Shown piece after piece: positions 1 to 64,000 of a stretch of DNA of 64,000 nucleotides; positions within the stretch are counted from its first letter, which is position 1, and each line of letters begins with the position of its first letter. The position numbers and the translations under genes were made by a program. This stretch comes from Kiloniellaceae bacterium (GTDB lineage: Bacteria > Pseudomonadota > Alphaproteobacteria > Kiloniellales > Kiloniellaceae): the NCBI GenBank assembly GCA_009377535.1, contig WHTV01000002.1, forward strand, positions 52,352 through 116,351. The letters run 5' to 3'. The notes under the pieces were generated by a model that had not been told where the DNA came from, did not search any database, and saw nothing but the letters and a program-made list of their open reading frames with translations.

Positions 1-234
1 GTCGATTCCGCCCCGCTGCCGGAATCGACCGTCGAGCTCGAGGTGAAAGGCCGCGAGGACTTCACCCTGGGGAACTGCAGCTACGAAGTTTTCGTGATCT
101 CGGAGACCCGCAAGAGCGGCGAGCGCAACCGGCAGTACGACCAGCTCTACTCGCCGCTGCTGAAGTTCGTCATCGCCCGACGCTATCCCGACGGCGAGAC
201 CAAGGCCTACCGCGGCATCGAGGCGCTCGACTAA
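1..234 (+). CDS. C-terminal part of a hypothetical protein (5' truncated by window)
   Basis: Frame open from base 1 (VDSAPLPESTVELEVKGREDFTLGNCSYEVF...) to the stop at 234. Confidence 0.6.
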   Translation, partial: VDSAPLPESTVELEVKGREDFTLGNCSYEVFVISETRKSGERNRQYDQLYSPLLKFVIARRYPDGETKAYRGIEALD

Positions 235-512
235 CCGGCCTGGCGGTCCTCTTCCGGAGTCAGGGTGGTCAGCTGCAGGGCGTGCACCCCGGCGGCCAGC
301 TCGGCGGCGAGGATTTCGTAGACCCTGCGCTGGCGGGCCACCCGGCTCTGGCCGGCGAAAGCCGCGGAAACCACTTCCACGCGGAAATGGGACTGGCCGC
401 CCTCCCGGTAGCCGGCATGGCCCTTGTGCTTTTCCGAATCATCAACGACTTTAAGGCGTTGCGGCGCGAGGGCCTGGGTGAGTTTCTGCTCGATAGTCTC
501 TGCGACAGCCAA
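231..512 (-). CDS. bolA: BolA family protein
   Basis: Translation MAVAETIEQKLTQALAPQRLKVVDDSEKHKGHAGYREGGQSHFRVEVVSAAFAGQSRVARQRRVYEIL matches BolA (DESxKHxGH...SHFxVxxVS..F.G.s.v.RhR.vy). Confidence 0.9.
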   Translation of the reverse strand: MAVAETIEQKLTQALAPQRLKVVDDSEKHKGHAGYREGGQSHFRVEVVSAAFAGQSRVARQRRVYEILAAELAAGVHALQLTTLTPEEDRQAG

Positions 513-667
513 GGTCCCGCTCCTTCATCGACGCGCACTACTGCTTTACTGTTTTCGCGGCATCTTGCCCGCAGGGGGCAGGCCGCCCCTTGAAAGTGTG
601 CCGCCGGCCGCCACCTGTCAACGCCTGGCCCCTGCCCCAAGGAGCCCTGCCCGCATGCCCCTCCCCG

Positions 668-1612
668 ATGCCCGGTAAGGCTGCCTCCACCGAGGCGTTC
701 AGCCCCGTGATCGCCCGCCTCCTGCTGGTCGCCGTGGTCATCCTCTGGGGCGTCAACTGGCCGGTCATGAAGATCGGCGTGCAGGCCATGCCGCCGGTGT
801 GGTTCGCCACCGCGCGCATGGTGCTGGGGGCGGCCACCCTCTTTGCGCTGCTTGCCGTGCTCGGCCGCCTCAGCCTGCCGACGCGCCGCGACCTGCCGGT
901 TATCCTCACCGTCGGCGCCCTGCAGATGGGCGCCTTCCTGGCGCTGGTGAACATCGCCCTGCAGCAAGTCGACGCCGGGCGCTCGGCGGTGCTCGCCTAC
1001 ACCACGCCGCTGTGGGTGACGCCGGCGGCCATCGTGCTGCTCGGCGAGCGACCGAACGCCGGCAAGCTGCTCGGGCTGGCGCTCGGCCTGGCCGGGGTCG
1101 CCGTGCTGTTCAACCCGCTGGGCTTCGACTGGTCCGCACCGGCGGTGCTGATCGGCAACGCCCTGCTGCTCGCTGCCGCCTTTTCCTGGTCCATCGCCCT
1201 CCTCCACGTGCGCGTCCACAAATGGGACTCTTCGCCGCTGCAACTGGCGCCCTGGCAGATGATGCTAGCGGTGCCGCCGCTGGCGCTGCTGTCCTGGCTG
1301 ACCGAGGACTGGTCGCAGATCCAGTGGACCGGCAGCCTCGGCCTGGTGCTGGCCTACAACGGCCCGCTGGCCACCGCCTTTTGCTTCTGGGCGGTGGTGA
1401 GCGTGACCCGCGCCCTGCCGGCCATCACCACCTCGCTCAGCCTCCTGGCGGTGCCGGTCACCGGAGTCGCCGCTTCGGCGCTCTTCCTCGGCGAGCCGGC
1501 GACGGCGACGCTCCTGGCAGGGCTGGTCCTCATTCTCGGCGGCACCGTGCTGGTCAATCTCGGCGACCTGCGCCGGAACCGCTCCTTGCGGCCCGAAGCG
1601 GGAGCCGATTAG
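668..1612 (+). CDS. EamA/DMT family transporter
   Basis: About 10 hydrophobic helices, EamA-like LWGVNWPVMKIG and LxGExP repeats; start placed at MPGKAAST. Confidence 0.85.
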   Translation: MPGKAASTEAFSPVIARLLLVAVVILWGVNWPVMKIGVQAMPPVWFATARMVLGAATLFALLAVLGRLSLPTRRDLPVILTVGALQMGAFLALVNIALQQVDAGRSAVLAYTTPLWVTPAAIVLLGERPNAGKLLGLALGLAGVAVLFNPLGFDWSAPAVLIGNALLLAAAFSWSIALLHVRVHKWDSSPLQLAPWQMMLAVPPLALLSWLTEDWSQIQWTGSLGLVLAYNGPLATAFCFWAVVSVTRALPAITTSLSLLAVPVTGVAASALFLGEPATATLLAGLVLILGGTVLVNLGDLRRNRSLRPEAGAD

Positions 1613-1668
1613 AGCCGGCCGGTTGCGCTCCCTTGCGCGCTCCCGGCGGCATCCCACATAATCCGCAG

Positions 1669-2286
1669 ATGTCCGGCTCCCCCCGCGATCCCCTCGAAGA
1701 AAGCCTCCGCCGCGCCGGCGGGGCGCCGGAAGCGGCCGTGCGCCGCTGCGACCGGCCAGGCTGCACCGGCGAGGGCCTGTACCGGGCGCCGCGCTCGCGC
1801 GATTCGCTGCACAACTATTTCTGGTTCTGCCTGGAGCACGTGCGCGAGTACAATCTGGCCTGGGATTACTTCAAGGGGATGGACGAGGAGGCGATCGAGC
1901 AGACCCGCCGGCGCGACGCGGTCTGGCAGCGCCCGACCTGGCCCCTTAATGCCGGCAAGGCGCACAACGGCACCGGCGGGGGCGGCACCGGGGCGGGCGC
2001 GGCCGGTGCGCAGCGCAGACCCTTTCGCGACGCCTTCGGCTTTTTCGCCGAGGAAACCGCGGAACAGCAGCGCCAGGCCGGGCGTTTTCCTCCCAACTCG
2101 CGCCAGGCCAAGGCGCTGAAGACCCTTGATCTGTCCCCTAACGCCGGGCTGGCCGAGGTGAAAACGCGCTACAAGGCGCTGGTCAAGGAACTGCACCCGG
2201 ACGTCACCGGCGGCGACGGCAGAGCCGAGGAACGCCTGAAAATCATCAACTTGGCGTATTCGGACTTGAAGACGGCCTTCGGGTGA
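1669..2286 (+). CDS. J domain-containing protein (DnaJ-like)
   Basis: C-terminal J domain with HPD motif (YKALVKELHPDVTGGD); in-frame ATG at 1669; next to cobS as in many alphaproteobacteria. Confidence 0.88.
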   Translation: MSGSPRDPLEESLRRAGGAPEAAVRRCDRPGCTGEGLYRAPRSRDSLHNYFWFCLEHVREYNLAWDYFKGMDEEAIEQTRRRDAVWQRPTWPLNAGKAHNGTGGGGTGAGAAGAQRRPFRDAFGFFAEETAEQQRQAGRFPPNSRQAKALKTLDLSPNAGLAEVKTRYKALVKELHPDVTGGDGRAEERLKIINLAYSDLKTAFG

Positions 2287-2345
2287 TGTTCAAAAAGGCT
2301 CGGCGCCGGCTAATCTCGTAACCTGAAAGACGGAATTCCTACCTC

Positions 2346-3350
2346 ATGGCTTCAGCAGACCCCACGACGAATGGCGACGAGATGCCGGCCGATGGCCCCG
2401 ACATCGAAGTGTCGGTGCGCCAGACCTTCGGCATCGACGCCGACCTGCAGGTCCCGGCATTCAGCCGGTCCAGCGACTACGTGCCGGAGATCGACGAGAC
2501 CTACCGCTTCGACCGCGACACCACCCTCGCCATCCTCGCCGGCTTCGCCCACAACCGACGAGTCATGATCCAGGGCTACCACGGCACCGGCAAGTCGACC
2601 CACATCGAGCAGGTCTCCGCGCGCCTCAACTGGCCCTGCATCCGGGTCAACCTGGACAGCCACATCAGCCGCATCGACCTGGTCGGCAAGGACGCCATCG
2701 TGCTGAAGGACGGCAAGCAGGTGACCGAGTTCCGCGAGGGACTGCTGCCCTGGGCGCTGCAGCGGCCGACCGCGCTGGTGTTCGACGAGTACGATGCCGG
2801 CCGTCCCGACGTCATGTTCGTCATCCAGCGGGTGCTGGAGGTCGAGGGCAAGCTGACGCTGCTCGACCAGAACCGCGTCATCCGCCCGCACCCGGCCTTC
2901 CGTCTGTTCTCCACCACCAACACCATCGGCCTGGGCGACACCACCGGCCTCTACCATGGCACCCAGCAGATCAACCAGGGCCAGATGGACCGCTGGAACA
3001 TCGTCGCCACGCTGAACTACCTGCCGCACGACGAGGAGACCGAGATCGTGCTCGCCAAGTCGCCGGACTACGACGATGCCGAAGGCCGCGAAACCGTGTC
3101 GGCCATGGTGGCGCTGGCCGACCTGACGCGCAGCGGCTTCATCAACGGCGACATCTCGACGGTGATGAGCCCGCGCACGGTGATCTCCTGGGCAGAGAAC
3201 GCGCGCATCTTCAGCGATGTCGGCTTCGCCTTCCGCGTCACCTTCCTCAACAAGTGCGACGAGATCGAGCGGCCCACCGTGGCGGAATACTACCAGCGCT
3301 GCTTCGGCAGCGAGCTGCCGGAAACCGGGGTAAAGGCGCACCTCACCTGA
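2346..3350 (+). CDS. cobS: Cobaltochelatase subunit CobS (AAA+ ATPase)
   Basis: [47 protein letters not shown] and the following AAA+ motifs are CobS-like; followed by cobT. Confidence 0.95.
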
Positions 3351-3360
3351 GGTCGAAGCA

Positions 3361-5235
3361 ATGAGCCAGCCGGAAAACCCGCTCGACATCTTCAGGCGGA
3401 CCACCGCCGCGACGGTGCGCGCCATCAGCGAGCGCGACGACATCAACGTGACCTACGCGCCGCGCGGCCAGGGACTGGTCGGCAAGGAAGTGAAGGTCAC
3501 GCTGCCGGCCCGCTCGCTGCCCGCCGGCGACGCCGCCCTGGTGCGCGGCGAGGCCGACGCGGCGGCGCTGCGCCTGCGTCACCACGACGGCGGCCTCGAC
3601 GCCTCGCTGCGGCCGCGATCCCAGGAGGCGCGGGAGATCTTCGACGCCATCGAGCAGGCGCGCTGCGAGGCGCTGGGCATGCGGCGGATGTGCGGCGTGG
3701 CGCAGAACCTCGACGCCGCCCTGGAAGAACAGTATCGCGTGCGCGGCCTCACCCGGGCGCAGAGCCGCGAGGACGTGCCGCTCAGCGAAGCGCTGCGCCT
3801 GATGGCGCGCGAAGCCGTGTCCGGCACGCCCCTGCCGCCCGGCACCCGGGCCGCCGTCGACCTCTGGCGCCCCCTGCTCGGCCCGGACGTCTTCCAGGAC
3901 ATCAAGGATCTCGGCCGCCGGGCCGGGGACCAGGTGCGCTTCGCCGAGAAGGTGCGCGACATGCTGCAGCACCTCGACATCGACATCGGCCTGGAAGACG
4001 AGCTGGAGCAGGACCACGACCAGAGCCAGCAGCAGAAGGACGAGGCCGACCAGGACAACACCGGCACCCAGACCGACGGCGACGAGAGCGCCGAGACGCC
4101 GACCACCCTGGACGGCGAGGACAGCGAAGGCGACCAGTCGGACGACGCCGATCCGCAGGCCGCCGACGCCGACAGCGACATGATGGAGGGCGAAGGCGAG
4201 GACGATCCCGGCCGTCCCGGCCAGCTGCCCGAACTGTTCGGCCACAACAACCGGGCCAACGCCCCCTACCACGCCTTCACCAACGAGTTCGACGAGACCA
4301 TAGAGGCAGACGAGCTCTGTGACCCGGACGAGCTGACCCGCCTGCGCCAGCTGCTCGACCAGCAGCTCGCCCATCTGCAGGGCGTCATCGCGCGGCTGGC
4401 CAATCGCCTGCAGCGCCGCCTGATGGCCATGCAGACTCGCGCCTGGGACTTCAACCTGGAAGAGGGCATGTTGGACACGGCGCGCCTGGCGCGGGTCATC
4501 GTGAACCCGATGCACTCGCTGTCCTACAAGATGGAGCGCGACACCGAGTTCCGCGACACCGTGGTCTCGCTGCTGATCGACAATTCCGGCTCCATGCGCG
4601 GGCGGCCGATCAGCGTGGCCGCCATGAGCGCCGATATCCTGGCGCGCACCCTGGAGCGTTGCGGCGTGAAGGTGGAGATCCTCGGGTTCACCACGCGCAT
4701 GTGGAAGGGCGGCCAGGCGCGCGAGCGCTGGATCGGCGGCGGCAAGCCGTCGAACCCCGGCCGCCTCAACGACCTGCGCCACATCATCTACAAGTCCGCC
4801 GACGCGCCCTGGCGGCGCGCCCGCAAGAACCTCGGCCTGATGCTGCGCGAGGGCATCCTGAAGGAAAACATCGACGGCGAGGCCCTGCTCTGGGCGCACA
4901 GCCGGCTCATCGCGCGGCCCGAGCAGCGCCGCATCCTCATGGTGATCTCCGACGGCGCGCCGGTCGATGACTCGACCCTCTCGGTGAACCCGGGCAACTA
5001 CCTGGAGCGCCACCTGCGCGAGGTCATCACCTTCATCGAGAACCGCTCGCCGGTCGAGCTGCTGGCCATCGGCATCGGCCACGACGTGACCCGCTACTAC
5101 CGTCGCGCGGTCACCATCGTCGACGCCGAGCAGCTCGGCGGCACGGTGATGGAGAAGCTGGCCGAGCTGTTCGAGGAGGAGCGCGTCGTGCCGGCCGGCC
5201 CCCGGCCCTCCCGCCGCGCGGCCCAGCTGCACTGA
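3361..5235 (+). CDS. cobT: Cobaltochelatase subunit CobT
   Basis: Acidic central linker and VWA/MIDAS domain ([18 protein letters not shown]); immediately downstream of cobS. Confidence 0.95.
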
Positions 5236-5240
5236 AGCCC

Positions 5241-6233
5241 TTGCCCTTGCGGGCTGCCCTTATCGCCGTCCTGCTGCTGCTGACGCCGATCGCGGCGACG
5301 GCGCAGGACGCGATCGACCTGCGCAGCCACCCGCTGACGCTCAATCCGGACGACAAGGCCCAGACCTCGATCGGCCGCCTGCGCTGGCGCGGCGGCTTCG
5401 AGCTCACTTCCGAGGCGGCCGGCTTCGGCGCCCTCTCCGACCTGGAACTTTCCGCCGACGGCCGCCGCCTGCTCGCCGTCAGCGACGAGGGCCGCTGGCT
5501 GAGCGCGACCTTCTCCTATGATTCCGCCGGCAACCTCGCTGCCATGACGGCTGCGCGGATGGGGCCGCTGCACGACACCGCCGGCCGGCTGTTGTCGGTC
5601 TCCATCAAGCGGCGCCAGGATGCCGAGGCGCTGGCCCGCCTGCCCGACGGCAGCCTGCTGGTGGCCTTCGAGCGCGCGCACCGCCTCCGGCGCTTCGCCG
5701 CCGGCCTCGGCGGGCCAACGGCGGCCTTTCCAGCGCCGCCCGGCCTAGCGGCAGCGCCGACCAACGCCGGCATCGAGGCCATGGTGACGCTGGCCGACGG
5801 AAGCCTGCTCGCCTTCACCGAAGGCCAGAAAGTGCCGAGCCCGGCGGCGGGCGAGGCCTTCGCCGTCTACCTGCGCGGGTCCGACGGCGTCTGGCGGGAC
5901 CTCGCGCTGCGACCGAGCGGCCTGTTCCGCCCGACCGGCGCGGCGTTGCTGCCTTCCGGCGACGTGCTGCTGCTGGAGCGGCGCTTCACCCTGCTGGGCG
6001 GGCTCGGCGCGCGGCTCAGCCGCATCGCCGCCGCCGACCTGCGTCCGGGCGCCTTGCTGCAAACCAGCGAGATCGCAGAGCTGCGCGCGCCGCTCACCCT
6101 CGACAACTTCGAGGGCGTGGCGGTCCACCAGGCGAGCGACGGCAGCACGCGGATCACCCTCATCTCCGACGACAACCTCAGCCCTTGGCAGCGCAGCCTG
6201 GTCGTGCAGTTCGAGCTGTTGCCCAGGAATTGA
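5241..6233 (+). CDS. Esterase-like activity of phytase family protein
   Basis: Signal peptide, then beta-propeller-like LRWRGGFELTSEAAGFGALSDLELSADGRRLLAVSDEGRWL...; TTG start; conserved position after cobT. Confidence 0.75.
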   Translation: MPLRAALIAVLLLLTPIAATAQDAIDLRSHPLTLNPDDKAQTSIGRLRWRGGFELTSEAAGFGALSDLELSADGRRLLAVSDEGRWLSATFSYDSAGNLAAMTAARMGPLHDTAGRLLSVSIKRRQDAEALARLPDGSLLVAFERAHRLRRFAAGLGGPTAAFPAPPGLAAAPTNAGIEAMVTLADGSLLAFTEGQKVPSPAAGEAFAVYLRGSDGVWRDLALRPSGLFRPTGAALLPSGDVLLLERRFTLLGGLGARLSRIAAADLRPGALLQTSEIAELRAPLTLDNFEGVAVHQASDGSTRITLISDDNLSPWQRSLVVQFELLPRN

Positions 6234-6305
6234 TATCCTGCGCAGAATCATATCTGCAGGATTCGCAACGCTTTACAAGCTCCCGGGAGGGGACTGAGCC
6301 GACTG

Positions 6306-6317
6306 ATTAGATCTAAT
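6306..6317. promoter_or_regulatory. Perfect 12-bp palindrome ATTAGATCTAAT upstream of orphan gene 6351..7553
   Basis: Direct reading; located 34 bp before the proposed start. Confidence 0.3.
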
Positions 6318-6350
6318 GATGCAGCGCAAGGTACTTGACGGGGGAGTCAT

Positions 6351-7553
6351 TTGCGGAATCTTACGGGCGAATGGACCGGTTACATCACCGGCACCAATGC
6401 AGGCCGCGTCTCTATTTCAATTTTCGATAAAGGGGACACGCTAGAGGGCACCATCGACGTGTCTGACCAGAGGTTTGGACACGGCAAATTTACCTTCTTT
6501 GGCGTTTGGGAAGACAAGCAAGTCTCCTTGAAGCTGGCTCCTGACAATGCCCAGAGGGGGGTAGTCATCACCGCCGGGACGGTTGTCGCAAAGCTTCAGA
6601 GCGACGGCACACTGGCCGGAGTATGGGAAACAGAACTTGGCACAGCTGGGAAATTCACAGTGCAGCGCAGGACGGCGCCCATGAATACGTCTTCCTTGGG
6701 TGAGGAAGGAACAAGAGGCCCACGTCGCTCTTCGATGACGCCTCTTTGGGTCATCTCGCTCTTCGTTTCGCTTTGCGAAGTAGTGGCTGGCCTAGCGGTT
6801 ACGCAAGCAGGAGGAACGGTGCAGCTTATTCTCACAATCTTTGTCGTAGGATTTCCAATCCTAGTCGCATCTGCTTTCTTTGCGGTTTTGTGGAGAAAGC
6901 CTTACGTTTTCTATCCCCCAACCGAGTTTGGGGCAGCCACCAATGTGTCGGAATACGTCCGGGCTTTTGCGGGTTTTTCAACCGCTCCCATCGCTGAACG
7001 CCAGCAGCCATTAATCGGTGCTGGTGCAGAGCCATCGCGACACTTAGGACCGCCCCCACCTGATCAAGACACGCCCGAAGAGAAAGCGCGAAAAGCGCTA
7101 GTTACAAACGTGTTCAAGTTCTTCGGGTTTAAGGGAATGCGATTCTCCGAGGTATCGGATGCGAGCGCCCAAGCGGTATTCAATCTTGGCAAGTTGCAGG
7201 GCTTCAACTTATTCGACGGCTTACCTGGGATAGCATTCTTCGGGCATTTCGCAGACCTCGAACCGGCAGAGATCGTTACCCGCGTACGGTTCCTCCTCAA
7301 CAACATCGATCTCGCATACCATCGCGTCCGAGAAAAATCAGAGCCCGCTCTTGCTGATGGGGCACTGAGGATGCTCGACCAGATTCAAGTCGAAGTTTTG
7401 GTTCCAGAGGAGGCACCTGTCGAAGAGATGCTGGTCAAGATTGAAGAACATCGGCCAAAGGGCCTGTCCACGCTGGTGACTCTACAAAAGCCCAGCCACA
7501 TCGAAAGGGCTGTTCAGCGCGAATATGAAAGCCTCGGCCTGAACAGGCAGTGA
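6351..7553 (+). CDS. Hypothetical membrane protein: N-terminal beta-barrel-like domain, TM hairpin, uncharacterised C-terminal domain
   Basis: 400 aa ORF from a TTG start with SD-like GGGGGAG; N-term LTGEWTGYITGTNAGRVSISIFDKGDTLEGTIDV...; TM segments LWVISLFVSLCEVVAGLAVTQ and VQLILTIFVVGFPILVASAFFAVLW; base composition visibly AT-richer than neighbours. Confidence 0.75.
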   Translation: MRNLTGEWTGYITGTNAGRVSISIFDKGDTLEGTIDVSDQRFGHGKFTFFGVWEDKQVSLKLAPDNAQRGVVITAGTVVAKLQSDGTLAGVWETELGTAGKFTVQRRTAPMNTSSLGEEGTRGPRRSSMTPLWVISLFVSLCEVVAGLAVTQAGGTVQLILTIFVVGFPILVASAFFAVLWRKPYVFYPPTEFGAATNVSEYVRAFAGFSTAPIAERQQPLIGAGAEPSRHLGPPPPDQDTPEEKARKALVTNVFKFFGFKGMRFSEVSDASAQAVFNLGKLQGFNLFDGLPGIAFFGHFADLEPAEIVTRVRFLLNNIDLAYHRVREKSEPALADGALRMLDQIQVEVLVPEEAPVEEMLVKIEEHRPKGLSTLVTLQKPSHIERAVQREYESLGLNRQ

Positions 7554-7604
7554 GCTCAAGGTCAGCCTTACTAGCCCGGGAGTAATTTGGACCCTAAAAA
7601 AACA

Positions 7605-7630
7605 AAAAGCCCGCCGGAGCGGGCCTTTGG
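7605..7630 (-). terminator. Rho-independent terminator downstream of rpmB
   Basis: On minus strand GCCCGC-TCCG-GCGGGC stem followed by TTTTTGTTTTTTT. Confidence 0.8.
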
Positions 7631-7654
7631 GAAACTCTCGCGAGCCGCGGAAGC

Positions 7655-7957
7655 TCAGGCGGTGGCGGCCTGCTGCTTCTCGGCCGCCTTCTTGATGCGG
7701 CGGCGCATTTCGCGGGCCTTGGTGCCGAGCTTGGCGGCCGGAGTCGACAGCAGGAAGGCATCGATGCCGCCGCGCTTCTCGACGCTGCGGATCGCCCGGG
7801 TCGACAGGCGCATCTGCACGGTGGTGCCCAGCGCGTCGCTCATCAGGCTGACGTCCTGCAGGTTCGGCAGGAAGCGCCGGCGCGACTTGTTGTTGGCGTG
7901 GCTCACGTTGTTGCCGGACTGAACGCCCTTGCCGGTGAAGTCGCAACGTCGTGCCAT
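7655..7957 (-). CDS. rpmB: 50S ribosomal protein L28
   Basis: [34 protein letters not shown] is diagnostic of L28. Confidence 0.95.
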
Positions 7958-8135
7958 GGTCACTTGTCCTAAGCTCTAAAAAGCATAACCGGGCGGCGCC
8001 GCCACCCGGTGCGGCCCGGTTTCTACGGCAGGCGGGCGGAGAGGTCAAGGCGAATTCCCTTCGTGTCGTCCGGCACCGCGGCCCCCCTCACCTAGCTTCG
8101 CCCAAGCCCGATCTTCGATCTCGCCAAGGCTGCGC

Positions 8136-8162
8136 AACCCTCTCCCTCCAAGGGAGAGGGTT
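8136..8162. repeat. Short intergenic palindromic repeat
   Basis: aaccctctccct-cca-agggagagggtt: perfect 12-bp arms; a related CTCTCCCTC/GAGGGAG motif follows at about 8190-8220. Confidence 0.5.
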
Positions 8163-8248
8163 AAGTTGTTGAGGTGGCGGGTAAATTCTCTCTCCCTCGT
8201 CGGAGAGGGAGGGTGAGGGGCGTCGGAGAAGATTCACCTGCATTGCAG

Positions 8249-9253
8249 TTAATCGCGGCTGAACAGCCCGACCATCCGGCGGGCCGCGGCGGTCGGCGTG
8301 GTGCGGCCGGCGCGGACCTCGCGCTCCAGGCCTGCCAGCTCCCGCGCCACCTCGGGATGGGCCCTGAAGCGACGCATCAGGCCGTCGGAGATCTCGGCCC
8401 ACATCCAGGCGCCGGCCTGGGCGGCCCGCTTGGCGGCACGGGCGCCGCTGGCCTCCATGACCTCGCGGTGCTGCTGCACGGTCTCCCAGACGGCCTCGAT
8501 GCCCTCGCCCAGCAGGGCCGAACAGCGCAGCACCGGCGGGCGCCACTCCGGATTGGGCGCGCGCAGCATGCCGAGGGCGGCATGGTACTCGGCCACCGCC
8601 CGCTCGGCCGCCGGCAGGAGATCGCCGTCGGCCTTGTTCACGATGACCGCGTCGGCCAGCTCGACGATGCCCTTCTTGATGCCCTGCAGTTCGTCGCCGC
8701 CGCCCGGCGGCAGCAGCAGCAGGAAGATGTCGACCATCTCGGCCACCGCGGTCTCCGACTGGCCGACGCCGACCGTCTCGACGATCACCACGTCGAAGCC
8801 GGCGGCCTCGCAGGCCAGCATGGCCTCGCGGCTGCGCCGGGCCACGCCGCCGAGGGTGCCGCCGGTCGGCGAGGGGCGGATGAAGGCCTGCGGGTGGCGC
8901 GACAGTTCCTCCATGCGGGTCTTGTCGCCCAGGATCGAGCCGCCGCTGACCTTGGAGGAAGGGTCCACCGCCAGCACTGCGACCTTGTGGCCGGCGCCCA
9001 CCAGCTGCAGGCCGAAGCGCTCGATGAAGGTGGACTTGCCGACGCCGGGCACGCCTGTGATGCCGATGCGCACCGAGTTCCCGCTGGACGGCAGCAGCGC
9101 CTCCAGCAGGGCCTCGGCCTCGCCCGCGTGTTGCGGCTTGGTCGACTCGATGAGGGTGATGGCCCGCGCCAGCGCCCGGCGGTCGCCCGCGCGCAGCTTC
9201 TCGGCCAGGCCGGCCGTCGCCGCCTCCGTCTTTGCTGGCGCCGCTTTCGTCAT
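8249..9253 (-). CDS. meaB: Methylmalonyl-CoA mutase-associated GTPase MeaB (ArgK/YgfD type)
   Basis: [92 protein letters not shown]. Confidence 0.93.
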
Positions 9254-9312
9254 GCCTCGCTTATGGGCCGAAGCGCCCCCGGATTGCAAGCCTGCGCCAC
9301 CGTTCCGCGCCT

Positions 9313-10113
9313 TCAGGCCGCCCGCAGCAGGGCACGCCACTTGCCGGGCGTGGTGCCGAAGGCTGCGCGGAACTGGCGCGTCATGTGGCTCTGGTCGGCA
9401 AAGCCCGCCGCCGCTGCGGCCTCGGCCAGGGAGCGACCCTCGCCGACGAGGCGCTGGGCCAACTCGACGCGGCGCAGGGTGACGAAGCGGCTGGGGCTGA
9501 CGCCGAAGGCGCGGCGGAACTGGCGGGCGATGCTGTAGCGGTCGAGGCCGTAGTCGCGCTCCAGCTCGGCCAGAGAGAGGCGCGCTGCGCAGTCCGCCGC
9601 CAGCTGCGCGCGCAACCGAGCCATCGCCGGGTTCAGCGCGGCGCGCGGCGGCGGCGTGCCCGCCAGACGGGACAGCACCGCCGCCAGGGCCGCGACCGCA
9701 TCGGCCTCGTGGATCTCCTCGCGCGGGTCCGCCGGATGCGGAAAGACGGCGCGCAGCGCCACGCTGATCGCCCGGTTGCGGGCGACCGGCTCGGCCACGA
9801 AGGGCAGCGCCGCTCCGCCCAGCGCCGCACCGATCCGCGCCGGGTCGACGTAGAGGATCTTATAGCCGAAGCCCTCGGCGCTGCCGGCCCCGCCGTCGTG
9901 CAGTTCGTCGGGATGCAGTACGAAGACGTCGCCGGCGAGCGCCTGCCGCGCCGCGCCGCGATAGGTGAAGCGCTGCACCCCGCGGGTGGTGATGCCGAGC
10001 GCATAGGTGTCGTGGCGGTGCGGCGAGAAGCGGTGGTCGACGAAGGCGGCCTCGGCCCAGTCGAGGCCGGCGGCCGATGCCCGGTAGCGGAGCCATTCGT
10101 TTCCGGCAGCCAT
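9313..10113 (-). CDS. AraC family transcriptional regulator
   Basis: N-terminal cupin-like domain ([18 protein letters not shown]), C-terminal double HTH ([31 protein letters not shown]...); divergent from LysE-type exporter. Confidence 0.9.
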
Positions 10114-10186
10114 GCTGCACAAACCTTCAAGACAGGCACTGCGGATTTCCCGCAGTCTAACGCAGGACCGCGCAAGGCACAGGACA

Positions 10187-10780
10187 ATGCTCGCCAACCT
10201 CGTCCTGCTCTGGCTCGCCGCGCTGCCGCTGATGGGCAGCCCCGGCCCCGCCACCCTCAGCACCGCCGCCGTCGGCGCCAGCTTCGGCGCGCGCCGCGGC
10301 CTGCCCTGGCTGCTCGGTATTGTGGCCGGCACTGCGGTGGTGCTCGGCCTCATCGCGACCGGCGTGACGGCGGCGGTTCTGGCGCTGCCGGCGCTGAAGA
10401 CCGCGATCACTCTGCTGGCAGCCGGCTACATCCTCTACCTCGCCTGGCGCATCGCCACAGCGCCGCCGCTCTCCCGTGACAGCGTCACAGCCAAGGCGCC
10501 CGCCTTCCCCGGCGGCTTCCTCCTCGCCGTCGCCAACCCGAAAGCCTTCGCCGCCATCGGCGCGGTCTATGCCGGCCACTCCGTGGTGCCGGGCGACCTC
10601 GCGCTGGATGCCAGCGTGAAGATCGCCGCCCTGGTGCCGGTCATCGTGCTGGTGAACTCGGTGTGGCTGGTCTTCGGGACGCTGGTCGCCAGGGCGCTGC
10701 ACGACCCGCGCAAGAGCCGCATCGCCAACGTAATCTTCGCGGTGCTGCTGGTCGCGTCGGTCGGACTGGCGGTGCTATAG
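10187..10780 (+). CDS. LysE family translocator
   Basis: MGSPGPATLSTAAVGASFGARRGLPWLLGIVAG; hydrophobic, LysE/RhtB-like. Confidence 0.88.
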   Translation: MLANLVLLWLAALPLMGSPGPATLSTAAVGASFGARRGLPWLLGIVAGTAVVLGLIATGVTAAVLALPALKTAITLLAAGYILYLAWRIATAPPLSRDSVTAKAPAFPGGFLLAVANPKAFAAIGAVYAGHSVVPGDLALDASVKIAALVPVIVLVNSVWLVFGTLVARALHDPRKSRIANVIFAVLLVASVGLAVL

Positions 10781-10784
10781 GGTG

Positions 10785-12644
10785 TTACTCCGCCGCGCCG
10801 CCCGCGGCAGCGATGGCATCGTGGATCTCGTCCACTGCAGCCTGCTGGCGCGCCCACATCTGGGCGTAGACGCCGCCGCGGCCGAGCAGCGCCTGGTGGC
10901 GGCCGCGCTCGACGATGCGGCCCTGCTCAAGCACCAGGATCTCGTCGGCCTCCACCACGGTAGAGAGGCGGTGGGCGATGACCAGCGTGGTGCGGTCGCG
11001 CGAGACTTCACGCAGGCTCTGCTGGATCTCGCGCTCGGTCTTGGTGTCGAGGGCGGAGGTCGCCTCGTCGAACAGCAGGATCCGCGGACCCTTCAGAATG
11101 GTGCGGGCGATGGCGACGCGCTGCTTCTCGCCGCCGGAGAGCTTCAGTCCGCGCTCGCCGACCATGGTTTCGTAGCCGTCCGGCAGGCTGCGCACGAAGT
11201 CGTCGATGCGCGCGAGGCGCGCGGCCTCCCTCATCTCGGCGTCGCTCGCCTCCGGGCGGCCGTAGCGGATGTTGTAGCCGATGGTATCGTTGAACAGCAC
11301 GGTGTCCTGCGGAACGATGCCGATGCCGGCGCGCAGGGAGGCCTGCGTCACCGCGCGGATGTCCTGCCCGTCGATCCTCACCGCGCCGTCGAGCACATCG
11401 TAGAAGCGGAAGAGGATGCGCGAGATGGTCGACTTTCCCGCGCCTGATGGACCGACGATGGCCACCGTATTGCCGGCGCGCACGGTGAAGCCGACGTCCT
11501 TCAGGATCGGCCGGCGCGGGTCGTAGCCGAAGCTGACATTGTCGAACACGATCTCGCCGCGGCTGAGGGCGAGGTGCGACGCAGCAGGCGCGTCACGCAC
11601 TTCGGCGTCGGAGTGCAGCAGGCGGAACATGGTCTCCAGGTCGATCAGCGACTGCTTGATCTCGCGGTAGACCGTGCCGAGGAAGTTCAGCGGCGTGGCG
11701 AGCTGCAGCAGGTAGGCGTTCACCATGACGAAGTCGCCGACGGTCATGGTCCCGGCCACCACGCCCTGCGCCGCGAGAATCATCAGCAGGGTGATGCCGA
11801 CGGCGATGATCAGAGACTGCCCGGTGTTCAGCACCGAAAGGCTGGTGCGACTCTTCACCGAGGCGGCCTCGTAGGTCGCCAGTGCGCCGTCGAAGCGCCG
11901 CGCCTCGTGATCCTCGTTGCCGAAGTACTTCACGGTCTCGAAGTTCAAGAGGCTGTCGATGGCCTTGGTGTTGGCGTCGTTGTCGGCGTCGTTCATCCGC
12001 TTGCGGATCTCGATGCGCCACTCCGTCACCTTGAAGGTGAAGACCACGTAGCCGGCAATGGTGACGAAGGGGATGGCGGCGAAGCGCCAGTCGAAGAGAT
12101 ACCACAGGATGCCGCAGGCCAGCGCGATCTCGATCAGCGTCGGGACCACGGAGAAGGCGGCGAAGTGCAGCAGGAACTCGATGCCCTTGGTGCCGCGGTC
12201 GATGGCGCGGCTGAGGCCGCCGGTCTGGCGCTCCATGTGGAAGCGCAGGGAGAGCGCGTGGAGATGGCGGAAGGTCGCCAGCGCGGCCTGCCTGACCGCA
12301 TTCTGCGCCACGCGGGAGAACAGGCTGTCGCGCAGCTCGCCGAAGGCCAGGGCGGAGACCCTGACGGCACCGTAGGCCAGCAGGAGGCCGAGCGGCAGCG
12401 CCAGGGCGATTCCCGCCGCGCCGGCGGCGACGCCCGCGGGCGTCAGCGCATCAACTGCCTGTTTCAGCACCAGCGGCACGGTCACCGTGGCCAGCTTGGC
12501 GACCACCAGGAAAAACAGCGCGGCGCCGACGCGGGTCTTCAGGTCGCCGCGGCCGGGTGGCCAGAGATAGGGCAGCAGCCCGGCCAGCAGCTTCAACTGG
12601 CCGAAGTGGACGTGCTCAGGGGGGTCGAGGGTAGTCGGGCTCAT
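10785..12644 (-). CDS. ABC transporter ATP-binding protein/permease, ATM1/HMT1-like
   Basis: TM domain with RAIDRGTKGIEFLLHF and Walker A GPSGAGKSTISRILFRFYD, signature LSGGEKQRVAIART, typical of Atm1-type exporters. Confidence 0.9.
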   Translation of the reverse strand: MSPTTLDPPEHVHFGQLKLLAGLLPYLWPPGRGDLKTRVGAALFFLVVAKLATVTVPLVLKQAVDALTPAGVAAGAAGIALALPLGLLLAYGAVRVSALAFGELRDSLFSRVAQNAVRQAALATFRHLHALSLRFHMERQTGGLSRAIDRGTKGIEFLLHFAAFSVVPTLIEIALACGILWYLFDWRFAAIPFVTIAGYVVFTFKVTEWRIEIRKRMNDADNDANTKAIDSLLNFETVKYFGNEDHEARRFDGALATYEAASVKSRTSLSVLNTGQSLIIAVGITLLMILAAQGVVAGTMTVGDFVMVNAYLLQLATPLNFLGTVYREIKQSLIDLETMFRLLHSDAEVRDAPAASHLALSRGEIVFDNVSFGYDPRRPILKDVGFTVRAGNTVAIVGPSGAGKSTISRILFRFYDVLDGAVRIDGQDIRAVTQASLRAGIGIVPQDTVLFNDTIGYNIRYGRPEASDAEMREAARLARIDDFVRSLPDGYETMVGERGLKLSGGEKQRVAIARTILKGPRILLFDEATSALDTKTEREIQQSLREVSRDRTTLVIAHRLSTVVEADEILVLEQGRIVERGRHQALLGRGGVYAQMWARQQAAVDEIHDAIAAAGGAAE

Positions 12645-12741
12645 CTACCAGAAGATATAGGCGCCCGGCCGAGCCGGGCCAAACTTTCTCTTTGCGGACC
12701 AGCCATGCGAGCCGGCCCATTTTGGCTGGTTTCCGAGCGCT

Positions 12742-12812
12742 CGCCCTGGATGCTCGGGTCAAGCCCACTGCTGTCCGGTTTAGGAAGTAGTGGGGTCAAT
12801 GCGGGCATGACA
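12742..12812. repeat. Degenerate or interrupted REP-like repeat (GCTCGGGTCAAGCCC...GGGCATGAC)
   Basis: Shares GCTCGGGTCAAGCCC...CATGAC with the intact copy at 42788..42816, but is split by about 35 bp. Confidence 0.4.
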
Positions 12813-12823
12813 GCCCCTGCCCC

Positions 12824-14977
<2,154 letters not shown>

Positions 14978-15136
14978 ACTACTGCCCTCGTTCTGCCGTC
15001 TTTTCGCAGGTGCAGTATAAGCGCTCAAACGATGATGGGAAAAGGGGCAAGGGAGCGGGCGGCCCGCCACCTCCCTCACCGCTGTCGCACCCTCTGTGGT
15101 AGCCTGCGCCTATCGGGGGCACAAAGGAGGCGCAAC

Positions 15137-15574
15137 ATGTCGGCAGGCGACCTCAATGCTGCGAGGATCATCCCCGCCCTGCGCTACCGTGACGCAGCGG
15201 CGGCGGTCGAGTGGCTCTGCCGGGCCTTCGGCTTCGAGCGGCACCTGGTGGTGCCGGCTGCAGATGGCGTCGGTGTCGTCCATGCGCAGCTCACCTTCGG
15301 GCCCGGCAAGAGCGGCATGATTATGCTGGGGCCGGGCAGCGAAGGGGACTACGACAAGCTGCTCCGTGACCCCACGGAGGCTGGCGGCGTCACCCAGGCG
15401 CCCTACATTATCGTCGCCGAGGTCAACACCCACCACGACCGCGCCAAGGCCGCCGGCGCCGAGATCGTCACGCCGCCGACGGATCAGGACTATGGCGGAC
15501 GGCTCTACACCTGCCGCGACCCGGAGGGCCACGTCTGGAACTTCGGCAGCTACGACCCCTGGGCAGAGAGCTAG
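15137..15574 (+). CDS. VOC family protein (glyoxalase/bleomycin resistance-like)
   Basis: ARIIPALRYRDAAAAVEWLCRAFGFERHLV ... YTCRDPEGHVWNFGSYDPW. Confidence 0.88.
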   Translation: MSAGDLNAARIIPALRYRDAAAAVEWLCRAFGFERHLVVPAADGVGVVHAQLTFGPGKSGMIMLGPGSEGDYDKLLRDPTEAGGVTQAPYIIVAEVNTHHDRAKAAGAEIVTPPTDQDYGGRLYTCRDPEGHVWNFGSYDPWAES

Positions 15575-15914
15575 CTCTCACCCGCCCTTTCGAGGCGGCA
15601 GCGTTGCCGCCTCGAAGGCCAAGCCGACACAGTGTCCGCAGGTAGGCTACCAAGTCGGTGTTCTCGTCTTCGGCCGGAGCCGGCCGGATGATATTTGAGA
15701 CAATCAAGGGTTGTAGTAGCGGCGATCGGGCAGCGAACAGGTAGCTTTCTCTGCTTTTCCTGCAAAGCTTAAGGTTGATTTTCCGCCGCTACGCTGTCGC
15801 GCTTAACGGGTCATTAAGCGATATCAATTACTCAGGACGTTGGCCGAATCGCGAAAGCACGGCCGGGCCGGCGCCGGGTGGCACGGGCAGCAGTGCGGGA
15901 GAATCGCGGGGATC

Positions 15915-16631
15915 ATGGACCCCTACGTCATCATCAAGGTGCTGCACATCACCGTGCTGGTGGTCATCGGCGGCGCCCTCTACGCGTTCTGGCGCCACTC
16001 CGACCGCAAGAATTCCTTTCTGCTGTATTGGAGCCTCTACGAGTTCGCGCTCGCGGCGGTCATCCTCACAACCGGTCAGGGGCTCATTTCTTACATCGCC
16101 GCGGGAGTGGCGGCCACGGTCCTGTTGCTCGGCACCTTCCACTATCGCAGCAAGCGGCCGCCGCGGTGGGCGTTCATTCTGCTGTTTCTCGCCGTAGCGC
16201 TGCCGGCCTACACTCTTGCGCAGACCGTCGATCGCTCCTACGGGACGGTCTACCTCACGACGGCGGTCAGCATCGCCTATCTCGCCGCCGCCGCCCTCTT
16301 CATCAGGGAAGGCGGCTGGCTGAACGTTTTCATTGGCATCGTCTTCATCGGCCGCACGGTGAACGCCCTGCTGTACCAGACCTGGGTCGACCAGGGCATG
16401 CTCTACATGGTCTACGCTGCCGGTCAGGTGCTCGCGGTGACCGCCGGCGTCGGGCTGCTTCTGGCCGGCTTCGCCAAGGCCTACGGCCAGCTGCAGCACC
16501 GCGAGCAGGAGCTGATCTCCGCCTACAACCAGAGCGAAGAGCTGATGCTGCGCCTCGAGCACCGCAGCTTCCTGTCCTGCCCTCGCGGGCTTCGGCAAAA
16601 CAGCAAGACAGATCAAGCAGCCTTCGGGTAG
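15915..16631 (+). pseudogene. Multi-TM sensor domain ending just after its cytoplasmic linker; apparently truncated signalling protein
   Basis: About 7 hydrophobic segments, then a charged helix LISAYNQSEELMLRLEHR typical of a linker into PAS/GGDEF/kinase modules, then a short unrelated tail and stop; no output domain in any + frame downstream. Confidence 0.5.
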
Positions 16632-16694
16632 CACTTGAGGATCGCCGCCAGCGAGGCCGGCGCGCCGCAAGCAACCACCGGAGGGTCACGCCCC

Positions 16695-17558
16695 ATGAGT
16701 CAGCGCCAGTCGACCCGCCAAGCCTGGCTCGACCGCTTCACCCGGGTTGCCGACCATGTCGCCGACCACCTGGACGATCCGCTCGACCTGCAACGCCTGG
16801 CGGAGATCGCCTGCCTGTCGCCCTATCACTTCCAGCGCAGCTGGCTCGCCTTCACCGGAGAGACGCTGGCGCAGATGGTGACCCGCCTGCGCCTGCACCG
16901 CGCCGCCGGCCGGCTGATCGCGAGCGACGCGGCGGTCGAGGCGGTGGCACGCCAGGCCGGCTACGGCTCGGCCGCGGCCTTCACCCGGGCCTTCGCCCGC
17001 GCCTATGGACGCCCGCCGGCCGCCTACCGTGCCGAAGGGCGTCTCAGCCCGCCACTCAGTCTCTCGCTGCCACCGGAAGGAAACCCCCGCATGTACGACG
17101 TCCGCATCGAGGCAACCCCGCCCGTGACGCTGGCCGCCCTGGAGCATCGCGGCAGCTATATGGAGATCGAGAAGGCCTTCAACCGCATTTTCGCCTGGGC
17201 CGCGGAGCGCAACCTGCTCGGCCCCGACACGCGCCTGATCGGCGTCTACTACGACGATCCCGACCAGGTGGCGGAGGCCGAGCTGCGCGCCGAGGCCGGC
17301 CTCGTGGTGGCGCCGGACTCAGCGGTGGAGGCGCCGGTGAAACGGGTCGAACTGGCGGGAGGGCCGCATGCCATCCTGCGCTTCAAGGGCCCCTATGCCG
17401 AGCTGTCGGGTGCCTACCGCTGGTTCTTCGGCGACTGGCTGCCAGGCAGCGGGCACGCACCGGCCGACGCGCCCTGCTACGAGGTCTATCTGACCAATCC
17501 GCGCGAGGTGCCGGCGGCGGAGAACGTCACCGAGATCCACCTGCCGCTGAAGCCGTGA
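16695..17558 (+). CDS. AraC family transcriptional regulator with C-terminal GyrI-like effector domain
   Basis: HTH (LQRLAEIACLSPYHFQRSWLAFTGETL...) plus MYDVRIEATPPVTLAALEHRGSYMEIEKAF. Confidence 0.9.
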   Translation: MSQRQSTRQAWLDRFTRVADHVADHLDDPLDLQRLAEIACLSPYHFQRSWLAFTGETLAQMVTRLRLHRAAGRLIASDAAVEAVARQAGYGSAAAFTRAFARAYGRPPAAYRAEGRLSPPLSLSLPPEGNPRMYDVRIEATPPVTLAALEHRGSYMEIEKAFNRIFAWAAERNLLGPDTRLIGVYYDDPDQVAEAELRAEAGLVVAPDSAVEAPVKRVELAGGPHAILRFKGPYAELSGAYRWFFGDWLPGSGHAPADAPCYEVYLTNPREVPAAENVTEIHLPLKP

Positions 17559-17571
17559 CGGGTCCGGGATT

Positions 17572-18771
17572 TCAAGGCTGCCGCCGCCACTCCATGGTGA
17601 GCGCAAAGGCGGCCAGCAGCGCGCCGGCGGCCACCAAGGTCGGCAGGGTGAAGGACTGGGCAAACCCGTAAGCGAAACCGGCGAAGCTCGGCCCGATCAT
17701 CTGGCCCAGTCCGAAGGCAGCCGTCATCAGCGCCATGGCGCGCCGCGGGTCGCCACTGGAAAGGCTGCGCGCGTGCACCAGGCCGAGGGCGGTGATGCCC
17801 ATGATGGTGCCGCCGAGCAGGGCGGCGGCGAAGAGCACCGCAGCAGGGCCGCTGCCGAGCACCGAGAGCGCCACGCCGACGCCTTCCACCAGGCAGGCGA
17901 TGGCGAAGGCGCGACCGTTGCCGAGGCGTCGCGCGATCCAGCCCCAGACCGCGACGGAGGGAATTCCGGCAAGGCCCACGGAGAGCCAGACATAGGGCTC
18001 CAGCCACTGCAGCGCCGGCGTCAGGCGCACCAGGGTCGAGATGAAGGTGGCGGTGATCACGTAGCCGAAGCCGAAGAGGCCATAGGCGACGATGAGGGCG
18101 ACGAGGCGCGGGTTGGGCCGCGCCTTGCCGTTGCGCGGTGCCGGCGGTGGCGGCTCCCGCTCCGCCGGCACGAGGCGCAGCACGGCGACCAGCGCGACCA
18201 GGGCCAGCGCGCCGCTGGCCAGCCACAGCCCGCGCCAGTCGACGCCGGCGGCGGCCAGCAGGGCGACCAGCACCGCCGAAGCCGCGATGCCGACGCCCAC
18301 GCCCGCGAAGTGCAGCGCCGAGAGGCCGGGCCGGCCGGCCGCCGCCAGGCGGTCCAGCACCAGAGCAGAGGAAAGCACCAGCACGAAGGCGCTGGCGACG
18401 CCCGAGGCGAAGCGCAGCAGCAGGAACAGCGGGACCGAGGCCTCGATCGCCATGGCCGCGGTGGTGAGCGCAGAGATCGTCAGGGCAATGAGGAACCAGC
18501 GGCGGCGCCCGCCCGGCAGGCTGGCCTTGGCGGCGGCCAGGGCCCCCAGCAGGTAGCCGAGGAAGTTGGCCGAGGCGATGATCCCGGCCTGCGCCTGACT
18601 GAGGCCGAGCCCCTCCACCATGAAAGGCAGGATGGGAGTGTAGACGAAGCGGCCGATGCCCATGGCGGCGGCCAAGGCGATGCAGCCGCCCAGCGCCACC
18701 GCCGTGGCGCCCCGGGCGAAGGCGTTCTCTCGTTCGCCCGCCCTCGGGGCCGCGTCGGACTCGCTGCTCAT
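17572..18771 (-). CDS. MFS transporter, YbfB/YjiJ-like
   Basis: 12-TM pattern; ALAAAMGIGRFVYTPILPFMVEGLGLSQAQAGIIASANFLGYLLGAL. Confidence 0.88.
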   Translation of the reverse strand: MSSESDAAPRAGERENAFARGATAVALGGCIALAAAMGIGRFVYTPILPFMVEGLGLSQAQAGIIASANFLGYLLGALAAAKASLPGGRRRWFLIALTISALTTAAMAIEASVPLFLLLRFASGVASAFVLVLSSALVLDRLAAAGRPGLSALHFAGVGVGIAASAVLVALLAAAGVDWRGLWLASGALALVALVAVLRLVPAEREPPPPAPRNGKARPNPRLVALIVAYGLFGFGYVITATFISTLVRLTPALQWLEPYVWLSVGLAGIPSVAVWGWIARRLGNGRAFAIACLVEGVGVALSVLGSGPAAVLFAAALLGGTIMGITALGLVHARSLSSGDPRRAMALMTAAFGLGQMIGPSFAGFAYGFAQSFTLPTLVAAGALLAAFALTMEWRRQP

Positions 18772-18909
18772 GCGGCGAAGCTAACACGCAGGACGACAGC
18801 CCGATTTGCAAATACCGTCTGGCAGGGTCCCGCGCCTGTGCACGCTTTTTCATCCCCCGCCCTCATCAGGCGTAGCTGGGTGAGAGGGAGCGCGCAGCAA
18901 ACTGCTGCC

Positions 18910-19491
18910 TCACTCCGGTGCGCTGATCGCGCCGACGACCTCCGGCACGGCGGTACCGTTCGGCTTCAGCACCAGGCCGCCGCCGGACTTCGGCGCCTCC
19001 AGGCCCATGGCGTTGAAGGCGGTGGAGTGGCCGACCAGAACCAGGGGCGCGCCCGGCGCCGGCGCGGCGAGAGCCGCGAAGAAGCGGCGCAGCGACTCGT
19101 TCATCGCGTCTTCGCCGCCGAACTTCCAGTGGTAGTAGTTCAGCGCCGGTTCTTCCGTCGGCACACCGAGGCCGAGCAGCTCGGCGGTCTGCCGGGCGCG
19201 ACACCACTGGCTGCTGCGCACCTCAGCCGCAGCGATACCGGCCGCCTTGAAGCGCGCGGCCAGGACGGCCGCCTGGGCGCGACCCGTGGCGCCGACCTGG
19301 CGCTGGGTGCGGCAATCCGAGAGCTCGAAGTCGTCGGCATCGCTGCCGCCTGCCGTCACGTGGCGCAGCAGCACGACGTAGCCACCTTGCTTCAGCTTTG
19401 CGAGATCGAAGTCGGCGGCCTCAGCCGGAAAGGCCGGTAGCAGGCATACCGCCAGTGCGAAGAGACCGGCTTTCACCGTAGTTGCCTTCAT
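18910..19491 (-). CDS. Histidine phosphatase family protein (periplasmic)
   Basis: Signal peptide; YVVLLRHVTAGGSDADD (LRH variant of RHG) and VLVGHSTAFNAM. Confidence 0.8.
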   Translation of the reverse strand: MKATTVKAGLFALAVCLLPAFPAEAADFDLAKLKQGGYVVLLRHVTAGGSDADDFELSDCRTQRQVGATGRAQAAVLAARFKAAGIAAAEVRSSQWCRARQTAELLGLGVPTEEPALNYYHWKFGGEDAMNESLRRFFAALAAPAPGAPLVLVGHSTAFNAMGLEAPKSGGGLVLKPNGTAVPEVVGAISAPE

Positions 19492-19549
19492 CGCGCTTCC
19501 CCCTGAACGAATCCTCCGGAACGGCCATGATAGCGCAGGCAGCGGGCGA

Positions 19550-21388
19550 CTACAGCCGGATGCGGTGGAAGGCGGCCGGGGCGTCGAAGCCCTTCAAGGC
19601 CGTGGTCTCGCTGCGGCTGTCGAGCCCGCCCATGACGCTCGCCACCTGCGGGTCCGCCGCCACGCTTTCGGAGAGCACGATGTCACCGCCCTCGCTCTGG
19701 TCCTGCAGGCGCGCCGCCATGTTCACCGTGGTGCCGAAGTAGTCGAGCCGCCCGTTCAGGGTCACGGCGATGCAGGGCCCCTCGTGCAAGCCGAGCTTGA
19801 TGGTGAGCGGGCTGGCCTCGGCGGCATTGAAGGCACCGAGCTCGCGCTGGATGGCCAGGGCGGCCGCCAGCGCATCGGCCGGCGCGGTGAAGGCGGCCAT
19901 GATGGCATCGCCGATGGTCTTCACCAGGGCGCCGTCGTGGCGCCGCACGATGGCGCCGAGATAGGCGAAGTGGTCGCGCACCAGGTGGTAGGCCGCGGCG
20001 TCGCCGATCCGGCCGTAGAGATCGGTCGATCGCCGCAGATCGGTGAACAGCAGAGTGATGCGCGCCACGGAGACCTCGTCGCCCGGCCGCAGCACCTGGT
20101 CGGAGAAGAGATCGCGGAAGGCCTGCAGCGCCGTCACCCGGTCGGCCGTGAGGGCATCGCGCACCCAGCGACGTTCCTCGACGATGACGGTGAGCGGGCG
20201 CGACGCGGCATTGCGCAGCACCACCCGGCCCGCTTCGCCGGCGGCGCCGAACTGGAGAGAATCGCCCGTCAGCACCACCTCGGGCAGCGCCGCGCCGGGC
20301 TCCAGCGTGGCATCCTCCTGCGGCCCGGCCTCCAGGGTACGCAGGCGATAGCGGCCGGCCGGCAGGTCGCAGGCCTCGCTCAGCCGCGCACCCGGCGCCA
20401 GGGTCCGCTGCAGCCAGATGTGCGGCGTCGACATCGGCCCGAAGAGGCAGTGCTCGCCGCTGCCGAGCGGGCGCACGGCCGGAGCCGGCGCGAAGCTCAG
20501 CTCGACGTTGCGCGAGAAGTCGCGGTCGTAGTCGATGTTGCAGGTGGCGCAGTGGGCGCCCTTGGGCAGCTGGTCGAGGGCCTGCACCGCCGCCTTGGGG
20601 ACGCGGCAGCGCGGGCAGAGCAGGTCCCAGCGCATGGTCAGCATGCCGGCGCGCACCGCCTGCAGGCAAAGCTCGACGACCGCGCGCGGCGCCGCCGCCC
20701 AGTCGTGCGCCAGGCCCAGGGGGCGGATGTGAGTCAGGTCGACCTGCTGGGCGTTCAGCAGGTGGCCGGCCAGCCGGGCGGCGAGGCCGTGGCCATGCCC
20801 GCTCTCCTCGATCTCGGCGACCTGGGCATCGAGGCGGCGGCGCAGCTCGGGGGGCGGCTTGGGCGCCGAGAACCGGAAGGGCGTGGCCGTCGCGCCGGCG
20901 GCATAGCGCTCGGCGTCGGCCGCCAGGGCGGAGAAGACCTTTGCCGGGCGATCAAGGAAGCCGGTCGCCAGCAGCAGTCGGCCGAGCAGGTTGGCGGGGG
21001 TGGCGGTCACGGTGTAGTCGGCGGCACAGCCGCGGCCGTCGGCCGTCGCCGCCAGCGCGAAGCGTGCCGTCAGATCCTTCAAGGGGCCGCCGTGGAATTC
21101 GCGGCGGTGCTCGAACCAGCGGTTGGCGACCCAGTTCACCGGGATCTCGCGCCAGCGCAGCGTCACCGGCCCGCGCTTCAGCCGGCCTTCGAAGAGGACC
21201 GTGCCGTCGTCCTGCAGCGTCTCGAGGACCTCGTAGCGCGGCAGACCGGCCGCCTCGTTGAAGCGCACGGTGTCGGCCAGCAACGGCCAGATGGCTTCCG
21301 GCGGGTGTGCGAACTGCCAGTGAAAACGGCGGCTCCGGGATTCAGGCATGGGTGTAGAGCCTTTTCCGACATCCCGCGGATTGCTCAC
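19550..21388 (-). CDS. Adenylate/guanylate cyclase domain protein with N-terminal SRPBCC-like domain and zinc ribbon-like segment
   Basis: Class III cyclase motifs LLFTDLRRSTDLYGRIGD, ALVKTIGDAIMAAF, YFGTTVNMAARLQDQSEGGDIV; two CxxC pairs in CPRCRVPKAAVQALDQLPKGAHCATC. Confidence 0.88.
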   Translation of the reverse strand: MSNPRDVGKGSTPMPESRSRRFHWQFAHPPEAIWPLLADTVRFNEAAGLPRYEVLETLQDDGTVLFEGRLKRGPVTLRWREIPVNWVANRWFEHRREFHGGPLKDLTARFALAATADGRGCAADYTVTATPANLLGRLLLATGFLDRPAKVFSALAADAERYAAGATATPFRFSAPKPPPELRRRLDAQVAEIEESGHGHGLAARLAGHLLNAQQVDLTHIRPLGLAHDWAAAPRAVVELCLQAVRAGMLTMRWDLLCPRCRVPKAAVQALDQLPKGAHCATCNIDYDRDFSRNVELSFAPAPAVRPLGSGEHCLFGPMSTPHIWLQRTLAPGARLSEACDLPAGRYRLRTLEAGPQEDATLEPGAALPEVVLTGDSLQFGAAGEAGRVVLRNAASRPLTVIVEERRWVRDALTADRVTALQAFRDLFSDQVLRPGDEVSVARITLLFTDLRRSTDLYGRIGDAAAYHLVRDHFAYLGAIVRRHDGALVKTIGDAIMAAFTAPADALAAALAIQRELGAFNAAEASPLTIKLGLHEGPCIAVTLNGRLDYFGTTVNMAARLQDQSEGGDIVLSESVAADPQVASVMGGLDSRSETTALKGFDAPAAFHRIRL

Positions 21389-21391
21389 CCC

Positions 21392-22285
21392 TTACCAGCG
21401 CATGAACGGCAGGGTCGCGGTGGGCTTCCATTCGGCCGCCTCGATGAAGGCCCGATAGGCCTCGGCATCGATGCCGCCTTTGCTATCTACCTTCAACTCC
21501 TCGCCGTGGATACCTCCGGCGATGAAGATGCTGTCGATTCCCGCGGCCTCCGCCCCGGCCACGTCGGTGCGCAGGGAATCCCCGATGGCGGCGATGCGCG
21601 ACGGCGCGATGCCCTCGAGCAGCGCAAAGCAGCTGCGATAGACCTCGGGATGCGGCTTGCCGTGCCAGCGCACGTTGCCGCCCTTCTGCTGGTAGTCGAG
21701 GGCGAGCGCCCCGGCACAGATCTCCATGGCCTCGCCGCGCATGACGATGAGGTCGGGATTGGCGCAGATCATCGGCAGGCGGCGCGCCAGGCCTTCATCG
21801 AGGAGTCTGCGGTAGGTCTCGACCGCGTCGGTATCGTTGAGGATGCCGGTATTGAGGATGAAGTCGGCCTCCGCGAGGCTGTCGACGAAATCGAGGTCGA
21901 GGCCTTCGCGCATGCCGTAGTCGCGCGCCGGCCCGAGGTGATAGCAACGCCGGCCCAGCGCCTGGTACCAGGCATCGGGGCGCGTCTTCAGATGCTGCCA
22001 GGCATCCTCGCCGGAGGACAGCAGGTGGTCGGGCAGGTCTTCGGGGATGCCGATCTCCGCATTGCGCTTGGCGATGGCTGCCGCGCGGCGCGGGGCGTTG
22101 GAGAGGACCACCGAGCGCTTGCCGGCGGCCCGCAGCTCGCGCAGAGCCTCGACTGCCGCCGGATAGGCCTGCAGGCCGTCGTGCATGACGCCCCAGAGAT
22201 CGATGATGAAGGCGTCGTAGCGCTCGGCCAGGGCCGAGAGTCCGGGGTAGAACGGCACCTCGGCCGCGAGGGTCTCAGATTTCAT
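21392..22285 (-). CDS. TIGR01459-type HAD-superfamily hydrolase
   Basis: YDAFIIDLWGVMHDGLQAYPAAVEALRELRAAGKRSVVLSNAPRR ... GKPHPEVYRSCF ... AIGDSLRTDVAGAEAAGIDSIFIAGGIHGEEL. Confidence 0.92.
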   Translation of the reverse strand: MKSETLAAEVPFYPGLSALAERYDAFIIDLWGVMHDGLQAYPAAVEALRELRAAGKRSVVLSNAPRRAAAIAKRNAEIGIPEDLPDHLLSSGEDAWQHLKTRPDAWYQALGRRCYHLGPARDYGMREGLDLDFVDSLAEADFILNTGILNDTDAVETYRRLLDEGLARRLPMICANPDLIVMRGEAMEICAGALALDYQQKGGNVRWHGKPHPEVYRSCFALLEGIAPSRIAAIGDSLRTDVAGAEAAGIDSIFIAGGIHGEELKVDSKGGIDAEAYRAFIEAAEWKPTATLPFMRW

Positions 22286-22451
22286 GAAATCTCCGGGATC
22301 TCCGGGCCGCCAGCGGGGCGTCAGGCCGTTTCGAGGCTTATGGACGAAGTTGCACGCCTCTTCTGCCACAGCCCACAGAGGGATGCAAAGGGGCGATGCG
22401 CTTCGTGCGCGCCTGAGATCGCGCCAGACGCCACGATCCGCCCGTCACTGG

Positions 22452-23657
22452 TCAGCTGGGGGCGATCCGGATTTCGCGGCGGTCGAGCCGGAGCACGTAG
22501 AGGGCGGCCGCCAATCCCAGCAGGGAAGACAACAGCATCACTCCCAGCATCGCATAGGCGGCATTTGCCTCCGTCAAGATCGCGCCGGAGATCGCGGACA
22601 TCAGCGCACCGCCTGCAACCGTGAGTGCGCCGGACAGTCCCGAGGCGCTTCCGGCCAGCGCGGGTCTTACCGACATCGCGCCGGCACTGCTGCTCGGCAT
22701 GGTCAGCCCGTTGCCCACGCCGACGAACACGCAGGCGCCAAACAGCGATGCGACATGCACGACGCCGCCCAGCAACAGCGCCAAGCCCAGCACCAGCCCG
22801 GCACAGGCGACGATCCGCCCGGCGATCATCATGGTGGTCAGCGCCTGTCGCGCCGCAAAGCGGCCGGAGAGAAAACTGCCCAGGACAAAGCCCGCCGTGA
22901 TGGTCCCCATGTAGAACCCCAGTGTCGCGGGTGATATCTCCAACACCGTTGCCGCCACCAGCGGCGCGCCCCCCAGGAAGACGTAGAATGCCCCCGTCGA
23001 AAACGCCATGCACAGCGCATACGCCCAGAATCGCCGCGACCGGAACAGCTCCGGATAGGTTCGAAACTGCTTCACGAAGGTTTCGGACGGGGTCTTGTTG
23101 GTCTCGCCCAGATCGAACCAGCACAGGCCGAGCACGATGCCGCCGAGCCCGAAAAAGGCCCAGAAGCTCGCGCGCCAGCCAAAGAGCTCATCCAGGGCCC
23201 CGCCGAACATCGGCGCCAGCATCGGCGCGACCGCCCACGCCATGGCCACATAACCCATCAGGCTCGCCGCCTTTTGCGCGGGCGCCGAGTCCTTGATTAC
23301 CGCGAGCGACACCGCATAGCCGGAGATGATCGGGCCCTGCATCATCCGAAAGAACAGGAAGGTCCGGATGTCCGTGGCCGACAAACAACCCAGCGATGCC
23401 AGCATGAAAATCACCAGGGCCGCCAGGATCACCAGCCGCCGCCCGAAGCGGTCCGACAAGGGCCCCATGACCAGCTGCAACATCGCCGTCATGGCGGCAT
23501 AGCCGGCGATCGACAGGTTCACGAGGGCATAGTCGGCCTGAAATTCCACCGCGATGTTCGACAGCGAAGGGAGAAACATGTTGAGCGAGACGACGGAAAG
23601 CGCGCTGAGCAGAACGAGCGTGGACAGTCGCGGTGGCGTGGCGGCGGAATGAAACAT
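22452..23657 (-). CDS. Multidrug efflux MFS transporter, Bcr/CflA family
   Basis: LSVVSLNMFLPSLSNIAVEFQADYALVNLSIAGYAAMTAMLQLVMGPLSDRFGRRLVILAALVIF. Confidence 0.9.
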   Translation of the reverse strand: MFHSAATPPRLSTLVLLSALSVVSLNMFLPSLSNIAVEFQADYALVNLSIAGYAAMTAMLQLVMGPLSDRFGRRLVILAALVIFMLASLGCLSATDIRTFLFFRMMQGPIISGYAVSLAVIKDSAPAQKAASLMGYVAMAWAVAPMLAPMFGGALDELFGWRASFWAFFGLGGIVLGLCWFDLGETNKTPSETFVKQFRTYPELFRSRRFWAYALCMAFSTGAFYVFLGGAPLVAATVLEISPATLGFYMGTITAGFVLGSFLSGRFAARQALTTMMIAGRIVACAGLVLGLALLLGGVVHVASLFGACVFVGVGNGLTMPSSSAGAMSVRPALAGSASGLSGALTVAGGALMSAISGAILTEANAAYAMLGVMLLSSLLGLAAALYVLRLDRREIRIAPS

Positions 23658-23706
23658 CGCGCCCTTTCAGCCCGGGAGATCCGGCGACGACAGGGATGAA
23701 GCGCAC

Positions 23707-23734
23707 AAAAAAAAACCCCCGATAGGATCGGGGG
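23707..23734 (-). terminator. Intrinsic terminator, candidate attenuator for MFS gene 22452..23657
   Basis: Minus strand CCCCCGAT-CCT-ATCGGGGG (8-bp perfect stem) followed by T9; ends 50 nt before the MFS start. Confidence 0.8.
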
Positions 23735-23760
23735 CGCAGGGGGAAACGGGCCAGTATCCG

Positions 23761-23808
23761 CTACCGGTCCGAGCGCCACGCTTCCCCTCCTACGACGGCC
23801 GGTTTCAT
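23761..23808 (-). CDS. Candidate leader peptide MKPAVVGGEAWRSDR
   Basis: ATG at 23808 preceded by GAGGAG-N9-ATG (minus strand gcGAGGAGtgtgccgagATG), stop TAG at 23761, followed 26 nt later by the terminator. Confidence 0.5.
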   Translation of the reverse strand: MKPAVVGGEAWRSDR

Positions 23809-23960
23809 CTCGGCACACTCCTCGCTTTTTCGCACTTCACGCTATGGGCAACCGCCCATCGCGTCAACCGTCCCCTCCGATGCCGCGTCGAACGCTCTTT
23901 GCTCGGAGGCAGGCCCGCACGGTGGCAATCCGCGTTTCGTATCGCGGAGGACGCGGCGCT

Positions 23961-25271
23961 TCAGGCTGCCGGCTTGGCGAGGCGCGGCTCGCCGAGCAGG
24001 TAGCCCTGGGCGCAGTCGACGCCGAGTTCCATCACCTCGATGAGGGCATCCTCGTCCTCGACCTTCTCGACCACCAGGCGCAGGCCGTTTTCCTTCAGGC
24101 CGTTGAGCAGTGCCTCGCCGGCCGAGGTGTCGCTCAGCAGCAGGTCGGCGCGAATCTTCACGAAGCGGAAGTTGCGGCTGGCCAGCATGCTGGCGTCGAT
24201 GTTCAGGTGGTGGAGGCCGTCGAGGGAGAAGCGGCAGCCGAGGTCGGCGAGGCGACGCAGGTAGAGCGCGGCGCCGCTGTCCCAGGCCTCGTAGTCGCTC
24301 TGCGAGAATTCGAAGATCAGGTGCTTGGAGAGATCGCGGTTGTTCTCCAGGAAGTCAACGAAGTCGCCGAAGAAGGCGTCGTCGCCCAGGGTGTGGCTGG
24401 AGATGTTGCAGAAGAAGTCGAGCTTCTCGTTGCGGTACTGGATCTTGCGCACCAGCTGGATACAGCGGATCAGCAGCATGTTGTCGATGGCAGCGACGAT
24501 GCCTTCGCGCTCGGCCAGGGCGATGTACTGTTCCGGCAGGATCATGTAACCGTCGGCGGTGCGCAGCCGCGAGAAACACTCGTAGTAGCGCCGCTTGCGC
24601 TGGGGCAGCAGCATGATGGGCTGCAGCACCAGGTCGATGCGGTCGTCGCGCAGCGCCTGGCGGGCAATTTCCAGGATGGCCGCCTCGTCGAGGCCTTCGG
24701 CCACCGGCGGCAGCACCCCCGGACGGCTGTTGGCGTTGGCGGGCATCGCCGCCAGCTTGCCGCCCTCGTCCGCACGCGACGGCAGGCGCCGGGCGGCCTC
24801 CGCCGCGGCAGGACGGCGCTGCGGCGCGGCCATGGCCGGGACGGCGGCCTGGCCGGGTTCGGGCGCCACCGGCGCCTTGGAGGACTTGGCGAGGCGGGCG
24901 ATCAGCGACTGCAGCACCTTCACCTCGGAAATCACCTCGTCGACGCTCTTGCCCGAGCGGCTGACGCCGCCGGCGGACTCCAGGGCCTCGCGCAGAACGG
25001 CCAGTTCGCGGCGGGTCCAGCTCAGCTCGTCGAGGGTTTCGCCCTGGGCAAAGCGCAGACCCAGCAGCTTTTCCGCCAGGAAGGACTCGCGGCCGAGGCG
25101 GGTGTAGACCTCGTGCAGCAGGCCGCCGCCGAGGAGCGCCGCCAGGCCCAGGCCGATGGCGGACTCGCGGCCGATCAGCGGCAGCCACTCAGGCAGCCAG
25201 TGGGGTCCGAAGAGCGCCAGCGCCGCGGCGCCGCCCGCATAGCAGAGGAAGATCGCGAGGTGTTTAAACAT
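23961..25271 (-). CDS. Membrane-anchored coiled-coil protein with degenerate EAL domain (TipF-like)
   Basis: Two N-terminal TM segments, coiled coil, EAL-like C-term (IDLVLQPIMLLPQRKRRYYECFSRLRTADGYMILPEQYIALAEREGIVAAIDNMLL) lacking intact EAL and DDFG motifs. Confidence 0.8.
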   Translation of the reverse strand: MFKHLAIFLCYAGGAAALALFGPHWLPEWLPLIGRESAIGLGLAALLGGGLLHEVYTRLGRESFLAEKLLGLRFAQGETLDELSWTRRELAVLREALESAGGVSRSGKSVDEVISEVKVLQSLIARLAKSSKAPVAPEPGQAAVPAMAAPQRRPAAAEAARRLPSRADEGGKLAAMPANANSRPGVLPPVAEGLDEAAILEIARQALRDDRIDLVLQPIMLLPQRKRRYYECFSRLRTADGYMILPEQYIALAEREGIVAAIDNMLLIRCIQLVRKIQYRNEKLDFFCNISSHTLGDDAFFGDFVDFLENNRDLSKHLIFEFSQSDYEAWDSGAALYLRRLADLGCRFSLDGLHHLNIDASMLASRNFRFVKIRADLLLSDTSAGEALLNGLKENGLRLVVEKVEDEDALIEVMELGVDCAQGYLLGEPRLAKPAA

Positions 25272-25445
25272 GCGCCTGTCGGGAAAATGAAAAGCTGTGC
25301 CGGTCCATGACTGACACTTTGCCATTGAGAGGCTTGAAAGATGGTTAATCCAAGCTTGCCCAGGTTGCCGGCAGAAGCTTGACGAATCTCCGCCGACGAC
25401 GCATTTCTGCCGCGAAGAGCGGCAAACGACAGGAGAAGACGGGCG

Positions 25446-25793
25446 ATGAGCGTTACCATCTACCACAACCCGCGCTGCAGCAAATCGCGCCAGACCCTGG
25501 CGCTGCTGCAGGACCAGGGCGTCGCGCCCCGGGTGGTCGAGTACCTGAACGACACGCCCGACGCCGCCACCCTGGACGGCCTCCTGAAGAAGCTGAAGCT
25601 GGAGCCGCGCGAGCTGATGCGCCGCAAGGAGGCGCCTTACAAGGACCTCGGCCTCGACGGCCCGGGCCTCAGCCGCGACGCGCTGATCGCCGCCATGGTC
25701 GAAAACCCCATCCTCATCGAACGGCCGATCGTGGTGAAGGGCACCAAGGCCGCCCTCGGCCGCCCGCCCGAAGCGGTGCTGGAAATCCTGTAG
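25446..25793 (+). CDS. arsC: Arsenate reductase (glutaredoxin), ArsC family
   Basis: MSVTIYHNPRCSKSRQTLALLQDQGVAPRVVEYLNDTP ... LMRRKEAPYKDLGL ... NPILIERPIVV. Confidence 0.93.
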   Translation: MSVTIYHNPRCSKSRQTLALLQDQGVAPRVVEYLNDTPDAATLDGLLKKLKLEPRELMRRKEAPYKDLGLDGPGLSRDALIAAMVENPILIERPIVVKGTKAALGRPPEAVLEIL

Positions 25794-25865
25794 AAGCGGC
25801 TAGAACCCCTCACCCTCCCGCTTAGACGGAGTTGAGTGAGGGAGATGCCGCCCGCGAAGGCGCAT

Positions 25866-26942
25866 TTATCCGCTGTAGCGGTGGTCGGCGCCGACGGCGG
25901 CCTGGAGGTTGTCGAAGCCGTCCTCGCGCAGCAGGCGCGCCAGCTCGGTCTTGATGCGCGGCACCAGGGCGGGGCCGCCATAGATCAAGCCGGTGTAGAG
26001 CTGCACCAGCGAGGCGCCGGCGCGGATCTTGCGGTAGGCGTCGGCGCCCGAAGCGACCCCGCCGACCCCGATCAGTGGGATGCGGCCCTCGGTGAGCCGG
26101 TAGAGATCGCCGAGCACCGCCGTCGAGGGCGCAAAGAGTGGCCGGCCGGAGAGCCCGCCCGCCTCGCCGCGCGCGCTGCCCCTGAGATCGCCCGGCCGGG
26201 CGACGGTGGTGTTGGTGGCGATCAGGCCGGAAACCCCCAGGCTGAGGCTGACCGCGGCGATGTCGGCCTTGTCCTCGTCCGTGAGGTCCGGCGCGATCTT
26301 TACCAGCAGCGGCGGCGCCGGCTGCGGCAGCGCGGCCTTGACCCGGCCAAGCAGTTCTTCCAGCTCGCCACGGGCCTGCAGGGCGCGCAGTCCCGGGGTA
26401 TTGGGCGAGGAGACGTTGACCACCAGGTAGTCGGCCAGGGGCGCCAAGGCGGCGGCACCCAGCACGTAGTCGCTGGCGGCATCCGTCGTTTCCCTGTTCT
26501 TGCCGAGATTGACTCCCACCGGCCCAGCCCTCTGCTTGGCCGACCGACCCGCCTTGCGGAAGGCGGCAAGCTGCGCCCGCGCCGTTTCCAGGCCCGCGTT
26601 GTTGAAGCCCAGGCGGTTGATCACGGCGCCGTCTTCGGGCAGGCGGAAGAGGCGCGGACGGGAATTGCCCGCTTGCGGACGCGGCGTCACCGAGCCGATT
26701 TCAACGAAGCCGAGGCCGAGGCCGAGCATCGCCGCCATCACCTGGGCATCCTTGTCGAAGCCGGCAGCGAGACCGAGGGGATTGCGGAAGGTCAGGCCCC
26801 AGAGCTCGCTCGCCAGGATCGGATCGTCCGTCGCCTTCTGGTGCGGCGCGAGGCCGCGGCGCAGTGCCCACAGCGTCAGCCGGTGGGCGGTTTCCGGGTC
26901 GAGCCGCCTGAGTGCCGGGCCGAAGAGGGAAAAGGCGTCCAA
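25866..26942 (-). CDS. pyrD: Quinone-dependent dihydroorotate dehydrogenase
   Basis: LWGLTFRNPLGLAAGFDKDAQ ... VEIGSVTPRPQAGNSRPRLFRLPEDGAVINRLGFNN ... NVSSPNTPGLRALQ. Confidence 0.95.
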   Translation of the reverse strand: MDAFSLFGPALRRLDPETAHRLTLWALRRGLAPHQKATDDPILASELWGLTFRNPLGLAAGFDKDAQVMAAMLGLGLGFVEIGSVTPRPQAGNSRPRLFRLPEDGAVINRLGFNNAGLETARAQLAAFRKAGRSAKQRAGPVGVNLGKNRETTDAASDYVLGAAALAPLADYLVVNVSSPNTPGLRALQARGELEELLGRVKAALPQPAPPLLVKIAPDLTDEDKADIAAVSLSLGVSGLIATNTTVARPGDLRGSARGEAGGLSGRPLFAPSTAVLGDLYRLTEGRIPLIGVGGVASGADAYRKIRAGASLVQLYTGLIYGGPALVPRIKTELARLLREDGFDNLQAAVGADHRYSG

Positions 26943-26958
26943 GCCAGGCCCACCCCTA

Positions 26959-27222
26959 GCCCGGACTTCTCGAACTATGGCGGAGCGTCATCGCGTCAGG
27001 AAGCCCGCTGGGCAGGAGGAGCCCGAAAAGCGTAGCGGAGGCTACGGTTGAGGGCTTCGACGCACCCAGCGGGCTTCCTGACGTGACCCGGAGGGCGGGG
27101 CGCATTTGCCGACAGGCGGCGTCAAGCCGCTCGACCGTATTGCCGATACGCTCTTCGCGTCTTTCCTGGCCTGTCGCCAAATGCGCCTCCGTGACGTCCA
27201 CCATAGTTTGAGAAATCCGGGC
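26959..27222. mobile_element. 264-bp MITE-like structured repeat, copy 1 (flanked by TA on both sides)
   Basis: Terminal inverted repeats gcccggacttctcgaactatgg / ccatagtttgagaaatccgggc; two internal large hairpins; second copy in opposite orientation at 37472..37735. Confidence 0.8.
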
Positions 27223-27569
27223 TATCCGAGCGGCGGGAAGCGATGGCGGCCGTCAGGCCCCAGCGGCAGATCGTCGGCCCGGCGCACCGCCGCCAGAGGC
27301 AGTTCTCCATAGAGGTGCGGGAAGAGGGCGCCGCCGCGCGAGGGCTCCCACTTCAGGGCGGCGCCTAGGGCCGCCGCCTCGACCGTCAGCAGCACCAGAC
27401 CCGTCTGCCCGGCACGGTGCTTGGCGGCACTGACCGCCACCTGGTCGGCAGCGGAGAAGTGGATGAAGCCGTCGGCGCGGTCCTGGGAGGAGCCGGCATA
27501 GCTTCCGGCGGCCTCGGCGGCGGCCCACTCTTCGCGGCGGCAGATATGATAGATGAGGTCGCGATTCAT
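27222..27569 (-). CDS. DUF952 domain-containing protein
   Basis: LIYHICRREEWAAAEAAGSYAGSSQDRADGFIHFSAADQVAVSAAKHRAGQTGLVLLTVEA; 3' end abuts repeat copy 1. Confidence 0.88.
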   Translation of the reverse strand: MNRDLIYHICRREEWAAAEAAGSYAGSSQDRADGFIHFSAADQVAVSAAKHRAGQTGLVLLTVEAAALGAALKWEPSRGGALFPHLYGELPLAAVRRADDLPLGPDGRHRFPPLG

Positions 27570-27707
27570 GCCGCCAAGTTAGTCGAGAGGCAGAGGGCTG
27601 AACAGCTTCCTCGCTGGAATTACACGGAGAACCTGTGCAAATCAGCCAAAAAACCCTGAGACTATCTTCTTGCTGCATGCCCGCTCGGATTATAAGACAA
27701 TGTTCCC

Positions 27708-28340
27708 ATGCTGGAACACCAGAACGTTTGGCGCGCCATCGACCGCCTCGCCGCCAGGTATGATCTTTCGCCCTCCGGACTCGCCCGGCAGGCGGGCTTG
27801 GACCCGACCACCTTCAACAAGAGCAAGCGGATCACCAAGGAAGGCAAGCAGCGCTGGCCGAGCACCGAATCGCTGGCCAAGGTGCTGAACGCCACCGGTG
27901 CCACACTCGGCGAATTCGTCGGCCTGATCGAGGAGCAGGAGGAATCGGCGCGCTTGCGCAAGTTGCCGAAGCTGCGCTTTGCCATGGCGGCGCAGCCGGG
28001 CTTCTTCGATGCCGTGGGCAAGCCGCAACGCAGCAACTGGGACGAGATCGCCTTTCCCGAGGTCCCGGACCCCCATGCCTTTGCGCTGGAGATCTCCGGC
28101 GACGGGCTGCTTCCGGTCTATCGCAACGGCGACCTCGTGGTGGTCTCGCCGAGCGCCGAGGTGCAGGCCGGCGACCGGGTGCTGCTGCGCAGCCTGCAGG
28201 GCGAACTGTTGATCGCCGAACTGCTCGAGAAGGCCGGCGACCGCCTGCGCATCAAGTCGCTGAGCCGGGAGCACGTCGTGCGCGACCTGCCCGCCGCACA
28301 GGTGCAGTGGTTTTCGCGGATCGCCTGGTCGGGCCATTAG
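27708..28340 (+). CDS. HTH transcriptional regulator with S24 (LexA/CI) peptidase-like fold
   Basis: N-term HTH (PSGLARQAGLDPTTFNKSKR), C-term FALEISGDGLLPVYRNGDLVVVSPSAEVQAGDRVLLRS aligns to S24 FxLxVxGDSMxPxxxxGDxVVV. Confidence 0.85.
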   Translation: MLEHQNVWRAIDRLAARYDLSPSGLARQAGLDPTTFNKSKRITKEGKQRWPSTESLAKVLNATGATLGEFVGLIEEQEESARLRKLPKLRFAMAAQPGFFDAVGKPQRSNWDEIAFPEVPDPHAFALEISGDGLLPVYRNGDLVVVSPSAEVQAGDRVLLRSLQGELLIAELLEKAGDRLRIKSLSREHVVRDLPAAQVQWFSRIAWSGH

Positions 28341-28496
28341 ACGTCTACAAACCGCCTAACGGAGAGCGCCGGAACGACACCGGCCGTGCCGTGCAGGCCG
28401 GCCTTGCCGGCCCGCGCGCCCGGCGCTGCTTTTCCTGAGCGAGCCTAGAGGATAGGCTCTTCCCCGTCGCCCGATGCAACGAAGGAAGGTCCCGAC

Positions 28497-29342
28497 ATGA
28501 CAGCGCCGAAGGCCGTGCATTTCCTGGACGGCAAGTGGGTTGAAGGCAACCCGCCGATCATGGGCCCGATGACCCACGCCGCCTGGATGGCCTCTGTCGT
28601 CTTCGACGGCGCGCGCGCCTTCGAGGGCGTGACGCCGGACCTCGACCGGCACTGCGAGCGCCTGGTCGGCTCGGCGGAGACCTTCGGCCTCAAGGCGGTG
28701 CACTCGGCCGGGGAGATGCTGGAAATCGCCCAGGACGGGCTGAAGCATTTCGCCAAGGATGCCGCGCTCTACCTGCGCCCCATGCTGTGGGCCGAAAGCG
28801 GCTTCGTCTCCCCCGACCCGGAGTCGACGCGCTTCTGCTTCACGCTCTACGAGGCGCCGATGCCGAGGGCCGACGGCTTCTCGGTCTGCCTGTCCAGCTT
28901 CCGGCGCCCGGCGCCCGACATGGCGCCGACCGATGCCAAGGCCTCCTGCCTCTATCCCAACTCGGCGCGCGCCCTCACCGAGGCGACCCGGCGCGGCTTC
29001 GACAATGCCGTGGTGCTGGACGCCCTCGACAACGTGGCCGAGCTCGCCACCGCCAACATCTGGATCGCCAAGGACGGCGCGGCCGTCACGCCGGCGCCCA
29101 ACGGCAGCTTTCTCAACGGCATCACCAAGCAGCGCGTCATGAAGCTGCTGGTGAAGGCCGGCATCACGGTGCGCGAAGCCCGCCTCACCTGGCGGGACGT
29201 GATGGAGGCAGACGAGGTCTTCTCGACCGGCAACTACGGTAAGGTGCTGCCGGTCACCCAGGTCGAGGACCGCAACCTGCAACCCGGACCGGTCTATGCC
29301 ACCGCCCGCGAGGCCTACTGGAATTGGGCGCACGGCGGCTGA
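28497..29342 (+). CDS. ilvE: Branched-chain amino acid aminotransferase
   Basis: FLDGKWVEGNPPIMGPMTHAAWMASVVFDGARAFEG ... YLRPMLWAESGFV ... NVAELATANIWIAKDG, class IV PLP fold. Confidence 0.88.
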   Translation: MTAPKAVHFLDGKWVEGNPPIMGPMTHAAWMASVVFDGARAFEGVTPDLDRHCERLVGSAETFGLKAVHSAGEMLEIAQDGLKHFAKDAALYLRPMLWAESGFVSPDPESTRFCFTLYEAPMPRADGFSVCLSSFRRPAPDMAPTDAKASCLYPNSARALTEATRRGFDNAVVLDALDNVAELATANIWIAKDGAAVTPAPNGSFLNGITKQRVMKLLVKAGITVREARLTWRDVMEADEVFSTGNYGKVLPVTQVEDRNLQPGPVYATAREAYWNWAHGG

Positions 29343-29349
29343 GGCCGTG

Positions 29350-30078
29350 TCACGCGGAGGCGGCCACCTGCAGCTTGCCGGTGACGCCGTGCTTCTCGAT
29401 CAGCCCGGCGATCAGTCCGCTTGCTTTGGCTTCGGCGATGAACTGCTGGACGAAGGACTTCAGGGCGTGGTTCGCCGGCTTGGTGCCGACGGCCTGCCGC
29501 ACCGAGGTATAGCGCCCCGACAGGAGACGCGAGCCGGGGAGGCTCCCGCTGTTCTCCCGCAGCGCGGGGACCAGGCCCGCCAGAGCTTCGAGCTTCTCCG
29601 CCTTGAAGAGCTCGAAGGCGCCGGCCAAGCCCTTCGCGCGGCGCAGTTCCGCATGCTTCAGGGTGCGGCTCAGATAGAGATCATAGGCGGCGCGATCGGA
29701 GACGGCGATGCGCACGCCAGGCCGGTCGACATCTGCGATGGACCGGAGGGGCGAGTCCGCGGGCACCAGATAAGTGGCCTCGATCTCGACGTAGGCATCG
29801 CAGAAGGCGATGGTCTCGGCGCGCTTCGGCTCCTCGGCAATCAACCCGATGTCCCAGACATCCCGCGCCACCGCATCGGCGACCTCGCCAGGCGTGTCGA
29901 AGGTCACGTAGGAGACTGCAACACCCAGACGCTCTGCGATCGCCGCCGCCAAGTCCGGTGCCACCCCTTGCGGATCGCCATTCCGGCTGCGGCCCGTCAC
30001 CAGCAGGATGTTGCCGAGGTTGATGCCGACGCGCAGCGTGCCGGGAACACCAAGCTCGGACACCACCGCAGCAGTCAT
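29350..30078 (-). CDS. Transporter substrate-binding domain-containing protein (amino acid ABC type)
   Basis: LGVPGTLRVGINLGNILLVTGRSRNGDPQGVAPDLAAAIAERLGVAVSYVTFDTPGEVADAV; no obvious signal peptide. Confidence 0.85.
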   Translation of the reverse strand: MTAAVVSELGVPGTLRVGINLGNILLVTGRSRNGDPQGVAPDLAAAIAERLGVAVSYVTFDTPGEVADAVARDVWDIGLIAEEPKRAETIAFCDAYVEIEATYLVPADSPLRSIADVDRPGVRIAVSDRAAYDLYLSRTLKHAELRRAKGLAGAFELFKAEKLEALAGLVPALRENSGSLPGSRLLSGRYTSVRQAVGTKPANHALKSFVQQFIAEAKASGLIAGLIEKHGVTGKLQVAASA

Positions 30079-30100
30079 GTTCGGCTCCTTGGGCGCGCGA

Positions 30101-31687
30101 CTAAGACGATGCCGTCAGGCTCTCGCCCTGCAGCACGGTCTCGATGAGGGCGAGGCTCTCCTTGAGGCCGTAGAGGGCCATGAAGGAGCCGATGCGCGGC
30201 CCTTGGTCCTGGCCTAGCAGGATCTCGTAGAGCGCCTTGAACCAATCGCGCAGGTTTTCATAGCCGTGGTCCTTGCCGACGGCATAGACCTCGCCTTGGA
30301 TGAGCTCGCCGTCCGCATCCGCGGAGACCTCGCGCAGGCGCGCCGCCAGGTCGGCGAGCGCCTTGCGTTCCGTCTCGCTCGGCGCGCGGTAGCGCTTGGC
30401 CGGCTTTACGAAGTCCCTGTAGTACCGCAGCGCGAAGCCGACCAGGCGGTCGAGGAAGGGATCGCCCTGCGGCGTCGCGTCGGGCGCGTAGCGCGAGATG
30501 AATCCCCAGAGCACCGCCGGGTCCTCGGTGTTGCACACCGAGGCGAGGTTCAGCAGCATGGCAAAGCTGAGCTTGGTGCCCGGCACCGGCGGCTGGCCGT
30601 TGTGGATGTGCCAGACCGGGTTTTCCAGGCGCTTGTCGTCCTGCCCGTCGTAGGCCGCCAGGTGCGAGAGGTAGTCGTCGACCGCGCGCGGGATGACGTC
30701 GAAGTAGAGCCGCTTGGCCGCCCGCGGCTTCTGAAACATAAAATGCGAGAGACTCTCCGGCGGACCATAGGTCAGCCACTCTTCGGCGCTGAGGCCGTTG
30801 CCCTTGGACTTGGAGATCTTCCTCGCTTCTTCGTCGAGGAAGAGTTCGTAGTTGAAGCCCTCCGGCGGGCGGGCGCCGAGGAGGCGGCAGATCTGCGAGC
30901 CGAGCTTCACCGAGTCGATGAGGTCCTTGCCGGACATCTCGTAGTCGACGCCCAGCGCATACCAGCGCATCGCCCAGTCGGCCTTCCATTGCAGCTTGCA
31001 CTGGCCGCCGGTCACCGGCACCTCGACCTGCCTGCCGTCTTCGTCCTCATAGACGATGGTGCCGGCTTCGGCATTCACCTCCAGCACCGGCACCTGCAGC
31101 ACGCGCCCGGTCTTCGGGCAGAGCGGCAGGAAGGGACTGTAGGTCTCGCGGCGTTCCGGCCCGAGGGTCGGCAGCACCACGTTCTTCACCGCGTCGTAGT
31201 GACGCAGCACCTGCAGGAGGGCCCCGTCGAAGCGGCCGGAGGTGTACCAGTCGGTCGCCGACTGGAACTCGTATTCGAAGCCGAAGGTGTCGAGAAAGCC
31301 GCGCAGGCGCGCATTGTTGTGATGCCCGAAGCTCTCGTGGGTTCCGAAGGGATCGGGGATCTGGGTGAGCGGCTTGCCAAGATGCTCGGCCACCATTGCC
31401 TTGTTGGGGATGTTGTCGGGCACTTTGCGCAGGCCGTCCATGTCGTCGGAAAAGCAGAACAGCCGCGCCGGCACGTCGCTGAGACGCTGAAAGGCCTGGC
31501 GCACCATGGTGGTGCGCGCCACCTCGCCGAAGGTACCGATGTGCGGCAGGCCCGACGGCCCGTAGCCCGTCTCGAAGAGGACGTAGCCCTTGTCCGGCGC
31601 CTTCGCGTCGATGCGCTTCAGGACTCGTCTTGCCTCTTCGAAGGGCCAGGCGCGTGCGGCCTCGGCCAGGTCTCTCTCGTTGGTCAT
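30101..31687 (-). CDS. lysS: Lysyl-tRNA synthetase, class I
   Basis: [32 protein letters not shown] (HIGH-like) and [26 protein letters not shown] (KMSKS-like); class I LysRS layout. Confidence 0.94.
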
Positions 31688-31832
31688 GGCTCCGCTCGTG
31701 CGACGGGTGGAAGCTTGCGGAAGCGGCCTTGTGCCGCCCCCTGTCAAGTGAGGCGGACACTAGGCCCGTGCGGGACCAGCGTCAACGCCAGGAGGAAACG
31801 GGGTAGCAGCGGATTTCGGCCTGTCGGCCCGC

Positions 31833-32330
31833 TTATTGGGCTGCCGAGTGCCGACCGCGACCCGCGCGCGGCGGGAACAGCAGCTGGCGCAGGAAGTCAT
31901 GCTCGCGGGCAGCGTGCTCCAGGAAGGCGGACTTCTGCTCGGGCGTCAAGCCGGCGAGGAATCCGTGCAGTTCCTCGGTCATGACGATGACCATGTTGCC
32001 GGAGCCTTCGCGCCGCTGATCCAGCGCCCGGGCCAGGGCGGCGCGGTCGAAGGCCGGCTCGCGCAAGGCGTCGAGGATAATCGACCGGAAGCCGTCGCGC
32101 CCGCCGCGGCTGTCGTTGCGACGTTCGGCGAGGCGGTTGCGCAGAGCCTCCAGCGCGGCCGCCTGGCGATCATCGAGCGAGAATTCGCGCGTCGCGGCGG
32201 CAACCGGATCGCGCCACTGCGCCGGGTGCCGCTGGCCCACCAGCTGGGGGTAGACCACGCCGGCCACGAAGAAGACGTTCAGCGCCAGGGAGGCCGCCAG
32301 CAGGAACCACAGAACTTTGCTACGCATCAA
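31833..32330 (-). CDS. Spy/CpxP/CnrX-like periplasmic heavy-metal sensor/resistance protein
   Basis: N-terminal anchor MMRSKVLWFLLAASLALNVFFVAGVVY, helical periplasmic domain with FDRAALARALDQRREGSGNM and LTPEQKSAFLEHAARE. Confidence 0.75.
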   Translation of the reverse strand: MMRSKVLWFLLAASLALNVFFVAGVVYPQLVGQRHPAQWRDPVAAATREFSLDDRQAAALEALRNRLAERRNDSRGGRDGFRSIILDALREPAFDRAALARALDQRREGSGNMVIVMTEELHGFLAGLTPEQKSAFLEHAAREHDFLRQLLFPPRAGRGRHSAAQ

Positions 32331-32363
32331 TCATCGCCTTTTCGATCCGTTACGGTCGACCCT

Positions 32364-32876
32364 CTAAAGCAGGCCGGACATCAGCAGATCGACCGGCACG
32401 TCGCTGTCGCCGGCCTCTGCCGTCTGGGTGGTGTCCAGCAGCGCGGCCTGGTAGCGCCCCAGCTCGAAGGCGCCGGCACAGGCCAGCAACAGCGCCAGGC
32501 CGGCCAGCGCCGGCACCGCCGGACGCCACGAGAAGCCGAAGAGACGCGCGCGCCAGGAAACCCTGCGGGCGCCAAGGGCGCGCGGGGCCGGTTGTTTCTC
32601 GCGCAGCGCCTGCGCCCGCTGCACGACGGCGGCCGGTGCCACCGCCGCCCCGGCGGCAAGGCTCTCGCGCAGGACCAGCAGCTCGTCGAGCAGGGCCGGC
32701 TCGCCGGCCAAGCGCGCCTCGAGCCGCGCCGCCTCGTCTTCGACCAGTCGGCCGTCGAGATAGGCGGCGAGCAGCTGGGCCTGCGGCGCTTCGTCGTCGC
32801 GGACCGCCGGCCAGCCCTGGCGCGCCTGGCGCCAGAGGGCCGCGCCCTCCTTGGACTTGAAATCGTCTTCCCTCAT
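32364..32876 (-). CDS. Putative membrane anti-sigma factor
   Basis: Cytosolic N-term (LLAAYLDGRLVEDEAARLEARLAGEPALLDEL), single TM (AVPALAGLALLLACAGAFELGRY); between ECF sigma and Spy/CnrX-like gene. Confidence 0.7.
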   Translation of the reverse strand: MREDDFKSKEGAALWRQARQGWPAVRDDEAPQAQLLAAYLDGRLVEDEAARLEARLAGEPALLDELLVLRESLAAGAAVAPAAVVQRAQALREKQPAPRALGARRVSWRARLFGFSWRPAVPALAGLALLLACAGAFELGRYQAALLDTTQTAEAGDSDVPVDLLMSGLL

Positions 32877-32937
32877 GGCTCTTACCCTCTTGCCCCTCGA
32901 ATTCACTTACGCGACAGGACCCGCGAACATCCCCGCG

Positions 32938-33537
32938 TCAGACCTGTCCTTCTCCCATTTCCGCCTGGAAATGCGCCCGCAGCTTCACCAGCGCCTTATG
33001 GTGCATGGACCGCACCGTCTGCGGGTCGATGCCGATGACCTCGGCCGCCTCCCCCGGCGTCAGGTCGCGCTGGTACAGCAACTCCAGCACCAGGGCCTGG
33101 CGCGGCGACAACAGGCCGACCGGAATCCTCACCTCCTCGCGCACCACCGGGTCGACCGCCAGCACCGATTCCGGCTGCGTCTCGATATCCTCGGTGCGCC
33201 GGCGCAGGCGCCGCAAGTGGTCGATCGCCGTCGAATTGGCCACCACGGTCAGCCAGGTGGTGATCTTGGCGCGGGCGGCGTCGTAGCTGCGCAGCAGCCG
33301 GAAATCGTTCTGGCAGATCTTCACGAAGACGTCCTGCACCACGTCCTCGGCATCGGACACGCGGCCGGCCGGGACCAGGCGCCGGCGCACCGCCGCGAAG
33401 ATCACCCCCGCATAGCGCGCCACGAAGCGGTCCCAGGCCGCCTTGTCGCCTGCCAGGAGGGCTTCGAGATCTCCGTCCCCCTCGCTCACGCGCGGCCCAC
33501 TCCCGCGACTGCTTCCCACCGCAACGGCAAAACTCAT
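32938..33537 (-). CDS. ECF sigma-70 family RNA polymerase sigma factor
   Basis: sigma2 AEDVVQDVFVKICQNDFRLLRSYDAARAKITTWLTVVANSTAIDHLRR; sigma4 LSPRQALVLELLYQRDLTPGEAAEVIGIDPQTVRSMHHKALVKLRA. Confidence 0.92.
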   Translation of the reverse strand: MSFAVAVGSSRGSGPRVSEGDGDLEALLAGDKAAWDRFVARYAGVIFAAVRRRLVPAGRVSDAEDVVQDVFVKICQNDFRLLRSYDAARAKITTWLTVVANSTAIDHLRRLRRRTEDIETQPESVLAVDPVVREEVRIPVGLLSPRQALVLELLYQRDLTPGEAAEVIGIDPQTVRSMHHKALVKLRAHFQAEMGEGQV

Positions 33538-33721
33538 CCCACTCCTTCGGCCGGTTCCCCGGCCTGACCTGCGACCGGACCCAAGTACCGGCAGCATAGC
33601 CCGATTCTTGCCGCCCCGGGCGTCCGACAGCAGGCCTCAGGCGGCCCCGCCTGCAGTCCACCTGCCCGTCCCCTGCCTTATCGGCATGACGTGGCTCCGG
33701 CGTTCCCGTTATAGTCCGGTG

Positions 33722-36574
33722 ATGAGTTCTACGTCGCCTCCGACCGAGGCATCCCCACAGGCTCCCCAAGCTCCCGGCACCCGCCGTCCAGGTGCCGGGG
33801 GCCTGCGCCTGCCGGCGGCCCCAATCCTCCTGGCCGGCATTGGCCGGGCCGTGTGGATCGACCCCGAGGCCGGCGAGGTGCTGACCCTGCCGGCCGCCGA
33901 GGCAGCCCAGCGCGCGCGCCGGGCGCCGCCCCTGCTCTGCCATGCGCGGGCCACGGCGCGGCGCCTCGCGACCGACCCCTTCCCCGCCTTCGACCTGCTG
34001 GAGCTCTTCGCCTTCGTGCGCCCGGCCAGCTTCTGCGCGCCGACACCCCACGGCCTGGCCGCCGCTCTCGGCCAGCCCAAGCCGGCCGATGCGGAGGCCG
34101 CCGCCGTCGCCTTGCCGGGCCTGGCCCAAATGCTGCTCGCCGAGCTGGCTGCCCGCGGCACTTCGGGCCTGGGCGGCGACCGCGACGCACCGGGCATCGC
34201 CTGGCTGATGGCCCAGGCCGGCTGGCTCTGGGGGCCCTATGTCGTGCACGCCCTCGGCTTCGGCCAAGGCGCAGCCGAGCTGCCCCGGCGCAATCTCGGC
34301 CTGCGGGTCTGGGAGCGCCTGGCGGAGTGGGAAGAGCGCCCGCCGCGCGGCGCCCCCGGCACCCGGCCGGTGCTGGCGGAGGAGGCCCGCGCGCGTCTCG
34401 CCGGACTGCTCGACGAGGAGTCCGAGCCACGCCCGCAGCAGTCGGACTACGCCGCCGCCGCGGCGGCGGCCTTCGCGCCGCGCGCCCACGAGGGCGAGCC
34501 GCGCGTCGTGCTGGCCGAGGCCGGCACCGGCACCGGCAAGACCCTCGGCTACCTGGCGCCGGCCAGCCTCTGGGCGGAGCGCAACAACGCCGCCGTCTGG
34601 GTTTCCACCTACACCCGCAACCTGCAGGGCCAGGTCGACGACGAGCTGGCGCGCCTCTTCCCGGAGCCGCGCGAGCGCGCCCGCAAGGTGGTGATCCGCA
34701 AGGGGCGGGAGAACTACCTCTGCCTGCTGAACCTTGCCGAGGCGGTGGCGCAGATGCCGGCGCGCCCGCCCGACGCGGTGTCGCTCGGCCTCATGGCGCG
34801 CTGGACCGCGCGCACGCGCAACGGCGACATGGTGGGCGGCGATTTCCCGGGCTGGCTGGCCGACCTCTTCGGCCCGCAGCGGACCCTGGGCCTCGCCGAC
34901 CGCCGCGGCGAGTGCATCTATTCGGCCTGCCAGCACTACAAGAAGTGCTTCATCGAGCGCTCGGTGCGCGCCGCCCGCCAGGCGGAGATCGTTGTCGCCA
35001 ACCACGCCCTGGTGATGATCCAGGCGGCCATGGGCGGCGGCGACGACGACCAGCTGCCGACCCGCTACGTCTTCGACGAGGGCCACCACCTCTTCGATGC
35101 CGCCGACAGCGCCTTTGCGGCCCACCTGAGCGGCCTGGAATCGCGCGAGCTGCGCCGCTGGCTGCTCGGCGCCGAGGGCGGCCGGCGCGCCGCCAGCCGC
35201 ATGCGCGGCCTGCAGCGCCGCCTGGAAGACCTGCTGGGCGACGATCCGCAGGCACTGGAGGCACTCGACGAGGCCTTGCGGGCCGCCCGGGTGCTGGCCG
35301 GCGAGGGCTGGCGCCAGCGCGTCGAGGAGGGCCGGCCCGAGGGGGCCACCGAGAGCTTCCTGGCCCTCGCCCGGCGCCAGGTCTACGCCCGCTCGCCGGG
35401 CCAGAATCAGCCCTACAGCCTGGAGGCGCCGGCGCATCCGCCGGTCGAGGGCCTGCTGCAAGCCGCGGAGGCCCTGGCCGAGGATCTGAGGGCGCTCTCG
35501 GGCCCGCTCATCAAGCTGCGTCGCCTGCTCATCCTCCGCCTCGACGACGAGGCCGCGACGTTGGACAGCGACACCCGCCGGCGCATCGAGGCCGCGGCGC
35601 GCAGCCTCGACAGCCGCGCCATCCTGCCGCTGGCCGCCTGGCGCGACATGCTGCGCGCGCTCGACGAGGAGACGCCGCCGGAGTTCTGCGATTGGTTCGC
35701 CGTCGAGCGCATCGAGGGCCGCGACCTCGACGTCGGCCTCTACCGCCACTGGATCGATCCCAGCCGGCCCTTCGCTGCCAGCCTCGGCCAGAGCGCCCAC
35801 GGCATGCTGATCACCTCGGCCACGCTGACCGACAACAGCGGCGAGGTAAGGAACAGCGAAGAAGTCCATGGCGAGTCCGCCTGGCAGGCGGCCGAAGCGC
35901 GCCTCGGCGTGAACCACCTGACCGCGGCCATCTCGCGGCTCTCGCTGCCCTCGCCCTTCGACTACGCACAGCAGACGCGCATCCTCATCGTGCACGACCT
36001 GAAGCGCGGCGACCTGACGCAACTGGCCGCCGCCTACCGCGCCCTGTTCCTGGCTTCAGGCGGCGGCGGGCTCGGCCTCTTCACCGCCATCGCCCGCCTG
36101 CGCGCGGTGCAGCGCCAGATCGCCCAGCCGCTGGCCGACGCCGGCATCACGCTCTATAGCCAGCACGTCGACGGCCTCGACACCGGCACCCTGGTCGACA
36201 TCTTCCGCGCCGAGGAGGACTCCTGCCTGCTCGGCACGGACGCCGTTCGCGACGGCGTCGACGTGCCGGGCCGCGCGCTGCGCCTCATCGCCTTCGACCG
36301 CGTGCCGTGGCCGCGCCCCGACATCATCCATAAGGCGCGCCGCGAGGTCTTCGGCAAGCGCGCCTACGACGAGCGGCTGACCCGCCTGAAGCTGCGCCAA
36401 GCCTACGGCCGCCTCATCCGCCGCGCCGACGACCGCGGCGTCTTCGTGCTGCTCGACCCGCTGCCCTCGCGCCTGCTCGATGCCTTCCCCCCGGAGGTGA
36501 CCGCCGAGCGCGTCGGCCTCGCAGAGGCGGTGGCGACGGTGGAGGCGTTTCTCAACACCGAGAGAGACGGCTAA
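33722..36574 (+). CDS. ATP-dependent DNA helicase, DinG/XPD-like
   Basis: Walker A LAEAGTGTGKTLGYLAPA, DEGHH box, Fe-S-like cysteines (NYLCLLN; GECIYSACQHYKKCF), C-terminal helicase motifs (VRDGVDVPGRALRLIAFDRVPWPRPD). Confidence 0.92.
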   Translation: MSSTSPPTEASPQAPQAPGTRRPGAGGLRLPAAPILLAGIGRAVWIDPEAGEVLTLPAAEAAQRARRAPPLLCHARATARRLATDPFPAFDLLELFAFVRPASFCAPTPHGLAAALGQPKPADAEAAAVALPGLAQMLLAELAARGTSGLGGDRDAPGIAWLMAQAGWLWGPYVVHALGFGQGAAELPRRNLGLRVWERLAEWEERPPRGAPGTRPVLAEEARARLAGLLDEESEPRPQQSDYAAAAAAAFAPRAHEGEPRVVLAEAGTGTGKTLGYLAPASLWAERNNAAVWVSTYTRNLQGQVDDELARLFPEPRERARKVVIRKGRENYLCLLNLAEAVAQMPARPPDAVSLGLMARWTARTRNGDMVGGDFPGWLADLFGPQRTLGLADRRGECIYSACQHYKKCFIERSVRAARQAEIVVANHALVMIQAAMGGGDDDQLPTRYVFDEGHHLFDAADSAFAAHLSGLESRELRRWLLGAEGGRRAASRMRGLQRRLEDLLGDDPQALEALDEALRAARVLAGEGWRQRVEEGRPEGATESFLALARRQVYARSPGQNQPYSLEAPAHPPVEGLLQAAEALAEDLRALSGPLIKLRRLLILRLDDEAATLDSDTRRRIEAAARSLDSRAILPLAAWRDMLRALDEETPPEFCDWFAVERIEGRDLDVGLYRHWIDPSRPFAASLGQSAHGMLITSATLTDNSGEVRNSEEVHGESAWQAAEARLGVNHLTAAISRLSLPSPFDYAQQTRILIVHDLKRGDLTQLAAAYRALFLASGGGGLGLFTAIARLRAVQRQIAQPLADAGITLYSQHVDGLDTGTLVDIFRAEEDSCLLGTDAVRDGVDVPGRALRLIAFDRVPWPRPDIIHKARREVFGKRAYDERLTRLKLRQAYGRLIRRADDRGVFVLLDPLPSRLLDAFPPEVTAERVGLAEAVATVEAFLNTERDG

Positions 36575-37362
36575 CCCTTCACCGCCGTGACAATGTGCGC
36601 CGGCGAGTCGAAACGCACGGAGCCATCCGCTGCGGCGAAGTCGCGCAATTCATCCTGCGCGGCGCGCTGCAGTTCAGCGTACTGTGCGTCATCGATGGCG
36701 TCGGCGAGCGTCCAGCCCTTCACATCGGTGCGCACCCAGTCCTCGATGGAGGGAAAGCGGGCCGCGCCGACCGGCGTGTCGATGCGGGGATCGGGCAGGC
36801 CGGCGGCAGCGAAGAGCCCGCGCAGCTCTGCCGGCTCGCCGAGCACGAAGGGCGCCCGCAGGCCGGCCGCGATCTCTTCGCCGAAAAGGCGCTGCAGCAG
36901 CCCGACCATGGCCCGATAGCCCGGCGTGCGCTCGAGCGAATCCCACACCGCCACCGTGAGGCGGCCGCCGGGCCTGAGCACGCGTCCCATTTCGGCCAGC
37001 GCCTTCACGCGGTCCTCGAAGAACATCAGGCCGAACTGGCTGCCCACCGCGTCGAAGCGGCCGTCGTCGAAGGGCAGACCCTCGGCCCGGCCTTCACGCC
37101 AGTCGATTTCGGGCGCGAGACGCCGGGCGACCGCCAGCATGCCGGCGTTGCGGTCGAGACCGATGACCGCTGCGCCGCGCCGCGCGGCTTCGCGCGCGAG
37201 GCTGCCGGTGCCGCAGGCGACGTCGAGCATGTCGTTTCCTGCCGCGACTTTCGCCGCTTCGCAGAGCCGCGGCGACCACTCGCCGAAGAGCGCAGGCACG
37301 AAGAACTCCTCGTAGACCTCGGCAGCGGAAGAAGAGAGCTGTCCGGTCTCGATCGCTTCCAT
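36571..37362 (-). CDS. Class I SAM-dependent methyltransferase
   Basis: DMLDVACGTGSLAREAARRGAAVIGLDRNAGMLAVARRLAPEIDWREGRAEGLPFDDGRFDAVGSQFGLMFF. Confidence 0.93.
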   Translation of the reverse strand: MEAIETGQLSSSAAEVYEEFFVPALFGEWSPRLCEAAKVAAGNDMLDVACGTGSLAREAARRGAAVIGLDRNAGMLAVARRLAPEIDWREGRAEGLPFDDGRFDAVGSQFGLMFFEDRVKALAEMGRVLRPGGRLTVAVWDSLERTPGYRAMVGLLQRLFGEEIAAGLRAPFVLGEPAELRGLFAAAGLPDPRIDTPVGAARFPSIEDWVRTDVKGWTLADAIDDAQYAELQRAAQDELRDFAAADGSVRFDSPAHIVTAVKG

Positions 37363-37471
37363 TGTCTTTGCCTCCCGTGTGGCTTGCGGAACTGATACAA
37401 CAGGTTCGCAGAAGGAAGCGCCGCAAGAATAGTCCACAAAGTATAGTTCGGCGAGGCCGCCGAGGGTGCCA

Positions 37472-37735
37472 GCCCGGACTTCTCAAGCTATGGTGGGCGT
37501 CACGGAGGCGAATTTGACGACAGGCCAGGAAAGCCGCGAAGAGCGTATCGGCAATACGGTCGAGCGGCTTGACGCCGCCTGTCGTCAAATTCGCCCCGCC
37601 CTTCGGGTCGCCTCAGGAAGCCTGCTCGGGGCGTCGAAGGCCTCAACCGTAGTCCCTGCTACGCTTTTCGGCCTTCTCCTGCCGAGCAGGCTTTCTGAGG
37701 CGATGACGCTCCGCCATAGTTTGAGAAGTCCGGGC
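37472..37735. mobile_element. 264-bp MITE-like structured repeat, copy 2 (inverted relative to copy 1)
   Basis: Same 264-bp length, same TIRs and loops as 26959..27222 in reverse orientation; right flank TA, left flank CA. Confidence 0.8.
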
Positions 37736-37765
37736 TAGACTGCGGATGCCGAGGAGGAGGAAGCC

Positions 37766-38479
37766 ATGAAGAGCTATGGCCAGTTCTGTCCCGTCGCCAA
37801 GGCCTCCGAGCTGTTCTGCGAGCGCTGGACCCCGTTGATCGTGCGCGATCTGGCCGCGGGGGCGACGCGCTTTTCGGAACTGCAGCGCGGCGTGCCGCTG
37901 ATGTCTCCGACGCTGCTGTCGAAGCGCCTCAAACAGCTTCAAGCCGAGGGCGTGGTGGAGACGCGGCCGGCGGGCAAGGGCCGCGGCAAGACCTATCACC
38001 TGACGGCCTCCGGCCGTGAGTTCGTCCCGCTGGTCATCGCGCTCGGCACCTGGGGCCAGCGCTGGTCTCGCCGCCAACTGGTCGAGGGCGAGATCGACCT
38101 CGGCCTGCTGATCTGGGCCCTGGAGCGCTCGGTGGACGCTAGCGCCTTCGGCAGACCGCAGAGCGTGGTGCGCCTCGAGTTTACCGACCAGCCGAAAGGC
38201 GGCCGCCTGTGGTGGTTCATCAACCGCGATGGCGCCTGCGAGCTTTGCCTGGAGGATCCAGGCTTCGAAGTCGACCTCTACCTCACCGCCACGCTGCCCG
38301 ACATGATCTACATCGTGCGCGGCGACCTGCCGCTGACCCGCGCCCTTTCGACCGGCCGGCTGGAAGCCCACGGCTCCACCCGTGCCCGCAAGGCACTACG
38401 CGCCTGGCTGAACCTCGCCCCCTACACCAAGATCAAGTCGCAGCACCGGCAAGGTGCAGGTCACCCGATACCGAGGTAG
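37766..38479 (+). CDS. HxlR family transcriptional regulator with C-terminal extension (SCP2-like)
   Basis: FCPVAKASELFCERWTPLIVRDLAAGATRFSELQRGVPLMSPTLLSKRLKQLQAEGVVE; C-term about 110 aa extension. Confidence 0.88.
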   Translation: MKSYGQFCPVAKASELFCERWTPLIVRDLAAGATRFSELQRGVPLMSPTLLSKRLKQLQAEGVVETRPAGKGRGKTYHLTASGREFVPLVIALGTWGQRWSRRQLVEGEIDLGLLIWALERSVDASAFGRPQSVVRLEFTDQPKGGRLWWFINRDGACELCLEDPGFEVDLYLTATLPDMIYIVRGDLPLTRALSTGRLEAHGSTRARKALRAWLNLAPYTKIKSQHRQGAGHPIPR

Positions 38480-39399
38480 ACGAAGAGCGCGGAGAGGGTG
38501 ACCAGCGAGAGCACCGTGGAGGCCATGATGACCGCTGTCGAGCGCTGCACGTAGATGCCGTACTGCTGGGCCAGCACGAAGACCAGGGCGCCGGTCGGCA
38601 GGGCCGATTGCACCAGCGCGCCGGCCGCCCAGACCGGCTCCATGGTGAAGACGTGATAAGCCAGAGCCCAGGTGATCAGCGGCTGCACCAGCAACTTCAG
38701 AAAGACCAGCCAGGACACCTCGGTCATGCCGGCGGTCGGCGACTTGCCGACCATGAAGAGCCCGATGGCGAAAAGCGCGCAAGGCCCCGCCGCGGCGCCG
38801 AGGAGATCGCAGAAGGTGCCCAGCGCCTGCGGCAGCGGAATGCCGAGGCCGGAGACCAGCAGGCCGGCGACGGCCGAGAGCACCAGCGGCGAGCGCACCA
38901 CGCCGCGCAGCACGTTCCTCAACACCACCAGGCCGCTCTTGCCCTGGTGCACGTCGAGCTCGAGCAGCACGATGCCGAAGGCCATGATGACCGCGCCGTT
39001 CAGGATGGTGGAGATGATTGCCGGCAGCATGCCGGCCTCGCCGAAGGCCAGCATGAGCAGCGGAATGCCCATGTAGCCGGTGTTGGAGAAGATCGCCGAG
39101 AGCCCGGCGAGGCCGAGCGCGCCGAGGCGATTGGGAAAGGCGAACTTGGCGACGGCGACGGCGATCAGGAAAGTCGCCACCGCGCCACCGCCGTAGGCGC
39201 CGAGGAAGGGCAGGTTGAAGACCTCGGCCAGCGACACCCGCGCCATGGAGACGAAGAACAGGGCCGGCAGGGCGATGAAGTAGACGAAGCGGTTGAGCGC
39301 CTCGCTGCTCTCCTTGCCGAGCAGCCGGAAGCGCCCGGCGGCGTAGCCGGCAGCCATGATGGCGAAGATCGGGAAGACGACGTTCAGGATAGGCCCCAT
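38461..39399 (-). CDS. AEC family transporter
   Basis: MGPILNVVFPIFAIMAAGYAAGRFRLLGKESSEALNRFVYFIALPALFF. Confidence 0.92.
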   Translation of the reverse strand: MGPILNVVFPIFAIMAAGYAAGRFRLLGKESSEALNRFVYFIALPALFFVSMARVSLAEVFNLPFLGAYGGGAVATFLIAVAVAKFAFPNRLGALGLAGLSAIFSNTGYMGIPLLMLAFGEAGMLPAIISTILNGAVIMAFGIVLLELDVHQGKSGLVVLRNVLRGVVRSPLVLSAVAGLLVSGLGIPLPQALGTFCDLLGAAAGPCALFAIGLFMVGKSPTAGMTEVSWLVFLKLLVQPLITWALAYHVFTMEPVWAAGALVQSALPTGALVFVLAQQYGIYVQRSTAVIMASTVLSLVTLSALFVYLGIG

Positions 39400-39584
39400 G
39401 GCCGCGGGTCTAGCCCGTGCGGCGACCTGCTGTCGAGCGCAAAGACCGCAACCCTTATCCGCGCAAACGCAGCGCCGGCGTGACGCGCGGCCTTGACCTT
39501 GAGGGGCCTGCCTGCCTAGTCTCTGCCGCCTTCAGGCAGCCCGCCGGGTTTCTGAATCCTCTCTACAGCGAGAAGCGAGACGCA

Positions 39585-39989
39585 ATGTCCGAGCATCACA
39601 CGGCCCTCGTCTACACCATGGTCCTGGTCTCCGCGGCCGACCGCAACATGACCGACTCCGAACTGCACACCATCGGCGAGATCGTGTCGCACCTGCCGGT
39701 CTTCGCCGACTACGACCGCGAAAGGCTGACCAAGGATGCCCTGGCCTGTGCCGAGCTGCTGTCGGAGGACAACGGTCTGGAAAAAGTCCTCGACAAGATC
39801 GTCGCCACGGTGCCGGAGAAGCTGAAGGAGACGGCCTATGCCGTCGCCCTCGACGTCGCCGCCGCCGACGGTGCCGCCAGCCAGGAGGAACTGCGCCTGC
39901 TGGAGATGCTGCGCTACCGCCTGGCGGTCGGCCGCCTACCCGCCGCCGCCATCGAGCGCGGCGCCCGGGCCCGCTACATGCGCCTCTGA
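39585..39989 (+). CDS. TerB-like/DjlA N-terminal domain protein
   Basis: ALVYTMVLVSAADRNMTDSELHTIGEIVSHLPVFADYD ... AYAVALDVAAADGAASQEELRLLEMLR. Confidence 0.82.
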   Translation: MSEHHTALVYTMVLVSAADRNMTDSELHTIGEIVSHLPVFADYDRERLTKDALACAELLSEDNGLEKVLDKIVATVPEKLKETAYAVALDVAAADGAASQEELRLLEMLRYRLAVGRLPAAAIERGARARYMRL

Positions 39990-40184
39990 CCCACCGAAAA
40001 CCGCCCTCTTCTCTCCCCTCCCGCCGGGCCGCCGATTTCCGGAGGCCTGCGAACGCTGGCAGCACTCTCCAGGAACGGCTGCTAAGTTATTGTTTTCTTA
40101 AGCTTATTCTGTTGAGATTTGACGAACAGGTGGGCAAGCTTGGTCCCTATCAGGGTCCTACGGGACGGATGGAGAGGAGGGACG

Positions 40185-40448
40185 ATGAGCGAGTTGGTTC
40201 GTCAATTGAACGATTATCGGCTGACCACGGCCGAGATCCTTTATCGCCTGCCGGATCACCCGGCCCTGCTGCAGACCTACATCTGGCAGGACTACGACCT
40301 GGCGCCGCGCTACCCCGAGCTGCGCCGATTCCTTGCGTTTTGGGAAAAGAACCTGGACGGCCCACTGCATTCGGTGCAGGTGGCCAACATTCCCATCATC
40401 AAGCCGACAGAGACCCGCTTTGCCGATGTCTGCCTGACGTTGCACTAG
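40185..40448 (+). CDS. Usg family protein
   Basis: LNDYRLTTAEILYRLPDHPALLQTYIWQDYDLAPRYPELRRFLAFWEKNLDGPLHSVQVA; SD GGAGAGGAGGGACG-ATG. Confidence 0.88.
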   Translation: MSELVRQLNDYRLTTAEILYRLPDHPALLQTYIWQDYDLAPRYPELRRFLAFWEKNLDGPLHSVQVANIPIIKPTETRFADVCLTLH

Positions 40449-40604
40449 CCTAAAGGGGCTGGCGCGGCGGGCACGGCCCGGCCGCGGCAGGCCCTGTTCT
40501 GCGCCGCGCGCTTCCGTCGCAGGGCTTGGCGCGCCCTGCCTGCTTCAGTAGGTTGTCGGCAGACCTCCAAGAGGAGGCCAGCCCCGCAACCCGAAGATCC
40601 TTTC

Positions 40605-41699
40605 ATGTCCGCCACCACCAGCTCCGCCGCTTCCGGACCCCTCAGCGCCGAGTCCGGCCGCAGCCCGACACGGGCGGTGGGCCTCTGGCTGCTGGTCTGC
40701 TGCGCCATGGTGCTCGCCATGGCCGTCATCGGCGCCATCACTCGGCTCACCGAGTCCGGCCTCTCCATCATGGAGTGGGCTCCGATCAGCGGCGCCCTGC
40801 CGCCGCTCAGCCAGGCCGAGTGGCAGCGCCTCTTCGACCTCTACCGCCAGATCCCGGAATACAGCCAAGTGAACGCCGGCATGAGCCTCGAAGAGTTCAA
40901 GACGATCTTCTGGTGGGAGTACGTCCACCGCCTCTGGGGCCGCCTCATCGGCGTGGTCTTCGTGCTGCCGCTGGCCTGGTTCTGGCTGCGCGGGCGGATC
41001 GAGCGGCCGCTGCGCCGCAGGCTGCTGCTGGCGCTGGCGCTGGGCGGCGCCCAGGGCCTGCTCGGCTGGTTCATGGTGGCCTCCGGCTTTGCCGAGCGCA
41101 CCGACGTCAGCCAGTACCGCCTGACCGCCCACCTCGCCCTGGCCCTTCTCATCTACGGCTACCTCTTCTGGCTGGCGCTGGGCGTGCTCTGGCCGCGGCC
41201 GGAACGCAGCCGCGACGGCGCCGCCCTGCCGCTGCGCCGCGCGCTCTGGGTGCTGCTGGCACTGGTCGGCATCACCATCGCCTCGGGCGGCTTCGTCGCC
41301 GGCCTCAATGCCGGGCTCACCTACAACACCTTCCCGCTGATGGACGGCGACCTCATCCCGCGCGGCTACGCGGACCTCTCGCCGTGGATCGCGAACCTCT
41401 TCGAGAACATCGCCGCCGTGCAGTTCAACCACCGCCTGCTCGCGATCGCCACGGTCATCTTCGCCTTCGTGCTGTGGGGCTGGTCGCTGAGCCGCGATCT
41501 CGCGCCCGCGGCCCAAATGGGCTTTGCCGCCCTGGCCCTCCTCGCCCTCATCCAGCTCGCCCTCGGCATCACGACCCTGCTGCTGGTGGTGCCGATCCCC
41601 CTCGCGGCGGTGCACCAGGCCGGCGCCGTCCTGGTGCTGACGGCGACGCTGTGGACCCTCTACCACCTGCGCGGCCGGCCTGAGGCGGCGAAGCGATGA
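40605..41699 (+). CDS. ctaA: Heme A synthase (COX15/CtaA)
   Basis: LMVLAMAVIGAITRLTESGLSIMEWAPISGALPPLSQAEWQRLFDLYRQIPEY and FVAGLNAGLTYNTFPLMDGDLIP. Confidence 0.94.
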   Translation: MSATTSSAASGPLSAESGRSPTRAVGLWLLVCCAMVLAMAVIGAITRLTESGLSIMEWAPISGALPPLSQAEWQRLFDLYRQIPEYSQVNAGMSLEEFKTIFWWEYVHRLWGRLIGVVFVLPLAWFWLRGRIERPLRRRLLLALALGGAQGLLGWFMVASGFAERTDVSQYRLTAHLALALLIYGYLFWLALGVLWPRPERSRDGAALPLRRALWVLLALVGITIASGGFVAGLNAGLTYNTFPLMDGDLIPRGYADLSPWIANLFENIAAVQFNHRLLAIATVIFAFVLWGWSLSRDLAPAAQMGFAALALLALIQLALGITTLLLVVPIPLAAVHQAGAVLVLTATLWTLYHLRGRPEAAKR

Positions 41700-42778
41700 G
41701 CGGCGACCTGCCTCTCGCGATTCCGGAGGAGCCGCTGGCCGTCTCCGTGCTGACCGGTTTCCTCGGCAGCGGCAAGACGACGCTGCTGCGCCACCTGCTG
41801 GCCCACCCGGCGATGGAGGAAACCGCCGTCATCGTCAACGAGTTCGGCGAGATCGGCCTCGACCACCTGCTGGTGGAGCGCGCCACCGAGGACACCGTGC
41901 TGCTGAACAGCGGCTGCCTCTGCTGCACCGTGCGCGGTGACCTCGTCGTCGGCATGCGCGACCTCTTCAAGCGGCGGGTGAAGGGCGAGGTGCCGCCGTT
42001 CCAGCGCCTGGTCATCGAGACCACCGGCCTGGCCGACCCGGCGCCCATCCTGCAGACCATCATGACCGACCCGCTGCTGGCCGAGCGCTTCCGCCTCGAC
42101 GGCGTCATCGCCACGGTGGATGCGGCGGCCGGCGCCGCCACCCTCGACCGGCAGATGGAATCGGTGAAGCAGGCTGCCGTAGCCGACCGCCTCCTGCTCA
42201 CCAAGAGCGACCTCGCCGACGCCGCCAGCCGCGCTGCGCTGGAGGCGCGGCTGCGCACGCTCAATCCGGCGGCGCCGATCTACCCCGTGGTGCAGGGCGA
42301 GATCGAACCGGCGCTGCTGTTCAACGCCGGCCTCTACGACCCGACCACCAAGACCGCCGACGTGCAGGCCTGGCTGAAGGCGGAGGCCTATGACCGCGAC
42401 GACCATCATCACGACCACGGACATCACCCTCATCACGACGTGAACCGTCACGATGACTCGATCCGCGCCTTCTGCCTGACCTACGACCGGCCGCTCGACT
42501 GGGACCGCTTCAATTCCTGGGTCGAAATGCTGATTACCCTTCACGGCGGCGACATCCTGCGCATCAAGGGCCTGCTCAACGTCGCTGGCGTCGACCAGCC
42601 GATCGTCATCCACGGCGTGCAGCACGTGTTCCATCCGCCGGCACGCCTCGAGGCCTGGCCGGACGACGACCGCCGCTCACGCATCGTCTTCATCGTGCGC
42701 GACCTGAAGCCCGAAATGTTCGAGCACACCCTGAAGGCCTTCAACGAAGATTCTTCCGCGCCGCTGACACAAGTTTGA
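41696..42778 (+). CDS. COG0523/CobW family GTP-binding protein (metallochaperone)
   Basis: VLTGFLGSGKTTLLRHLLAHP, SGCLCCTVRGDL (CxCC), His-rich insert DRDDHHHDHGHHPHHDVNRHDD. Confidence 0.93.
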   Translation: MSGDLPLAIPEEPLAVSVLTGFLGSGKTTLLRHLLAHPAMEETAVIVNEFGEIGLDHLLVERATEDTVLLNSGCLCCTVRGDLVVGMRDLFKRRVKGEVPPFQRLVIETTGLADPAPILQTIMTDPLLAERFRLDGVIATVDAAAGAATLDRQMESVKQAAVADRLLLTKSDLADAASRAALEARLRTLNPAAPIYPVVQGEIEPALLFNAGLYDPTTKTADVQAWLKAEAYDRDDHHHDHGHHPHHDVNRHDDSIRAFCLTYDRPLDWDRFNSWVEMLITLHGGDILRIKGLLNVAGVDQPIVIHGVQHVFHPPARLEAWPDDDRRSRIVFIVRDLKPEMFEHTLKAFNEDSSAPLTQV

Positions 42779-42787
42779 GTGGTCGCC

Positions 42788-42816
42788 TGGGTGCTCGGGT
42801 CAAGCCCGAGCATGAC
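42788..42816. repeat. REP-like palindrome TGGGTGCTCGGGTCAAGCCCGAGCATGAC
   Basis: Inverted arms GCTCGGG/CCCGAGC; related degenerate copy at 12742..12812. Confidence 0.5.
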
Positions 42817-42827
42817 GAAGAAGAGAG

Positions 42828-45800
42828 CTAAGCCGGCTCCAGCACCATCACGAGGTCGTGGGGTTCGACGCGGTGGCCTGTGTGCGCGACCACCTCGGCG
42901 ATCTTGGCGTCCATGTCGGCGTAGACCGCCGTCTCCATCTTCATCGCCTCGATGGTGAACAGGCGGTCGCCCTGCTTCACCGCGCTGCCGGCATCGCAGA
43001 CGTTGACGATCATGCCAGGCATCGGCGCACCGACCTGCGTGGAGTCGGCGGCGTCGGCCTTGCGGCGGATCTTGCCGGAAGCCGCAATTGCCTTGTCGAG
43101 CACCTTCACGGTGCGCGGCTGGCCGTTCAGCTCGAAGAAGATGGTGCGCTGGCCGTCGTCGTCGGCATCGCTTGTGGCGAGGAAGGAGACGATGAGGATC
43201 TTGCCGCGCTCGATCTCCACCGCAATCTCCTGGCCCGGCTCCATGCCGTAGAAGTAGACGGGCGTCGGCAGCACCGAGGTATCGCTGTAGGCGCGGCGGT
43301 GGGTGGCGTAGTCGACGAAGACCTCCGGATACATCAGGTAGGAGGACAGCTCCCGCTCGCTGATGTGGCGACGCGCCTTCTTCTCCGCCTCCTTGCGGGC
43401 GGCGGCGAGGTCGGCCGGCGCCAGCAGGGCACCGCGCCGCTCTGTCAGCGGCTTCTCGCCTTTCAGGATCTTCTTCTGCAGCGCCTGCGGGAAGCCGCCG
43501 TGGGGCTGGCCCACCTCGCCGCGGAAGAGGGCGATGACCGAGGCCGGGAAGGCGATCTCCTTCTTCGGGTTCTCGATGTCCTCCGGCGTCAGGCCGTTGG
43601 ACACCATGTAGAGCGCCAGATCGCCGACCACCTTGGAAGTCGGCGTCACCTTCACGATGTCGCCGAACAGCCGGTTCACTTGGGCGTAGGCCTTCTCCAC
43701 CTCGGGCCACTTCAACGCCAGACCGAGGGAGCGCGCCTGTTCCTGCAGGTTGGTGAACTGGCCGCCCGGCATGCCGTGGTCGTAGACCGAGGAGGCGCCG
43801 GCGCGCATCTCGCTCTCGAAGGGCCGGTAGTAGCGCCGCACGCCCTCCCAGTAGATCGAGAGCTGGCGCAGCGCGCCGTGCGGCAGGCCGGGGTCGCGCG
43901 CGCTGCCTTCCAGGGCCGCGGCGATGGAGCCGAGGTTGGGCTGCGAGGTCAGGCCGCTCATGGCATCGATGGCCGCATCGGCCGCATCGACGCCGGCCTC
44001 CGCCGCCGCCAGCACCGAGGCCGCCGAGATGCCGGAGGTGTCGTGGGTGTGGAAGTGCAACGGAATGCCGACCTCCTGCTTCAGGGTCTCGACCAGCAGG
44101 CGCGCGGCGGCCGGCTTGCAGAGGCCGCCCATGTCCTTGATGCCGAGGATGTGGGCGCCGGCGGCCTCCAGTTCCTTGGCCAGCTTCACGTAGTAGTCGA
44201 GGGTGTACTTGGTCTCCTGCGGGCTCGCGAGATCGCCGGTGTAGCAGATCGCCGCCTCGCAGAGCTTGCCGGCATCGCGGATGGCGTCGATGGAGACGCG
44301 CATGTTCTCCACCCAGTTCAGCGAGTCGAAAACCCGGAAGAGATCTATCCCGGCCTCGGCCGCGCAGGCGATGAAGTGCTGCACCACGTTGTCGGGGTAG
44401 TTGGAATAGCCGACGCCGTTGGAGCCGCGCGTCAGCATCTGCAGCAGGATGTTCGGCACCGCCTCGCGCAGGTCGGCGAGGCGCTGCCAGGGGTCCTCCT
44501 TGAGAAATCGCATGGCGACGTCGAAGGTGGCGCCGCCCCAGCATTCCAGCGAGAAGAGCTCCGGCAGCAGGCGGGCGTAGTGCGGCGCCGGCGCGACGAT
44601 GTCGAAGGAGCGCATGCGGGTGGCGAAGAGCGACTGGTGGGCGTCGCGCATGGTGGTGTCGGTGATCAGCAGCCGCTTTTCTTCCAGCATCCACCGGGCG
44701 AAGCGCTCCGGCCCCAGCTCGTCGAGCTTCTGCTTGCTGCCGGGGCGCGGGTCCTGCAGGGCCTCGCCGGGCGTCACCTCCGGCAGCACCGCCGGCGGCA
44801 TCGGTCCGGGCGCCGGCCGACCTTCGACCTCCGGGTTGCCGTTCACGATGACGTCGCCGATGTAGGTCAGCAGGCGCGTGGCGCGGTCGCGACGGCGGTG
44901 GAACTGGAAGAGCTCCGGCGTCTGGTCGATGAAGCGCGTGGTCGCCTCGCCGCTCTGGAACTTCGGATGCCCAATGACCGCCTCGAGAAACCAGAGATTT
45001 GTCGCCACGCCGCGGATGCGGAACTCGCGCAGCGCCCGGTCCATGCGCGCCGTCGCCTCCGCCGCGGTCGGCGCCCAGGCCGTGACCTTCTCCAGCAGCG
45101 AGTCGTAAAAGGGCGTGATGAGCGCGCCGGAATAGGCCGTGCCGCCGTCCAGCCGGATGCCGAAGCCGGTGGCGCCGCGATAGGCAGTGATGCGCCCGTA
45201 GTCGGGGATGAACTTGTTCAGCGGATCTTCGGTGGTGATGCGGCACTGCAGGGCGTGGCCGTCGAGGCGCAGTTGATGCTGCGCCGGCACGCCGCTCTCC
45301 GGCTCGCCGATGCGCGCGCCGGCTGAGATGCGGATCTGCGCCTTCACCAGATCGACGCCGGTGACCTCCTCGGTTACCGTGTGCTCGACCTGAATGCGCG
45401 GGTTCACCTCGATGAAGTAGAGCTGGTCGGTCTCCGCATCCATGAGGAACTCGACCGTGCCGGCGCAGACGTAGCGGGCCGCCTGGGCCAGCCGCACGGC
45501 GGCGTCGCAGAGCTCCGCCCGCTTGGCCTCGCTGAGATAGGGCGCCGGCGCGCGCTCGACGATCTTCTGGTTGCGCCGCTGCATGGAGCAGTCGCGCTCG
45601 AAGAGGTGGATGATGTTGCCGTGGCGGTCGCCGAGGATCTGCACCTCCACGTGGCGGGCCTGGCGCACCAGCTTTTCCAGGAAGATCTCGTCGTTGCCGA
45701 AGGCGGCCTTGGCCTCGCGCCGGCCTGCGGCGATCTGCTCGTGCAGCTCACCGGGGCTCTCGATGACGCGCATGCCGCGCCCGCCGCCGCCCCAGCTCGC

Positions 45801-46322
45801 CTTGGCCATGATGGGATAGCCGACCCCTTCGGCGAGCCTTTCCACCTCCGCCTTGTCGTGCGGCAGCGCGCCGGTTGCCGGCATGACCGGGATGCCCGCC
45901 GTTTCGGCCAGCGCCCTTGCCGCCACCTTGGAGCCGAAGCTGCGCATGACCTCCGGCTTGGGGCCGATGAAGGTGATGCCGGCCTTCAGGCAGGCCTCCG
46001 CGAAGTCCGGGTTCTCCGAGAGAAAGCCGTAGCCGGGATGGATGGCGTCGGCCCGCGCGTCGTGGGCCACTCGCAGGATGTCGTCGATGTCGAGGTAGGC
46101 GGCCACCGGCTCCTTACCCTTGCCGACCAGGAAGGACTGGTCCGCCTTGAAGCGGTGCAGCGCGAAGCGGTCCTCGTGGGAGAAGATCGCCACCGTGCGG
46201 ATGCCGAGCTCGCTGGCCGCGCGCAGCACGCGGATGGCGATCTCGCTGCGGTTGGCCACCAGAATCTTGCGGAAGGGCGGGGCGCCGGAAAGCTTCTGGG
46301 TGCCGCTCTGGGTCGGGCTCAA
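42828..46322 (-). CDS. pyc: Pyruvate carboxylase
   Basis: Biotin carboxylase (FRKILVANRSEIAIRVLRAASELGIRTVAIFSHEDRFALHRFKADQSF), carboxyltransferase (DTTMRDAHQSLFATRMR) and biotinyl domain (IEAMKMETAV) in one polypeptide; start may be internal. Confidence 0.96.
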   Translation of the reverse strand: MSPTQSGTQKLSGAPPFRKILVANRSEIAIRVLRAASELGIRTVAIFSHEDRFALHRFKADQSFLVGKGKEPVAAYLDIDDILRVAHDARADAIHPGYGFLSENPDFAEACLKAGITFIGPKPEVMRSFGSKVAARALAETAGIPVMPATGALPHDKAEVERLAEGVGYPIMAKASWGGGGRGMRVIESPGELHEQIAAGRREAKAAFGNDEIFLEKLVRQARHVEVQILGDRHGNIIHLFERDCSMQRRNQKIVERAPAPYLSEAKRAELCDAAVRLAQAARYVCAGTVEFLMDAETDQLYFIEVNPRIQVEHTVTEEVTGVDLVKAQIRISAGARIGEPESGVPAQHQLRLDGHALQCRITTEDPLNKFIPDYGRITAYRGATGFGIRLDGGTAYSGALITPFYDSLLEKVTAWAPTAAEATARMDRALREFRIRGVATNLWFLEAVIGHPKFQSGEATTRFIDQTPELFQFHRRRDRATRLLTYIGDVIVNGNPEVEGRPAPGPMPPAVLPEVTPGEALQDPRPGSKQKLDELGPERFARWMLEEKRLLITDTTMRDAHQSLFATRMRSFDIVAPAPHYARLLPELFSLECWGGATFDVAMRFLKEDPWQRLADLREAVPNILLQMLTRGSNGVGYSNYPDNVVQHFIACAAEAGIDLFRVFDSLNWVENMRVSIDAIRDAGKLCEAAICYTGDLASPQETKYTLDYYVKLAKELEAAGAHILGIKDMGGLCKPAAARLLVETLKQEVGIPLHFHTHDTSGISAASVLAAAEAGVDAADAAIDAMSGLTSQPNLGSIAAALEGSARDPGLPHGALRQLSIYWEGVRRYYRPFESEMRAGASSVYDHGMPGGQFTNLQEQARSLGLALKWPEVEKAYAQVNRLFGDIVKVTPTSKVVGDLALYMVSNGLTPEDIENPKKEIAFPASVIALFRGEVGQPHGGFPQALQKKILKGEKPLTERRGALLAPADLAAARKEAEKKARRHISERELSSYLMYPEVFVDYATHRRAYSDTSVLPTPVYFYGMEPGQEIAVEIERGKILIVSFLATSDADDDGQRTIFFELNGQPRTVKVLDKAIAASGKIRRKADAADSTQVGAPMPGMIVNVCDAGSAVKQGDRLFTIEAMKMETAVYADMDAKIAEVVAHTGHRVEPHDLVMVLEPA

Positions 46323-46495
46323 ATCCTGCGTCCCCCTGTCACCTCTGCCCCTTAAGTCATAGGAGCGCGTTCGTCTTATTGCAGTGCAGTATAGACGAAC
46401 GCCGCGGGGAGACCCAAGGGCGACTTTGGCCGTATTGCCAGACCACTGGGTTCACGGAGCCCGGAGGCGGAAGACAACGGCGGAAGGCAGGCGCT

Positions 46496-46569
46496 TGGAG
46501 CGGGTAGCGGGAATCGAACCCGCGCGTTCAGCATGGGAAGCTGACAGGCTACCATTACATCATACCCGC
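46496..46569 (-). tRNA. tRNA-Gly (anticodon TCC)
   Basis: Minus strand GCGGGTATGATGTAATGGTAGCCTGTCAGCTTCCCATGCTGAACGCGCGGGTTCGATTCCCGCTACCCGCTCCA; cloverleaf arms pair and CCA is encoded. Confidence 0.93.
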
Positions 46570-46828
46570 CCGGGGCAGGGGCGGTCGCACCGCCTCCGGC
46601 CTTAGGATTAGTCAGCGCCCCGGCCGGATGCAAGGGGTTTTGCCGGCTTGCTGCCGATCGACGAATGACTGCAAAAAGCATCCCGAGGCGCGCTTGATCC
46701 GCAGCACACTCGCGACCATCTGAAGAGGCATAGGGAAAGTGCAGAGGGAGAGCGGTCGGTTGCCGGTGACTTCCGGCCGCTCTCCTCCCTTCGATCTGCC
46801 GGTAAGGCTCGCGCAAAGGCATTCTCTG

Positions 46829-46990
46829 ATGGCCAAGAGCACTCCGAAGCGGGACGACAAGCAAAACGGCGGCGCACCGAAGCCGCGCCCCAAAGCGCAA
46901 CCGGTCGAGGACCAGCCCAAGCTCGACATCGTCGAAGAGGCCGGCAAGGAGTCTTTCCCGGCCAGCGATCCGCCGCCCTGGACACCCTGA
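46829..46990 (+). CDS. Small basic protein with conserved ESFPASDPPPWTP C-terminal motif
   Basis: MAKSTPKRDDKQNGGAPKPRPKAQPVEDQPKLDIVEEAGKESFPASDPPPWTP. Confidence 0.65.
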   Translation: MAKSTPKRDDKQNGGAPKPRPKAQPVEDQPKLDIVEEAGKESFPASDPPPWTP

Positions 46991-47185
46991 GCCGCCGAGC
47001 GTTTCTCGAGCTGGGCCGGCGGCCAGGCACCGGCGCAGCAATCCCCCTTGATGGAACCATGACAGCGAGTTCATGAAGCTGAAAGGGTAACGCCTGTGCG
47101 GCCTTCCTATCTTCCCGGGACAGGCTGCCGGTCCCTGCGCCGCAGCCTCCGGGAGTACCGAGAGTTAACACAAGGGAGATCGAAC

Positions 47186-48652
47186 ATGTCGCTGATTGCA
47201 GCCTCACAGCGTCGCGGGGCCGGTCTGGTCGCAGCCGCCACCTTGATGTGGAGCGGCCTGGCCCTGGCCGCCCCGGCGCCGGAAAGCTTTTCCGGCCTGG
47301 CCAAGGAGGTCAGCCCGGCGGTGGTCAACATCGCCTCGACCCAGGAAGCGCGCGGGCCTCAGGGCGCCGCGCCCGGCATGCCCTTCGACCTCCCCGAAGG
47401 CTCGCCCTTCCAGGAATTCTTCGAACAGTTCCGCCAGCAGTTCGGCGACCAGGGCCAGCCGCAGCCGGCACCGCGGAGCGCCACCGCGCTGGGCTCCGGC
47501 TTCATCATCGATCCGGCGGGCTACGTGGTGACCAACAACCACGTCATCGACGGCGCCAGCGAGGTGAGCGTCCGCCTGGGCGACGACAGCACCTACCCCG
47601 CGGAAGTCGTCGGCAGCGATCCGCAGACCGATCTGGCACTGCTGAAGATCGACGCCGGCAAGCCGCTGCCGGCGCTGGAGTTCGGCAATTCCGACGCGGC
47701 GGAGGTCGGCGACTGGGTGATGGCCGTCGGCAATCCCTTCGGTCTCGGCGGCACTGTGACCGCCGGCATCATCTCGGCGCGCGGCCGCAACATCCAGGCC
47801 GGGCCCTATGACGACTTCCTGCAGGTCGACGCCTCCATCAACCGCGGCAACTCCGGCGGCCCGCTGTTCGATCTCGAGGGCAAGGTGATCGGCGTGAACA
47901 CCGCGATCTACTCGCCCAACGGGGGCAGCGTCGGCATCGGCTTCGCCACCCCCTCCAACATGGTGAAGTCCGTGGTCGCGCAGCTCCGCGAGAGCGGCTC
48001 GGTCGAGCGCGGCTGGCTCGGCGTGCAGATCCAGAACGTGACGCCGGATCTGGCCGAGGCGCTCGGCCTCGACGAGGCCGCGGGCGCCATCGTCGCCGCG
48101 GTGACGCCGGACAGCCCGGCCGAGCAAGCCGGCGTCAGGTCGGGTGACGTCATTCTCGACTTCGCCGGCCAGGACATCTCGGACGGTCGCGAACTGGCCC
48201 GTGTTGTGGCGCAGCAACCGGCCGACAGCGAGGCCGAGATGAACGTCTGGCGCGACGGCAAGGCGCAGGCCCTCAGCGTGACGACCGGACGCCAGCCGGC
48301 CGCCGATCAGCTCGCCGAATCCGCCGCGCCGACGACGCCGGGCGGCAGCTACCGTTCCTCCGCGCTGGATGCCCAGCTGGCGGCCCTGACGCCGGAGCTG
48401 CGCGCCCGCTACGGCATCACGGAAGATGCCGAGGGCGTCCTGGTACTCGACATCCAGGAAGGCTCAGTCTTCGAGGAAAGCCTGCGCCCGGGCGACATCA
48501 TCCGCAAGGTGGAGGGAACGACGGTGACCGCCCCGCAGCAGATCGAGCGCCTCGTCGATGAGGCCCGCTCCACGTCGAAGAAAGCCGTGCTGATGCTGGT
48601 CAGCCGCAACGGCGCCGATCTCTTCCTCGGCCTCAAGCTCAGCGTCGCCTAG
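47186..48652 (+). CDS. Do family serine endopeptidase (DegP/HtrA-like)
   Basis: Signal peptide, His/Asp/Ser motifs VVTNNHVIDGA, TDLALLKID, NRGNSGGPLFDLEG, two PDZ domains. Confidence 0.94.
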   Translation: MSLIAASQRRGAGLVAAATLMWSGLALAAPAPESFSGLAKEVSPAVVNIASTQEARGPQGAAPGMPFDLPEGSPFQEFFEQFRQQFGDQGQPQPAPRSATALGSGFIIDPAGYVVTNNHVIDGASEVSVRLGDDSTYPAEVVGSDPQTDLALLKIDAGKPLPALEFGNSDAAEVGDWVMAVGNPFGLGGTVTAGIISARGRNIQAGPYDDFLQVDASINRGNSGGPLFDLEGKVIGVNTAIYSPNGGSVGIGFATPSNMVKSVVAQLRESGSVERGWLGVQIQNVTPDLAEALGLDEAAGAIVAAVTPDSPAEQAGVRSGDVILDFAGQDISDGRELARVVAQQPADSEAEMNVWRDGKAQALSVTTGRQPAADQLAESAAPTTPGGSYRSSALDAQLAALTPELRARYGITEDAEGVLVLDIQEGSVFEESLRPGDIIRKVEGTTVTAPQQIERLVDEARSTSKKAVLMLVSRNGADLFLGLKLSVA

Positions 48653-48835
48653 GTTTCCCGTCCCCCCTGGGAACCTGCCCTCCCGATGCTGGGCGCGCAG
48701 GGCCGTTCGGCAACCGCCGGACGGCCCTGCGCCTGTCTCGAGGACCCGCCGGCGAGGGCAAGAGAGCTTGCACCTGCGATGCCGCAACCCCCATATAGGA
48801 CCGACCAAGAGCGCCACACCGCCTGGCCGCATCCA

Positions 48836-49528
48836 ATGAGCGACGGATCGATGCGTATCCTGGTCATCGAAGACGACAAGAAGACTGCCGACTACATCCT
48901 GAAGGGCCTCGCCGAGTGCGGCTACACCGCCGACTGGGCGCCCGACGGCCACGCCGGCCTGCACCAGGCCACCAGTGGCAAGTATGACGCCGTGGTGGTC
49001 GACCGCATGTTGCCGGGGGTCGACGGCCTGGCCATCGTGAAGGCGCTGCGCGCGGCGGAGATCGGCGTGCCGGTGCTGATCCTCAGCGCGCTGGCGCATG
49101 TCGACGAGCGGGTCACCGGCCTGCGGGCCGGCGGCGACGACTATCTCTCCAAGCCCTTCGCTTTCTCCGAGCTGCATGCCCGGCTGGAGGCGCTGCTGCG
49201 CCGGCCGCGCGCCATCACCCAGCAGACTCAGTTGCAGGTCGAGGACCTAGTGATGGACCTGCTGACCCGCAAGGTGACCCGCGCCGGCAGGTCCATCGAC
49301 CTCAGGCCGCAGGAGCTCAAGCTCCTGGAGTATCTCATGCGCCATGCCGGCGAGGTGGTCACCCGCACGATGCTCTTCGAGGGCGTGTGGGATTTCCACT
49401 TCGACCCGCAGACCAATGTGGTCGACGTCCACATCAGCCGCCTGCGCCAGAAGATCGACAAGGGCTTCGGCAAGCCGCTGATCCATACCCACCGCGGGGG
49501 TGGCTACTGTATCGGCCCAGACTCCTAG
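48836..49528 (+). CDS. OmpR-type response regulator
   Basis: MRILVIEDDKKTADYILKGLAECGYTADWAPDG ... VVDRMLPGVDGL ... winged-helix C-term TNVVDVHISRLRQKIDKGF. Confidence 0.94.
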   Translation: MSDGSMRILVIEDDKKTADYILKGLAECGYTADWAPDGHAGLHQATSGKYDAVVVDRMLPGVDGLAIVKALRAAEIGVPVLILSALAHVDERVTGLRAGGDDYLSKPFAFSELHARLEALLRRPRAITQQTQLQVEDLVMDLLTRKVTRAGRSIDLRPQELKLLEYLMRHAGEVVTRTMLFEGVWDFHFDPQTNVVDVHISRLRQKIDKGFGKPLIHTHRGGGYCIGPDS

Positions 49529-49531
49529 CCG

Positions 49532-50899
49532 ATGCACAGGCTGGTCCAGACGTCGATCTTCCGGATCGCACTGCTCTATCTGCTGCTGCTGGGCGCCACC
49601 CTCGCGGTGCTGCTCGGCTTCATCTACTGGTCTACCGCCGGCCTCATCGAGCGCCAGAACGACGAGACCGTGCAGGCGGAAATCCGTGGCCTCGCCGAGC
49701 AGTACCGCGATGAGGGACTGGTGCGCCTGATGGAGGTGATCCACGAGCGCAGCGGGCCGCGCGGCACCCCACAGAACGTCTACCTGCTGACCGGGCCGGG
49801 CCTGCAGCCGCTGGCCGGCAACCTGGCCGACTGGCCGGCCGCCGCCTCCGAGCAGGAGGGCTGGCTGGAGGTCGAGCTGGCGCGGCGCGACGACCCCTCC
49901 GACGGACCGCACGTCATCCGCGGCCGCGCCTTCGACCTGGCCGGCGGCTATCGCCTCTTCGTCGGACGCGACACCGTGGAGCGCGCCGACTTCCGCGGCA
50001 TCGTCGCCGGCGCCCTGGCCTGGGCGGTGCTGCCCGCCGTTGCCCTGGGACTTCTCGGCGGCGCCCTCATCGGCCGCTACAGCCTCGCCCGCGTCGACTC
50101 GGTGCGCGCTGCCAGCGAGGACATCGTGCGCGGCGACCTCTCCCGGCGCGTTCCGCTGACGGGCAGCGGCGACGAGTTCGACCGCCTGGCCGCCACCATC
50201 AACGCGATGCTGGCGCGCATCGAGACGCTGATGGGCGGCATGCGGCTGGTCACCGACAGCCTGGCGCATGACCTGCGCAGTCCGCTGACCCGCGCCAGGG
50301 GCGCCATCGAGATGGCGCTGCGCCGCCACCAGGACGCCGAATCCTACCGCCAGGCCCTGGAGCAGACCGCCGCCGAACTAGAGACCATCCTGCGCACCTT
50401 CGATGCACTCATCAACATTGCTCAGGCGGAGGCCGGGCTCAACCGACTGACCCTCGGCGAGCTCGACCTCACGGCCCTGGCGCGGGACCTCCTGGAGGTC
50501 TATCAGCCGATCGCCGAGGAGGCCGGATTGGAATTCAGCGGCGAGATCGCCGCGGACGTCGTCATCCGGGGCCATCGCCAGCTGCTCGGCCAGGCGGTCG
50601 CCAACCTGCTCGACAACGCCGTGAAGTACAGCCCGCCCGGCGGCCGCATCAGCCTGACCCTCGCCACAACCGGCGACGGCGCGGCGCTCAGCGTTGCCGA
50701 CAGCGGCCCGGGCATTCCCGCCGCAGACCGCGAGCGCGTGCTGCAGCGCTTCGTGCGTCTCGACGACAGCCGGGCGACGCCGGGCAGCGGGCTGGGCCTC
50801 AGCCTGGTCGCCGCCGTGGCAAAACTGCACGACGTCGACCTGGCGCTCGACGACAACGCGCCGGGCCTGCGGGTGACCTTCGCCTTCCCCGCCGCGTGA
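49532..50899 (+). CDS. Sensor histidine kinase
   Basis: TM region, HAMP, H-box DSLAHDLRSPLTRARGA, HATPase N box NLLDNAVKYSPPGG and G boxes DSGPGIP, GSGLGLSLV. Confidence 0.94.
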   Translation: MHRLVQTSIFRIALLYLLLLGATLAVLLGFIYWSTAGLIERQNDETVQAEIRGLAEQYRDEGLVRLMEVIHERSGPRGTPQNVYLLTGPGLQPLAGNLADWPAAASEQEGWLEVELARRDDPSDGPHVIRGRAFDLAGGYRLFVGRDTVERADFRGIVAGALAWAVLPAVALGLLGGALIGRYSLARVDSVRAASEDIVRGDLSRRVPLTGSGDEFDRLAATINAMLARIETLMGGMRLVTDSLAHDLRSPLTRARGAIEMALRRHQDAESYRQALEQTAAELETILRTFDALINIAQAEAGLNRLTLGELDLTALARDLLEVYQPIAEEAGLEFSGEIAADVVIRGHRQLLGQAVANLLDNAVKYSPPGGRISLTLATTGDGAALSVADSGPGIPAADRERVLQRFVRLDDSRATPGSGLGLSLVAAVAKLHDVDLALDDNAPGLRVTFAFPAA

Positions 50900-51022
50900 C
50901 CGCTGCCGGGTTGCGGCCAATAAACACCGCGTGATCGCCGCCGCGCCTCGGGTGACAGGTCGTGGCGCGCCCTGTAGACTCTCCCTTGCCTCTTTGTGGG
51001 TGAAAAAGGGAGATTGCCAAGG

Positions 51023-52252
51023 ATGATCCGCCGCCGCCTGCCGGTCTTTTCCATGCTGCTTGCCGCTCTGGCCACGGCGTCGGGCCTCTGCGCCGCCGCG
51101 GCCCAGGCGGCGGAGACGCGGCCCTGGGCGGAGATCCTCAAGGCCGCCGAAGGCCAGACCGTCTACTGGAACGCCTGGGGCGGCGACGAGCGCATCAATG
51201 CCTATATCGCCTGGGTCCGCGACCAGGTGAAGCAGAACTTCAGCATCGACCTCCAGCACGTGAAGCTGACCGACACCGCCGATGCGGTCTCCCGTGTGCT
51301 GGCCGAACGCGCCGCCGGCAAGAAGGAAGACGGCGCCATCGATCTCATCTGGATCAATGGCGAGAACTTCGCCGCCATGAAAGACAAGCAGCTGCTCTAC
51401 GGGCCTTTCACGAAGGTGCTGCCGAACTTCGATCTGGTCGACTTCGACAACAAGCCCAGCACCCTGGTGGACTTCACCGTGCCGACCGAGGGCTACGAGG
51501 CGCCCTGGGGCATGGCCAAGCTGAACTTCATCTACGACTCGGCGCGCGTCGAAAAAACGCCCGGATCGATTCCCGAATTGCTGGACTGGGCCAAGACGTA
51601 CCCCGGCCGCTTCACCTATCCGGCGCCGCCGGATTTCCTCGGCAGCACCTTCCTCAAGCAGGTGCTGATCGAGCTGGCGCCCGATCCCGCCTTCCTGCAG
51701 GCGCCGGTGGAAAACGACTCCCAGGTGGAACAAGTAGCCCGCCCGCTGTGGCAATACCTGGACGCCCTGCATCCCCACCTCTGGCGCGGCGGCAAGGGCT
51801 TCCCGGCCAGCGGCCCCGCGCAGCGCCAGCTGCTCGACGACGGCGAGGTCGACATCACCCTCTCCTTCTATCCCTCGGAAGCCTCCTCGGCGATCGCCAA
51901 CGACCTACTGCCCGAGACGGCGCGCACCTTCGTGCTCGACAAGGGCACGATCGGCAACACCCACTTCGTCGCCATCCCCTTCAACGCCAAGGCCGTGGAA
52001 GGCGCGCTGGTGGTGACCAACTTTCTGATGAGCCCCAAGGCCCAGGCGGTGAAGCAGTCTCCGGAAGCCTGGGGCGACGACACCGTGCTGGCCCTGTCCA
52101 AGCTCAGCGACGGCGACCGTCAGCTTTTCGCCACTCTGCCGCGCGGCGACGCCACGCTGTCGCCGGAAGAACTCGGGCCGACGCTGCTCGAACCGCACCC
52201 TTCCTGGATGACGCGCATCGAGGCGGAGTGGCAGCAGCGCTACGCCCGCTGA
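51023..52252 (+). CDS. ABC transporter substrate-binding protein, YnjB-like
   Basis: Signal peptide; TVYWNAWGGDERINAYIAWVRDQVKQNFSIDLQHVKLTDTADAVSRVLAERAAGK; followed by permease and ATPase. Confidence 0.9.
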   Translation: MIRRRLPVFSMLLAALATASGLCAAAAQAAETRPWAEILKAAEGQTVYWNAWGGDERINAYIAWVRDQVKQNFSIDLQHVKLTDTADAVSRVLAERAAGKKEDGAIDLIWINGENFAAMKDKQLLYGPFTKVLPNFDLVDFDNKPSTLVDFTVPTEGYEAPWGMAKLNFIYDSARVEKTPGSIPELLDWAKTYPGRFTYPAPPDFLGSTFLKQVLIELAPDPAFLQAPVENDSQVEQVARPLWQYLDALHPHLWRGGKGFPASGPAQRQLLDDGEVDITLSFYPSEASSAIANDLLPETARTFVLDKGTIGNTHFVAIPFNAKAVEGALVVTNFLMSPKAQAVKQSPEAWGDDTVLALSKLSDGDRQLFATLPRGDATLSPEELGPTLLEPHPSWMTRIEAEWQQRYAR

Positions 52253-52277
52253 GACGGCGCTGAAGGAATCCCGCGGA

Positions 52278-53984
52278 ATGCCCCGCCGCGGCCTGCTGGC
52301 CTACCTGCCTGCCCTCACCCTGGCGCTCTTCCTCGCACCGGTGGCGACCGGACTGGTCGGCACCTGGCTGCCCGCCTTCGGTTACTTCCCGACCCTCGGC
52401 GGCGACAGCCTCACGCTAAAGTCCTGGTTCGTGCTGTTCGCCCAGCCGGGGCTCGGCGAGTCGCTGCGCCTGACGATCCTCTCCGGCTTCCTCGCCACAC
52501 TCATCGCCTTCCTGCTCACCATCCTGCTGCTGGCGGCCTGCCACGGCGGGCGCCTCATCCTCGTCCTGCGCGGCCTCATGGCCCCGCTGATTGCTGTGCC
52601 CCATGCGGCGGTCGCCCTCGGCCTTGCCTTCCTCATCGCCCCGAGCGGCTGGCTGGTGCGCCTGGTGTCGCCCTGGGCAACCGGCTGGCAACTGCCGCCG
52701 GACGTCGCCACGGTGCAGGACCCCAACGCCCTGGCGCTGACCTTCGGTCTGGTCGTCAAGGAACTGCCTTTCCTGCTGCTGATGACCCTGGCCGCCTTGG
52801 AGCATGTGCGCGCCGAGGAACGCTTGGCGGTCGCCCGCTCGCTCGGCTACGGACCGGTTACCGCCTGGCTGAAGGCGGTTCTGCCGGCGGTGTACCGACA
52901 GATCCGCCTGCCGCTCTACGCCGTGCTCGCCTATGCCCTGTCCGTCGTCGACATGGCGCTCATCCTGGCGCCGCTGACACCACCGCCGCTGGCGGTGCAG
53001 GTGCTGCGCTGGTTCAACGACCCCGACCTTTCCATGCGCTTCGTCGCGGCGGCGGGCGCCAGCCTGCAGCTGCTGATCGTCGCCGGCAGCATCGCGCTCT
53101 GGCGCCTCGGCGAGATCGTCGTCGAGCGCCTCGGCCGCGCCTGGATTGCCGGTGGAAGGCGTGGCGGCAACGGACGCATCACCCGCCTGCTGACGATCTG
53201 CCTCGTCCAGGGGATCGTGGCCCTCGCCGCGGCCGGCCTCCTCGGCCTCGCGCTGTGGTCGGTGACGCGGCGCTGGCGCTACCCGGACGTGCTGCCCAGC
53301 GCCTTCAGCCTGGAGACCTGGGCCCGCCAGGCGCCCGAGGTCGCCGCCATCGCCGGCACCACGCTCGCCACCGGCCTTGCTGCCGCCGCGATCGCCCTGG
53401 TGCTGGTGCTGGGTTGCCTGGAGAACGAGCAGCGCCGCGGCCTCAGCCTGACCAACCGGGCGCTCTGGCTGCTCTACACGCCGCTGCTGGTGCCGCAGGT
53501 GGCCTTCCTCTTCGGCACCCAGGTACTGGCGATCCAGGTCGGCATCGATGCCACCTGGCTTGCGCTCGTCTGGAGCCACCTGCTCTTCGTGCTGCCCTAC
53601 GTGTTCCTCACCCTGGGCGACTCCTACCGCGCCCTCGACGAACGCTACGCGCGCACCGCGCTCTGCCTCGGCGCCAGGCCGAACCGGGTATTCTGGCAGG
53701 TCAAGCTGCCGATGCTGCTGCGGCCGGTGCTCTTCGCGCTGGCTGTCGGCTTCGCCGTCAGCGTCACGCAGTACCTTCCGACCCTCTTTGCCGGCGGCGG
53801 CCGCTTCGTCACCCTGACGACCGAAGCCGTCGGCCTTGCCGCCGGAGGAGACCGCCGGGTGATCGGCGTCTACGCGTTCCTGCAGGCACTGCTGCCGCTG
53901 CTCGGCTTCGCCGGCGCGCTGGCCCTGCCGCAGTTGCTGCTTGGCCCCCGGGCGCAGCGGCGCAACCTGCAGGCGGCGGCATGA
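52278..53984 (+). CDS. ABC transporter permease, YnjC-like (two fused BPD domains)
   Basis: Two BPD-type permease halves (EERLAVARSLGYGPVTAWLKAVLPAV and DERYARTALCLGARPNRVFWQVKLPML). Confidence 0.9.
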   Translation: MPRRGLLAYLPALTLALFLAPVATGLVGTWLPAFGYFPTLGGDSLTLKSWFVLFAQPGLGESLRLTILSGFLATLIAFLLTILLLAACHGGRLILVLRGLMAPLIAVPHAAVALGLAFLIAPSGWLVRLVSPWATGWQLPPDVATVQDPNALALTFGLVVKELPFLLLMTLAALEHVRAEERLAVARSLGYGPVTAWLKAVLPAVYRQIRLPLYAVLAYALSVVDMALILAPLTPPPLAVQVLRWFNDPDLSMRFVAAAGASLQLLIVAGSIALWRLGEIVVERLGRAWIAGGRRGGNGRITRLLTICLVQGIVALAAAGLLGLALWSVTRRWRYPDVLPSAFSLETWARQAPEVAAIAGTTLATGLAAAAIALVLVLGCLENEQRRGLSLTNRALWLLYTPLLVPQVAFLFGTQVLAIQVGIDATWLALVWSHLLFVLPYVFLTLGDSYRALDERYARTALCLGARPNRVFWQVKLPMLLRPVLFALAVGFAVSVTQYLPTLFAGGGRFVTLTTEAVGLAAGGDRRVIGVYAFLQALLPLLGFAGALALPQLLLGPRAQRRNLQAAA

Positions 53985-54694
53985 GCGTCGTCAACCTCAG
54001 CCAGGAGCACGGCCTGATCCTCAGCCAGGTTGAGATCCGCCACGCCGCAAGGCGCCTCCTCGGGCCGGTGAGCCTCGAGGTGCCGCCCGGCGAGGTGGTC
54101 ACCGTCATGGGGCCCAGCGGCTGCGGCAAGTCGAGCCTGCTGGCGTTGATCTGCGGTACCTTGGCTCCGGCACTGAGCGGCAGCGGCCGGGTGCTGCTGC
54201 ACGGCGAGGACATCTCCGCCCGGCCGCCGGAGACGCGGCGCGTCGGCATCCTGTTCCAGGACGACCTGCTGTTCCCGCATCTCTCGGTGGCCGGCAATCT
54301 CGCCTTCGGCCTGCCGCCCGCGGTGCACGGGCGCCAGGAGCGCCGCGAGCGCATCGAGGCGGCCCTGGCCGAGGCCGACATGCTGTCCTTCTACGACCGC
54401 GACCCGGCGACGCTCTCCGGTGGCCAGCGTGCCCGCGTCGCCCTGCTGCGCACCCTGCTGTCCGAACCGCGTGCGCTGTTGCTCGACGAGCCTTTCGCCA
54501 AGCTCGACGTCGCCCTGCGCGCGCGCTTCCGCGCCTTCGTCTTCGACCATGCCCGCGCCCAGGGCCTGCCGACCCTGCTGGTCACCCACGACCCGCAGGA
54601 TGCCGCCGACGCCGGCGGGCCGCGGCTGCAGATCGACGCCGAGGGCCACATCCCCGGCGGGCGCCCCGCCGGCCGCGGTCATCGCCCGGCATAG
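53981..54694 (+). CDS. ABC transporter ATP-binding protein, YnjD-like
   Basis: Walker A MGPSGCGKSSLLALICG, LSGGQRARVALLRTLLSEPRALLLDEPFAKLD; 4-bp ATGA overlap with permease. Confidence 0.93.
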   Translation: MSVVNLSQEHGLILSQVEIRHAARRLLGPVSLEVPPGEVVTVMGPSGCGKSSLLALICGTLAPALSGSGRVLLHGEDISARPPETRRVGILFQDDLLFPHLSVAGNLAFGLPPAVHGRQERRERIEAALAEADMLSFYDRDPATLSGGQRARVALLRTLLSEPRALLLDEPFAKLDVALRARFRAFVFDHARAQGLPTLLVTHDPQDAADAGGPRLQIDAEGHIPGGRPAGRGHRPA

Positions 54695-54846
54695 AGGGCC
54701 GGCCGGCCGGTGCCGGTAAACCACCGAAAGCCAGCGCCATCAGGAGCTTCCGGCGGGGTCTTTCTTGTCGCGGCGCCAGGGCGTAGACTGAGCCTGCGGA
54801 AGGCGCTCCGCCGGCGGGTCGGCCGGCCGACAAAGGACCCAAGGCC

Positions 54847-55239
54847 ATGTACAGGGCGACGACAGACTCTATCAGCGTGACGGTGAAGCCGATCTATCTG
54901 GAAGAACAGTCCTCCCCGACCGACAGCCACTATGTCTGGGCCTATCAGGTGCGGATCGAGAACACCGGCAGTGAAACGGTCCAGCTGCTGAACCGGCACT
55001 GGCGCATCACCGATTCCATGGGGCGGGTCCAGGAGGTGCGCGGCGCCGGCGTGGTCGGCGAGCAGCCGACCCTGGAGCCGGGCGAAAGCTTCGAGTACAC
55101 CAGCGGCACGCCGCTCAGCACGCCGTCGGGCATCATGGTCGGCACCTACGAGATGGAGAGCAACAACGGCCGGCGTTTCGACGTCGAGATCCCGGCCTTT
55201 TCCCTGGACAGCCCTCACCAGCGCGTGCAACTGAACTAG
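54847..55239 (+). CDS. apaG: ApaG domain protein
   Basis: [79 protein letters not shown]. Confidence 0.95.
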
Positions 55240-55311
55240 CAGAGCGCGGCGGCCGGACCCTTCATCGGGACAAGCGGCCAATCCTGCGGACCATGAGGAG
55301 GCCGGCCCGGC

Positions 55312-55944
55312 GTGACCAGCAGCCAGAAGATTCAATCTTTGCAGAACCTCGAACGGCCCTCGCGCGAGCAGGCGCTCAAGGCAGTGGAGACTCTGATCCG
55401 CTGGGCCGGCGACGATCCGGCGCGCGAAGGCCTGATCGGCACGCCCGAGCGCGTGGTGAAGTCCTACCAGCAGTTCTTCGAGGGCTACGCCGTCGACCCG
55501 GTCGACCTGCTGGAGCGCACCTTCGAGGAGGTCGGGGGTTACGACGAGATGGTGCTGCTGCGCGACATCCGCTTCGAATCGCACTGCGAGCATCACATCG
55601 CGCCGATCATCGGCCGGGCCCACGTCGCCTACATGCCGGACAACCGCGTGGTCGGCATCTCCAAGCTGGCGCGGGTGGTCGAGGCCTATGCCCGGCGCCT
55701 GCAGATCCAGGAGAAGATGACCGCGCAGATCGCCAACACCATCAACGAGGTGCTGAACCCCAAGGGCGTCGCCGTGGTCATCGAGGCGACGCACCACTGC
55801 ATGACCACCCGCGGCGTGCACAAGCCGGGCACCTCCATGGTGACCAGCCGCATGCTCGGCATGTTCCGCACCAATGCCTCTACCCGCCGCGAGTTCCTGT
55901 CCCTCGTCGGCACGCCTGCGAGCCTGGGCCACGGCGGCGGCTGA
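55312..55944 (+). CDS. folE: GTP cyclohydrolase I
   Basis: [14 protein letters not shown]-like [59 protein letters not shown] start. Confidence 0.95.
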
Positions 55945-56048
55945 CCACAGCCAGGGACAAGGCATGAATCGGGGGAAGCAGCCGAGGGGGCGGAGCCTGG
56001 CCCAGTTGGCAGGGGGGCCGGGGTGCACTTGACTTCGGGCCGCCGGCG

Positions 56049-57494
56049 ATGATCGAGCTGCGTCCCGTCGTCTTCGTCATCGGCATTCTGCTGACGATCC
56101 TGGCGGTCGCCATGGTGATTCCCGCCATGGTCGACATAGCCGTCGGCCATCCCGACTGGCAGGTCTTCCTGGTTGCCGCCTTCGTGACGCTCTTCGTCGG
56201 CGTTTCCATGGTGCTGACCACGCGCACCAGTCTGCGGCGCTTCACCGTGCGCCAGGCCTTCCTGATGACCAACCTCGCCTGGATCGTGATCGCCGTCTTC
56301 GGGGCGCTGCCGTTCCAGTTTTCCGAGCTGGAGCTCAATCCTGTCGACGCCTTCTTCGAGTCGATGTCGGGCGTCACCACCACCGGTTCCACGATCATCG
56401 TCGGACTCGACTTCGCGGCGCCGGGCATCCTGCTGTGGCGCGCCATCCTGCAGTGGCTCGGCGGCATCGGCATCATCGTCATGGCCGTCGCCATCCTGCC
56501 GATGCTGCAGATCGGCGGCATGCAGATGTTCCGCGTCGAGGCCTTCGATGCCGACAAGGTGCTGCCGCGCGCCGCGCAGATTGCCGGCGGCATCGCCATC
56601 ATCTACGTCTTCCTAACGGGGATGGCAGTGCTGGTGCTGTGGTCCCTCGGCATGTCCGGCTTCGATGCGGTCGCCCATGCCATGACCGCCATCGCCACCG
56701 GCGGCTTCTCCACCTACGACGCCTCGGTCGGTCACTTCGACAATGCCGGCATCGACTGGGCAATAAGCGTCATCATGGTGCTCGGCTCGGTGCCCTTCGT
56801 GCTCTACCTGCGGGTCGTCCGCGGCGATCTGCAGACAGTCTTCGCCGATACCCAGGTGCGCTGGTTTCTCTCCATCGTCTTCATCTCCGTCGGCCTGGTC
56901 GCGCTCTGGCTCTACTACACCGATCTCATGGCGCTCCCCGACGCACTGCGCTACAGCACCTTCAACGTCATCTCCGTGATGACCGGCAGCGGCTTCGCCA
57001 CCGCCGACTTCGGCCGCTGGGGCAGCTTCGTGGTGACCATCATGTTCCTGCTGATGTTCATAGGCGGCTGTGCCGGATCGACCACCTGCGGCATCAAGAT
57101 CTTCCGCCTGCAGGTGCTCTACGCCACCGCCGAGGCGCAGATCCACCGCCTCATGCAGCCCAGCGGCGTGTTCTTTCCCTACTACAACAGGAAGCCGATT
57201 CCCGACGCCGTGGCCACGTCGGTGATGAGCTTCTTCTTCCTCTTCGCTACCTGCTTCGCGCTGCTCGCCGTGGCGCTCGGCCTGACCGGGCTCGACTTCG
57301 TCACCGCCGTCTCCGGCGCGGCCACGGCAATTTCCAACGTCGGGCCCGGCCTCGGCGAAATCATAGGCCCGGCTGGCAACTTCGCCACCCTGCCGGACAG
57401 CTCCAAGCTTCTCTTGTGCCTCGGCATGCTGCTCGGCAGGCTGGAGCTCTTCACCGTCCTCATCCTGCTGGCGCCCGCCTTCTGGCGCGGCTAA
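56049..57494 (+). CDS. TrkH family potassium uptake protein
   Basis: MSGVTTTGSTI, AMTAIATGGFSTYDASVGHFDN, GGCAGSTTCGIKIFRLQVL selectivity-filter-like repeats. Confidence 0.93.
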   Translation: MIELRPVVFVIGILLTILAVAMVIPAMVDIAVGHPDWQVFLVAAFVTLFVGVSMVLTTRTSLRRFTVRQAFLMTNLAWIVIAVFGALPFQFSELELNPVDAFFESMSGVTTTGSTIIVGLDFAAPGILLWRAILQWLGGIGIIVMAVAILPMLQIGGMQMFRVEAFDADKVLPRAAQIAGGIAIIYVFLTGMAVLVLWSLGMSGFDAVAHAMTAIATGGFSTYDASVGHFDNAGIDWAISVIMVLGSVPFVLYLRVVRGDLQTVFADTQVRWFLSIVFISVGLVALWLYYTDLMALPDALRYSTFNVISVMTGSGFATADFGRWGSFVVTIMFLLMFIGGCAGSTTCGIKIFRLQVLYATAEAQIHRLMQPSGVFFPYYNRKPIPDAVATSVMSFFFLFATCFALLAVALGLTGLDFVTAVSGAATAISNVGPGLGEIIGPAGNFATLPDSSKLLLCLGMLLGRLELFTVLILLAPAFWRG

Positions 57495-57503
57495 AAAGGG
57501 CCC

Positions 57504-58667
57504 ATGGCAAGCATTCGTCCCCAGACGCGCGAGATGATCGACCGCCTGATCGGCTTCGACACCACCTCCGCCAAGTCCAACCTCGCGCTCATCGACTTCG
57601 CCCAGGATTACCTGGAAAGCCAGGGCGCGCGCTGCCGGCGCATCCTCAGCGCGGACGGCAGCAAGGCGAACCTCTTCGCCAGCCTCGGCCCAGAGGCGCC
57701 GGGCGGCGTGGTGCTCTCGGGCCACAGCGACGTCGTGCCGGTCGACGGCCAGCCCTGGAACAGCGACCCCTTCTGCGTGATCGAGCGCGACGGACGGCTT
57801 TACGGCCGCGGCACCGCCGACATGAAGTCCTTCCTCGCGACCGCGCTCGCGCTGGTGCCGGAATTCCAGGCCCAAGCGCTCAGCCGGCCCATCCATATCG
57901 CGTTTTCCTACGACGAGGAGGTCGGCTGCACCGGAGTCCGCAGCATGATCGGCGACATCGCCAGGCATCTGCCGGCACCGGGCATGGTGATCGTCGGCGA
58001 GCCGACCGACATGCGCATCGTCATCGGCCACAAGGGCTGCTACCTCTTCGAGACGCGCCTGCAAGGCCAGGCGGCCCACTCGAGCCAACCGCACCGCGGC
58101 GGCAATGCCATTCTGGCCGCCGGGCGGCTGATCGCCTTCCTCGCCGAGTTGGCCGCGGAAAAGCGCGGCGCCGCCCCGGCCGACAGTCCCTTCGATCCGC
58201 CCTATACGACCTTGAACCTGGGCCAGATCGAGGGCGGCAAGGCGATCAACATCATTGCGCAGGACTGCAGCTTCACCTGGGAGTTCCGGCCGCTTCCCGG
58301 CGAGGACACTGAGGCCATCGTCGCCGCCTTCGAGGCCTATGCGCAGGGTGAGGTGCTGCCCGCCCTCAGGGAGTTCGCTCCCGGCGCCAGCATCGCGACC
58401 GAGCGCCTCGCCACCGTGCTGCCGCTCTCGCCGGAAAGCGACGGCGCCGCCGAAAGCCTGGTGCGACGCCTGTCCGGCGTGAACGATACCGGCGTGGTCT
58501 CCTTCGGCACCGAAGGCGGCCTGTTCCAGGCGGCGGGCCTGTCGACTGTGGTGTTCGGCCCGGGGTCGATCGACCAGGCGCATAAGCCCAACGAGTTCAT
58601 CACCCTGTCACAGGTCGCCGCCTGCGAGGCCTTCCTCCTCAAGCTGCGCGACTGGGCCGCGGGCTAA
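57504..58667 (+). CDS. argE: Acetylornithine deacetylase
   Basis: VVLSGHSDVVPVDGQPWNSDPFCVIERDGRLYGRGTADMKSFLATAL ... ISFDEEVGCTG-like FSYDEEVGCTGVRSMI. Confidence 0.92.
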   Translation: MASIRPQTREMIDRLIGFDTTSAKSNLALIDFAQDYLESQGARCRRILSADGSKANLFASLGPEAPGGVVLSGHSDVVPVDGQPWNSDPFCVIERDGRLYGRGTADMKSFLATALALVPEFQAQALSRPIHIAFSYDEEVGCTGVRSMIGDIARHLPAPGMVIVGEPTDMRIVIGHKGCYLFETRLQGQAAHSSQPHRGGNAILAAGRLIAFLAELAAEKRGAAPADSPFDPPYTTLNLGQIEGGKAINIIAQDCSFTWEFRPLPGEDTEAIVAAFEAYAQGEVLPALREFAPGASIATERLATVLPLSPESDGAAESLVRRLSGVNDTGVVSFGTEGGLFQAAGLSTVVFGPGSIDQAHKPNEFITLSQVAACEAFLLKLRDWAAG

Positions 58668-58713
58668 CATCCTCACCCAACTCCGGCTCGGTTCGGAATC
58701 GAGCGTCGCCGTG

Positions 58714-59556
58714 TCACGCCCGCTCGAAGCAGACCTCGGCGCCGATGAAGCGGCTGGCGAAGGCGGAGATCCGTGTCGGGTCGCCCGAGGTGAGGAAGCG
58801 CCGGGTACCGGCCTCGCCCGGCCCGGCGGCAAAGCGCTGGTGACGTGCCAGGTAGTCGGCCAGGCTGTCGGCGACGAGGCTCGGCTGGTCGAGCAGGCGC
58901 ACCGAGGCCGGCAGGGCCGCCGCAAAGAGGTGCGCCACCAGCGGATAGTGGGTGCAGCCGAGCACCGCGGCGGCGGGCACACGGCCTTCGGTCTGCTCCA
59001 GCATCTCCGCCACGTAGCCTTCGACCAGTTCGCGCAGCACCGCTTCGGCTTCATCCGCCTCGATGGCGGCGACGAGATGCGGACAGGTCTGACTCACCAC
59101 CCGCATGCGCGGCGCGCGCAGGCCGATCTCGAAGGGATAGGCGCCGGAGTGGATGGTGCGCTGGGTGGCGAAGACCGCGACCATGCCGTCTTCCGCTACG
59201 CGCTTGGGCACCGGAGTGCCGTCGCGCCAGGAGACCGCCGTCAGCGCCTCGACCATCGGCACGAAGACGCCCAGCACGCGGCGCTCCGGTGCCGCCGCCG
59301 GCAGCCAGTCCTGCTGCAGGCGCCTGAGCGCGATGGCGGAGGCGGTGTTGCAGGCCAGGAGGACGAGGCGGCAACCCTCGGCGAAGAGGTCTTCGACCGC
59401 TGCCAGGGTCAGCGCGTAGATCTCCTCCTCCGGGCGCGGGCCATAGGGCGCGTTGCCATGGTCGCCGAGGTAGGTGAAGGCCTCCGAGGGCAAGCGCTGG
59501 GTCAACGCCTGCAGCACGGTGAGGCCTCCATGCCCGGAATCGAATACGCCGATCAT
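58714..59556 (-). CDS. murI: Glutamate racemase
   Basis: MIGVFDSGHGGLTVLQALTQRLP ... LVLLACNTASAIALRRLQQ ... AVLGCTHYPLV. Confidence 0.94.
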   Translation of the reverse strand: MIGVFDSGHGGLTVLQALTQRLPSEAFTYLGDHGNAPYGPRPEEEIYALTLAAVEDLFAEGCRLVLLACNTASAIALRRLQQDWLPAAAPERRVLGVFVPMVEALTAVSWRDGTPVPKRVAEDGMVAVFATQRTIHSGAYPFEIGLRAPRMRVVSQTCPHLVAAIEADEAEAVLRELVEGYVAEMLEQTEGRVPAAAVLGCTHYPLVAHLFAAALPASVRLLDQPSLVADSLADYLARHQRFAAGPGEAGTRRFLTSGDPTRISAFASRFIGAEVCFERA

Positions 59557-59577
59557 GAGCCGGCCGCGCCGCTGACC

Positions 59578-60168
59578 TTACAGGACGATATAAGGGAAGA
59601 AGGCCTCGCGGATGGTCTCTTCGAGCTGCCTGTCGAGGTCGTTCATGGTGTCCTCGGTCAAGCGGTACCAGACCTTCTCGCGATCGTTAAGGGAAATGTC
59701 CTCCGCCACGGTGACGGAGCGACGCCCTTCTGCCTTGGCGGTGCCCTGGATCTGGCGGCCGTCGAGAATCTGCAGTTCCACCACGATGTGGGTCTCGTAG
59801 CGCGCCGACTGGTCCGTCCTCAGCATGCCCGTAATCCCGCCGGAGGTCGGCAGTTCGGTCTCCACCGCCGAGGCCTCGCGCACGATGTAGCGGAGGGCGA
59901 GACGGTCGCCCCGCGCGACCAGGCGGTCCTGGGCCCAGCGCGTGGCGGCATCCTTCGGCTGCACCGGAAAGCGGTGGTCGACGTTGGGCGCCTTGCCCGG
60001 CGTCACATAGGCCACCTCGACTTGGATCGCGCCGACGTCGAGGGTGATGTCGGGCTGGTGCTCGAAGGTGATCTGGGCAAAGCCGTTGCTGGGATCGTCG
60101 AGGGCGCAGGCGGCCAGAAAGCCGGTGAGACCGACGGCGGCGGCGGCGAGGCGAAATGGGGCACGCAT
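59578..60168 (-). CDS. Hypothetical lipoprotein
   Basis: Signal peptide with lipobox-like AACALDDPSNGF; otherwise unrecognised. Confidence 0.75.
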   Translation of the reverse strand: MRAPFRLAAAAVGLTGFLAACALDDPSNGFAQITFEHQPDITLDVGAIQVEVAYVTPGKAPNVDHRFPVQPKDAATRWAQDRLVARGDRLALRYIVREASAVETELPTSGGITGMLRTDQSARYETHIVVELQILDGRQIQGTAKAEGRRSVTVAEDISLNDREKVWYRLTEDTMNDLDRQLEETIREAFFPYIVL

Positions 60169-60330
60169 GGCGGGCTTCCTATCGAAGGGGGGCGACACAA
60201 CGGCTCGGACGGCCGGCAGCGAATCCATCATTGGGGGCCTTATAGAAGGTGACCTATGAATAAGTTCGGAATCGGGCAGGATCAAGGCAGGGGCCTTCCC
60301 GACCGCAGCATCCGGCCTGCACTTGGGCCG

Positions 60331-61254
60331 TCAGCCCGCATAGATGCGCTCGAGGTCGTCGTCGTCGAAGCGGTAGAGCGCGGTGCAGAACTCGCAGGTC
60401 ACCTCGACGGCGCCGTCGTTCTTCAGGTCCTCGATCTCCATGCGCGGCAGAGTCCTCAGCACGTTCTCCAGCTTCTGGCGCGAGCAGCGGCAGCCGTCCC
60501 TGAGCGGGCGCGGTTCGAACACCCGCACGCCTTCCTCGTGAAACAGGCGGTACAGCAGGTCGTGGAAGGCGAGGCTGTCGTCCAGCAGCTCGTCCTCGCT
60601 GCAGCTCGCCTGCAGCACCATGGCGCGGCGCCAGTCATCCTCGTCCTCGATGGCGTGCACCGCCTCCTCTGGCAGGCGCTGCAGCACCAGGGCGGCCGAG
60701 ACCCAGTGTGCGCCGCGCTGCCCGGCCGCCAGCACGATGCCGCTCTGCAGCTGCTCGGACTGCATGAAGTAGTGCTGCAGGCAGGCCGCCAGGGTATCGC
60801 CGTCGAGGGCCACGATGCCCTGGTAGCGCCGGCTGTGGCTGCCCTGGTCGACGGTGAAGGCAAGATGGCCCTTGCCGAAGAGCTGCGGCACCGTCGGCCG
60901 GCTTCCGCCGCTTTCGGAAATCAACCCCTCGAGGCGGTCCTCGTCGAAGCCGGCATAGCCGCGCATCTCGCCCTCGGAGGTCACGTCGACGACCATCATG
61001 CGCAGCGCACCGTCGCCGCTGGCCTGCAGCGTGAAGATGCCGTCGTACTTGATGAGGCTGGCGAGCCCGCCGCAGAGCGCCAGCATCTCGGCCAGCAGGC
61101 GGGCCACCGGCGCCGGATAGTCGTGGCGGCTGAGGATGCGGTCGCAGACGTCCTCCAGGCGCAGCAGGCGCCCGCGGATCCGGGAGGATTCGATCAGAAA
61201 GGGTTGCACCTGGTCAGCCTGCAGGCTGCCCGGGCCGGTTCTGCCGTCTGGCAT
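60331..61254 (-). CDS. hslO: Hsp33 family molecular chaperone
   Basis: Hsp33 fold and C-terminal redox cysteines CRCSRQKLENVLRTLP ... VTCEFCTALYRFDDDDL. Confidence 0.94.
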   Translation of the reverse strand: MPDGRTGPGSLQADQVQPFLIESSRIRGRLLRLEDVCDRILSRHDYPAPVARLLAEMLALCGGLASLIKYDGIFTLQASGDGALRMMVVDVTSEGEMRGYAGFDEDRLEGLISESGGSRPTVPQLFGKGHLAFTVDQGSHSRRYQGIVALDGDTLAACLQHYFMQSEQLQSGIVLAAGQRGAHWVSAALVLQRLPEEAVHAIEDEDDWRRAMVLQASCSEDELLDDSLAFHDLLYRLFHEEGVRVFEPRPLRDGCRCSRQKLENVLRTLPRMEIEDLKNDGAVEVTCEFCTALYRFDDDDLERIYAG

Positions 61255-61270
61255 CAGTTTTCCTTGCGCT

Positions 61271-62197
61271 TCAGGCGAGGCACCAGGCGAGGATGCCCTT
61301 TTGCGCGTGTAGCCTGTTCTCCGCCTCGTCCCATACCACCGACTGCGGGCCGTCGATCACCGAGGCCGTCACCTCGTCGCCGCGGTGGGCCGGCAGGCAG
61401 TGCATGAAGATCGCCGTCGGCCGGGCCATCGCCATCATGCGGTCGTCGACCTGGTAGGAACGCAGCATATTGTGGCGGGTCTCGCCGTCGTCGTCGCCCA
61501 TGGAGACCCAGGTATCGGTGACCACCGCGTCGGCATCCCTCACCATGGCCTCGACGTCGCTGGAGACCACGATCCTGCCGCCCTCGGCCGCCGCCCAATC
61601 GAGCACCGACTGCGGCGGGCGCAGCAGCTCCGGGCAGGCCAGGCGCAGTTCGAACTTGAAGCGCACCGCCGCATGGATCCAGGAGGTCGCCATGTTGTTG
61701 CCGTCGCCCGACCAGGCCACCGCCTTGCCCTCGATGGGGCCAAGGCGCTCCTCGAAGGTCATCACGTCGGCCATCAGCTGGCAGGGGTGGGTCACGTCGG
61801 TCAGCCCGTTGATCACCGGCACCGTCGCGTGCTCGGCCATCTCCAGCAGGATCGACTCCTTGGTGGTGCGGATCATGATGGCGTCGACGTAGCGCGACAG
61901 CACCCGTGCGGTGTCGGCCACGCTCTCGCCGCGGCCGAGCTGGGTGCCGCTCGGCTCCAACACCACCGCATGGCCGCCGAGTTGGCTGGCCGCCACCTCG
62001 AAGGATACGCGGGTGCGCGTCGAGGGCTTCTCGAAGATCATTGCCAGGGTCTTGCCGGCCAGCGGCTTGGCCTCGCCGTCGTGCGCCGCGCCGCGTTTCA
62101 TGCGCCCTGCCGTCTCCAGCATGACGCGCAGCTCGCCGGCATCGACGCGGTTGAGATCGAGGAAATGCCGGGGCTTGGCCCGTTTCAGCCCGGTCAT
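61271..62197 (-). CDS. argF: Ornithine carbamoyltransferase
   Basis: [23 protein letters not shown] ... [14 protein letters not shown] ... [12 protein letters not shown]. Confidence 0.95.
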
Positions 62198-62198
62198 T

Positions 62199-62921
62199 TC
62201 AGGCCGCCTTCGCGATGGCGCTGCAGGCCCGCTCGATGGCCTGCACGGCTTCCTCGACGTGGCGCTCCTCGATGATGAGGGGCGGCAGCAGGCGCAGGAC
62301 GTTCTCCGCCGCGCCCACCGTCAGCAGCCCCTCCTCGCGCAGCCTGGCGACCAGGTCGGTGTTGGTCACCACGCACTTCAGGCCGATCATCAGGCCGACG
62401 CCGCGGACCTCCGCGATCACGTGGGGGAAGCGGCTGGCGAGTTCCTCCAGCCGCCGGCGCAGCAGCCTGCCGGTGCGCTCGACATGGCTGATCGCCGTGT
62501 AGGCGCGGATCGCCGCATCGGAGAGCAGCAGGAAGAGCGCTGCGATGCCGACCAGGGTGGCGAAGAGGTCGAGCCACCAGCGCACCCGGTCGGAAGCCAG
62601 GACATGGAAGACGGTGATCCCGATGTGTCGCTGCTTCAGCGTCACGTAGCCGGAGGAGATCATCCAGGTGGCGGCGCAGAGCACCATGACGACTTCGAAG
62701 GCCCACTGCGTCGGTGCGTTGAATACGTAGCGCGCGACCACCTCCCAGAGCGTCGCGCCGGCGGCCACCAGATAGAGCACCGAGACGGCGATGCCGGAGA
62801 AATGGCTGACATGGTCGACGATGCCGTAGCGCGAGAACGGCAGAGCCGCTTCGCCATGCAGCGGGTCGTCTGCCGCAATCTCGATGTCAGCGGCGTCGAT
62901 GAGTTGGCTTGAATTGCTCAT
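62199..62921 (-). CDS. Chimeric ORF: N-terminal TRAP small permease (DctQ) fragment fused in frame to C-terminal acetylornithine aminotransferase (ArgD) fragment
   Basis: N-part [71 protein letters not shown] is DctQ-like; C-part [86 protein letters not shown] is the ArgD C-terminus. Confidence 0.85.
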
Positions 62922-63082
62922 GGGGCGACCATTGCCGTTCCTGAGCGCCCTTGCGGGCGGCACCGTCGATGGAGGCGAAGCCTGCCGCTATCGCGCGAAC
63001 GCCGGCCGATAGCGCAGGAACAGGAGAAGCCGAGGTCACGCCCGCCCCTTTGACTACCCTGGGACGGGCGTGATCCCTTCGG

Positions 63083-64000
63083 TCAGAAGTCCTTTGCCAG
63101 GAGACCGAGCTTTTTCATGAAGCTGACATGCGTCTCGTAGACCTGCGTTGCCATCTCGGATGATGCAGCGAAGTCCTTCCACGCGCCGACAGCGATCTCG
63201 CGGAACTTGTCGCGCTCCTCCTGGGGCCAGTCGATGACCGTCAGGTCGCCGGCCGCCTTGTCGCGGGCGACCAGCGCGCGGTCCTCCATGTCGACGATGC
63301 GGCGCATGTCGTTATAGGCCGCGACGTACCAGGTCTCCAGGGCGGACTGCTCCGCGGGGGTCAGCTTGTCCCAGACGCTCTGGGATATCGTGAACTGCAA
63401 GATCGGCGTCGAGTGGATGCCCGGGAAGATCGGGAACTTGGCGACCTTGTGCAGGCCGTTGGCGTCGTTGTTGGCATAGGCCGAGTTGTCGGCCGCATCG
63501 ATGACGCCCTTTTCCAGGGAGGTGTAGACCTCCGAGCCCGGCAGCGAGACCGGCGAAGCGCCGGCGCGCTTGAAGATCTCGGAGGCGAGGCCTTCCGGCG
63601 AGCGCACCTTCACGCCCTTGAAGTCGGCGACGCTGTGGATCGGCACCTTGGAGACGAAGGCCTCGCGGGCATAGGCGCCGCAGCCGATGACCTTCACGCC
63701 CGGCTGGAACTCGTCGTACATCTTCTGCAGCATTTCCTTGCCGCCGCCGTTGGCGCAGAAGGCCTGGATCTGGTCGGCACTGTCGTAGCCGGCGATCAGG
63801 TCGCCCATCAGCGCGAAGGACGGATCGCGGCCGGCGAAATAGTTGATCGAGGTGAGGTCGCCGTCGAGAATGCCCATGGAAACGGCCTCCGGCGTCTCGC
63901 GATGCGGCACCACCGCGGTAATCGGCAGCAGCTCGATCTCCAGCGACCCGCCGGTCATCTCCTTCAGCTTCGGCACCCAGTTCTCGTTCAGGAAGGCCAG
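63083..64000 (-). CDS. TRAP transporter substrate-binding protein DctP (5' end beyond window)
   Basis: Open to window edge (LAFLNENWVPKLKEMTGGSLEIELLPITAVVPHRETPEAVSMGILDGDLT ... DFKGVKVRSPEGLASEIFKRAGASPVSLPGSEVYTSLEKGVIDAADNSAYANN). Confidence 0.92.
   Translation of the reverse strand: MAFLNENWVPKLKEMTGGSLEIELLPITAVVPHRETPEAVSMGILDGDLTSINYFAGRDPSFALMGDLIAGYDSADQIQAFCANGGGKEMLQKMYDEFQPGVKVIGCGAYAREAFVSKVPIHSVADFKGVKVRSPEGLASEIFKRAGASPVSLPGSEVYTSLEKGVIDAADNSAYANNDANGLHKVAKFPIFPGIHSTPILQFTISQSVWDKLTPAEQSALETWYVAAYNDMRRIVDMEDRALVARDKAAGDLTVIDWPQEERDKFREIAVGAWKDFAASSEMATQVYETHVSFMKKLGLLAKDF

Follow-up and report, generated by a model that had tools for sequence, protein, structure and literature searches.

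A MITE with IS1380-type ends in a Kiloniellaceae bacterium carries an inverted pair of hairpins whose conserved core recurs across Alphaproteobacteria

The analysed window, 64,000 nucleotides of a Kiloniellaceae genome (contig WHTV01000002.1), contains two inverted copies of a non-coding MITE, identified as such because its ends match those of an IS1380-family IS, a YTAR target duplication flanks it and one insertion site is empty in congeners. The payload of this element consists of two inverted homologous hairpins (an inverted dimer): hairpin A, when reversed, is homologous to hairpin B, and a covariance model of either kind finds the other. It is reasonably probable that the MITE is served by an IS1380-type transposase in trans and that its inverted-dimer payload acts as a folded single strand. 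The hairpin family is spread across Alphaproteobacteria and is apparently undescribed; a search of the open-access literature yielded no previous account of it.

Copy 2 occupies 37471-37738 on the + strand, and copy 1, its inverted copy, occupies 26956-27223 on the - strand. Both are 268 nt long and 91% alike, and besides this pair the window holds no other inverted repeat of at least 60 nt. The earlier note rightly described copy 2 as inverted and equal in length, but its span of 37472-37735 (264 bp) is corrected here, since the target duplication limits the MITE body to 37473-37734 (about 262 bp) between the flanks CCAG and CTAG. The features are as follows, with the basis of each in brackets.

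37473-37734, +: MITE body of copy 2, CCCGGACTTCTCA...TGAGAAGTCCGGG (sequence; terminal inverted repeat (TIR) in common with the IS1380-family IS L123; empty site in two congeners)
37469-37472, +: left flank CCAG, the 4-bp target duplication in degenerate form (sequence; junction tetramers of 37 elements)
37735-37738, +: right flank CTAG, target duplication, CTAA/TTAA at the congeners' empty site (sequence; congener comparison; junction tetramers)
37473-37501, +: left TIR of copy 2 (sequence; fold; outer-repeat search)
37706-37734, +: right TIR of copy 2 (sequence; fold; outer-repeat search)
37508-37525, +: hairpin B, 5' arm of the outer stem, variable sequence (sequence; B-unit covariation)
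37526-37576, +: hairpin B, conserved core CAGGA...GACGCC, sense on the + strand (unit alignments; covariation)
37577-37594, +: hairpin B, 3' arm of the outer stem (sequence; B-unit covariation)
37595-37608, +: linker with a small CCC-TTC-GGG hairpin (fold; linker present in nearly all elements)
37609-37629, +: hairpin A, 5' arm of the outer stem (sequence; A-unit covariation)
37630-37681, -: hairpin A, conserved core GGCGTC...TCCTG, reverse complement homologous to core B (unit alignments; covariation; cross-model matches)
37682-37702, +: hairpin A, 3' arm of the outer stem (sequence; A-unit covariation)
26960-27221, -: copy 1, the inverted second MITE copy, flanks CTAG and CTAT (sequence)
27100-27186, -: hairpin B of copy 1 (sequence; copy comparison)
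26992-27085, -: hairpin A of copy 1 (sequence; copy comparison)

The ends CCCGGAYTTCTCA...TGAGAARTCCGGG bound six complete copies in the window's genome, where many contig-end fragments and end-only palindromes also carry them, and they are found in relatives as well. The true copy number exceeds the assembled one, because contigs repeatedly break within the element. In the genome G039, from the same taxonomic order, TAGCCCGGATTTCTCA stands at both ends, with CTAG flanks, of a 1694-bp element that encodes a 460-aa transposase matching PF13701 (E 3e-153), which we take, by established naming, to be of the IS1380 family. The ends of the window MITE match those of this IS over 13-16 bp, with identical CTAG flanks. 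Transposase recognition, one of the roles put forward in the earlier note, is thus upheld for the ends and not for the hairpins. A G039-type IS1380 transposase was found neither in the window's own genome (91% complete) nor in seven congeners; loss of the transposase source is common, and a source in the same genome is no strict requirement for a MITE. As in other IS1380-family MITEs, the element is non-coding, multi-copy and intergenic, shares its TIRs with an IS and is flanked by a 4-bp target duplication. It differs from them in that its payload is a conserved, structured hairpin pair that also lies inside many other TIRs.

Among 37 elements, the target duplication was YTAR and mostly CTAG (CTAG/CTAG in 12, TTAG/CTAG in five and TTAA/TTAA in three). 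The site of copy 2 is empty in the congeners G007 and G004, where it reads GTGCTAAGC or GTGTTAAGC, and the surrounding divergent gene pair, coding for a methyltransferase and an HxlR-type regulator, is kept in both element-free genomes. Within window positions 37363-37766, copy 2 sits between a box conserved in three species, AATAGTCCACAAAGTRTAGTTC, and the start of the HxlR-type regulator gene, and its insertion may have altered the control of this regulator. Deletion derivatives, reduced to partial stems or to palindromes of the ends alone (about 46-58 bp), occur in the window's own genome (L022, L025) and in G037 (L128-L130), as would be expected if replication excises hairpins. One copy of the element (L111, JANQQD010000178.1) lies on a contig of a MAG labelled Anaerolineae, which is likely to be binning contamination because the same sample series yielded a Pelagibius MAG. 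The window element was absent from the plasmids of PLSDB, where one partial match to another subfamily was obtained.

Only one of 38 elements lay within a predicted gene, the others being in convergent (14), tandem (16) and divergent (7) gaps, compared with 22, 61 and 35 such gaps in the background; the gene calls behind these counts came from a simple composition-based script, not from annotation. A neighbouring gene receives its stop codon from the element in 15 of 37 cases. Functional placement at stop codons was considered and rejected, since 28 of 135 background CTAG sites also fall at stops, with 48 in genes and 59 intergenic. The choice of CTAG as target, together with the loss of insertions within genes, accounts for this placement with no function needed.

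The two hairpins of copy 2 are as the earlier note had read them from the sequence: hairpin B pairs 37508-37525 with 37577-37594 in a perfect 18-bp stem, and hairpin A pairs 37609-37629 with 37682-37702 at 20 of 21 positions, with one G-T. Between the two copies, 25 of 268 positions are different. The claim of at least five two-sided stem changes with pairing kept is borne out by exactly five Watson-Crick cases (37511/37591, 37612/37699, 37623/37688, 37627/37684 and 37640/37672); a sixth two-sided change, at 37517/37585, leaves G.G in copy 1. Near-invariance of the loops is true of the loop-B core, whose 51 nt differ only at 37534, but less so of loop A, which differs at 37653, 37655 and 37657. 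Folded alone as a single strand, copy 2 forms a terminal stem and two hairpins at -114.4 kcal/mol, compared with -51.5 kcal/mol (sd 4.2) for dinucleotide shuffles (z -14.9).

Covariation was then evaluated over many loci. In B units, both partners have changed in 25 of 35 pairs, and the score of 0.459 compares with 0.120 (sd 0.008) for shuffled and at most 0.085 for slid versions. In A units, both have changed in 20 of 33 pairs, with a score of 0.311 against 0.142 (sd 0.009) after shuffling and no more than 0.131 after sliding. These first unit sets were chosen by core pattern or stem pairing, a choice that raises both apparent conservation and apparent pairing. In 51 units collected class-wide with a covariance model, all 31 modelled pairs are doubly changed; covariation is 0.828, against 0.199 (sd 0.011) for shuffled and at most 0.230 for slid versions, and the inner stems, helices 4 and 5, are paired in 96 and 99.6% of cells; selection of these units by a core-scoring model inflates these values in the same way, and the shuffled and slid controls model phylogeny incompletely. 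Covarying stems with conserved loops, as first noticed between the two copies, are thus real in many genera and far above both controls. The core consensus is AGGA-(GNNNNNC)-GMARMG-(stem2)-CGGGG-(stem2')-GKYRA-(GNNNNNC)-GACGC. Within it, loop columns 52/98 and 43/107 alternate between A.G and C.A, columns 55/96 between A-T and C-G, and columns 54/97 between G-C and A-T, while G51.A99, G42.A108 and G56.G95 hardly vary. Judged from these columns, the core fits a putative geometry of two tandem G.A motifs flanking a 7-bp stem.

The core-A pattern was found in 67 stretches of GTDB genomes, nearly all from Rhodospirillales-like Alphaproteobacteria. The unit-A covariance model matched 25 of 387 sampled alphaproteobacterial genomes in 22 genera, and class-wide matches are usually inverted pairs about 107 nt apart. 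In a sample of the phylum, 10 of 399 genomes matched, eight of them alphaproteobacterial and two, with weak matches, from outside the class. These weak matches (L198 in G632 and L200 in G509) lie in small genomes of another class, and L200 is a plausible single hairpin with a terminal repeat of its own. Thalassospira lucentensis and the assembly CSMAG_1342 carry the same dimer within very different terminal repeats, and when outer inverted repeats were searched for automatically, about 20 different end sequences emerged around the same payload, nearly all elements being 266 to 282 bp in total; for these end types, the IS1380 match is the only transposase-family assignment. The window's genome itself contains additional dimers, bounded by ends of three other kinds, TAGAGCCTTTC, AGTACCCACTATCAGG and ATACCAAGGGAGG (L178-L185; contigs C283, C247, C55, C122, C297, C304 and C303). 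One of these three kinds is present as at least 17 ends and in no relative searched. Searches for an autonomous transposon with the TIR TAGAGCCTTTC in 41 relatives, GAGCCTGTTT in 11 carriers and GAACCTATCCCAG in G169 returned only short elements or single ends.

The inner and outer stems of the hairpins behave differently. On the AGGA...GACGC strand, G-U exceeds A-C by 25:2 in the inner stems (21 loci, six columns), as expected if the fold of that strand itself matters, whereas the outer stems give 27:28, with no wobble bias and no strand indicated; the cells counted are not independent events. In the narrower IS1380 set, the outer stems of A give 44:7, concentrated at a few inherited positions, and those of B give 8:7. 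The inner cores therefore give the appearance of selection for a folded single strand, which is the best reading for them, and the strand that evolution seems to preserve is probably RNA. G-T is also the most stable mismatch in DNA and tandem G.A forms in DNA as well, so the pattern fits RNA and single-stranded DNA alike. The outer arms, with their even ratio, may be kept complementary by arm-to-arm correction at the DNA level or may only need to pair, and one-sided intermediates among sister copies, such as hairpin B of L002, in which one arm is new and the other old, fit both.

The same even ratio and intermediates, along with the existence of deletion derivatives down to bare palindromes, are what would be seen if the elements were neutral palindromes, their arms kept matching as replication switches templates or converts one arm to the other, and their loops alike only through recent ancestry. 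This account is unlikely for the element as a whole, because between loci of many genera the unpaired core is more alike (0.74) than stem2 (0.68), stem1 (0.50) or the outer stem (0.33), the reverse of loops outdrifting corrected stems, and because neither the 25:2 ratio of the inner stems nor the non-Watson-Crick covariation at internal-loop positions agrees with it. The earlier view of a functional hairpin instead of neutral decay is accordingly favoured for the inner cores, while neutrality retains some plausibility for the outer arms. Alternatively, the cores might be the recognition signal of a structure-reading enzyme of single-stranded DNA transposition, the termini being just the outermost, freely changing stem. 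Such an enzyme would accommodate some 20 terminal repeats around one payload of near-constant length (about 270 bp), the variation of all stems while only the cores and a TA-centred junction recur, and the failure to find a dedicated transposase in most carriers. We regard it as improbable, since the ends of the window's subfamily match an IS1380-family IS over more than a dozen base pairs with the same flanks, the TIR sequence is constant within each genome while the inner stems vary, and the Y1/HUH candidate PF01797 is missing from 17 of 23 carriers.

That distribution also bears on REPINs, REP doublets mobilised by RAYT, which the earlier note had raised as a parallel. The element resembles them as an inverted hairpin dimer spreading between genes in many copies, but PF01797 (Y1_Tnp) is present in only six of the 23 element-bearing genomes and missing even from the nearly complete, few-contig G169, G383 and G353, no GTAG/GGAG tag was found at the hairpin base in the aligned units, and the hairpins are embedded in DDE-type TIRs with which they move. 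REPIN/RAYT membership was rejected on these grounds and is very improbable indeed. The suggestion of an ncRNA does not extend to a known family, as no element matched Rfam 15 above any gathering threshold and weak chance matches alone were returned. Membership in the retrons, which have a reverse transcriptase next to their hairpin RNA, is unlikely because the copies are dispersed and have no constant neighbour gene.

The only relevant prior literature found concerns CGTC-tagged REPs, which have stems of 8-9 bp that begin with AT, loops of 4-5 nt and CCA tails, form head-to-head (HH) dimers and occur mostly in Alphaproteobacteria (Di Nocera et al., 2013; PMC3733652). In the same report, the CGTC-1 dimers of H. 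neapolitanus and the GTAG-15 dimers of A. variabilis are located in longer palindromes. The present family shares the alphaproteobacterial bias and the inverted dimers, the antisense strand of its core begins with GCGTC, and a CGTC tag does lie next to the stem, the sense-strand GACGC being kept in at least 45 of 51 units at most positions. In contrast, each of its hairpins combines a freely varying 7-bp stem with two internal loops, an apical hairpin and a TCCT end, and has a long outer stem whose sequence varies. Membership in the CGTC REPs was rejected, as the AT-starting 8-9 bp stem, the short loop and the CCA tail of that description are lacking.

The favoured mechanism is that the MITE would be moved through its ends by an IS1380-type transposase in trans and inserted at YTAR, mostly CTAG. 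The hairpin would act folded and single-stranded, most probably as RNA of the AGGA...GACGC strand, with a putative conserved protein binding the core through two internal loops, tandem-G.A-like, on either side of the 7-bp stem. The inverted units give either strand exactly one sense hairpin, so that the signal would work in whichever direction the element inserts. Most likely, it would affect how the surrounding transcript is handled, which might make insertions tolerable and so keep the element in circulation. The long outer arms would mainly hold the cores up as hairpins, their complementarity perhaps arising in part from arm-to-arm DNA correction. A protein-read core in an inverted dimer would explain why loops are conserved and stems free, why wobble bias is confined to the inner stems, and why the pair is obligatory.

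A broader possibility, offered tentatively, is that class-wide these mobile elements of about 270 bp conserve only the folded hairpin core, all stems including the transposon ends being replaced over time, and that the core is a new structured RNA or single-stranded DNA motif that has a protein partner of its own and is passed among DDE-type ends that are unrelated. MITE interiors are commonly regarded as filler. Here, the conserved part is the interior, a strongly covarying hairpin pair found within about 20 different terminal repeats across Alphaproteobacteria. Because inner and outer stems of one hairpin behave differently, the family is natural material for telling selection on a fold apart from arm-to-arm correction of DNA. 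If a partner protein is found, it would show how unrelated transposons keep a non-coding structure as cargo.
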